From NCBI GenBank assembly GCA_902806405.1, contig CADCWL010000078.1, positions 1 through 32,570 of the forward strand: a stretch of DNA of 32,570 bases, read 5' to 3'. A program made the translations under genes and the position numbers. The stretch is from an uncultured Thermomicrobiales bacterium (GTDB lineage: Bacteria; Chloroflexota; Chloroflexia; Thermomicrobiales; UBA6265). Below are positions 1-32,570 of this stretch, one piece after another. Positions within the stretch are counted from its first letter, which is position 1, and each line of letters begins with the position of its first letter. The notes beneath the pieces are model-generated. The model had not been told where the DNA came from, made no database searches, and saw only the letters and a list, made by a program, of their open reading frames with translations.

Positions 1-1
1 G

Positions 2-49
2 TTCGCCGTCGCCACGATCGACGGTGTCGTCGCCGGGGCGGCGCCGTGA
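2..49 (+). CDS. 3' end of an unidentified gene
   Basis: An open frame enters from the left edge and stops with TGA at 47-49, giving only about 15 residues (ending GVVAGAAP). It is too short to identify. The next reading frame begins at the overlapping GTG at 46, so the two were probably translated together, and the downstream partner resembles a sugar ABC-transporter ATPase. A sugar-uptake operon is therefore possible, but the fragment itself shows no motif. Confidence 0.35.
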   Translation, partial: FAVATIDGVVAGAAP

Positions 50-206
50 CCGTCACGCCGGGGGAGGAGGACCGGATGGACGGCAGCCGCACCGGGGCAG
101 CGGTCGCGACGGCCCCCCCGGCGGGCCCGCCCCCGCTGCTCGGGTGCGCGGGATCGAGAAGCGGTTCCCCGGCGTCCACGCCCTGAAGGGGGTCGACTTC
201 GACGGC
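46..206 (+). pseudogene. Remnant of the N-terminus of a sugar ABC-transporter ATPase (RbsA/XylG type)
   Basis: A possible GTG start at 46 overlaps the preceding stop codon, and a GGGGGAGGAGG-like stretch lies just before an alternative ATG at 76. At about 147-204 the peptide RGIEKRFPGVHALKGVDFD can be read, the typical opening of the first ATPase domain of RbsA/MglA/XylG-family sugar importers (before Walker A). That peptide lies in a different frame from the start codons, so at least one frameshift occurred in the C/G runs around 110-135. The homology stops abruptly at about 205; the Walker A motif and everything after it are missing. Family assignment rests on this short motif alone. The 130 bases that follow (207-340) show nothing recognisable. 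Confidence 0.5.
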
Positions 207-340
207 CGGGCCACGGATTCGTCACGAGACCAGACGAGCGCGGGCGGCCCCCGCATGGGCCGGGTCACCGCCTATGGCGGGCCAACCGCCGGGCACGGCT
301 GCCTCGAACGACGTCGCGCGACAACGTGGTCGGCTAGCGT

Positions 341-3300
341 CTACTCATACCGGAGCGCCTCAGCCGGCACTATGCGACTGGCCTGGGTCGCGGGGATCCA
401 GGTCATCAGCAGGGCGACACCGGTGGTGGCGGCCCGCACGAGGCCGATGAACGCCCACGGCACGACGAAGTCGGCTCCATCCGGCCCCACCCCCTCTGCG
501 CGGAACAGGTTGTAGGCGGTGGCGAGGCCGAGGACGGTGCCGGTAACGACGCCGAGGATCACGAGATAGGCCGTCTCGATCAGGAATGCCAGCGAGACGA
601 GCGACCGCTGGAAACCGAGTGCCCGCAGCACGCCGATCTGCTGCCGTCGCTCGACGACCGCGCGGAACGCCACGACCCCGACAGCCGCGATGCCGACCAC
701 CAGCCCCAACCCGAAGAAGCTGCCCATGATGGCCCGGATGCCCGTGAACCAGCGCTGCTCTTCGATCTGTTCGTCACGGATCGACGTCGCCTGGACGCCG
801 TTCGTCAGGAGGGCCGACTCGACCTCACGCGCGACCCGACGCGCCTCCGCCGGCTCCGTGAGGTTCAAAAAGTACGAGACAGCAGCAGGAGCCGGATAGA
901 CGTGGTCCACCGTCGCCTGGGCCGTGTAGAGGCCCCAGAAGCTGATTCGGCTGTCGATGATTGCGACGATCTTTACCGGACGCGGCCGCCCCGTCTCCGG
1001 ATCTTCCAGTTCGACCGTGATCGGGCGGAAGACCTCGTCACCGGTCGTCAGGCCGGTCAGCGCGAATCCATCATCCCCGCCGCCGTAGTCCGCATCCTGG
1101 ATCGAGAACGAGTCGCTGACCACGACGTCGGGCTCCGTCAGCAGGGCTTCGATCACGGCCGCGTCGCTCTCATAGCCGACCGCCCGCTGCTGAAACGTCA
1201 GCGTGCTGCCACGGATGAAGTCTTCATCCATGCCGTAGATGACCTGGTTCTTCCACGACACGGTGCCGGCCATGCGGACGTGGGAGGCGATCGGGTTCGG
1301 CGTCGTCATCGTCCCGGCCGCCCCGATGGCGAGCATGTCGACGCCACCGTCGCGCAGGGCGGTCGGGAGGTCACCGATTGGGTTGGTGGCGGCGTCGGCT
1401 CGGACATGCCAGCCCGCGCTCGCGTCGTCGCCGACCGAGAGGGCGGCGAAGTTGGTCATCAAGGTGGTCATCATCACCAAAGCGAAGATGATCAAGCTGA
1501 ACATCGCCATCGTCAGGCCGGTCCACCCGGGCACGAAGCGGGGGTAGGCGACCGCGGTCCGCACCGCCGGCAGCCATCCGCGGAGCACTCCTCCGATACG
1601 CGAGAGCCCTGCGAGGAGCACGTCCAGGTTGTTGACCACCAGGATCGTCGCCGCGACCACGAGGCCGATCCCGGCCCCGAAGAACATTTCGAACCCGGGC
1701 TCGTACTTGCCGAGGAGGAGCCGGGCGACGGCCCCCGGCAACAGCCAGACGGTGAGGATCCAGAGACCAACGCCCGTGAAGACCGGTCGCCCGGAGACAC
1801 CGACGAACCGCAGGGCCAGCCCGAGGCCGAAGGGCACGACGCTCAAGCCCACGAACAGCGGAAAAGCATGCCCGCCGGCGACGCCAAGCGCGGTCAGCGA
1901 CCCGCCGGCGAGCAGGACCAGCGCCGCCCAGACGAGCGTCCGCTTCTGACGCGTGCGGGTCGTGATGTCGGGCATGTCACGGATCGCGGCCACGACGTTG
2001 AGGCGGCTGACGCGCCAGGAGGCGACGAGCATGGTCAGGAACGTCAGGACCACGCCGAGGGTGTAGGCGACGATCAGGCTCTGCGGCCGGACGCGCTGCT
2101 CGATCGCGATCTCGCCGCCCGTTAACGACTGGAATGGTCGGAGGATGGCGGCCGAGAGGACCACGCCGAGCACCACGCCCACGACCCCCGACAGCAACGC
2201 GTAGCCGGCTCCCTCGGCCATGAACTGCTCGATGAGTTGGCGCCGCTGTGCCCCGAGCGCTCGCGCCATGCCCATCTCCTGCCGGCGCTCGGCGGCGAGC
2301 ATGCTGAAGATGAGGATGATGAGCAGCACGCCGGCCGCGACCGAGAAGAGGCTGATGACGAGGAAAATGCCCGTCATCCCCTGCGCCATCCCTTCGGCCT
2401 CCGCGAGATGATCGCGCTTGACCGCCGCCACGCCGACCGGCTGGTTGGCCAGGGCGGCCTCCAGCGCCGCCACGACCGCGTCGGTGGTCTCCGCGCCCTC
2501 GGCGACGCCTCCACGGTTCGAGACCGCGATCAGGCTGAGCCGCCCCGGCTGGCGGCTGAGGGCCTGGAGACGGTCGAGCGGCATGACGATGCCCGGCAGC
2601 GGCCGCGTCTCGAGGTAGCCGGGGTAGCGGGCGCCGCTGACCATCGACTCCACCGCGACCGCGGCGACGGTCAGCGTGATCGGCGCGTTCTCGTAATGGA
2701 CCCTGAGCACGTCGCCGGCGACGGCACCGAGGGCGTCGGCCGCCCGCTGGTTGACGATGACCTGGCCGGCCGGAATCGCCGCCAGGTCAAGGCTGGTCCC
2801 GTCGGTTGCCCGAAGCCCGCCGAACGGGGCGACCCGGGCCGGGTCAACGCCGCTGAGCACCGCCTGCGGCTCGCTGAGGTCGCGGGTGGTGTTGAGCACG
2901 GGAACGACCACGTCGAGCGCCGGCAGGACACCGTCGACGTGCGCGTCCGCCGCGACCGCCGCGTCGACCAGGGGCAGCACGCCAGCATCGATAGTGGCGG
3001 TGAGCGCGTCGCCGGCCGACGCCAAGCCGTCGCGCCCGCAGACGACGACCTCGTCAACATGGCCGAACAATTGGTAGACATGCAGCGTTGCGGAGCGCTG
3101 CATCGTGTCCCCGCTGTTGAACGCCGCCGAGATCAGCAGCGTCGAGAGCATCAGCCCTAGGATGATCAGCGCGCTCTGCGTCGGCCGCCGGGGAAGATTG
3201 CGCACCCCCAGCTTGAAGATGACCGGCCGTCGCCACGCAACCCAGGCCAGGTTCAGCAGACAGAGCGCGAGCAGGACGATCAGCGCGAACATGATCCCGT

Positions 3301-3355
3301 CCATCGGGATCCCGAAGATCTCGTCCATCATTCCGCCCGACGAGCACTCGGCCAT
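341..3355 (-). CDS. FtsX/MacB-like ABC transporter permease, two FtsX domains
   Basis: A protein of 1004 residues, the size of double-FtsX permeases that work with a LolD/MacB-type ATPase in extracting or exporting lipoproteins, peptides or antibiotics through the cytoplasmic membrane. Membrane segments occur at about 21-40 and 62-80, followed by a large extracytoplasmic domain (about 90-320). The first FtsX domain covers about 325-450 and contains the cytoplasmic coupling motif (RRQEMGMARALGAQRRQ). More membrane helices follow at about 470-600, then a second periplasmic domain (about 640-860) and a second FtsX domain to the end (again with an R-ALGFQR motif). The protein ends PAEALRYE, as this family usually does. 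An ATG nine codons further in (MMDEIF) is an alternative start. The partner ATPase lies 82 bases upstream on the same strand but is truncated, so this permease may lack a local functional ATPase. The transported substrate cannot be read from the sequence. Confidence 0.85.
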   Translation of the reverse strand: MAECSSGGMMDEIFGIPMDGIMFALIVLLALCLLNLAWVAWRRPVIFKLGVRNLPRRPTQSALIILGLMLSTLLISAAFNSGDTMQRSATLHVYQLFGHVDEVVVCGRDGLASAGDALTATIDAGVLPLVDAAVAADAHVDGVLPALDVVVPVLNTTRDLSEPQAVLSGVDPARVAPFGGLRATDGTSLDLAAIPAGQVIVNQRAADALGAVAGDVLRVHYENAPITLTVAAVAVESMVSGARYPGYLETRPLPGIVMPLDRLQALSRQPGRLSLIAVSNRGGVAEGAETTDAVVAALEAALANQPVGVAAVKRDHLAEAEGMAQGMTGIFLVISLFSVAAGVLLIILIFSMLAAERRQEMGMARALGAQRRQLIEQFMAEGAGYALLSGVVGVVLGVVLSAAILRPFQSLTGGEIAIEQRVRPQSLIVAYTLGVVLTFLTMLVASWRVSRLNVVAAIRDMPDITTRTRQKRTLVWAALVLLAGGSLTALGVAGGHAFPLFVGLSVVPFGLGLALRFVGVSGRPVFTGVGLWILTVWLLPGAVARLLLGKYEPGFEMFFGAGIGLVVAATILVVNNLDVLLAGLSRIGGVLRGWLPAVRTAVAYPRFVPGWTGLTMAMFSLIIFALVMMTTLMTNFAALSVGDDASAGWHVRADAATNPIGDLPTALRDGGVDMLAIGAAGTMTTPNPIASHVRMAGTVSWKNQVIYGMDEDFIRGSTLTFQQRAVGYESDAAVIEALLTEPDVVVSDSFSIQDADYGGGDDGFALTGLTTGDEVFRPITVELEDPETGRPRPVKIVAIIDSRISFWGLYTAQATVDHVYPAPAAVSYFLNLTEPAEARRVAREVESALLTNGVQATSIRDEQIEEQRWFTGIRAIMGSFFGLGLVVGIAAVGVVAFRAVVERRQQIGVLRALGFQRSLVSLAFLIETAYLVILGVVTGTVLGLATAYNLFRAEGVGPDGADFVVPWAFIGLVRAATTGVALLMTWIPATQASRIVPAEALRYE

Positions 3356-3437
3356 CCGCTCCGCCAGACCGGACCTGTCGCCCCACCCTTGGTTTCGGCT
3401 CCCGCGCTAACGAGAGCCGATCGCTGACCGCCCGACG

Positions 3438-3776
3438 CTAGGGCACGATCTGCATGGTGAGCGCCTCGTGGGCGTAGGGAACGTGCTCGACAATCTCCTC
3501 GCCGACGATCCGGCCATCACTCATCCGAACGATCCGATCGCACAGACCGCCGACACCGGGGTCGTGGGTCACGAGCACGAAGGTCAGCCCGACCCGGTCG
3601 TTCAGGTCGCGCATCAGGCACATGATCTCGGTCGCCGTCGTCGAGTCGAGCGCGCCGGTCGGCTCGTCGGCCCAGACGATCGCCGGGTCGTTCACGAGCG
3701 CGCGGGCGATGGTGACGCGCTGCCGCTGGCCACCGGAGAGCTCCGCCGGGCGGTGGACGGTCCCGAGGCGACGGCC
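3438..3776 (-). pseudogene. Truncated LolD/MacB-type ABC ATPase, C-terminal half only
   Basis: The C-terminal half of an ABC ATPase of the LolD/MacB/FtsE group: signature LSGGQRQRV, Walker [15 protein letters not shown] and the switch histidine in VTHD are all present, and the gene ends properly with TAG. The Walker A and Q-loop half is missing. Family-like sequence (LGTVHRPAE before the signature) can be followed back only to about 3770; beyond it the opposite strand codes for the end of an unrelated glutaredoxin-like protein. Without Walker A it could not bind ATP. It lies directly upstream of the FtsX-like permease and was presumably its partner before the break. Either a genomic deletion/rearrangement or a wrong contig join explains this. 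Confidence 0.75.
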
Positions 3777-3896
3777 CGCTACCGGACCGGCACCTTCGCG
3801 ACGCCGCTGCTCGTCGTCGGCGACCGGTCGGTGCTCGGCCTTCGGCCCGACGAGACCGCGGCGGCCCTGGCCGATCGGGGCGTCCCGGCCCCGTGA
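3755..3896 (+). pseudogene. C-terminal remnant of a glutaredoxin/thioredoxin-like protein
   Basis: On the plus strand a frame ending TGA at 3894-3896 encodes a tail with [13 protein letters not shown] followed by [15 protein letters not shown]. This resembles the cis-proline strand (TP), the beta-hairpin and the last helix of glutaredoxin-like proteins. No start codon or CxxC motif belongs to it, because at about 3755-3776 it runs into the truncated ABC ATPase coded on the other strand. It is read as a gene cut at the same breakpoint. The assignment is from the short motif only. The 198 bases after it up to 4094 hold no gene; a weak -10-like GATACT lies at about 4046-4051, ahead of the next gene. 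Confidence 0.4.
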
Positions 3897-4094
3897 CCGC
3901 CGCCGCCGGCCGGCGCGTTGGCCGTGTGGGGGATCGCTGGTCGGTCGATCGGGTGCGGGGGCAGGAACGGCGGGGAGGTCGATGGTCGTCGCCCGCGGCC
4001 AGCGGCGGGGGGCGGCGGGGGCGTCGCCAGCGGCGCGGGCGTGGGATACTCCGGGCCGGCATTTGGGACGCGACGACGGGAGGCGGGGCGGAAA

Positions 4095-5315
4095 ATGATC
4101 CTCGAGACGCTGGATCTCGACCCCGCGGAGCTGGAGCGGCGCACGGGCTGGCAGATCAAGCCCCAGGGGGCCTGCAAGGGGGAGCGGTGCGTGCCGCTGC
4201 CGGCCGCGGGCGGGGGGCGGGTCGATGCGCGGCTGCTCGCCGAGCGACTGGGCATGCCGCTCGTGCGCGACGAGCCGAGCGGACTCTGGTGCCTGGGGCC
4301 CGAGGCCGGCGGGCGGGCGCTCGCGGACGTGCGGGCCCCCGACCTGGAGCTGCCCGACGTCCACGGCCGGGCGTTCCGCCTACGCTCGCTGCGGGGCCGC
4401 AAGGTGCTGCTCGTCGCCTGGGCTTCCTGGTGAGGCTGCCGGCGTGATCTGCCCGTGTGGCAGGGGCTGCACGCCGAGCTCGGCCCCCGCGGCCTGGCGA
4501 TCGTCACCGTGGCCCTCGACACCGAAGGCGCGGAGGCCGCCCGGCCGTGGATCGAGGCGGCCAAACCGGAGCACCCCTCGCTGGTCGACCGGGCGCACGT
4601 CGTGGACGAGCTGTTCGGGATCGCCAACGTGCCGAGCGGGGTCTGGATCGACGAGGAGGGCGCCATCGTGCGCCCCCCCGAGACCGCGTACCCGGCCCAC
4701 CCCAACTACGGGGACCGGGCGATCCCGCCGGGTGCCTCGGCCCGGGAGGCGGCCGAGATCGCGGAGGTGAGGAAGCTGCGGACGGAGCCGGAGGCGTACG
4801 TCGCCGCCCTCCGCGACTGGGTGGAGCACGGGGCACGGAGCCGTTTCGTCCTCCCGCCCGGGGAGGTGCTGCGCCGGAGCCGCCCGCGCCCCCCCGAGGA
4901 GGCCCGGGCGGCGGCCCACTTCGAGCTCGGCCAGCACCTGCACCGCCTGGGCCGGGCCGAGGACGCCGTCCGCCATTTCCGGGAGGCGTACCGGCTGCAG
5001 CCCGACAACTGGACCTACAAGCGCCAGGCCTGGGATCTGCTCGAACCGCACCGGAGCCCGCTCGAGGTCTACGGGGGCGACTGGCTGACCGACGTCCGGA
5101 AGATCGGCGCCGAGATCGACTACCCCCCGCTCGACCTCTCGGGGCGCCGGGCCCAATCGGTGGCCTCTGCGCCGCTCCCGGGGGATCAGGCGCGCCAAAG
5201 TCGATCCCGTCACCCCGGCCGACGTCCTCGCCCTCTGCCAGCCCGACCGCGTCTGCTCCCAGGCGATGGTCCTCCGCCTGGTCGATCGCAAACCCCTTCC
5301 CGCCGGGACGGGTGA
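4095..5315 (+). CDS. Candidate selenoprotein: thioredoxin-fold (AhpC/TSA, TlpA-like) protein with C-terminal TPR
   Basis: ATG at 4095 follows a GGGAGGCGGGGCGG ribosome site. Reading through an in-frame TGA at 4431-4433 (codon 113) gives about 406 residues. Residues 1-75 form a small domain with [12 protein letters not shown]. Residues 78-230 are a redoxin fold ([14 protein letters not shown], then [22 protein letters not shown]), continuing with a conserved-looking domain ([20 protein letters not shown]). TGA stands where redoxins carry their first active-site Cys, giving U-G-C. A single TPR unit lies at about 276-310. Clear protein character ends near PPLDL (about 5134); the last 55 residues are low-complexity and may lie beyond a lost stop. 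It probably reduces disulfides or peroxides in the cytoplasm, as no signal peptide is seen. If TGA is not recoded, this is a pseudogene. No selA/B/C/D gene is in the window. Confidence 0.65.
4431..4476 (+). promoter_or_regulatory. Candidate Sec codon and bacterial SECIS hairpin
   Basis: TGA at 4431-4433 is followed by a compound stem. Seven perfect base pairs CGGCGTG/CACGCCG (4440-4446 with 4470-4476) enclose an internal loop and an apical 5-bp stem CTGCC/GGCAG (4449-4453 with 4459-4463). The apical loop is CGTGT and starts 20 nt after the TGA. Bacterial SECIS elements bound by SelB are expected as a stem-loop just downstream of UGA, with the apical loop roughly 16-37 nt away and a G in its first two positions; the second loop base here is G. 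In a sequence this GC-rich, chance hairpins are common, so the fit is supportive rather than decisive. Confidence 0.5.
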
Positions 5316-5613
5316 GACGCCCCAGGACGCAGGTTTCAAGCGGGACACTGCCCGCAAGTTCCTCGTGCTCCCCGCCACCGAGCAGGGGCTGCCTCGGCTC
5401 CCCTCTAGGTGGGAGGCGCCTGCCGTCCAAACCTACGCCGCCGGCGAGCGCTCGGAAGTGCGGCTCGCGGGTTTCCTTCGCACCGAGCGCGGCACTGCCC
5501 GCGGGCTGGCCCACGCGTTGGCGGGGAAGGGGAAGTCTCGCAGATGGAGTTCACGTTCGATCACGGTTCGGTCGTCACGCCGGGGCGAACGTCGCCCCGA
5601 CTCCGCCCTCTAG
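5179..5613 (+). other. Unidentified coding-like fragment
   Basis: In plus frame 1, from about 5185, codon third positions are nearly all G/C to about 5305 (peptide [16 protein letters not shown] and onwards to [13 protein letters not shown]), and less strictly so up to a TGA-free end with TAG at 5611-5613. This looks like a piece of a real gene, but I do not recognise the family, there is no clear start codon with a ribosome site, and it overlaps the doubtful C-terminal tail of the redoxin gene in another frame. An ATG at 5266 exists but cuts into the coding-like stretch. It could be a decayed gene fused behind the redoxin gene after a deletion. Confidence 0.3.
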
Positions 5614-6405
5614 GTCCCGCCCCGACCCCGGCCCCGTCGCCGCCGCCGTCGCGGACGTCGTAGCGGCAGAGTCGCTCTCTGTCCGACGAGGCGAACCTCG
5701 CGGGGCCGCCAGCGAACCGGAACCGCTCGAGCTCGCCCCCCGGTGCTCACCACGGGTCGGCTCTCCGCCCTGACCGCCACCGACGGCGATCTCGACGAGG
5801 GCGCAGCGAAAACCCTGGCTTTCGCCATCCATCGACCGCCGCGGGACGCGGGCGCTCGCCGGACGGGCACCCCTCCGCTCGACCTTCGATCTCGCAGGGC
5901 CTGGGCCGATGGGCGAGGCCATCCCTCCGAACGCCCTCCGCACGGTTTTGAGTGACGTCCGGGAGCGTGACGCCCACCAGTCGAGACGTGCCCACTCTCG
6001 GGCCCGGTGGGTCGCGAGCGCGACCTGGCGCGAGACTGGATAGGAGGACGACGGGTGACCGAATCGATGGAGGCTTCGCCTTTGGTGGAACCGTTCACCA
6101 CCGTTTCCGGGTGAGACGGAGACCGGTGGATCGGCTCCGCCGAGGAGTTGGCCGGCGCCGAGACCCAGGGCTGTGTACCCTGCTCCGGGCCTGCGATAAC
6201 TTGGGCGATGCCCTCCGTCCCTTCGTCGAAGCAGACCGTGAGCTGGCCCAACGGGAAGTACCACCCCAAAGCCGGTACGGGCGGTGCTCCGTCCCTCCCC
6301 GTTCCGCCCTTCGCCCACGCCCCCCCGGCTGTCAGCCCCTGGTGCGGATTCGTCGGTTCAACCCCCGGTAGAAACCCCTGGCGATACCGGCCCCGCCCCC
6401 ATTAA
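5614..6405. other. About 800 bases with no supportable gene
   Basis: Open frames exist on both strands (for example minus strand 5610-6269), but they are rich in Arg, Ser, Gly and Pro, lack the third-position G/C bias of the real genes here, and show no motif. I saw no tRNA, RNase P, SRP or tmRNA signature and no tandem repeat. Composition differs slightly from neighbouring genes, with more TTCG/TCGA-type words. Likely decayed or non-coding DNA between the redoxin gene and trhA. Confidence 0.4.
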
Positions 6406-7062
6406 TCACCCCGTCGACCCCAGGTACCGCGTCACGACCCAGACGTGGCAGGCGCTGCCGGCCAGGACGAAGAGGTGCCACACCTCGTGTGCCCCGAACA
6501 CCCCAGGTCTCGGCGACGGCCAGCCGGTGGCGTGCACCACCGCCCCCAGGCTGTAGGCCATCCCGCCCACCACCAGCCAGGCGAGCCCCTCCCCCGGTAC
6601 CGTCCGGGCCAGCGCCGGCAGCGCCGGCACCACCGCCCAGCCCATCAGGATGTAGACCCCCGTCGAGAGCCAGATCGGAACGTCCATCCACCGCAGCTTC
6701 GACGCAATCCCGGCCGCCGCCATCCCCCAGATCATCCCCAGCAGTCCCCACCGCCACCCCCCCTCCAGGGCAAGCAGGCAGAACGGCGTGTACGTCCCCG
6801 CGATCAGGACGAAGACCATCGCGTGATCGAGGCGCCGCAGGCGCGCAACACCCCGCGGCGCCAGCGGCAGCAGGTGGTACAGCGCACTTGCGGCGTACAG
6901 CGCCACCAGACTTCCCCCGAAGACCGCGACGGCCAGCAGCCGCAGCCGGGAGCCGGTGCCCACCGCCTGCACCACCAGCCCCGTCAGCACGGCGACGGCC
7001 AGCCCAGCCCCGGCCAGGTGGGTGAGCCCGCTCGCCGGCTCCCGCATCCGCGCCCGCCGCAT
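6406..7062 (-). CDS. trhA: TrhA/hemolysin III family membrane protein (PAQR-like)
   Basis: A 218-residue integral membrane protein with seven predicted helices, the usual size of the bacterial hemolysin III (YqfA/TrhA, UPF0073) family related to adiponectin receptors. Conserved family features are visible: EPASGLTHLAGAG at the start, SALYHL in helix 2, RRLDHAMVFVLIAGTYTPF in helix 3 and HEVWHLFVLAGSACH in helix 7, which provide the metal-binding Ser/His/Asp set. The start at 7062 is chosen because GGGGAGGGACGG precedes the ATG; the open frame continues upstream to 7590 without protein-like content. In E. coli the homologue affects membrane fluidity balance; whether it does so here is inference. 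It lies 547 bases downstream of nuoD and beyond its terminator, so it probably has its own promoter. Confidence 0.85.
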   Translation of the reverse strand: MRRARMREPASGLTHLAGAGLAVAVLTGLVVQAVGTGSRLRLLAVAVFGGSLVALYAASALYHLLPLAPRGVARLRRLDHAMVFVLIAGTYTPFCLLALEGGWRWGLLGMIWGMAAAGIASKLRWMDVPIWLSTGVYILMGWAVVPALPALARTVPGEGLAWLVVGGMAYSLGAVVHATGWPSPRPGVFGAHEVWHLFVLAGSACHVWVVTRYLGSTG

Positions 7063-7531
7063 CCGTCCCTCCCCCGCGACCTCCGACCGTTTCCCGCCGG
7101 GACCGTCCCCTCGCACCCGTGACGAAGGACAACAGATGACCCAATCAATTCGATAAGCGGCCCGGCCGGCACCGCTGCGGGCCTGGGCGGGGCGGAAGCG
7201 TGCCCGGGAGCAAGTTTCCGTCATCCCGGACCAGCCCCCGACCCGGAGGCAACGAGCGGGACGCCCGGAGCTCACACCCGGGTCACCCCCGCGCCTCGCC
7301 CGTCCGATCGACCTGGATAGGGACCGACCACTGCAGCCCCTGCGCCGGGCTACGGGAACGAAGCCGGGATTTTGGAACCACGTGCGGCCGAGCCGCCGCC
7401 CCGCCTGCCATCCACGGTCCTGACGACCCGTGTCCTTCGAATGCCGGCCTCGCTCCCGGGCACGGGAGAGGGACCGGGGTGGTGGCTTCCTACCCCGTGG
7501 CCCTCGCCCCCCACGCCAGCGCCACACAACA
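7063..7531. other. Intergenic region upstream of trhA, no gene seen
   Basis: Some 470 bases separate trhA from the nuoD terminator. The frames across it are shadows without motifs. An AT-richer patch at about 7128-7156 (around CCCAATCAATTCGATAAG) is the most likely place for the trhA promoter on the minus strand, but I cannot assign a convincing -35/-10 pair. Confidence 0.35.
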
Positions 7532-7568
7532 GCGAAGGGTCGCGGGCCGAAGCCCCGCGACCCTTCGC
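7532..7568 (-). terminator. Terminator hairpin after nuoD
   Basis: A perfect 15-bp stem (GCGAAGGGTCGCGGG at 7532-7546 with its complement at 7554-7568) and a 7-nt loop that, read on the minus strand, contains CTTCGG, the stable UUCG-type tetraloop. It begins 41 bases after the nuoD stop. The following minus-strand sequence is TGTTGTGTGG, only moderately T-rich. Confidence 0.7.
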
Positions 7569-7608
7569 GCCCGCGACGATCGGCTCCCAAGGAGTCGATG
7601 CCGTGACC

Positions 7609-8907
7609 CTACCGGTCCACCGACCCCAGCACGATGTCGATCGTCCCGATCAGCGCCACCATGTCGGCCAGCATCGCCCCCTCCGACAGGTGCGGCAGGA
7701 TGCTCAGGTTGACGAAGTCCGGGGAGCGGACGCGCCAGCGGTACGGCATCGGGCTCCCGTCCGAGACGAAGTAGTAGCCGTTCTCCCCCTTCGGGTGCTC
7801 GACCGCGGCGTACGCCTCCCCCACCGGCGGGCTGAACCCCTTGATCACCCAAATGAAGTGCCGCTGCATGTCCTCCGCCGTCGTCATCGACCCCTTGTGG
7901 GGCGGGATCACGTACGGCGACTCGTATGCCATCAGCGGCGTGTCCATCCCCTCGACCGCGTCCAGGCACTGACGGATGATGCTCAGCGCCTGCCGCATCT
8001 CCTCCATCCGCACCAGGTAGCGGTCGTAGGTGTCGCCGTGCTGTCCCAGCGGCACCTCGAAGTCGAGCCGATCGTAGACCAGGTACGGCATCGCCTTCCG
8101 AATGTCGTAGTTGATCCCGGAGCCGCGCAGGCACGCCCCCGTCAACGAGTAGGAGACCGCCGCCTCCGGCGTGATCACCCCCACCCCCTTGGTCCGCGCC
8201 ATCCAGATCGGGTTCGCCGACAGCAGATCGGCGTACTCCCGCTGGCGCTCCGGGAAGATCTCCAGGAAGTCCCGGATCATCCCCGGCAGCCGCTCGGGAA
8301 TCGGGCGCGAGAAGCCGCCGATCTCCATCATGTTCGTCGTCAGCCGGGCGCCGCAGAAGGTCTCGTAGATGTCCAGGATCAGCTCCCGCTCCCGGAAGCA
8401 GTACAAGGACATCGAAAGCGCCCCGATGTCGAGCGCGTGCGTCCCCAGCCAGACCAGGTGAGAGGCGATCCGCGTCAGCTCCGCCATGATCACGCGCCAG
8501 TACTGGGCGCGCTCCGGGGCCTCCACCCCGCACAGCTTCTCGATCGCCAGCGCGCAGCCGAGGTTGTTCATCGGCGCCGCGACGTAGTCCGTCCGGTCCG
8601 TCCAGGGGATCACCTGGGCGTAGCGGTGCGCCTCCCCCAGCTTCTCCGTCCCCCGGTGCAGATACCCGATCACCGGGTCGCAGCTGACGATCACCTCACC
8701 GTCGAGCTTGAGCACGACCCGCATCACGCCGTGCGTGCTCGGGTGCTGCGGCCCCATGTTCAAGGTCATCAGGCGCTGGCCGTCGGCCAGCGTTCGCTCC
8801 TCGGAGACGGTCAGCGTCCCGGTCTGCGGGGCGTCCTCCGCGACGTCGAAGATCGAGCCGTCGCGGAGCGCCTCGGGCGCACCGGGTCGGGTCGTGATCG
8901 CGGTCAT
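7609..8907 (-). CDS. nuoD: NADH-quinone oxidoreductase subunit D (49 kDa)
   Basis: Subunit D of respiratory complex I, a peripheral-arm subunit that with NuoB forms the quinone-binding site at the membrane. The 432-residue length is normal. Recognisable are LNMGPQHPSTHGVMR (about 49-63, containing the beta-hairpin and conserved His that lie in the quinone pocket), GYLHRGTEKL (about 81-90), and the typical C-terminus PDFVNLSILPHLSEGAMLADMVALIGTIDIVLGSVDR shared with [NiFe]-hydrogenase large-subunit relatives. ATG at 8907 lies directly against the nuoC stop codon (TAGATG), so the two are translationally coupled. It is the last gene of the local nuoABCD operon, closed by the hairpin at 7532-7568. 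Confidence 0.97.
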   Translation of the reverse strand: MTAITTRPGAPEALRDGSIFDVAEDAPQTGTLTVSEERTLADGQRLMTLNMGPQHPSTHGVMRVVLKLDGEVIVSCDPVIGYLHRGTEKLGEAHRYAQVIPWTDRTDYVAAPMNNLGCALAIEKLCGVEAPERAQYWRVIMAELTRIASHLVWLGTHALDIGALSMSLYCFRERELILDIYETFCGARLTTNMMEIGGFSRPIPERLPGMIRDFLEIFPERQREYADLLSANPIWMARTKGVGVITPEAAVSYSLTGACLRGSGINYDIRKAMPYLVYDRLDFEVPLGQHGDTYDRYLVRMEEMRQALSIIRQCLDAVEGMDTPLMAYESPYVIPPHKGSMTTAEDMQRHFIWVIKGFSPPVGEAYAAVEHPKGENGYYFVSDGSPMPYRWRVRSPDFVNLSILPHLSEGAMLADMVALIGTIDIVLGSVDR

Positions 8908-9741
8908 CTAGGTGGCTCCCCTCCCCGACCAGCGGGTGCGGACACGGCCCACGCTACGCTCCTGGTTGTAGACCGGGAACTCGCGCCAGCCGCGCAGCGG
9001 GTAATCCTTTCGCAGCGGGTGCCCCTCGTCCCAATCGTCGGGCAACAGCATCCGCCTCAGGTTCGGGTGCCCCTCGAAGACGATCCCGAACATGTCATAC
9101 GCCTCCCGCTCCAGCCAGTTCGCCCCGTTCCAGAGCGGGACGAGCGACGGCACCGACTCCCCGTCGTTGCAGCCCGCTTTCAAGCGCAGCCGAACCCGGT
9201 TCGAGAGGGAGTACAGGAGCGCCACGACATCGAACCGCGGCTCGGCCCGCAGCCGCAGCATGTCGATCGCCGTCACGTCGGTCAGGAAATCGAAGCGCAA
9301 CCGCGGGTGCGCCCGCAGGAAGGCGCAGACGTCGCGCAGCGACTCCCGCCGGACGTGGATCGTCGTCTCGTCCCGGAAGCGGACCACGTCGACGACGACC
9401 CCGGGCATCTCCGCCCGCAGCGCGCGCAGCGCCGGGTGCTTCTCCACGTCCGGGTCGACGTATGCCCCCCGCCCCCAGCCGTCGGTCTGCTCCGTCCCCG
9501 CGATGTCCATCCGCTCGGCCATCGCCTCGACGTTGGCCAGCGGCGCCTCGGCGGTGACCGCCGCCTCCTGGGTAGCGGTCGGCAGCGTCTGGCTGCCGCC
9601 GACCCGCGGGTCCATCGGTTGGGCAACGGCCTTCACGGTGCCGACCGGGTCGGCGTTGTCGGCCGAGCCGTCGGCCGTGCTCTTCATCTCGGGGTCGGGC
9701 GTCTGGGGTCGCTGGTTCCGGGGATCGGTCGGGTCGCTCAC
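8908..9741 (-). CDS. nuoC: NADH-quinone oxidoreductase subunit C (30 kDa) with N-terminal extension
   Basis: Subunit C of complex I, a peripheral-arm protein beside NuoD and NuoB. The core starts at about residue 105 and carries the family signature [31 protein letters not shown] (about 207-237) and [14 protein letters not shown] at 9741 follows AAGGA at a good distance. The first 90 or so residues (rich in Asp, Pro, Ala, Thr) are an unstructured-looking extension not needed in most NuoC proteins; a shorter start inside it cannot be ruled out. The gene is separated from nuoB by 188 bases holding an inverted-repeat element, unusual in this normally tight operon. Confidence 0.95.
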
Positions 9742-9794
9742 GCTGATGGTCCTTGCCGATACGAGACACCAAAGGGGATCGACGCGGAGCGGTG

Positions 9795-9907
9795 GTAGGG
9801 GCGTTGCTTGCTGCGCCCATCACCCGAAGGGCCAAAACGGGGAAACGCGATCACGAGGCGACGCTGTCGACCTGCGGGTCGACGGGAGCGGCAAGCGGCG
9901 CCCCTAC
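9795..9907. repeat. Small inverted-repeat (REP/MITE-like) element between nuoB and nuoC
   Basis: A 113-bp unit bounded by imperfect 18-bp terminal inverted repeats: 9795-9812 reads GTAGGGGCGTTGCTTGCT, and the complement of 9890-9907 reads GTAGGGGCGCCGCTTGCC (15 of 18 match). Inside is a perfect hairpin GTCGACC-TGCG-GGTCGAC (9866-9883). It has no coding capacity and sits in what should be a very short spacer. A trinucleotide GGT lies on both sides, too short to prove a target duplication. Related half-sites (GCGCCCCTA) occur at about 30519 and 32410. Confidence 0.5.
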
Positions 9908-9929
9908 GGTCGCGTTGCCGAGCGCCGAC

Positions 9930-10481
9930 CTACCCCCGCACCCCCGCCATCGCCTCTTCCCGCTCCGAGGCGCGCATCCGCTCCGCGGCCTCGCCCCCCT
10001 GCTTGCGGGCCATCGTCTCGTACTTGATGACCTTGTTCTGCAGCTCCAGGATCCCGTAGTAGAGACCCTCCGGCGTCGGCGGGCAGCCCGGCACGTAGAC
10101 GTCGACCGGGATGATCTGGTCGACGCCTTGCACCACCGCGTAGGTATCGTACGGCCCGCCGACGTTGGCGCAGGAGCCCATCGAGAGGACCCACTTCGGC
10201 TCCGGCATCTGGTCGTAGAGCGTCCGCACCACCGGCGCCATCTTCTTGGTGACGGTGCCGGCGATGATCATCAGGTCCGCCTGCCGCGGCGAGGCGCGGT
10301 AGAGCATCCCGAACCGCTCGGCCAGGTCGAACCGGCTCATCGAGGCCGAGATCATCTCGATCGCGCAGCAGGCGAGCCCGAACTGGAGCCACCAAAGCGA
10401 CGAGCGCCGCGCCCAGTTGAAGACGAAGTCGAGCGAGGTGGTGAAGACGTTCTTCTCGAAACGGTCGTCGATCAGACCCAT
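9930..10481 (-). CDS. nuoB: NADH-quinone oxidoreductase subunit B (20 kDa, cluster N2)
   Basis: Subunit B of complex I, which holds iron-sulfur cluster N2, the last electron carrier before quinone. With ATG at 10481 the protein has 183 residues. The four cluster cysteines are visible: the tandem pair in [10 protein letters not shown] (38-39), Cys104 in GSCANVGG and Cys133 in PGCPP. ATG at 10481 is preferred over GTG at 10502 because AAAGGGG stands seven bases before it and because the family normally begins MGLxxxRF. Its start overlaps the end of nuoA by ten bases, as expected for coupled translation. Confidence 0.96.
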
Positions 10482-10849
10482 TCCAGGGCCCCTTTCTTCC
10501 ACGCGTAGATGTAGCCCACGAAGAGCAGGCCGATGAAGGAGAGCATCTCCAGGAAGCCGTAGAGACCGAGGCTGTCGAAGATCACCGCCCAGGGGAAGAT
10601 GAAGACGGCCTCGATGTCGAAGATGACGAAGAGCATCGCCACCACGTAGAAGCGGGGGGTGTAGCGCGGCTTAACGGCGACCACGTCCGGCACGCCGCTC
10701 TCGTACGGGGCCGCCTTCGCAGCGGAGGGCTTGCTCGGGGCGACGATCAGGTTCAGCGAGAGGAGCGTCATCCCCATCGAGAACGCCGCGATGGTCATCA
10801 ACCCGATGACCGCCCAATTCCCACCGAACGTCTGCAGATCCACCGGCAC
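10472..10849 (-). CDS. nuoA: NADH-quinone oxidoreductase subunit A
   Basis: A small membrane subunit of complex I at the junction of the two arms. GTG at 10849 gives 125 residues (family about 120), three transmembrane helices and the conserved PYESGVP and [23 protein letters not shown] motifs, with the loop that contacts the quinone cavity between helices 1 and 2. The frame is open back to 10945, but the extra 32 residues are Arg/Ser/Gly-rich and not like the family. It is the first gene of the nuoABCD operon. Confidence 0.94.
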
Positions 10850-10921
10850 CCCGCGCTTCCCGCCCCGACTGCCGCCCACTGGACCCGAAAGCGGCCCCCG
10901 AGACCGACCCGAAACGCTCCG

Positions 10922-10950
10922 TGAAACCTTTGTGTATGCTATCACAAGCG
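10922..10950 (-). promoter_or_regulatory. nuoA: Possible nuo operon promoter region
   Basis: An AT-rich island (minus strand TTGTGATAGCATACACAAAGG) in otherwise very GC-rich DNA, 75-100 bases upstream of the nuoA start. TAGCAT is -10-like, but no convincing -35 is placed 17 bases before it. Called from composition and position only. Confidence 0.3.
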
Positions 10951-11091
10951 ACCGGACCTACCGCCCGCCCCACCTCCCCGCATGTGGCATTCCGTCACCG
11001 CCGCACGTCTCTGACCACAGCTCCGGGGGACTTCCGCCAGCCGCGTCCCGGCTCCGGTTTCGCCCGTCGCCGATGCTAGGTGTCGGTCCGC

Positions 11092-12588
11092 CTAAGGTCG
11101 GATCGACGCCATCTGCCACACGTCGAGCGCGGTCGCCCTCCCCCCTCCACCTGCCGCAAAGACTCCAACCCCGAGGCTCTCCGTCCGCGACGGATAGACC
11201 CGGTCCGCGATCGCCACGCGCCCGTTCGCGAAGACCTCGACCACCGACCGATCGAGGAAGACGGTCAAGACCAGCGGCTCGTCGGCCCTGAGCATCAGCG
11301 CCGCCTCCTCCACGTCCCGGTCGACCCCGACGTCCAGACTGGACCGCGCGCAGTCGAGGACGAGGCGCCCCCTCTCGTAGCGGACCCGCGTCTCTTCCGC
11401 CCCGTCCGGTGACCGCCGCACGGCAAGCCCGACCGTCCCCGCATCCACCTCCCCTGGCGCGAACTCCGCTCGGATCTCCAGGCAATCCCCCGCCACGCCG
11501 TCGAGGGGGAGCATTTCTCCCGGCCTAAGCGCGAGGTTGTCCCACCGCCGGTGGGCGCCGCGCAGCCGAGCCAGTTCCGGCACCGGCGCCACGCCGAGCG
11601 TTCCGTCCCCCCGCAGAGACAGCACCCGGGGCAGCGACATCACCCCCGCCCACCCCGCCGCCGCGACCGCCTCCCGGTCCCGCCCCTCCCAGAGCCAGCC
11701 CCACATGAGCCGCCGGCCGTGAGCGTCCTGCGTCGTCTGCGGCGCATAGAAATGCCCGCCGACATCAAGGATTCCCTCCCGCTCGGGGGTGAAGCGATGG
11801 TCTCGGTAGGTGCCCAAAAAGTACGTCGCGTAGTTCAGGGTGTGGCGCCCCCCCTTGTCCCAGATCGAGACGATCAGGACGTGCTTGTCCCCCAGCGGGA
11901 AGAGGTCGGGGCACTCCCACATCGTCCCCGTCCAGAACGGGTCGGTCCGCCCCTTGTCGCCGACCAGGATCGGGTGCAGGTACTCCCACGAAAGGAGGTC
12001 CGGCGAGCGGTAGAGGAGCGCCGTGCCGCCGACCCCCTCGATCCCGGCGCCGACGATCTGGTACCAGGTGTCGCCCTCCTTCCAGACGGCGTGGTCGCGG
12101 AAGCCGGTCAGGGCCATCCCCGGCGGCGTCGCCGGGATCACCGGGTTGCGGGGGTGCTTCGTCCAGGTCACCAGGTCGTCGTCGCCCGTCGCCAGGCAGG
12201 GCCGCTGCTCCCGCCCCCGGACCCCGGTGTAGACGATCGTCGGCACCCCGTCGCGGTCCACGAAGCAGCCGGAGAAGCAGCCGTCCTGGTCGGGCGAATC
12301 GGGGGTCGGCGCGAGCGCGATCGGCAGATCATCCCAGCGGACGAGGTCGTCGCTCACGGCGTGGCCCCAGTGCATGTTCCCCCAGTGCGGCCCGAACGGG
12401 TTGTGTTGGTAGAAGAGGTGGTACCGGCCCTTCCAATGCACCAGGCCGTTCGGGTCGTTCATCCAGTTCGACGGCGGCAGGAAGTGGTAGCGCGGCCGGT
12501 GCCGATCGCCGGCCGGCACGCTCCACGCCTCGTCCGACCCGGCGGGCGCCTCGGTTCCGAGCCGAGACGGTACAGCGCCGTCCACCAT
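11092..12588 (-). CDS. Glycoside hydrolase family 32 (beta-fructosidase/sucrose hydrolase)
   Basis: A 498-residue GH32 enzyme, hydrolysing terminal beta-fructosyl bonds in sucrose or fructans (invertase/sucrose-6-phosphate hydrolase group). The five-bladed propeller occupies about 35-330 and carries the three catalytic motifs: WMNDPNG with nucleophile Asp45, the RD motif with Asp165 (here FRDHAV rather than the common FRDP), and the acid/base Glu225 in WECPDLF. A beta-sandwich domain follows at about 350-498 (VFLDRSVVEVFANG is typical). Start ATG 12588 has a strong GGAGGAGGAG site. No signal peptide is seen, so it acts inside the cell and needs sugar uptake from elsewhere. Neighbours are K+ transport genes, not sugar genes. 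The exact substrate cannot be read from the sequence. Confidence 0.92.
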   Translation of the reverse strand: MVDGAVPSRLGTEAPAGSDEAWSVPAGDRHRPRYHFLPPSNWMNDPNGLVHWKGRYHLFYQHNPFGPHWGNMHWGHAVSDDLVRWDDLPIALAPTPDSPDQDGCFSGCFVDRDGVPTIVYTGVRGREQRPCLATGDDDLVTWTKHPRNPVIPATPPGMALTGFRDHAVWKEGDTWYQIVGAGIEGVGGTALLYRSPDLLSWEYLHPILVGDKGRTDPFWTGTMWECPDLFPLGDKHVLIVSIWDKGGRHTLNYATYFLGTYRDHRFTPEREGILDVGGHFYAPQTTQDAHGRRLMWGWLWEGRDREAVAAAGWAGVMSLPRVLSLRGDGTLGVAPVPELARLRGAHRRWDNLALRPGEMLPLDGVAGDCLEIRAEFAPGEVDAGTVGLAVRRSPDGAEETRVRYERGRLVLDCARSSLDVGVDRDVEEAALMLRADEPLVLTVFLDRSVVEVFANGRVAIADRVYPSRTESLGVGVFAAGGGGRATALDVWQMASIRP

Positions 12589-12633
12589 CGCCTGCTCCTC
12601 CTCCTGCGCCGCCGGCGAGGCGTACCCGAACCC

Positions 12634-12657
12634 GCCCGCCGATCGGACACGGCGGGC
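12634..12657 (-). terminator. Hairpin between ktrB and the GH32 gene
   Basis: Perfect 8-bp stem GCCCGCCG/CGGCGGGC (12634-12641 with 12650-12657) and 8-nt loop in the 138-base gap between ktrB stop and the GH32 start. No T-tract follows. It could end the ktrAB transcript or lie in the GH32 leader. Confidence 0.3.
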
Positions 12658-12726
12658 ATGACGCGCCACGTTCCGCGCGCCGCACCCCGCCCTCCCCACG
12701 TCTCTCCTACCAGGTCCCCTCCCCAA

Positions 12727-14190
12727 TCAGCCGATCCGCAGCGGCGCCTCCGGGAACCGGTACGGCGCCGGACGCTGCCGCTGCTGCAGCGCGTAGACGG
12801 CCGTCAGCGGCCCGATCCGGCCGAGGAACATCGTCGCACAGAGGGTCAGCTTGCCCGCCGTCGTCAGACCCGGCGTGATACCCGTCGACAACCCGTCCGT
12901 CGCCAGCGCGCTCCCCGCCTCGAACATCAGCGCGATGAACGGCGGCTCTGCCCGGCCGCTCGCACCCTGCGTCAGCGCCAGCGCCAGCGTCGCCGCGAAG
13001 TGGGCGAGGCCGAAGAGGACGACGACCGCCATCGCCCGGAAGACGAGCGTCGGCGCAAGGCGCCGGCCGAGGAGCTGCGGCTCCGCCTGCCCCCGCAGCG
13101 TCGCCACCACCGCGACCGCGAGCGCCGCCACCGTCGTCAGCCGTACTCCGCCCGCCGTCGAGCCGGGCGCCCCGCCGATCAGCATGATCCCGACGAAGAC
13201 GAAGAGCGTCGTCCCGCTCGCCTCCCCGAGGTTCACCGTCGCGAAGCCGCCGGAGCGCGCCGCTACGCTCTGGAAGAGCGCCGCCATCGGCTTCGCCCAG
13301 CCCGGCGCCCCGGCCAGCGACCGCCCCCACTCCAGGGACAGGAAGACCGCCGCCCCGCCGACGGTCAGCAGGCCGTGGGCGAGCAGCACCAGTTTGGCGT
13401 CGAGCGTCAGCGTCGCCCACCGCCGCTTCCGCCAGACGTCGCTCAAGACCAGGTAGGAGAGCGCTCCGGCCTGGATCAGGAGCGCGATCGTCAGGTTGAG
13501 CCAGACCGCGTCCCGAAAGGGGGTCAACGACCGAAACCCGCCGGAGAGATCGAAGCTGGCGTTGCAGAACGCCGAGACGGAGAGGAAGACCCCGTGCCAG
13601 AGCGCCGTCGGCAACGGCAGCCGGCCGGAGAGCCAGAAGCCGAGCGTCAGCGCCACCGCGCCCGCCCCCTCGACCGCGAGCGTGAAACGGAGGATGCGCC
13701 CGGCCAGCTCCCGCACTTCCCGCAGCGAGAGCGCCGGGTCGCCGTCGCGCAGCAGCAGCGCGTCCCGCAGGCTCGTCCCCCGTCGCAGCGCCTGGAGCAC
13801 GATGCTGGCGCCGACCGTGAAACCGAGCCCGCCCCCCTGCATCAGGACCAGGATCGTCGCCTCGCCCAGACCGTTCCAGTGCGTCGCCGTGTCGACCGTG
13901 ACCAGACCCGTCACGCAAGCGGCGGAGACGGCCGTGAAGAAGGCGTCGACCGGCGGCGTTGCCCCCCCGGCCGCCGCCGTGCAGGGCAGCGCCAGCAGGA
14001 CCGCGCCGACGGCGACCAGCACGCCGAAGGCGAGGACGAAGAGCTGGGCGTGTCGCCGCGCGCTCGGGGGCGCCGACGGGCGGGGCGCCGGCGCCAGCGC
14101 GATGGTCTTCCGCGCCCGTCGGAGCCGCCGGATTAGCCGGCTCGGCGCCCGGTCCCGCCCGGGCACCTTCGGCCGCGGCGGGGCGCTCAC
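12727..14190 (-). CDS. ktrB: Potassium uptake channel subunit KtrB/TrkH family
   Basis: The membrane subunit of a Ktr/Trk-type K+ uptake system, 487 residues, four M1-P-M2 repeats. Pore loops can be located: AACVTGLVTVDT (Gly95), AFCNASFDLSGG (position 212), ARSGGFATVN (Gly315) and LATDGLSTGITP (Gly433). IGGAPGSTAGGVR (about 338-350) is the family's gate-loop/M3 region. Three selectivity glycines are present. In loop 2 the usual NAGF is NASF, so Ser212 replaces the filter glycine, and loop 4 has Asp in place of the common Val. The first 45 residues are a basic cytoplasmic tail. Start GTG overlaps the ktrA stop (GTGA), so both subunits are made together. The Gly to Ser change could loosen K+ over Na+ selectivity; this is inference from known HKT/Ktr behaviour. 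Confidence 0.92.
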   Translation of the reverse strand: MSAPPRPKVPGRDRAPSRLIRRLRRARKTIALAPAPRPSAPPSARRHAQLFVLAFGVLVAVGAVLLALPCTAAAGGATPPVDAFFTAVSAACVTGLVTVDTATHWNGLGEATILVLMQGGGLGFTVGASIVLQALRRGTSLRDALLLRDGDPALSLREVRELAGRILRFTLAVEGAGAVALTLGFWLSGRLPLPTALWHGVFLSVSAFCNASFDLSGGFRSLTPFRDAVWLNLTIALLIQAGALSYLVLSDVWRKRRWATLTLDAKLVLLAHGLLTVGGAAVFLSLEWGRSLAGAPGWAKPMAALFQSVAARSGGFATVNLGEASGTTLFVFVGIMLIGGAPGSTAGGVRLTTVAALAVAVVATLRGQAEPQLLGRRLAPTLVFRAMAVVVLFGLAHFAATLALALTQGASGRAEPPFIALMFEAGSALATDGLSTGITPGLTTAGKLTLCATMFLGRIGPLTAVYALQQRQRPAPYRFPEAPLRIG

Positions 14191-14882
14191 GACGGGGCGT
14201 CGTCCGGCTCGGCGAAGGCGTCGATCGTCGGGTCGGCGCCGACCACCAGCAGTTCGTCCCCCGCCGCGATCCGGTCCTCCGGCGCCGGCGCCGTGATCAC
14301 CTCCCGGCCCCGCTGGATGAGCAGCACGTCGAGCCGGCCGGCGTGCGGCGCGCAGAGCTCGCCGAGCGAGCAGCCGACGAAATGGGCCGGCGCCCGCAGC
14401 TTGGCGACCCCGGTGAAGGGGGAAAGGGGGATGTAATCGTTGATGTAGCGGACCGAGAGGGAATGCCCGAGGCGAAGGCCGGCGTCCTGCTCCGGGAAGA
14501 CGACCCGGTCGGCACCGACCCGCCGCAGCAGCTCGGCGTGGAGATCGTTGGCCGCCTTGGCGACCACCCAGCCGACCCCGAGCCGCTTCAGGATCATCGC
14601 CGCCAGTGCGCTCGTCTCCACGTTCTCCGTCTGCGCAACCACCCCGAAATCGGAGCGGTCGACCGCGAGCGAGCGGAGCAGCGCTTCGTCCCCGCCGTCC
14701 CCCTGCACCGCCAGCGTCACGAAGTCGGCGGCGGCGGCGACCCGCTTCTCGACGGTGTCGATCCCCGTCACCTCGTACCCCAGAGCGTGCAGGGTCCGCG
14801 CCAGGCTCGTCCCGAACCGGCCGAGCCCGATCACGACGACCCGCTCACCCGTCCCCGCCTTCCCGTTCTCCCGATTGGCCAT
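14187..14882 (-). CDS. ktrA: Ktr/Trk potassium uptake regulatory subunit (RCK protein)
   Basis: A 231-residue cytoplasmic protein that forms the octameric ring under KtrB and gates it in response to nucleotides. RCK-N (Rossmann) domain at about 13-135 with GLGRFG (19-24) nucleotide-binding loop and Asp at the end of beta-2 (GIDTVEKR). RCK-C domain at about 150-225 (SLGELCAPHAGRLDVLLIQRG, then GDELLVVGA). It has one RCK-N/C pair, as in KtrA, not the duplicated form of E. coli TrkA. Start ATG at 14882 leaves the standard short lead before the Rossmann fold; the upstream open frame is a shadow of the pcm gene. It is divergent from pcm with 108 bases between. Confidence 0.92.
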   Translation of the reverse strand: MANRENGKAGTGERVVVIGLGRFGTSLARTLHALGYEVTGIDTVEKRVAAAADFVTLAVQGDGGDEALLRSLAVDRSDFGVVAQTENVETSALAAMILKRLGVGWVVAKAANDLHAELLRRVGADRVVFPEQDAGLRLGHSLSVRYINDYIPLSPFTGVAKLRAPAHFVGCSLGELCAPHAGRLDVLLIQRGREVITAPAPEDRIAAGDELLVVGADPTIDAFAEPDDAPS

Positions 14883-14990
14883 CGTTCCCGTCCCGAGCGC
14901 CGAACGCCGAGTGCCGGCGGCATGGTACGCGGTCTGCGCTCGCGGGTGCCGGGTGGTGGACGCACCCGCGCCCGCGCCGGGGGACGAGGC

Positions 14991-15722
14991 ATGACGGACG
15001 ACGCGAAGTCGGGGGGCTCGAGCCGGCCGGAGGAGTCGGGCGGGGCGACGGAGCGGGCGGTGACGCCCGCGGCGCTGGTCGCCGAGCTGCACCGGCAGGG
15101 GATCCGCGACGAGCGCGTCCTCGCCGCCGTCGGCCGCGTGCCTCGCCCCCGCTTCGTGCCGGAGGCGAGCCGTGACGAAGCCTGGGCCAATTCCGCCCTC
15201 CCGATCGCCGCCGGCCAGACGATCTCGCAGCCGTTCGTCGTCGCCCTGATGACCGAGGCGCTGGCGCTGACCGGCGGCGAGCGGGTGCTGGAGGTCGGCA
15301 CCGGCTCCGGCTACCAGACCGCGATCCTGGCCGAGTTGGTCCCCGCCGGCGAGATCGTCTCGGTGGAGCGGCACGCCTCGCTCGCCGCCGGCGCCGAGGC
15401 CTTGCTGCGCGAGCTCGGCTACCGCAACGTCGCCGTCCATGTTGGCGACGGCACGGTCGGCTGGCCCGATGGCGCTCCCTACGACCGGATCCTGGTCGCT
15501 GCCGCCGGGCCGCGCATCCCGCCCCCCCTCGTCGCCCAGCTTCGCGACGGCGGCCGGGTGGTGATCCCGGTCGGCGAGCCGCGCGAGCAGCTCCTGGTCG
15601 CCGTCGACCGTGTCGGCGATCAAACCCGCGAGACCCGCCTCGGCACGGTCCGCTTCGTCCCCTTGATCGGCCGCGCCGGCTGGGCTGCCCAGATCCAATC
15701 GAACGGGAACCACGGCGAGTGA
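14991..15722 (+). CDS. pcm: Protein-L-isoaspartate O-methyltransferase
   Basis: A 243-residue SAM-dependent methyltransferase that repairs isoaspartyl residues in aged proteins by methylating their carboxyl group. Visible are GQTISQPFVVALMTEAL (about 75-91, the substrate and SAM-contacting segment), the SAM-binding motif VLEVGTGSGYQTAIL (99-113), acidic motif VSVER, and DRILVAAAGPRIPPPLVAQL with GGRVVIPVG. ATG at 14991 follows GGGGGACGAGG. The N-terminal 25 residues are disordered-looking. It is probably transcribed alone: ktrA is divergent and a strong palindrome follows at 15760. Confidence 0.95.
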   Translation: MTDDAKSGGSSRPEESGGATERAVTPAALVAELHRQGIRDERVLAAVGRVPRPRFVPEASRDEAWANSALPIAAGQTISQPFVVALMTEALALTGGERVLEVGTGSGYQTAILAELVPAGEIVSVERHASLAAGAEALLRELGYRNVAVHVGDGTVGWPDGAPYDRILVAAAGPRIPPPLVAQLRDGGRVVIPVGEPREQLLVAVDRVGDQTRETRLGTVRFVPLIGRAGWAAQIQSNGNHGE

Positions 15723-15759
15723 GTACGACCCGCCACCAACGCTTGGCGGTGGCACCCGA

Positions 15760-15777
15760 CGGGCGGCGCGCCGCCCG
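15760..15777 (+). terminator. Perfect 18-bp palindrome after pcm
   Basis: CGGGCGGCG followed by its exact complement CGCCGCCCG, 37 bases after the pcm stop. No T-tract. A second weaker repeat (CCGCCA/TGGCGG) lies just before it at about 15730-15749. Likely end of the pcm transcript. Confidence 0.4.
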
Positions 15778-15912
15778 CCGCCCAACCGCCCGACCCGCGC
15801 GGCGCCCCCGGTACGGCCCCCGTCGCGGCACCGGCCGTGCGTCTCCCTCCATGCCCGAGGAGCCGGAACCCGACGGCGCGTGCGGCCCGTCCACGGAGCG
15901 GAGGAGATCGAA

Positions 15913-16248
15913 ATGGGTGTCGCGACCGACATGCGCAAGCTCGCCTCGGAGCGCGGCGACGCGAACCTGGAGTTCGCCGACGGCGGCTACCGCCTCTCCC
16001 TCAACCCGATCGAGAGCCGCTTCGACGAGCTCGGCTTCATCCTCTGGCGGGACGAGGCGGGCGGCCCGGTGCCGGTCGCGGTCGGCCGTGCCGTCGGCGA
16101 CCACCTGATCTTCGACGACGACCCGGAGGCCGGGGCCGGCGGCGGCCGGGGTAACGTCACGACCGTGATCGCGTCGCTGATCGCGGGGCAGCCCATCTCC
16201 GTCCTCGGCGGCGGCGGCAACGAGCGGGCCATCCCGACCGCTACCTAG
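15913..16248 (+). CDS. Hypothetical small protein, 111 residues
   Basis: ATG at 15913 follows GGAGGAGATCGAA, an ideal ribosome site, and third positions are strongly G/C, so this is a real gene. I do not recognise the family. It reads as a soluble alpha/beta protein: an amphipathic N-terminal helix (MRKLASERGDAN), a likely beta-strand pair (YRLSLNPIESRFDELGFILWRD), a hydrophilic acidic stretch and a Gly-rich end (SVLGGGGNERA). No cysteines, no membrane segment and no signal peptide. It lies 190 bases after pcm and 172 bases before the interrupted cyanophycinase gene, on the same strand; no functional link can be drawn. Confidence 0.7.
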   Translation: MGVATDMRKLASERGDANLEFADGGYRLSLNPIESRFDELGFILWRDEAGGPVPVAVGRAVGDHLIFDDDPEAGAGGGRGNVTTVIASLIAGQPISVLGGGGNERAIPTAT

Positions 16249-16420
16249 CGCGTCCCCGTCCCCATCCCGTCGCGGATCGCGCCCGGGCGGTGCCCGTCGC
16301 CGGCAGACGTACCCGACCTTCCACGACCCACCATCGATCCGCGGCATGGCCCGCGCCTCGACGGTTTGTCGTTTACCCGCTCGGCCAGCGCCGGCGGAGA
16401 CACGAGGAGAAACCCAAGCC

Positions 16421-17278
16421 GTGGCAAGACGCACCGATGAGCGGCCGCCCGTCCCGGCACAAAGGGAGGGTCGGCCGAGCCGACGAGGCGTGATCATGCC
16501 CGTCGGCGGTGCGGAGGAGAAGTCGACCGAAGGGGCAATCTTGGGCAAATTTGTCGAGCTGGCGGGCGGAGCGTCGGGGCGGGTGGCGATCATCCCGACG
16601 GCGTCGGCCGAGCCGGACGCCGGGGAGAACTACCGGGAGCTGTTCCGGGAGATGGGCGTCGGGCAGGTCGAGATCGTCCGTACCGAGCGTCGCGAGGACG
16701 CCAATGGCACGGTGGGTGTGGAGCCGTTGCGGGCGGCCACCGGCATCTACATCACCGGCGGGGACCAGGCCCGTCTCGTCTCGATCATGGCGGGGACGGT
16801 GGCGATGGAGTGCATCCGCGAGCGCCACGCCGCCGGCGCCGTCGTCGCCGGCACCTCCGCCGGTGCTTCAATCCTCGGGTCCCACATGATGTCCGGCGGC
16901 CTTGGCACGGAGGCGCCCCGGAAGGGGATGACCGAGATGGTGGCCGGCTTCGGTCTGCTCTAGGACGTCATCGTCGATCAGCACTTCAACCAGCGGGGCA
17001 GAATCGGGCGCCTGCTGGTGCTCTACGCCGCCAACCCGGGGCTGCTCTCGCTCGGCATCGACGAGGACACCGCGGCGGTGCTCGACCCGGACGGCGTGCT
17101 GGAGGTGATCGGCCGGAACAGCATCACGGTCCTCGACGGGCGCACGGTCGTCTCCAACTACTACGACATCGACGACGGCGAGGTGGTCACCGTCACCGGC
17201 TCGTCCCTCCACGTTCTTGGCCCCGGCCACCACTTCGACCTCAAGCTGCGCCAGGTTGTAGACGTTCACGCCGCGTAG
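16421..17278 (+). pseudogene. cphB: Cyanophycinase family peptidase interrupted by in-frame TAG
   Basis: A 285-codon reading frame for a cyanophycinase (peptidase S51 family), which cleaves the Arg-Asp storage polymer cyanophycin to dipeptides. Start GTG 16421 follows AGGAGAAAC. Motifs: MPVGGAEEKS (26-35), ITGGDQARL (111-119) and the nucleophile elbow AGTSAGAS with Ser146. The C-terminal part carries VDQHFNQRGRIGRLL and a full family ending. Codon 181 (16961-16963) is TAG within GFGLL-stop-DVIVDQHF; the frame on both sides is the same and no bases are lost, so a single substitution (for instance GAG to TAG) explains it. Other genes here end with TAG, so general TAG recoding is excluded. Either a young nonsense mutation or a base error. 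No cyanophycin synthetase is in the window. Confidence 0.85.
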
Positions 17279-17358
17279 GGCGCGGGGGACGCGGCCGTCG
17301 GCCGTCGACCCGGCCCGTCGGTACCCCCACCCGTTGCGCTCCTCAGGCGATCCCGTCC

Positions 17359-17404
17359 GGACGCCCAACTGGGCGGCCCCCGTGGGCCGCCCAAATGGGC
17401 GTCC
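17359..17404. terminator. Large two-way terminator hairpin
   Basis: A 21-bp stem (17359-17379 with 17384-17404) with only a 2-nt mismatch in the middle and a CCGT loop. It lies between the convergent cyanophycinase (ends 17278) and MarR (ends 17585) genes, so it can end both transcripts. The rest of the 306-base gap holds no gene. Confidence 0.6.
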
Positions 17405-17584
17405 GCTCACGCCTCGTCGACGCGCCGCCGGTCGAGCTTCGTCGGGCCGGAGGGTGGGTCGGAGGAGCGCGACGACGGGTCCTCACCGAGTGAGACCGAA
17501 GGGCACCGGGACCGTCGACTCCGGACCGGGCCCCCGCTTGACGCATCGGAAATGGGCCGGACGCGGGCGTGCCAGCGGACGGCG

Positions 17585-18055
17585 CTATCGTCCGTCAGCG
17601 GCCCCATCGCGCACCCGGCCCAGGGCCGCGGTCACGGTCCGCATCTCGTCGTCGCTCAGGTGACGGGCGAAGTGGGCGGCGATGCCGCGGGCGTAGGTCG
17701 GCCAGATCCGCCGCAGCGTTGCCTCCCCCTCGTCGGTCAGCACCGCGAAGGCGCCACGGCGGTCGTCCGGGCACGGCTCGCGGCGGAGCAGACCGGCCCG
17801 CTCCAGACGGTCGACCATCCGGGTGAGGCCGCTGCGGCTCAGCACCACCCTATCCGCTAGCTCGTGGAGCCGCAGTCGCCCGTCCGCGCTTTCCGAGAGC
17901 GGCACCAGGATGTCGTACCACGCCAGGGGGATTAGGCCCGCCGACGCGAGGTCGCGCTCGATGGCGCCGATCGCCGCCGCGTGCGCGGTCAGGAAAGCAC
18001 GCCACGCCGCGAGGCGCGTCTCGTCGAGGGGCTCGTCCGCGGCGCGCTCTTCCAT
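17585..18055 (-). CDS. MarR family transcriptional regulator
   Basis: A 156-residue winged-helix regulator of the MarR family, dimeric DNA-binding proteins that are usually released from DNA by phenolic or oxidising ligands. The wing-helix domain covers about 57-110: LRLHELADRVVLSRSGLTRMVDRLERAGLL with recognition helix 73-85 and the wing PDDRRGAFAVLT (96-107). One cysteine (Cys95) precedes the wing. N- and C-terminal helices form the dimer interface. ATG at 18055 is chosen; the open frame continues upstream but through the intergenic operators. It is divergent from the DoxX gene, and two palindromes lie between them, so it probably represses doxX and itself. Confidence 0.9.
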   Translation of the reverse strand: MEERAADEPLDETRLAAWRAFLTAHAAAIGAIERDLASAGLIPLAWYDILVPLSESADGRLRLHELADRVVLSRSGLTRMVDRLERAGLLRREPCPDDRRGAFAVLTDEGEATLRRIWPTYARGIAAHFARHLSDDEMRTVTAALGRVRDGAADGR

Positions 18056-18079
18056 GACGAAAGCGTACCCCGAAAGTGG

Positions 18080-18132
18080 TTGACGTTGCAACGACGTGAT
18101 GATACGCTGTCGGCAAATGGTTGCAAATGCAA
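18080..18132 (+). promoter_or_regulatory. doxX promoter with two palindromic operator candidates
   Basis: TTGACG (18080-18085), 17 bases, TACGCT (18103-18108) forms a sigma70-like promoter toward doxX. A perfect palindrome CGTTGCAACG (18084-18093) overlaps the -35 and spacer; a second site TTGCA-AA-TGCAA (18121-18132) lies at the expected transcript start. Both share the TTGCA half-site and their centres are 38 bases apart. They are good candidates for binding by the neighbouring MarR protein. Confidence 0.6.
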
Positions 18133-18170
18133 TCGGTGTACGAACAATTACCACAGAGAGGTTCAGCGTA

Positions 18171-18692
18171 ATGGACACCGGCCCGTTGATCCTCCGCCTC
18201 GTCGTCGGGCTCCTGCTCGTCGGCCACGGCGTCCAGAAGCTGTTCGGCCGGTTCGGCGGCTACGGATTGGCCGGCACCGGCGGCTACCTCGCCGGGCTCG
18301 GCTACCGCCCCGGGGTGCCCTTCGCCCTCCTGGCGGGGGTCTCCGAGCAGGGCAGCGGCCTTCTTCTCGCGCTCGGCCTTGGCACCCCCGTTGCCGGGGC
18401 GCTGCTGGTGGCGACGATGGTTAATGTCTACGCCGGACATGCCGGTAAGGGGCCGTGGAACAGCGACGGCGGCTGGGAGCTGCCACTCCTCTACGCCCTG
18501 GTCGGCGCCGCCCTCGCCTTCACCGGCGCCGGCGCGTTCTCCCTCGACGCCGCGCTCGGCTGGGACCTCACCGGGAACGGCTGGGGCGCGGCCGCAACCT
18601 CCGCCGGGCTCGCGGCGGGCCTGACCACCCTCCTCACCCGGCACCGAGCCGACCCGGTCGACACCGGACGGACGGACGTGGCGACGGCGTAG
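18171..18692 (+). CDS. DoxX family membrane protein
   Basis: A 173-residue inner-membrane protein with four helices. The DoxX signature is clear: LILRLVVGLLLVGHGVQKLFG (residues 6-26) with the conserved G-H-G-x-QK, then GVSEQGSGLLLALGLGTPVAGALL and MVNVYAGHAGKGPW. DoxX proteins are linked to quinone or thiosulfate redox and to thiol stress; the exact reaction is not established for this branch. ATG 18171 has an AGAGAGG ribosome site. Its promoter region carries probable MarR operators and the MarR gene is divergent, a common arrangement for inducible DoxX genes responding to quinones or electrophiles. Confidence 0.9.
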   Translation: MDTGPLILRLVVGLLLVGHGVQKLFGRFGGYGLAGTGGYLAGLGYRPGVPFALLAGVSEQGSGLLLALGLGTPVAGALLVATMVNVYAGHAGKGPWNSDGGWELPLLYALVGAALAFTGAGAFSLDAALGWDLTGNGWGAAATSAGLAAGLTTLLTRHRADPVDTGRTDVATA

Positions 18693-18759
18693 GCCGCGCC
18701 GCCCTCGACACCACAGCTTGAGCGCGCCCAGTCGACCGTTCGATTCGAGGAGGTCTGTC

Positions 18760-19338
18760 GTGCCCGATTTCGCCCCGGTCAACGCCTACGCGATCCCGAT
18801 GGACCGCTTCGTTCGGAAGTGGAACCCGACGCCGGACGAGCTGGCCTGCCTCACGGACGAGTCCATCGACGCCTTCCTGGCGCTGCTGGCCGCCGCCGCC
18901 GACGCCGACGTCGTCTTCGTCCCCGACGACCCCGAGGCGGAGGACGCCGCCGCTGCCGATCCGGGCGAGCGCGGCCTCGCCTGGACGGTCGCCCACAACG
19001 TGGTCCACGCCACCGCCTCCGGCGAGGAGTACGCGGCGGTGGCGGCGGAGTTGGCGCGCGGCGTCGACTTCCATGGCCGCCCCCGCTACGAGACGCCGTG
19101 GCGGGCCGTGACCACCGTCGCCCGATGCCGGGAGCGCCTCGAGGAAAGCCGGCGCATCCGTCTCGCCAGCCTCCGGATGTGGCCGGACGCGCCGGACCTC
19201 GACAAGGGGTACGCGCCGTGGAAGCGGTCCGGCTGGGTTAACGCCCAGGGCATCTTCGCCTGGGGACTCGCCCACGACCAGAGCCATCACGCCCAGGTGA
19301 GCAAGGTCCTCGGGCAGGCGCGGGCGGCCCGCCCGTAG
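18760..19338 (+). CDS. DinB/YfiT-like four-helix metal protein
   Basis: A 192-residue protein of the DinB/mycothiol-dependent superfamily: four-helix bundle with three metal-binding histidines, seen here in VAHNVVHAT (about 84-92) and GLAHDQSHHAQVSKVL at the C-terminus. Members often act as thiol-dependent transferases or isomerases, or have unknown roles. Start GTG 18760 follows AGGAGGTC. It stands 67 bases after doxX in the same direction and may share its transcript; thiol chemistry would fit with MarR-DoxX, but this is inference. Confidence 0.75.
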   Translation: MPDFAPVNAYAIPMDRFVRKWNPTPDELACLTDESIDAFLALLAAAADADVVFVPDDPEAEDAAAADPGERGLAWTVAHNVVHATASGEEYAAVAAELARGVDFHGRPRYETPWRAVTTVARCRERLEESRRIRLASLRMWPDAPDLDKGYAPWKRSGWVNAQGIFAWGLAHDQSHHAQVSKVLGQARAARP

Positions 19339-19372
19339 CGCCCCGCTCCCGGGCCGGCGTGGCGGTGGGGCG
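19339..19372. terminator. Possible hairpin between convergent genes
   Basis: A 6-bp stem CGCCCC/GGGGCG (19339-19344 with 19367-19372) fills the 40-base gap between the DinB-like gene and the oppositely directed XRE-cupin gene. Weak; chosen mainly from position. Confidence 0.25.
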
Positions 19373-19378
19373 TCGGCT

Positions 19379-19945
19379 TCAGGTGCCCCGCCGGTCGCGT
19401 CCGCCGTCGATCAGCAGGACGTAGGCGCAGGGATCGTCCGCCGGGTTGCGGAAGCCGTGGCGGACGTCGGCCCGAAACCAGAGCGAGTCGCCGGTGGCCA
19501 GGGAGAGCCGCCGGTCGCCGACGCGGCAGTCGAGCGCGCCGCGGACCACCGTCAGTTGCTCCACGACCCCTGGCCGGTGCGGCGGGAAGTCGCCCGTGTC
19601 GGCCCCGGGCGGGAGGTCGTACCAGAGCACCTCCAGGCCGCGCCGCTGCATCGCCGGCGAGAGGGCGTGGCGCGCGACGCCGGAGCCGGGATCGAGCAGC
19701 GTCCGCCGCGCCGCCGCGCGAACGACCTCCACCTCGCCCGCGGGCGGCGCCGGCTCGCCGAGGAGCGCGGAGACGGTGCAGCCGAGACCCGCCGCGATCT
19801 GCGCGACCACCCGGATCGTCGGATTCTTCGCCCCCCGCTCGATCTCGGAGAGCATCGCCCGGCTGACGCCGCTGCGGGTGGTCAGGCCGTCGAGGGTCAA
19901 TCCCAACCCGACGCGGCGAGACCGGATCTCGTCCCCCAGCTCCAT
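19379..19945 (-). CDS. XRE-cupin transcriptional regulator
   Basis: A 188-residue repressor with an N-terminal Cro/C1 helix-turn-helix (residues 4-62; LTLDGLTTRSGVSRAMLSEIERGAKNPTI, typical of the SutR/PuuR-like group) and a C-terminal cupin domain (about 105-185; HRPGVVEQLTVVRGALDCRVGD, then GDSLWFRADVRHGFRNPAD) that senses a small ligand. ATG 19945. It is divergent from RidA-EamA, and an almost perfect palindrome covers the promoter in between (20007-20022), so it likely controls both directions. Ligands of relatives include amino acids and polyamines, which would match RidA and an EamA exporter. Confidence 0.9.
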   Translation of the reverse strand: MELGDEIRSRRVGLGLTLDGLTTRSGVSRAMLSEIERGAKNPTIRVVAQIAAGLGCTVSALLGEPAPPAGEVEVVRAAARRTLLDPGSGVARHALSPAMQRRGLEVLWYDLPPGADTGDFPPHRPGVVEQLTVVRGALDCRVGDRRLSLATGDSLWFRADVRHGFRNPADDPCAYVLLIDGGRDRRGT

Positions 19946-20006
19946 CGATACCCCTGACCCTCCGGCGCGGGGACGACCATCGGCCCCGTGCCGGCGTAGA
20001 CGGAGA

Positions 20007-20022
20007 TTCTGCTATAGTAGAA
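20007..20022 (+). promoter_or_regulatory. Operator palindrome over the ridA-eamA promoter
   Basis: TTCTGCTATAGTAGAA, 16 bp with one mismatched pair, contains TATAGT (20013-20018) as a near-consensus -10 for the plus strand. No good -35 is visible. It stands 61 bases from the XRE-cupin start and 69 bases before the RidA start, in AT-richer sequence. Probable binding site of the XRE-cupin regulator. Confidence 0.55.
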
Positions 20023-20024
20023 CC

Positions 20025-20063
20025 GTGGATGATCTGGTAGATGGCCGCCTGCGCTTATGGTAG
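20025..20063 (+). CDS. Possible leaderless 12-codon leader peptide
   Basis: GTG at 20025 lies seven bases after the -10 TATAGT, where a transcript could start directly on the codon. It reads VDDLVDGRLRLW and ends with TAG at 20061. It could be a leader peptide in the ridA mRNA or chance. No attenuator hairpin was found after it. Confidence 0.2.
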   Translation: MDDLVDGRLRLW

Positions 20064-20091
20064 CCGGATCACCGGGCCGGGAGCATCAGCG

Positions 20092-20535
20092 GTGGATCGA
20101 ACGTCCGCGCCCGATCTGGCTCGCCTTGCCGACGGGGATCGGGAGGGGACCCATCCGGCAAGCCCCGACACCGGTGCCACCGACCGCCTCGCTGACGCCG
20201 GCGGCGGCCGCACCGGCGCCGCGGTCTGGATCGCCGGCCAGGTGGCGTGGGACCGCGACGGCCGCCTCGGCGGCGAAGGGGACCACACCGCGCAGGCGGA
20301 CCAACGCGTCGCGAACGTCCGAGCCGTGGTCGAGGCCCCCTGCGGCACGATGGACGATGTCGTCCATCACAACGGGTACGTCATCGACCGGACATTCCGG
20401 GACGCGGTCGACGCTTCCCGCGTCCGCGCCCTTCGGGCGCCGGGGCTGCCCGTCGGCGCGGTCATGGTCCTGACCGGACAGGTCGTGCCGGAGTTTCTGG
20501 TCGAGGTCGACACCGTCGCCGTGCCGCCGCGATGA
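20092..20535 (+). CDS. RidA family (YjgF/YER057c/UK114) enamine/imine deaminase-like protein
   Basis: A 147-residue protein of the RidA superfamily, small trimeric enzymes that hydrolyse reactive imines/enamines from amino-acid metabolism. Family features are WIAGQVAWDRDGRLGGEGDHTAQADQRVANVRAVV (about 45-79) and DDVVHHNGYVIDRTFRD, ending VPEFLVEVDTVA. The catalytic-type Arg expected in a strict RidA (near SR in the RAP...G region) is not in its usual context, so this may be a non-deaminase subfamily. The first 40 residues do not match the usual PTGYSHAV-type N-terminus; a neighbouring frame reads LALPTG in this place, hinting at a frameshift pair. GTG 20092 has a GGGAG site; ATG 20041 is the alternative. 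Its stop overlaps the EamA start (ATGA). Confidence 0.75.
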   Translation: MDRTSAPDLARLADGDREGTHPASPDTGATDRLADAGGGRTGAAVWIAGQVAWDRDGRLGGEGDHTAQADQRVANVRAVVEAPCGTMDDVVHHNGYVIDRTFRDAVDASRVRALRAPGLPVGAVMVLTGQVVPEFLVEVDTVAVPPR

Positions 20536-21485
20536 GTCCGGGACGGGCGGGCGGGCGGAAAGCCGGTCCCGGGGCGGAGGGGTGGGGGGCAGCGTACGGC
20601 TTCCTCGGCGTCCTCGCCTTCAGCCTGACCCTGCCGGCGACGCGGGCGGCGGTGCCGGAGCTCGGCGGGGTCGTCGTCGGGCTGGGGCGGGCGGTCGTCG
20701 CCGCGGCGCTGGCCGGGGCCCTCCTGCTTCTCCTGCGGGAGCGACCACCGGCGCGCCGGCACCGACGGGGGCTGGCGATCGTGGCCCTCGGCGTCGTCAT
20801 CGGCTTTCCGCTCTGCTCGGCCCTGGCGCTCCGCTCCGTGCCCGCCGTCCACGGAGCCGTCGTCGTCGGCCTGTTGCCGGCGGCGACGGCGATCATGGCG
20901 GTGGCACGGGCGGGCGAGCGGCCGCCGCCCGCCTTCTGGTTGGCGAGCGCGGTCGGGGTCGGCGCCGTGCTGGTCTTTGCCGCGGCGCAGGGGGCCGGCC
21001 GCCCTCAACCCGCGGACGGCTTGCTGCTGGCGGCCGTCGTCCTCGGCGCGCTCGGCTACGCGGAAGGAGGACGTCTCGCCCGCGAGATGGGCGGCTGGCG
21101 CGTGATCTGCTGGGCGTTGGTCCTCGCCGGGCCGGTGCTCACCCCGCCGGTGCTGATCGTCGCCGTCCGCGACGGTCTGGACGCCGGGCAGGACGCCTGG
21201 CTCGGCTTTGGCTACGTCTCGCTGGTGAGCATGTTCCTCGGCTTCTTCGCCTGGTACCGAGGGCTGGCGCTCGGCGGGGTGGCGCGGGTCGGCCAGATCC
21301 AGCTGCTGCAGCCGGTGCTGACCCTCGGCTGGGCGGCGCTGCTGCTCGGGGAGGCGGTCGACCGACCGACGCTGCTCGCCTCGGGCTTGGTCATCGGCAG
21401 CGTCGCCCTGACCCGCCTCAGTTGGACCCAGGCCGGGAGCACCCGGCGACGGCTACGCGGCCGCAGCCCCAGGGAGTCCCCCTAA
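20532..21485 (+). CDS. EamA/DMT superfamily transporter (10 helices)
   Basis: A 317-residue inner-membrane protein with two EamA repeats (about 20-145 and 160-305), ten predicted helices in total, like RhaT/YdcZ/RarD-type exporters of amino acids and metabolites. Repeat 1 ends with GAVVVGLLPAATAIMAV and repeat 2 with LQPVLTLGWAALLLGE, both hallmarks of the fold. ATG overlaps the RidA stop codon, indicating translational coupling. With the XRE-cupin regulator and RidA it forms a plausible amino-acid/imine export and detoxification unit; substrate unknown. The stop overlaps the convergent CGNR gene stop by four bases. Confidence 0.88.
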   Translation: MSPGRAGGRKAGPGAEGWGAAYGFLGVLAFSLTLPATRAAVPELGGVVVGLGRAVVAAALAGALLLLLRERPPARRHRRGLAIVALGVVIGFPLCSALALRSVPAVHGAVVVGLLPAATAIMAVARAGERPPPAFWLASAVGVGAVLVFAAAQGAGRPQPADGLLLAAVVLGALGYAEGGRLAREMGGWRVICWALVLAGPVLTPPVLIVAVRDGLDAGQDAWLGFGYVSLVSMFLGFFAWYRGLALGGVARVGQIQLLQPVLTLGWAALLLGEAVDRPTLLASGLVIGSVALTRLSWTQAGSTRRRLRGRSPRESP

Positions 21486-22177
21486 CCCCCCGTCGCGGCC
21501 CCCGGTGGGAGCGCGCTAGCGGCTTTCTCCGCCAGGTGCGATCGGTACCGTGCCGCCGACCGCGCCCGGTTCATGCAGCCGACGCTGCACCAGCGGCGGG
21601 TCGCGCTCTTGGTGGTGTCGTAGAAGAGGAGCACGCAGCGGTCGTTGCTGCAGCGGTGCAGGCGGGCCGGATCCTTGGTCGTCAACAGCTCGAAGGCGGA
21701 GCGGGCGACCGGCAGCAACGTGCCGTCTGGCCCGGTGTCGCGGCTGCCGACGATCGGTCGCAGCGCCCCACCCCCGTCAATCACCACGGCCTGGTAGCCG
21801 GTGGCCAGCACCCGGTTCAGCACCGACAGGTCCGGCGCCGCAATGACGCGTCCGTCCCTCCCATCCGCGACGGCTCCGAAGATCTGCCGCAGGGCCTCCC
21901 GGAGTGCCGTGGCCGCGGGCAGCGCGCCGTCGTCCGGGGAAACGGCCGGGTCCCCTGCACCGCCGAAGGCGTCCGGGTACCGCGCCCTCGCCGCTCGCCA
22001 CCAGGCGGCGAGGGCGTTCGGCGCGTCGAGCAGATCGGTGCGTTTCCCGCGGACGACGACCTCGGTGTTGACCAGGTCCAACGCCAGCGCCTCGCCGACG
22101 AACAGGAAGCCGCCTGCCGTCCCCTCGACCCTCTCGGTCGCCGTTCTCCCCATCGAACCCGCCCCGTCTCCGCCCAT
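21482..22177 (-). CDS. CGNR zinc finger (ABATE) regulator
   Basis: A 231-residue protein of the CGNR/ABATE family of putative stress-responsive regulators. N-terminal ABATE domain (about 23-165) begins GGFLFVGEALALDLVNTE. The C-terminal zinc finger (about 176-215) has the four cysteines C-x4-C and C-x3-C (CSNDRC, then WCSVGCMNRARSAARYR), with CMNR replacing CGNR. Start is ATG 22177 or, better fitting the family, ATG 22153. A -10 TACAAT stands at 22219-22224. It is divergent from the alpha/beta hydrolase gene and may control it. Confidence 0.88.
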   Translation of the reverse strand: MGGDGAGSMGRTATERVEGTAGGFLFVGEALALDLVNTEVVVRGKRTDLLDAPNALAAWWRAARARYPDAFGGAGDPAVSPDDGALPAATALREALRQIFGAVADGRDGRVIAAPDLSVLNRVLATGYQAVVIDGGGALRPIVGSRDTGPDGTLLPVARSAFELLTTKDPARLHRCSNDRCVLLFYDTTKSATRRWCSVGCMNRARSAARYRSHLAEKAASALPPGAATGG

Positions 22178-22218
22178 CCGTCGCGATGGTCCCGTTCAGC
22201 TCCCCGTCGGTTCGCTCC

Positions 22219-22224
22219 ATTGTA
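22219..22224 (-). promoter_or_regulatory. -10 element of the CGNR gene
   Basis: TACAAT on the minus strand, five of six consensus bases, 42-47 bases before the ATG at 22177, in an AT-rich patch. The -35 is weak (CGTCAA-like at 16-17 bases). Confidence 0.45.
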
Positions 22225-22240
22225 CCAATCAAATCATGTA

Positions 22241-22274
22241 TTGACGTGGACATGATCGGTGGTTATGGTCATGT
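22241..22274 (+). promoter_or_regulatory. Promoter of the Tat-exported hydrolase gene with inverted repeat
   Basis: TTGACG (22241-22246), 17 bases, TATGGT (22264-22269) makes a strong sigma70-like promoter. An inverted repeat ACATGA/TCATGT (22250-22255 and 22269-22274, 13 bases apart) spans spacer and -10 and is a repressor-site candidate, perhaps for the divergent CGNR protein. Confidence 0.6.
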
Positions 22275-22334
22275 TCAGGTCTATCGGATTCCAGACGTGG
22301 ATATTTTGAGCGGGACCTATTGGCGCCGAGGGAT

Positions 22335-22374
22335 GGGCAACGAGCGGTCCCGGCGCCGGGACCGCTCGTTGCCC
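22335..22374 (+). repeat. Perfect 40-bp palindrome in the 5' leader
   Basis: Twenty bases (22335-22354) are followed directly by their exact complement (22355-22374). It lies some 60 bases after the promoter and 55 bases before the GTG start, so the mRNA leader would fold into a near-continuous 18-bp stem. It could stop transcription before the gene, protect the mRNA, or mark a boundary. No T-tract follows. Confidence 0.75.
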
Positions 22375-22429
22375 CGACCGACCGCTTTGCCTGAGCCGTC
22401 GCCAGCGATCGAATCGACAGGAGACCTTC

Positions 22430-23428
22430 GTGGGTATCGACCGACTCGACCGCCGCCGCTTCCTTGGGGGAACGGCGGTCTTTGCCGCCGCCGCGTCCGG
22501 CCTCGCCGCCCAGACGGCCCGGCCCGACGCGACCCCGACGGCCGCCCCGGTCGGCTCCCTCGCCCAGCAGACCTTCTACCGAACCGTCCCGGTCGAGGGG
22601 GTCAATGTCTTCTACCGGGAGGCAGGCGACCCCCGGAACCCGACCATCCTGCTCCTCCACGGCTTCCCCTCCTCGTCGCACATGTTCCGCGACCTGATCC
22701 CCCTTCTGGCCGACCGCTTCCACCTGGTCGCCCCCGACTACCCCGGCTTCGGTCGGAGCGATGCCCCAAGCCCGGCCGACTTCGCCTACACCTTCGACCG
22801 TCTGGCCGACGTGGTGGAAGGCTTCCTCTGCGCGCTCGCGATCGATCGCTTCAGCCTCTACGTCCAGGACTACGGCGCGCCGGTCGGCTACCGGCTCGCC
22901 ACCCGTCACCCGGATCGGATCGAGGCGATCGTCAGCCAGAACGGCAACGCATACGGGGAGGGCTTGACGCCGTTCTGGGACCAACTCCGGCCCTATTGGG
23001 CGGATCCGTCTCCAGCGAACGAGGCGCCGTTGCGCGCACTGCTCACCCGCGAGACGACGATCTTTCAGTAAACGGAGGGGTACCGTGACCCCTCGCGAAT
23101 CAGCCCGGACGCGTGGACGACCGACCAATTGTTCCTCGACCGCCCCGGAAACCAGGAGATCCAGCTCGCCCTGTTCTACGACTATCGGACCAACGTCGCG
23201 GCCTATCCCGCCTGGCACGCCTACTTCCGCGAGCGGCGACCGCCCCTGCTCGCGGTCTGGGGCCGGAACGACCCCATCTTCGGCCCGGACGGCGCCCGTG
23301 CTTTTGCCCGCGACCTCCCGGACGCCGAGATTCACCTGCTCGACACCGGCCATTTCGCGTTGGAGGACCACGCTCACGCGATCGGCGGGCACATCGACCG
23401 GTTCTACCGAGACCGGGTCGGCCCCTAG
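22430..23428 (+). pseudogene. Tat-exported alpha/beta hydrolase (haloalkane dehalogenase/epoxide hydrolase-like), interrupted by in-frame TAA
   Basis: GTG 22430 after AGGAGA. The N-terminus RRRFLGGTAVFAAAASG is a twin-arginine signal peptide. The alpha/beta hydrolase fold follows: LLLHGFPSSSHMFRDL (75-90), DYPGFGRSD and the nucleophile elbow VQDYGAPVG with Asp147, as in haloalkane dehalogenases and epoxide hydrolases; acid region WGRNDPIFG and catalytic His in TGHFALEDH near the end. Codon 214 (23069-23071) is TAA in TIFQ-stop-TEGYRDPSRI, where relatives usually have Tyr (FQYTEG); TAC to TAA explains it. Frame is preserved to TAG at 23426-23428. As written it would give a 213-residue protein without the catalytic His. 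Nonsense mutation or base error. Confidence 0.85.
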
Positions 23429-23448
23429 CCCGCTACCGACGGATACCC

Positions 23449-23472
23449 GGGACGGGCCGATCGGCCCGTCCC
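23449..23472 (+). terminator. Perfect 24-bp palindrome after the hydrolase gene
   Basis: GGGACGGGCCGA followed by its exact complement, 20 bases after the hydrolase stop. No T-tract. Acts as a likely transcript end and, with the 40-bp palindrome, brackets the hydrolase gene. Confidence 0.55.
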
Positions 23473-23535
23473 ACCCAACGCCACGGCGCCAGCGCACGCG
23501 CGAACCGTCAGGAGAACGGGGAAAGGACGATCGGG

Positions 23536-23733
23536 ATGACCGCGACCTCCACGACCGAGACGACGGCGACGACCCAGGGCCTCCAAACCGGCCACATCGG
23601 CCTCAACGTCACCGATCTGGACCGCTCGACGCGCTTCTACCGGGACGTGTTCGAATTCACCCCGCTGGATGAGTCACGGGAGGAGGGCCGCCGCTTCGCC
23701 TTCCTCAGCGACGACTCGCGAGACGCATCGTGA
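23536..23733 (+). pseudogene. Truncated VOC (glyoxalase/bleomycin-resistance fold) protein
   Basis: ATG 23536 opens a 65-residue frame whose residues 18-57 are a typical first beta-alpha-beta unit of a VOC metalloprotein (TGHIGLNVTDLDRSTRFYRDVFEF, with metal His20; then GRRFAFLSDDSR). Normal members have 120-150 residues. Homology stops at about 23723 and an unrelated 90 bases lead to the MOSC gene. No other frame continues the fold, so this is a deletion remnant, not a frameshift. Confidence 0.7.
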
Positions 23734-23820
23734 GCGACCGGGGCGGACCGGCGGTATCGTTGACCGTGCCGACCCCGGCCCCGCGCTCGGCGCCACGAAA
23801 GCCAGAAGGTGGAGGACCAC

Positions 23821-24531
23821 GTGACGCGATCTGAACCCGCGCCGTCGCCCGAGGGGACCATCCGGTCGACGCTGGAGGCGCCCCCGGCCGAGGTCCGGCT
23901 CGTCTCGGTCAACGTCGCCCGCCCCCGCGTCATCGGCACCCACCGTGGGCGGCCGGTCCTGAGCGGGATCGGCAAGCGGCCCGTTGCCACCGACACGCTC
24001 GTCCTCGACCTACTCAACCTGGAGGGGGACGGCCAGGCCGACCTTTCCGTCCACGGCGGTCCGGACAAGGCGGTCTACGCCTACCCGTCCGAGCACCTGC
24101 CGACCTGGAACCGGGAGCTGGATGTCTCGTTTGGACCCGCCACCTTCGGCGAGAATCTGACGACCGAAGGGGCGCACGAGGACGAGGTTCGGATCGGCGA
24201 CGTCTGGGCCTGGGGCGAGGCCCGCTTGCAGGTGACGCAGCCGCGCTCGCCCTGCTACAAGCTGGCGATCGCCACCAATCGGCCGGATCTGGGTAAGCGC
24301 ATGGTCGCGAATGGACGAACCGGTTGGTACCTGCGGGTGCTGGCGCCCGGCCCAGTGCCCGTTGGCGGCCCGATCTTCGTCGCGGAGCGCGACCCGGCCT
24401 GTGTCACCGTGCTCGCCGCCCACCGTGCCCTGTTCGACGCCGACGCGACCCGCGCCGATCTGGAAGCGGTCGCCGCCGTCGATGCCCTGGCCGGCCGGTG
24501 GCGCGGGGCGATCTTGGAGCGGCTCGCCTAA
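23821..24531 (+). CDS. MOSC domain protein (YiiM-like)
   Basis: A 236-residue protein of the MOSC family, related to the molybdenum cofactor sulfurase C-terminal domain; YiiM-type members reduce N-hydroxylated compounds using Moco. Core features: GDGQADLSVHGGPDKAVYAYPSEHLPTWN (about 62-90), FGENLTTEG, and the conserved cysteine in QPRSPCYKLA (Moco ligand). GTG 23821 follows GGAGGACCAC. YiiM family C-terminus (3-alpha domain) is present at about 190-236. Placed after the VOC remnant; partners unknown. The Moco-binding role is from family knowledge. Confidence 0.88.
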   Translation: MTRSEPAPSPEGTIRSTLEAPPAEVRLVSVNVARPRVIGTHRGRPVLSGIGKRPVATDTLVLDLLNLEGDGQADLSVHGGPDKAVYAYPSEHLPTWNRELDVSFGPATFGENLTTEGAHEDEVRIGDVWAWGEARLQVTQPRSPCYKLAIATNRPDLGKRMVANGRTGWYLRVLAPGPVPVGGPIFVAERDPACVTVLAAHRALFDADATRADLEAVAAVDALAGRWRGAILERLA

Positions 24532-24551
24532 CCGTAGCGGCGCCCCCCGGC

Positions 24552-25190
24552 CTACCCATCGGCGGCGGCGTTCGGCAGCAGGTAGAGCAGCGCCAACCCG
24601 AGCAGAACGAGCAGGCTCGCCGTCGTGTTGACGAACGCGAGCCCGAAGGCGAGCCTGTAGGAGGGCGGGCCGAGCCGGAACCGAGCCGTGATCGTCTGCA
24701 CCACGCGGGGGCTGGCGTCCGGCTAGAGGAGACGGCCGCTGCGCGACGGGTACCACCAGAGAAGGAAGTAGGAGAGGGCGGTCGCGAGGAAAAAGCCGCT
24801 GTAGACGACAATCGCGGCCCGCTCCCCGGGATGACCGAGGAACCGGCTGAGGAGGGCGGTCGGGAACGGCAAGAAGCCGATGCAGAGCAGGAAGAGGGTG
24901 TTGATCAGGACCAGGTAGTGATCGGTTCGGGCGATCAGCTTGAGAATCTCGTGGTGGTTCGCCCACATGATCCCGATCGTCAGGAAGCTGATCAGGTAAC
25001 CCAGGTACTCGGGCCAGAGGTCGCGCAGCGCCCCCCACAGATCCGCCGTCGAGCTGACTGCGTCGAGCTCCGGGACGTGGATCTCCAGCACCAGCAGTGT
25101 GATCGCGATCGCGATCACCGCGTCGCTGAACGTCTCCAGCCGGTTCGTGTCGCGGCCGGCCCCCGCCGGCGTGCCCCGGTCATCCGCCAC
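24552..25190 (-). pseudogene. TMEM175-family potassium channel with in-frame TAG
   Basis: A 212-codon frame for a bacterial TMEM175 (DUF1211) channel: six membrane helices, with the family signature RxxxFSD at residues 17-23 (RLETFSDAVIAIAI) in helix 1, which forms the ion-conducting pore in tetramers. IMWANHHEI in helix 3 is also typical. Start GTG 25190 follows GAGGGA; GTG 25238 is possible. Codon 156 (24723-24725) is TAG after SGRLL; the same frame resumes with PDASPRVV and a last helix (SLLVLLGLALLYLLP) ending TAG at 24552. Without readthrough the sixth helix is lost. G to T or another single change explains it. Lies 63 bases after the phosphatase gene on the same strand. Confidence 0.8.
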
Positions 25191-25253
25191 CGAATCGTCC
25201 CTCGCGGTCCCGCCAATACCGCCGCGACCAATCCCCACCCCCCCCGAACCCCG

Positions 25254-25751
25254 TCAGACGATCCAGTCCCGGGCAGCGGCGAAGTCGGCCAGCGCCCGCT
25301 CCTGCTCGGCAGCGCTCACCGCGCCGGGGCAGACCGCGCGCACCTCGCGCAGTGCCGCCGAGGCGTCGAGCCCGCCCCGGATCAGGTAGGCGGCGAGGAC
25401 GGTGCCGGTCCGCCCCTGGCCGACCAGGCAGTGGACGGCCACCCGGCGGCCGAGGCCGCGCTGCCGGTCGATGAAGGCGAGCGCGTCGTGGAGCTGGGTC
25501 GGGGTCGGCGCCCGCAGGTCGTCGACCGGTAGGTGCAGCCCGTCCAGCCCGTGCCGGTCGAGGGCGCCGTGGGTCAGCGGCGTCTCCGTCAGCGACAGCA
25601 CGGCGCCGATCCCTCGCTCCTGCAGCGCAAGGAGGTCCGCGTCCAGCTCCGCCTCCGTCGCCGCCGAGGCGCTCGGCTCCCGCCGGCCGCGACCCCCCGG
25701 CCGCGCGCAGCCGGCCAGCACCCCGTCGATCAGCCAGTAGAATCCCTGCAT
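25254..25751 (-). CDS. Dual-specificity/tyrosine protein phosphatase (DUSP23-like)
   Basis: A 165-residue cysteine phosphatase. The CX5R loop is VHCLVGQGRTGT, with nucleophile Cys108 and Arg114; the general acid is Asp77 or Asp78 (PVDDLRAPT). The DUSP23-like start FYWLIDGVLAGCARPG and overall length support this subgroup. Such enzymes remove phosphate from Tyr (or other phosphoesters) in the cytoplasm; targets unknown. Residues 20-33 are a Ser/Arg/Gly-rich insert. It may share a transcript with the TMEM175 gene downstream. Confidence 0.9.
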   Translation of the reverse strand: MQGFYWLIDGVLAGCARPGGRGRREPSASAATEAELDADLLALQERGIGAVLSLTETPLTHGALDRHGLDGLHLPVDDLRAPTPTQLHDALAFIDRQRGLGRRVAVHCLVGQGRTGTVLAAYLIRGGLDASAALREVRAVCPGAVSAAEQERALADFAAARDWIV

Positions 25752-26197
25752 CGTCGTTCCCGTCGCCCGCGCTCACCGTCGTCCGCCGGGCCGATCCCCG
25801 GTTTTGCCTCCCAAGGGTGGCGGATGCCCACGGCGCGCGCATCGCGCGGATGGGTAGGCGTCGCCCCCCTCGATCGAGCAGGCCGGCGCCGCAAGGGGTC
25901 GCGTGGGAGAGGGAGGCCACCGCGTCGGTCCGCTCGGACCGCCCAGGTGCCGCCGACCGACCCGTCCGCCGCGCCGCAAGCTGCTGCAACCGCGCAGGGC
26001 GGGGCGCCGCGAGCGCGCGGGGGAGCGCTGCTACGATCGTGCCCCCGAGTCGGGGCACTGCCAGCGCCGGCGGCGGGATAGCGGGACACGCCGTCGCCGG
26101 AACGTTGCCCTCCCGCCGTGCGGGGCGGGGGGCGGCGTCGCGGGTGCGGGCCAGACCGGGGCGACCGCGACGTGGGCCATCCCCGCGCGAACGCCTC
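25752..26197. other. 446 bases without a supportable gene
   Basis: Between the phosphatase start and the end of the NADP-binding oxidoreductase gene. Open frames on both strands are Arg/Gly/Ala/Pro-rich shadows. A short palindrome CGGTCCG-CT-CGGACCG lies at about 25925-25942. No riboswitch or tRNA pattern recognised. Confidence 0.4.
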
Positions 26198-26881
26198 CTA
26201 CCCCGCCACCACCGTCTCGCGCGCCAACCGCGCTGCCTCGGCGGGGTCCCGGCGGACAGCGTCGGCGATGGCCCGCGCCGCCTCGGGCAGGTACTCCTCG
26301 CCGTAGACGGAGCCGGGGCGGCGGGGCGCCTCTATGATCGCGGCGTCGGCCCAGCCGCCGAGGTCGACCGGCGCGAAGCCGGAGTCGGCGATCAGGCCGG
26401 CGACCGTCGCCTTCGCGGCGGCGTCCTCCCCCGCATAGAAGAGCGCCACCCGCTCCGCCTCAGGCCGCCCCGCCGCCTCGGTCTGGAAGGCGGCGGTCAG
26501 GGTGTTGTAGGCCTTGAGCGGCCGCGCCCCCGGCATCCGGCGCGCGTTGAACTCGGCCGCGGTCAACCCGCCGGGCAGCGCCAGCGGGCCGTTGGGGCCG
26601 AACCGGTTGGTGGTGTCGATCACCGCCGTGCCGCCGAGCGGGCCGGCCACGGAGAGCGCCGCCTCGATCGCCGGCCACGGCACCGAGAGCATCACCACGT
26701 CGCCGAAGTCGACCGCCTCCGTCGGGTTGCCAACGCGCGCGCCGGCTCCCGCCTCGGCGGCGAGCCGCTCCAGCTTGGCCGCGTCGCGCGAGAAGCCGAA
26801 CAGCACCTCGTGTCCCGCGCGGGCGAAGAGGCGACCCGCGTTGCCGCCGATCCGCCCCGCCCCGATGATGCCGATCCGCAC
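26198..26881 (-). CDS. NADP-binding oxidoreductase (F420-dependent NADP reductase-like, NPDR)
   Basis: A 227-residue Rossmann protein: VRIGIIGAGRIGGNAGRLFARAGHEVLFG (GxGxxG at 7-12 with an Arg-rich end of beta-2 that suits NADP), VVMLSVPWPAIEAAL, VIDTTNRFGPNGP and a C-terminal helical part. It matches the NADPH-dependent F420 reductase-like family, whose members use F420 or other acceptors. GTG 26881 is set by GAGGAAGAG just before it and by the fold starting directly there. Divergent from the amidohydrolase, 268 bases apart, with nothing else recognised between. Confidence 0.85.
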   Translation of the reverse strand: MRIGIIGAGRIGGNAGRLFARAGHEVLFGFSRDAAKLERLAAEAGAGARVGNPTEAVDFGDVVMLSVPWPAIEAALSVAGPLGGTAVIDTTNRFGPNGPLALPGGLTAAEFNARRMPGARPLKAYNTLTAAFQTEAAGRPEAERVALFYAGEDAAAKATVAGLIADSGFAPVDLGGWADAAIIEAPRRPGSVYGEEYLPEAARAIADAVRRDPAEAARLARETVVAG

Positions 26882-27149
26882 GGTCTCTTCCTCATCGACG
26901 CCGGTCGTCGCCGATGACAGCAGACGTCGCCGCGCCGGACCCGGCCCCACCCGTGCCGGCGATGCCCCGCTTGAAGCCCGGTCCCGCGAAGCCGCGAATC
27001 TTTCCCCGACCGACGAGGCGCGCCGGGCCAGGGTCGATGATGTGGACGACCGCTGGGCTGGCGACGGCACCTCATTCCGCCGACAATCGGGATCAGTAGG
27101 CGCTTCACCGGCCCGTCACCGCGGCCCCCGCCGCCGGAGGAAACGTCCC

Positions 27150-28793
27150 GTGTCGACCGTATCGCTCGCCCCCGATCTCGTGCTCCTCAATGCCCGCGTC
27201 CGAACGATGGATAGCGCCGATGCCGGGACGGGCGCCGTCGCCATCAAGGATGGACGGTTCGTCGCCGTCGGTGCGGACGACGAGGTGCGCCCGCTCGCCG
27301 GCGCCGGGACGCGGGTTGAGGATCTCGTCGGGGCGACGGTGATCCCGGGCCTGATCGACCCCCACAACCACCTGCTCGCGACGGGCCTCGCGCTCGGCCA
27401 GGTTCGGCTCTACGATTGCCGCTCCATCGGGGAGGTGCGGGCCCGCGTCGCCGAGCGCGTCGGTCGGACGCCCCATGGCGGCTGGATCGTTGGCCGTGGC
27501 TGGGACGAGAGCCTCCTCGCCGAGCAGCGGCACCCGACGCGGCGCGACCTCGACGCCGTCTCGCCGGACCACCCGGTCGTGCTCCACCGGGTCTGGAACA
27601 AGCTCGTCTGCAACTCCGCCGCGCTCCGCCTCGCCGGCATCGGCCGGGAGAGCCCCGATCCGCCAGCCGACGCCGCCTACGCCGGCTCCTTCGACCGCGA
27701 CGCCGACGGCGAGCCGACCGGCCTCTTCCGCGACCGCGCCAAAGCGCTGATCGTCGACCATGTGCCGCCGCCAACGGAGGAGGAGCTGGTCGCGGCGATC
27801 GGTCGCGCCTGCCGCGCCTACCACGCCGCCGGCATCACCGCCGTCGCCGACCCCGGTCTCTATCCCGGCCAGGTCCGCGCCTACGACCGCGCCCGGCGGG
27901 AGGGCGCGCTCACCGTCCGCACCGACCTGCTCCTCGCCGGCTGGGGCTTCGGCGCGGCGGCGGACGAAGCGGGCCTGGAGGAGCGCTTCGCCGCTATCGG
28001 CGTCGGCGGTGGCTTCGGGGACGACGTGCTCCGCCTGGGCGGGGTCAAGCTGATGCCGGACGGCGGCATGGGTGATCGTACGGCGCGGATGTCCGATCCC
28101 TACCTCGACCAGCCGGAGAACCATGGCACCTGGGTCGTGCCGCCCGAACGCCTGCCGGGGTTGATCCGCTTGGTCCACGACCTCGGCTGGGCGGTCGACG
28201 CCCACACCTGCGGCGACGAGGCGCAGGCGGTCGTCGTCCTTGCCTACGCCGCGGCGCAGACGGCGAACCCAAAGCCGTGGCTGCGCCACCGTGTCCACCA
28301 CGCCTACTTCCCGACCGCGGAGACGCTGCGCCTGATGGCCGCCCACCGCATCCCGGCGCTCGTCTCCTCCCCGTTCCTGGCCGCCCTCGGCGAAAGCTTC
28401 GTCGCCGCCGTCGGCCCCGAGCGCGCCGCCCGCGCGATGCCGATGCGGACCTATCTGGAGGCCGACGTCCCCCTCGCCGGCTCATCCGACTCCCCGATCA
28501 CCGACCACAACCCCTTCGTCGGCATCCACGCCGCCGTCGCCCGGACCACCGTTGCCGGCCGCGAGCTTGGCCCCGGTGAGCGGCTTACCCCGGCCGAGGC
28601 GCTCCGCTCCTACACCCTCGGCGCCGCCTGGGCCATCGGCCGCGAGGCGAGCCTCGGCTCGATCGAGGTCGGCAAGCTCGCCGACCTGGTCGTCCTCGAC
28701 CGGGATCCGGTGGCGGTGGACGTGGACGATTTGCGGGAGATCGTTCCGGTGGCGACGATGGTCGGCGGGGAGTGGGTATACGACGGGAGATGA
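27150..28793 (+). CDS. Amidohydrolase (YtcJ/Amidohydro_3 type)
   Basis: A 547-residue metal-dependent amidohydrolase. The small beta-sandwich parts at both ends (LVLLNARVRTMD at 10-21; KLADLVVLDRDP near 515) flank a TIM barrel with metal-ligand motifs PGLIDPHNHL (67-76), VDAHTCGDEA (about 350-359), HRVHHAYF and SSDSPITDHNP (about 448-458, catalytic Asp). GTG 27150 follows GGAGGAAAC. YtcJ-like enzymes hydrolyse amide or ester bonds of diverse compounds; the substrate cannot be predicted. Probably transcribed alone. Confidence 0.92.
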   Translation: MSTVSLAPDLVLLNARVRTMDSADAGTGAVAIKDGRFVAVGADDEVRPLAGAGTRVEDLVGATVIPGLIDPHNHLLATGLALGQVRLYDCRSIGEVRARVAERVGRTPHGGWIVGRGWDESLLAEQRHPTRRDLDAVSPDHPVVLHRVWNKLVCNSAALRLAGIGRESPDPPADAAYAGSFDRDADGEPTGLFRDRAKALIVDHVPPPTEEELVAAIGRACRAYHAAGITAVADPGLYPGQVRAYDRARREGALTVRTDLLLAGWGFGAAADEAGLEERFAAIGVGGGFGDDVLRLGGVKLMPDGGMGDRTARMSDPYLDQPENHGTWVVPPERLPGLIRLVHDLGWAVDAHTCGDEAQAVVVLAYAAAQTANPKPWLRHRVHHAYFPTAETLRLMAAHRIPALVSSPFLAALGESFVAAVGPERAARAMPMRTYLEADVPLAGSSDSPITDHNPFVGIHAAVARTTVAGRELGPGERLTPAEALRSYTLGAAWAIGREASLGSIEVGKLADLVVLDRDPVAVDVDDLREIVPVATMVGGEWVYDGR

Positions 28794-28863
28794 ACCGCCG
28801 TTGCCGTCCCTCGTCCGGGCGAGGTGCGGCGCGGGCTGCCAACCGCGGGGCCGATCGGCGTCC

Positions 28864-29277
28864 TTACGACCCCCGAGCGATGGCCATGCGATCGACGTCC
28901 GGCACCCGCTCGAAGTGCCTGCCCATCGTGACGACGGTGAGGTCGTGCTCCGGCGCGGTGGCGGCGATCAACGTGTCGACATCGCCGATCGGGCCGGAGC
29001 CGGAGGGCGGGTGCATGTGGCGACGGACGTCCGCGTCGCGTTCCTGGACCGCGTAGTTGAGGGGATAGAGGTGGATTTCGCCTAGGGGGCGCCGCAGTTC
29101 GCCCTGCCGCCGTAAGGAATCGGGGAGCCCCCTCGTATATGCGACCACTTCCCCGTAGCTCAGCAACGTGATCCCGGCGCCCCGCCCCACGATCCACGGC
29201 TTGACAAGCGACAACGCCTGGGCGTGAACGAGCAGGTAGGCGCTCAACGGGCCACTGACCACGAGATAGCGTCCCAA
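28864..29277 (-). CDS. VapC-like PIN-domain toxin lacking the first catalytic Asp
   Basis: A 137-residue PIN-domain protein. VapC toxins are Mg-dependent RNases with four acidic residues. Here the opening GRYLVVSGPLSAYL should read LVDTG or LVDSG: the first Asp is Val7 (GTC for GAC, one change). The second acidic residue (Glu43 in LLSYGEV) and the third and fourth (IGDVDTLIAATA, then VTMGRHFERVPDVD) are in place. The start is TTG 29277, overlapping the antitoxin by 34 bases; an ATG is lacking. Most likely an inactivated toxin kept with its antitoxin. RNA cleavage is therefore doubtful. Confidence 0.8.
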   Translation of the reverse strand: MGRYLVVSGPLSAYLLVHAQALSLVKPWIVGRGAGITLLSYGEVVAYTRGLPDSLRRQGELRRPLGEIHLYPLNYAVQERDADVRRHMHPPSGSGPIGDVDTLIAATAPEHDLTVVTMGRHFERVPDVDRMAIARGS

Positions 29278-29414
29278 AGTTCGTCGACCGCGCCGACCGC
29301 CGGCGGCAGGAGGTCGGCGGCGGACCCATCGTCCACGAAGTAGTACGTCACGTTCCGTCCGTCCTCGACCATAAAGGACCGCCCGAGACCTGGTGTTTGC
29401 TCCGGCATGGCCAT
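29244..29414 (-). CDS. Putative antitoxin of the PIN toxin
   Basis: A 56-residue protein (MAMPEQTPG at the start; second ATG at 29408). It overlaps the PIN gene by 34 bases, the usual antitoxin-first order of VapBC-type pairs, and is short and acidic at the C-terminal half (DDGSAADLLPPAVGAVDELWD). No AbrB, ribbon-helix-helix or Phd fold can be recognised, so its class is open. Its ATG overlaps the stop of the ABC ATPase gene by one base (TGATG), so it would be translated from the ABC transporter mRNA. Confidence 0.65.
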   Translation of the reverse strand: MAMPEQTPGLGRSFMVEDGRNVTYYFVDDGSAADLLPPAVGAVDELWDAISWSVAR

Positions 29415-30532
29415 CACTCCTCCCGCGGAAACGCCAGCACCGCGCCCCGCACCGAGGCGCGGACGCGGTCGCCGGGGCGGATGCCGCCGTAGGGACCGAG
29501 GCGGGAGCGCAAGATCCGGCCGGTGTCGAGACGGAGGGTCAGGAGCTGGTCGTGACCGTAGAAGGCGCGGGCCAGGACCTCGGCGTTGGCGTCCTCGTCG
29601 CCGCCGTCCGTGTCGGGGGCGAGACGCAGCGCCTCCGGTCGGAGCATGACGTCGACCGGGCCGGCCGTAGCGGCGTGGGCCGGCAGGTCGCCCAGCTCGG
29701 TGGCGATCCGGCGGCCGGTGCCTTCGCCGGGGAGGAACTGGGCGTCGCCGACGAAACCGGCCACCCAGCGGTCGACCGGTCGGTGGTAGAGCTCCTCCGG
29801 CCCCGCCGCCTGGAGGACCCGGCCGGCGCGCATCACCGCCACCCGGTCGGCCAGGCTTAACGCCTCCTCCTGGTCGTGGGTCACCAGCACCGCCGTCGCC
29901 CCGGCCGCGGCGAGGATCTGGCGGACCTCGGCGCGGACGCTGGCCCGCAGCTCGGCGTCGAGGTTGGAGAAGGGCTCGTCGAGCAGGATCACGGTCGGCT
30001 TCGGTGCCATCGCCCGCGCCAGGGCCACCCGCTGCTGCTGGCCGCCGGAGAGCTGGTGCGGCATCCGCTCCTCCAGGCCCGCCAGACCGACCGTCGCCAG
30101 CGCCGTCGCCACCCGCGCCGCGCGCTCCTTCCCCTCGCCCCGCCCACCGCCCGCCCCCTTTGGCAACCCGAAGGCGACGTTGCGGGCCACGCTCAGGTGG
30201 GGAAAGAGCGCATAGTCCTGGAAAACCATCCCGATCCGCCGCCGCTCCGGCGGCTCGCCCCGCGGCCCGTCGGCGACGAGCCGGCCGCCGACTGCAACCG
30301 TCCCTCCGTCGAGCTCCTCGAAGCCGGCGATCAGGCGCAACGACGTCGTCTTGCCGCAGCCGCTCGGTCCGAGCAGCGCGACCAGTTCCCCCGGCTCGGC
30401 GACGATGTCGAGTCCGTCGACGACCGTCGTCGTCCCGTACCGCTTGACCAACCCGTCGCACCGCAGCGCCGGGCCGCTCCCCTCCCCACCCGCCGTCCGC
30501 TTACCGCCCGCGATCCGCGCCCCTACCGTCAC
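29414..30532 (-). CDS. fbpC: ABC transporter ATPase, ferric iron/FbpC type
   Basis: A 372-residue importer ATPase of the FbpC/PotA/CysA group. Walker A GPSGCGKT (55-62), Q-loop Gln105 in VFQDYALFPH, signature LSGGQQQRVALARA (161-174), Walker B VILLDEPFSNLD (181-192), switch His219. A C-terminal TOBE-like domain (about 285-372) is present, as in FbpC. GTG 30532 lies 25 bases after the permease stop with GGAAGG before it. It supplies ATP hydrolysis for the neighbouring two-domain permease. Ferric iron is the most likely cargo from the permease type; thiamine, sulfate or phosphonate transport cannot be fully excluded. No binding-protein gene is in the window. Confidence 0.88.
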   Translation of the reverse strand: MTVGARIAGGKRTAGGEGSGPALRCDGLVKRYGTTTVVDGLDIVAEPGELVALLGPSGCGKTTSLRLIAGFEELDGGTVAVGGRLVADGPRGEPPERRRIGMVFQDYALFPHLSVARNVAFGLPKGAGGGRGEGKERAARVATALATVGLAGLEERMPHQLSGGQQQRVALARAMAPKPTVILLDEPFSNLDAELRASVRAEVRQILAAAGATAVLVTHDQEEALSLADRVAVMRAGRVLQAAGPEELYHRPVDRWVAGFVGDAQFLPGEGTGRRIATELGDLPAHAATAGPVDVMLRPEALRLAPDTDGGDEDANAEVLARAFYGHDQLLTLRLDTGRILRSRLGPYGGIRPGDRVRASVRGAVLAFPREE

Positions 30533-30557
30533 GTCCTCCCGCCTTCCGTCGTCCCGC

Positions 30558-32234
30558 TTACCCCTCGGCCCGATCGCGGGCCGCCAAAAGCAGCGTCGGC
30601 AGGGCGGAGACGGCGATCAGGAGCAGGGCGGGGGCAGCCGCCGCGCCGTAGGCGGCGTCGCCGGCGGCGGTCCAGATCTCGGTCGCCAGCGTGTCATAGC
30701 CGGTTGGGCTCAGCAGCAGCGTCGTCGGCAGCTCCTTCATGGTCGTCAGCAGTACCAGCGCCGCGCCCGTCAGCACGCCCGGCCGCGCCAGCGGCACCGT
30801 CACGCTCCTGACCGCCCCCGCCTGGGAGCGGCCGAGCGAGCGCGCCGCCTCCTCCAGGCGCGGCCCGATCTGGAGCAGGGAGAGGCGCGTCGCGCCGATC
30901 GCTTGCGGCAGGAAGCGGACGGCGCAGGCGACGACCAGCAACGGCAGCGTCTGGTGGAACGGGGTGCGGACCCCGATCGCGACGAAGGCGAGGGCGACCA
31001 CGATACCCGGCAGCGCATACCCGAGGAAGCCGACCCGCTCCGCCAGGGCGCCGACGCGCCCGCCGTGGCGCGCCGCCAGCAGCGCCACCGGCAGCGCCGC
31101 GAGGGTCGCCGTCGCCGCCGTCCACCCGCCGAGTGTCACCGAGTGGAGCGCCGCCGCGCCCAACTCCGCGACGTCGATCCCCTGGCCCAGAGAGCGGACG
31201 AACCAGTACCCGAGCACCGCCAGCGGCAGCCCGAGCGCCAGCCCGACGACCCCCGCGCAGTAGGCGAGGGCGGGGAGGCGCCAGCGCCCGAGCGGCACCG
31301 GCCGCGCCGGCCGTGCCGCACCGCCCCCGACCCGATGGAAGCTTGCCCGCCCCCGGACCCGCGCCTCCGCCAGCAGCAGCGCCGCGGCGAAGAGGACGAG
31401 CAGCAGCGCCAGTGCCGACGCCGACGCCCGGTTGAAGACCGACCCGTACTGGACGTAGATCGCCCGTGTGAAGGCGTCGAAGCGGAGCAGGGTGACGACC
31501 CCGAAGTCGCCGACGCTGTAGAGGGCGGCCAACAGCGCCCCGGCCGCGATCGCCGGCCGCAGCTGCGGCAGGGTGCAGCTCACGAAGGTCCGCCAGGGGC
31601 CGCGGTTCAGGCAGCGCGCCGCCTCCTCCAGGGCCGGGTCGAGCCCGCGCAGGGCGGTCCGCACCGCGAGGAAGACGTAGGGGTAGGTGAAGAGGGTCAG
31701 CGTCAGCCAGGCTCCCCAGAACCCGTAGATGGCCGGCAGTTTCTCCACCCCGAAGCGCTCCAGCCAGCCCTGGAACATTCCCCGTGGCCCGAGCGCCGCG
31801 ACGACCGCCAGCGCCCCGACGTAGGACGGGATCACCAGCGGCAGGGCCGCCGCTGTTGCCCAGACGCGCCGTCCTGGCAGATCGGTCCGCGTCGTCAGCC
31901 AGGCCAGGGGGACGGCGAGGAGCGTCGTCGCGCCGGCCACCGCCGTCGCCAACAGCGCCGTATTAGCCAGCACCCGCGCCGTCCGCGGCCGAACCAGCAG
32001 GTCCCAGACGCCGCCCCCCGCCTCCACGGCCCGCATCAGGAGGTAGAGGAGCGGCAGCGCCGCCACCAGCCCGACCAGCACCGCCGGCACCAGGATCGCG
32101 ACCGGGGGGCCGCCCCGACGGCGCGACGGACGCAGTGATGCCCCCGCCCCGAGGGCGCGCGTCTCTTCCCGCCCAAGGCCGGGCAGACCGGGTAGGATCG
32201 TGGCGCGGGCGGCGCGGGGGCGGAGCGTCAGCAC
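30558..32234 (-). CDS. fbpB: ABC transporter permease, ferric iron/FbpB type (fused two-domain)
   Basis: A 558-residue inner-membrane protein with two fused permease domains and about 12 helices, the architecture of FbpB/SfuB Fe3+ permeases. Both EAA loops, which contact the ATPase, are visible: LDPALEEAARCLNRGPWRTFVSCTLPQLRPAI in domain 1 and IGPRLEEAARSLGRSQAGAVRSVTVPLARPGV in domain 2. GTG 32234 is chosen because GGAGG lies six bases before it; the frame stays open to GTG 32297, which has a poorer site and would add a 21-residue hydrophilic tail. It is the first gene of a minus-strand unit with fbpC and the toxin-antitoxin pair. Confidence 0.9.
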   Translation of the reverse strand: MLTLRPRAARATILPGLPGLGREETRALGAGASLRPSRRRGGPPVAILVPAVLVGLVAALPLLYLLMRAVEAGGGVWDLLVRPRTARVLANTALLATAVAGATTLLAVPLAWLTTRTDLPGRRVWATAAALPLVIPSYVGALAVVAALGPRGMFQGWLERFGVEKLPAIYGFWGAWLTLTLFTYPYVFLAVRTALRGLDPALEEAARCLNRGPWRTFVSCTLPQLRPAIAAGALLAALYSVGDFGVVTLLRFDAFTRAIYVQYGSVFNRASASALALLLVLFAAALLLAEARVRGRASFHRVGGGAARPARPVPLGRWRLPALAYCAGVVGLALGLPLAVLGYWFVRSLGQGIDVAELGAAALHSVTLGGWTAATATLAALPVALLAARHGGRVGALAERVGFLGYALPGIVVALAFVAIGVRTPFHQTLPLLVVACAVRFLPQAIGATRLSLLQIGPRLEEAARSLGRSQAGAVRSVTVPLARPGVLTGAALVLLTTMKELPTTLLLSPTGYDTLATEIWTAAGDAAYGAAAAPALLLIAVSALPTLLLAARDRAEG

Positions 32235-32351
32235 CTGGCCCTCCGGGGCTGGCTGCGGGGCAAATTGGCGGCCGCGGGTGATATCCGACTTCCGCACTCA
32301 GGATTCCCAGAACGTTATCCGCGTCGGCGTCACCCTGTCAAGAGCGTGCAT

Positions 32352-32386
32352 CGAGTGGGCATGCCCTGTGTCCGTGGGCCCACTCG
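32352..32386. repeat. Inverted repeat in the divergent promoter region
   Basis: CGAGTGGGC (32352-32360) and its exact complement GCCCACTCG (32378-32386), 17 bases apart, between fbpB and the rightward gene. Possible regulator site (iron-dependent control would be expected for an fbp operon, but this does not resemble a Fur or DtxR box). Confidence 0.4.
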
Positions 32387-32416
32387 GCGCTGGGCGCGCC
32401 GGGACGATGGCGCCCC

Positions 32417-32422
32417 TATACT
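32417..32422 (+). promoter_or_regulatory. -10 element for a leaderless gene
   Basis: TATACT, five of six consensus bases, ends six bases before the ATG at 32429, so the mRNA would start at or next to the start codon. No Shine-Dalgarno site fits in between. Confidence 0.5.
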
Positions 32423-32428
32423 CATCCG

Positions 32429-32570
32429 ATGCACCACCACCCCCCGCCCCCGTCACCGGCCGAACCGACGCCCACCGTCGCCGACGATCTGGCGGAGGCC
32501 GCCCGCGCCTTCTTCCCCGACGCGCGTCGGGCCGAACCGGTGCGCGGCCACGACCACCTCGTCCGCGTCG
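32429..32570 (+). CDS. 5' part of a gene, possibly an APH-type phosphotransferase
   Basis: ATG 32429 opens a strongly G/C-third-position frame running off the right edge: MHHHPPPPSPAEPTPT, then ADDLAEAARAFFPDARRAEPVRGHDHLVRV. The first 16 residues are a His/Pro-rich tail; the rest resembles the first beta-strands of aminoglycoside phosphotransferase-like kinases (a G-x-D-H-L-V strand ahead of the lysine), but too little is present for a firm call. Most likely leaderless. Confidence 0.4.
   Translation, partial: MHHHPPPPSPAEPTPTVADDLAEAARAFFPDARRAEPVRGHDHLVRV

Follow-up and report, generated by a model that had tools for sequence, protein, structure and literature searches.

A predicted U-G-C selenoprotein of the WAxxUGC family and its conserved SECIS-type hairpin in an uncultured Thermomicrobiales bacterium

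The window analysed here, a stretch of 32,570 nucleotides from an uncultured Thermomicrobiales bacterium, carries on its plus strand, at 4095-5315, a gene that forms a single open frame when the TGA at 4431-4433 is translated as U. The translated chain starts with MILETLDLD at 4095, U is residue 113, and the next stop lies at 5313-5315, which bears out the continuous frame on both sides of the TGA described in an earlier note made from the raw sequence. The family core (residues 1-348; 4095-5138) matches the NCBIfam equivalog NF041054 (WAxxUGC_long, 'ResA-like WAxxUGC motif-containing protein') over residues 1-347, on profile positions 1-353 of 354, with 538.3 bits vs. a cut-off of 300, and relatives of up to 84% identity end where the core ends. 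The WAxx-U-GC motif of this family reads WASW-TGA-GC in the window and WAxW/Y-TGA-(G/S)C in relatives. The core comprises an N-terminal domain (residues 1-76; 4095-4322) with two cysteines, Cys27 and Cys32, that are conserved without exception in both the Sec and the Cys forms (alignments A2 and A3), a ResA/TlpA-like thioredoxin-fold domain (residues 79-194; 4329-4676) with the active site W-U-G-C, and a TPR repeat (residues 272-305; 4908-5009; Pfam TPR_2, 28.5 bits vs. a cut-off of 27). A profile search with the read-through chain matched Pfam AhpC-TSA at residues 80-191 (3.3e-13), and the TGA falls at the position of the catalytic Cys of AhpC/TSA redoxins; its placement by the earlier note at the first catalytic Cys agrees with both the AhpC-TSA and the NF041054 matches.

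The AlphaFold model of the protein, in which U was modelled as Cys, has a pLDDT of 85.8 and a pTM of 0.84. Its middle domain (79-194) matches ResA (1st9) with a Foldseek E of 6.8e-10 at about 25% identity, and ResA and TlpA chains were also matched by sequence. For the N-terminal domain, no Pfam match was found and the sole PDB match (E 0.29) was not significant, so that no identity was assigned to it. Inspection by eye revealed no signal peptide, and the protein is probably located in the cytosol.

The C-terminus and the upstream flank of the gene, which comes from a metagenome-type assembly, look disturbed. Relatives end after a YYPPLDL-type terminus, where the window has TCG and continues for about 59 more residues to an ordinary TGA stop at 5313-5315; this apparent extension (5139-5315) is absent from 11 aligned relatives, and it is possible that the family's usual stop was lost or that a base error occurred here. 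Directly upstream, at 3438-3896, the minus strand encodes an ABC ATPase, C-terminal half only, whose reading loses sense at around 3750; there, the plus strand starts to resemble the end of a glutaredoxin-type protein, an arrangement that looks like a rearrangement or an assembly junction. Elsewhere in the same assembly (contig C118; L010, 1509-1792), there is a second near-identical fragment of the selenoprotein gene, about codons 175-267, fused to a gene that resembles one for a sugar-ABC-transporter ATPase and is cut off by the end of the contig; this fragment is likely a strain variant or a chimeric contig. Matches to plasmid records were all partial and fell short of 80% query coverage. 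Clustering of the flanking ORFs for a conserved operon gave only scattered recurrences (for example, ORFs resembling SDR and phosphotransferase genes, plus blocks specific to Frankia that contain P450-like and SnoaL-like ORFs, all named by eye); no operon partner common to the relatives emerged, and none of these recurrences was seen in the flanks of the window gene.

The family is present in 13 of 400 genomes of the phylum (this one counted), each copy with exactly one in-frame TGA, located at a WA(S/P)W/Y-U-(G/S)C site (U-S-C in L035). A wider scan of GTDB species genomes yielded 80 loci, mostly from Chloroflexota, Thermomicrobiota and Actinomycetota, the rest including some from Proteobacteria, Verrucomicrobia, Myxococcota and Acidobacteria. 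Counted with a pattern that accepted only a stop or Cys at the site, this wider set has TGA in 73 distinct segments and TGC or TGT in 19, which are related sequences that share ancestry and are hence not independent events. With a pattern open to Ser, Thr, Ala and Gly as well, none of these was found at the site (11 loci were missed by this pattern, 10 of which were read separately); Rubrobacter marinus (L088), with an apparent frame shift directly before the site, was left out. The alignment through codon 113 that the earlier note had proposed thus reads TGA or Cys in the homologues. The tree requires three changes of the Sec/Cys label. Given that the Cys rows L092 and L106 adjoin the Sec rows L094 and L110 with full support, Sec has probably been exchanged for Cys at least once in recent time. 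An Ilumatobacteraceae genome has three family copies with a TGA in a single locus (L053), two on one strand and the third on the other, and in five Frankia loci (L095, L100, L103, L105 and L111), two Cys-form copies lie near each other with a cytochrome P450-like and a SnoaL-like ORF nearby.

Immediately downstream of the TGA, an apical hairpin at 4448-4464 consists of the stem 4448-4453/4459-4464 and the loop CGTGT (4454-4458), which lies 20 nt past the TGA and has G as its second base. With the T of TGA numbered 1, the hairpin spans nucleotides 18-34 (a 6-bp stem and a 5-nt loop), and the consensus of the TGA group is (C/T)(C/T)TGCC - loop - GGC(A/G)(G/A)(G/A). In TGA members, this hairpin hardly varies: of 71 distinct TGA homologues, 99-100% form each of the stem pairs. 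Across the 73 TGA segments, the loop is CGTGT in 48, CGGGT in 13, GGTCT in 6, AGTGT in 4, and AGTCT and AGTTT in 1 each, that is, of the type N-G-[U/G]-N-U with the second base G and the last base U invariant. Paired changes occur at the two outermost stem pairs: pair 19/33 is C-G in 69 segments and U-A in 4, and pair 18/34 is C-G in 67, U-A in 3, U-G in 2 (one of them the window) and C-C in 1. The covariation test proposed in the earlier note therefore comes out in favour of the apical hairpin, on the strength of the paired changes at 19/33 and 18/34. The TGA members also have invariant synonymous sites here: the codon for Leu119 is always CTG or TTG, which together make up 50% of the Leu codons in the same genes.

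All five inner pairs are possible in 73 of 73 TGA segments vs. 2 of 19 Cys segments, and in 17 of the 19 Cys segments the hairpin is degraded with the protein retained. One Cys homologue has a six-pair hairpin that still forms, with a different loop, and in the Cys rows L092 and L106, where the protein sequence is DLPLWQ, C takes the place of the loop G. Judged from this conservation pattern, the hairpin at 4448-4464 is a putative bacterial SECIS, a candidate SelB-binding element. The earlier note had proposed a compound hairpin at 4440-4476; its apical loop, 20 nt after the TGA with G in second place, stands, but its lower stem was rejected as a conserved feature, with pairs that form in only 20-87% of TGA homologues. 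Folding energy was likewise set aside as evidence: the z-scores of the window (-1.8 and -1.2) are unremarkable, and the case for the hairpin is therefore one of conservation, not of stability. A search of the window against Rfam at gathering thresholds came back empty.

The assembly to which the window belongs (266 contigs, 91% complete) contains a tRNA-Sec with the anticodon TCA (UCA) on contig C134, selA (487 bits) and selB (322 bits) on contig C237, and selD (352 bits; L036) on contig C168, so that all of the genes selA, selB, selC and selD that the earlier note had suggested looking for are present and the genome should be able to make selenoproteins. This selD has one in-frame TGA of its own (...GAAG-TGA-ASK..., a motif read from the sequence by eye) and, on this reading, is itself a predicted selenoprotein gene. 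A second full-length SelB, adjoining a DAHP-synthase-like gene, is encoded on the 3.5-kb contig C183 (L001) and may be mis-binned, a stray sequence from another organism. Across the phylum, selB is so widespread (311 of 400 genomes) that finding it here says little on its own, and its co-occurrence with the family was dropped as uninformative; one of the 12 other family carriers has no selB match, in an assembly that is fragmented and 86% complete.

We consider the best explanation, with a probability of about 0.96, to be that the gene encodes a selenoprotein of the NF041054 family, a ResA/TlpA-like U-G-C thiol oxidoreductase in which Sec113 would be inserted via the SelB hairpin; on the comparative sequence evidence, the TGA at 4431-4433 is almost certainly read as selenocysteine. 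The sel genes, the exchange between TGA and Cys and the covarying hairpin all support what was the core of the earlier note, a selenoprotein with a U-G-C redox site. Were the gene instead a normal Cys redoxin gene whose TGA arose by nonsense mutation or base error (a pseudogene or a sequencing error), the window would offer a parallel in its alpha/beta-hydrolase gene, really interrupted by TAA, and the selenoprotein gene, without the usual stop of its family, itself runs on. However, dozens of independent assemblies have TGA at this codon, the frame is intact on either side of it and the hairpin is conserved; in the main, the TGA shared by the 73 distinct homologous segments refutes this explanation, which we regard as very improbable. 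The earlier note had counted against its own reading three other genes of the window with plain nonsense stops, an argument that proved weak, since most of the same-frame neighbours examined are separate genes: nuoC/nuoD, TrkH/GH32 and phosphatase/TMEM175 are pairs of separate normal genes, and the only truly interrupted case examined is the alpha/beta-hydrolase at 22310-23428, split by a TAA at 23069-23071 with matching halves on both sides. The same-frame stops in the window do not weaken the selenoprotein call.

An open frame through the TGA would look identical if the codon were read as another residue or if the genome used a different code (e.g., TGA for Trp), but relatives swap the TGA for Cys codons only, in a Cys active site, frames that look coding terminate at TGA in other parts of the window, and the Sec machinery is present, which leaves this explanation with a negligible probability. 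Equally negligible is the case for a true stop, followed by a second protein that starts downstream and works separately from the first: although an ORF at 4455-5315 with a GTG start does exist, Cys homologues run through the site as an unbroken chain, two separate proteins would divide the active site between them, and the GTG at 4455 is part of the conserved hairpin loop, with GGG or GTC in its place in many relatives.

For the predicted selenoprotein, the parts described above suggest that SelB carrying Sec-tRNA(Sec, UCA) would bind the short hairpin directly past the UGA at 4431-4433, and that Sec would be inserted as residue 113. The product would be a ResA/TlpA-like thiol oxidoreductase whose active site, U-G-C, corresponds to a CxxC less one residue. 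By analogy with the chemistry of ResA and TlpA, Sec113 may act as the nucleophile that attacks the substrate (a disulfide, a peroxide or the like), and Cys115 as the resolving residue with which it would form a selenenylsulfide. The C-terminal part, with its TPR, may serve in partner binding. More speculatively, the N-terminal Cys27/Cys32 pair might pass electrons on or bind a metal. That Cys27 and Cys32 serve as an internal relay for reduction of the Sec113-Cys115 selenenylsulfide, which would make the protein a self-contained two-centre selenoenzyme, we consider a rather unlikely elaboration.

The combination of an N-terminal Cys-containing domain, a redoxin domain and a TPR was not known to the earlier note as a described selenoprotein, but it is already catalogued, since NF041054 covers the N-terminal domain, the redoxin and the C-terminal part together and has the U in its name. 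Published accounts of UGC-type Prx/TlpA-like selenoproteins go back to 2008: 'Prx-like (UGC-containing)' selenoproteins are tabulated in a Global Ocean Sampling survey (PMC2398784), and a 'UGC-containing TlpA disulfide reductase family protein' appears in a 2026 review (PMC13188914). From their descriptions in the relevant portions of these two sources, those proteins resemble the window protein in being predicted selenoproteins with a Pfam00578/cd02966 redoxin and a UGC active site; these descriptions do not mention the N-terminal Cys domain and the TPR. No paper using either of the names WAxxUGC and NF041054 was found among the papers searched. What is gained is one more family member and a sharper definition of its SECIS, for which the family is a clean natural experiment (with Cys at the site, the hairpin is lost and the protein is kept), and the case indicates that a genuine selenoprotein can be recognised by unaided reading of raw sequence.

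ResA and TlpA are membrane-anchored proteins with a CxxC active site. The window protein shares with them (PDB 1st9 and 1jfu) a thioredoxin-fold domain of the ResA type at residues 79-194, and differs in its lack of an evident signal peptide, its extra N-terminal domain, its TPR and its active site, which is U-G-C (C-G-C in Cys forms) and one residue shorter than CxxC; it scores 52.4 bits against the NCBIfam ResA model NF002854, vs. a cut-off of 170. Like the SECIS of Escherichia coli fdhF, the window element is a short hairpin directly after the UGA with an apical loop of the N-G-U-N-U type. The E. coli fdhF loop, GGUCU, recurs exactly in six distinct segments of the family, including L034 and L035; the window loop is CGUGU instead, and a conserved bulged U was not seen in the stem. 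With NF041054, the window gene has a full-length match and the U-G-C motif in common, and apart from the lost usual stop and the roughly 59 extra residues, no differences were found; by this comparison of sequences, it is a clear additional member of a catalogued selenoprotein family and not a new class.

Follow-up and report, generated by a model that had tools for sequence, protein, structure and literature searches.

A perfect 40-bp palindrome upstream of a broken hydrolase gene in a Thermomicrobiales genome: a possible lineage-specific leader RNA hairpin

Two perfect palindromes, one of 40 bp and one of 24 bp, stand before and after a hydrolase gene in an uncultured Thermomicrobiales bacterium, and the locus raises the question of whether they form a pair around this gene and what the longer one may do. 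The window, by which we mean the whole stretch of DNA analysed (32,570 nucleotides), comes from contig C78 of a high-GC MAG (4,616,060 bases in 266 contigs). A first-pass annotation had described the palindromes as bracketing the gene of a Tat-exported hydrolase, with the longer one inside the transcribed leader. The features that bear on this description are as follows.

21482-22177, minus strand: ABATE/CGNR-family transcription regulator (PF07336 and PF11706), divergent to the hydrolase
22222-22253, plus strand: possible degenerate regulator site TACCA-N19-TGGAC around TTGACG, its geometry compared by eye with relatives
22233-22274, no strand: ATCATGT-N10-ACATGAT and TCATGT half-sites over the promoter, found by repeat search
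22241-22269, plus strand: sigma-70-like promoter TTGACG-17-TATGGT of the hydrolase operon (9 of 12 matches; start inferred near 22276)
22335-22374, no strand: perfect 40-bp palindrome with no spacer between its arms and no T-run
22430-23071, plus strand: N-terminal part of an alpha/beta hydrolase (PF00561) with a Tat-like motif, ending at an in-frame TAA
23072-23428, plus strand: C-terminal remainder of the hydrolase in the same frame (PF00561)
23449-23472, no strand: perfect 24-bp palindrome without spacer, 20 nt after the hydrolase stop (-22.8 kcal/mol)
23536-23733, plus strand: glyoxalase/VOC stub (PF00903, profile positions 3-50 of 121)
23809-24531, plus strand: MOSC-domain gene (Pfam), 66% identical over 182 aa to the MOSC protein of locus L195

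The 40-bp palindrome is exact and has zero spacer, just as had been annotated. As RNA it folds into a hairpin in which 18 base pairs enclose a loop of 4 nt (-40.7 kcal/mol for folding of the stem alone), and both palindromes have the stability of a GC-rich terminator stem-loop (-40.7 and -22.8 kcal/mol). The leader that contains the 40-bp palindrome has a fold more stable than those of 200 of 200 shuffles (z = -3.5); the region of the 24-bp palindrome is unexceptional in fold stability against its shuffles (z = -1.0).

The frequency of such structures was determined in 80 stretches of the genome plus the window (1,188,041 bases, GC 0.707), with a hairpin defined as a perfect stem with a loop of at most 8 and with one first-order Markov shuffle as the control. 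The real sequence contains 172 hairpins with a stem of at least 10, 124 of at least 11, 86 of at least 12, 34 of at least 15 and 17 of at least 18, and the corresponding counts in the shuffle were 47 (at least 10), 10 (at least 11), 1 (at least 15) and 0 (at least 18), its stems having lengths of 10 (37 hairpins), 11 (9) and 15 (1) and nothing else. Since the shuffle gave only stems of 10, 11 and 15 against 86 real hairpins of at least 12, the 20-bp stem of the longer palindrome is not due to chance; stems of 12 bp seldom arise by chance yet are common in this genome. Relative to 1,016 genes predicted by a simple codon-usage caller, which may miss small genes, hairpins with a stem of at least 11 reach 1.1 per kb in the 25 nt that follow a stop codon and 2.0 per kb in the 25 nt after those, compared with about 0.3 per kb in the rest of the intergenic sequence; near start codons the density is also about 0.3 per kb, with no enrichment over that rest. 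Density is high next to stops, and of the 48 hairpins lying within 60 nt after a stop only 9 have at least 4 T among the 8 nt that follow, which shows that hairpins lacking a T-run form a post-stop class in this genome. This class agrees with PMC13155455, which reports that perfect inverted repeats with arms of at least 10, surveyed in 118,019 genomes, are more than 12-fold enriched downstream of bacterial transcription end sites. Two genomes of the same family, sampled at 0.4 Mb each, contain 17 and 34 hairpins with a stem of at least 11 and none with a stem of at least 18.

The longest perfect hairpins in the sample are found at L094 8386-8449 (31-bp stem), L089 2812-2868 (27 bp, within a called gene) and L113 127-184 (25 bp). 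Near-identical palindromes (AGAGAGGGGCGCCGGTGCTAGCACCGGCGCCCCTCTCT) lie near contig ends at L037 66-103 and L090 5435-5474 and are possibly one repeated element.

Against this background the two palindromes part company. The shorter one is perfect at 23449-23472 and does lie 20 bases after a stop codon, although the stop ends the second hydrolase part and not an intact gene. Its distance from the stop is that of the T-run-less class, and it is an ordinary post-stop hairpin of this genome, placed inside an operon. The 40-bp palindrome differs by position: it lies between the divergent genes, 181 nt from one called start and 55 nt from the other, the GTG of the hydrolase, and so away from the roughly 50 nt after a stop codon where the class is found. 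Among the 17 hairpins with a stem of at least 18 in the 1.188-Mb sample, of which 1 is inside a called gene and 4 are at stretch edges, it is the sole one in a divergent gap. The idea of a matched pair bracketing one gene thus does not hold up, the 24-bp member being routine. The bases after the 40-bp and 24-bp stems are CGACCGAC and ACCCAACG, with no T-run after either, and a search for intrinsic terminators over 21400-25000 gave a single match, elsewhere than at either palindrome.

The gene between them is itself damaged. The hydrolase frame starts at GTG 22430 and stops after 213 codons at the in-frame TAA 23069-23071; both parts match PF00561 in a Pfam search. The frame was aligned with 81 relatives, namely the best 80 of more than 80 hydrolase loci in the GTDB collection and L004, a relative from the same family. 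As 80 of the 81 carry a residue where the window has the TAA, this codon is either a lesion of recent date or an error in the sequence. The H of TGHF is present in 75 of the 81 relatives, with a gap at that place in the other 6. As for the proposed Tat-exported hydrolase, the twin-arginine motif RRRFLG and the hydrolase domain are indeed present, but the frame is broken at the TAA and RRxF occurs near the N-terminus in only 4 of 82 frames, the window's included; the other three do not look like signal peptides by eye. The export signal, if real, would be peculiar to the window's copy. Given that the hydrolase is interrupted and the next gene is a glyoxalase stub, the hydrolase-glyoxalase operon looks decayed or affected by sequence errors. 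Elsewhere in the contig, frames also appear broken by eye at 16490-16963 and 17018-17278, which we take to be a cyanophycinase-like gene in two pieces, and at 3438-4364, presumably an ABC-ATPase-like frame; these suggest that genes in this contig are decaying or that its sequence contains errors.

ABATE/CGNR regulators are widespread and little studied. A CGNR regulator is present in 56 of the 80 best hydrolase loci and is divergent and upstream in 55 of the 80; some loci have an extra gene between regulator and hydrolase, and for the intervening frame in L114 no Pfam family was found. L004 has the same divergent pair, and the control region of the window belongs to what gene order marks as a conserved regulator-target pair. 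Neither this pair nor the break in the hydrolase gene had been noted in the first-pass annotation. The closest relative of the window's regulator is found in L195 (56% identity), where the gene divergent to the regulator is a homologue of the window's MOSC gene. This arrangement, together with the 66% identity of the MOSC proteins, supports the view that the hydrolase remnant, the glyoxalase stub and the MOSC gene form one putative CGNR-controlled operon.

A promoter scan of 21400-25000 found one site, the one at 22241-22269, against 0.3 expected, and L195 has a promoter of similar layout (TTGACA-17-TAGAGT). On the basis of this site and of the promoter layout in the relatives, we infer that transcription starts near 22276, so that the 40-bp palindrome would span roughly positions +60 to +99 of the leader. 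The palindrome thus very probably lies within the transcribed leader, in line with the first-pass annotation, as the only promoter-like site stands upstream of it with a layout like that of the CGNR relatives. The ACATGA/TCATGT repeat attributed to the promoter could likewise be located, its half-sites being ATCATGT at 22233-22239, ACATGAT at 22250-22256 and TCATGT at 22269-22274; compared with shuffles, the arm of 7 in ATCATGT-N10-ACATGAT is not above chance alone (shuffle maximum, 8).

The 40-bp palindrome was next placed among its relatives. A search of the whole genome with it matched its own site only, and a transposon or repeat family was rejected as its source; the earlier remark that a transposon does not explain it is borne out, since it is single-copy and a mobile element is not needed. 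No Rfam family reached the gathering score in the window, no tRNA or tmRNA was found there, and a DNA search with the intergenic region gave no match in 31 other genomes of the family. Among 85 relatives' loci (56 hydrolase loci and 29 CGNR loci of the phylum), a stem of at least 12 occurs in the corresponding region only in L139, L185 and L199; those of L139 and L185 are 12-bp arms of the candidate operator described below, and that of L199 is operator-like. The palindrome as a common part of the CGNR-hydrolase module was accordingly rejected, as relatives have no long leader palindrome beyond such operator-like repeats. Since the relatives have no such stem, it appears peculiar to the window's lineage.

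What, then, may the hairpin do? The reading that we favour, tentatively and at somewhat less than an even chance, is that the palindrome is a lineage-specific leader RNA hairpin of a CGNR-controlled operon, likely a partial 3'-end or pause element. It would stand in the untranslated leader of the operon of hydrolase remnant, glyoxalase stub and MOSC gene, and by its form it would belong to the GC-rich T-run-less hairpins that this genome otherwise keeps just after stop codons. Such a hairpin may mark or protect an RNA 3' end and hinder exonucleases or RNA polymerase. Some transcripts would then stop short as a leader RNA about 100 nt long, and expression downstream would be damped. Action at the RNA level is suggested by analogy with the post-stop class and by PMC13289151, which describes GC-rich hairpins without U-tracts that stabilise RNA ends after Rho-dependent termination and trimming. 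The classical attenuator proposed earlier fits the leader poorly: there is no T-run, and folding of the leader revealed no competing antiterminator fold of similar strength, the alternatives being weaker than the 20-bp stem. Taken as far as the end of the 5' arm, the leader has a folding energy of -28.9 kcal/mol, compared with -40.7 kcal/mol for the stem alone plus -13.9 kcal/mol for the leader before it.

Hairpins are not enriched near start codons (about 0.3 per kb), and the leader position may for this reason have no selected function. Because the operon is decayed, the hairpin could also be a relic. In its full form, this alternative holds that the palindrome arose by chance events, for example template switching, in a decaying operon and is functionless, which we consider rather unlikely. 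It agrees with the broken hydrolase, the stub of a glyoxalase and the lack of the palindrome in any relative, as well as with the recurrence of CGGGACC and GGCGCCG just upstream, at 22311-22328. Nevertheless, the palindrome is perfect over 40 bp, and hence recent or maintained, and many long perfect hairpins are kept at gene ends in the same genome. The two recurring words are pieces of the palindrome itself and may hint at its origin.

The mRNA shield that had also been proposed would have the stem protect the message from 5'-end-dependent decay only, without ending transcription. A shield would be expected to look much like this, with a stem of great stability close to the inferred 5' end and no T-run behind it, but about 59 unpaired or weakly paired bases separate the inferred start from the stem, and known 5' mRNA shields sit at the very end of the RNA. 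A shield is rather unlikely as well.

A different action of the palindrome, as DNA bound by the divergent regulator, has to be judged against the sites that this family may use. Promoter regions of 57 divergent hydrolase pairs, those of the window and L004 included, were searched for inverted repeats; the two most frequent were TAACC-N19-GGTTA and GTAAC-N21-GTTAC, in 44 of the 57 regions each, compared with at most 2 regions for any inverted repeat in three shuffles. When up to 1 mismatch is allowed, 49 of 55 loci have GTAACC-N19-GGTTAC in the promoter region, with 81 sites over 24,750 bp; the remaining 420,820 bp of these loci contain 5 sites. Such counts are not independent, since many of the species are related. 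At other spacers from 14 to 25, GTAACC-GGTTAC gave 0 or 1 site. With up to 2 mismatches, 44 of 55 loci have at least two sites, and 42 bp is the commonest distance between them; of the 25 loci without an upstream divergent CGNR match, 3 have one site. In the CGNR loci of the window's phylum (n = 29), the exact TAACC-N18-GGTTA has 18 sites in 13 loci, and each other spacer from 8 to 30 gave 0-1 site. TTGAC[AG] is followed directly by [AG]GTTA in 49 of 56 hydrolase loci and 14 of 29 phylum loci. From this co-occurrence we infer that TAACC-N18/19-GGTTA is a strong candidate for the CGNR operator. The repeats were found in L114-L193 (N19, hydrolase loci) and L195-L223 (N18, phylum), and in L199 the CGNR promoter region contains AATACCCACGTCAAAATATATTTTGACGTGGGTATT, a perfect palindrome of 36 bp, along with another repeat that has 17-bp arms and the same half-site. 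A general excess of significantly long inverted repeats of any sequence in the phylum CGNR loci was unsupported, 5 of 28 exceeding all 20 shuffles; of the two tests on these loci, the one for TAACC-N18-GGTTA itself gives the strong result. Among the literature matches listed, no operator for the ABATE/CGNR family was found, and none is given in the available part of PMC2954205, which presents an ABATE/CGNR structure and proposes DNA binding. A repeat with such exact spacing makes this DNA binding directly testable and could matter more than the palindromes.

The window itself was rejected as a carrier of the consensus TAACC-N18/19-GGTTA, its best match having 5 mismatches near the CGNR gene. 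Its TTGACG is followed by TGGACAT, where relatives have the consensus half-site after the -35 hexamer, and a direct repeat lies in the same region (GACGTGGACAT at 22243-22253 and GACGTGGATAT at 22294-22304, 51 bp apart); the L199 repeats contain TTGACGTGGGTAT. With low confidence, TGGACAT and the direct-repeat region may be a diverged regulator site. That the 40-bp palindrome is instead the operator, bound by the divergent regulator and acting as a roadblock, is quite improbable: the divergent pair is conserved and a perfect palindrome of 36 bp also occurs near the promoter of one CGNR relative, L199, but the sequence of the window's palindrome, which contains neither TAACC nor GGTTA, is unlike the candidate half-sites (TAACC/GGTTA and TTGACGTGG), and it stands well past the promoter on the downstream side, a place at which the relatives carry nothing of the kind. 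A fold-back artefact of sequencing or assembly, for which the 266 contigs of the MAG and the broken look of other frames in the window might speak, is hardly credible beside dozens of equally perfect hairpins that differ in sequence and lie at gene ends rather than at random, and contig C78 extends on both sides of the palindrome.

A wider proposal, possible but doubtful, joins the two levels. Pairs of TAACC-N18/19-GGTTA, often 41-42 bp apart, would be the operator of the whole ABATE/CGNR family and lock the -35 of the divergent target, and the window's subfamily would have altered this site and added the leader hairpin as a second, RNA-level brake.

The favoured leader RNA hairpin has its nearest likeness in the 3'-end hairpins without U-tracts, those trimmed after Rho-dependent termination and the REP-like ones, with which it shares a GC-rich perfect stem and the lack of a T-run. 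The 24-bp palindrome shares with them also the place just after a stop codon, whereas the 40-bp palindrome lies upstream of a start codon and not after a gene; unlike REP elements, the palindromes of the window are not repeated in sequence. Both have the perfect GC-rich stem of at least 11 and the loop of at most 8 that define the U-less class of this genome. With an intrinsic terminator or attenuator the leader hairpin has in common a strong stem-loop in the transcript, and it differs in having neither a T-run nor a strong alternative fold for a switch. The locus resembles the ABATE/CGNR module (PF07336 and PF11706) in its divergent regulator beside a hydrolase or MOSC gene and in the TTGAC-type -35 at the expected place, and departs from it in lacking the TAACC-N18/19-GGTTA consensus and in its extra long leader with the palindrome. 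The palindromes are for the most part unremarkable: long GC-rich hairpins that lack a T-run are what this lineage uses at the ends of genes, with a single, unusually long example placed in a leader.
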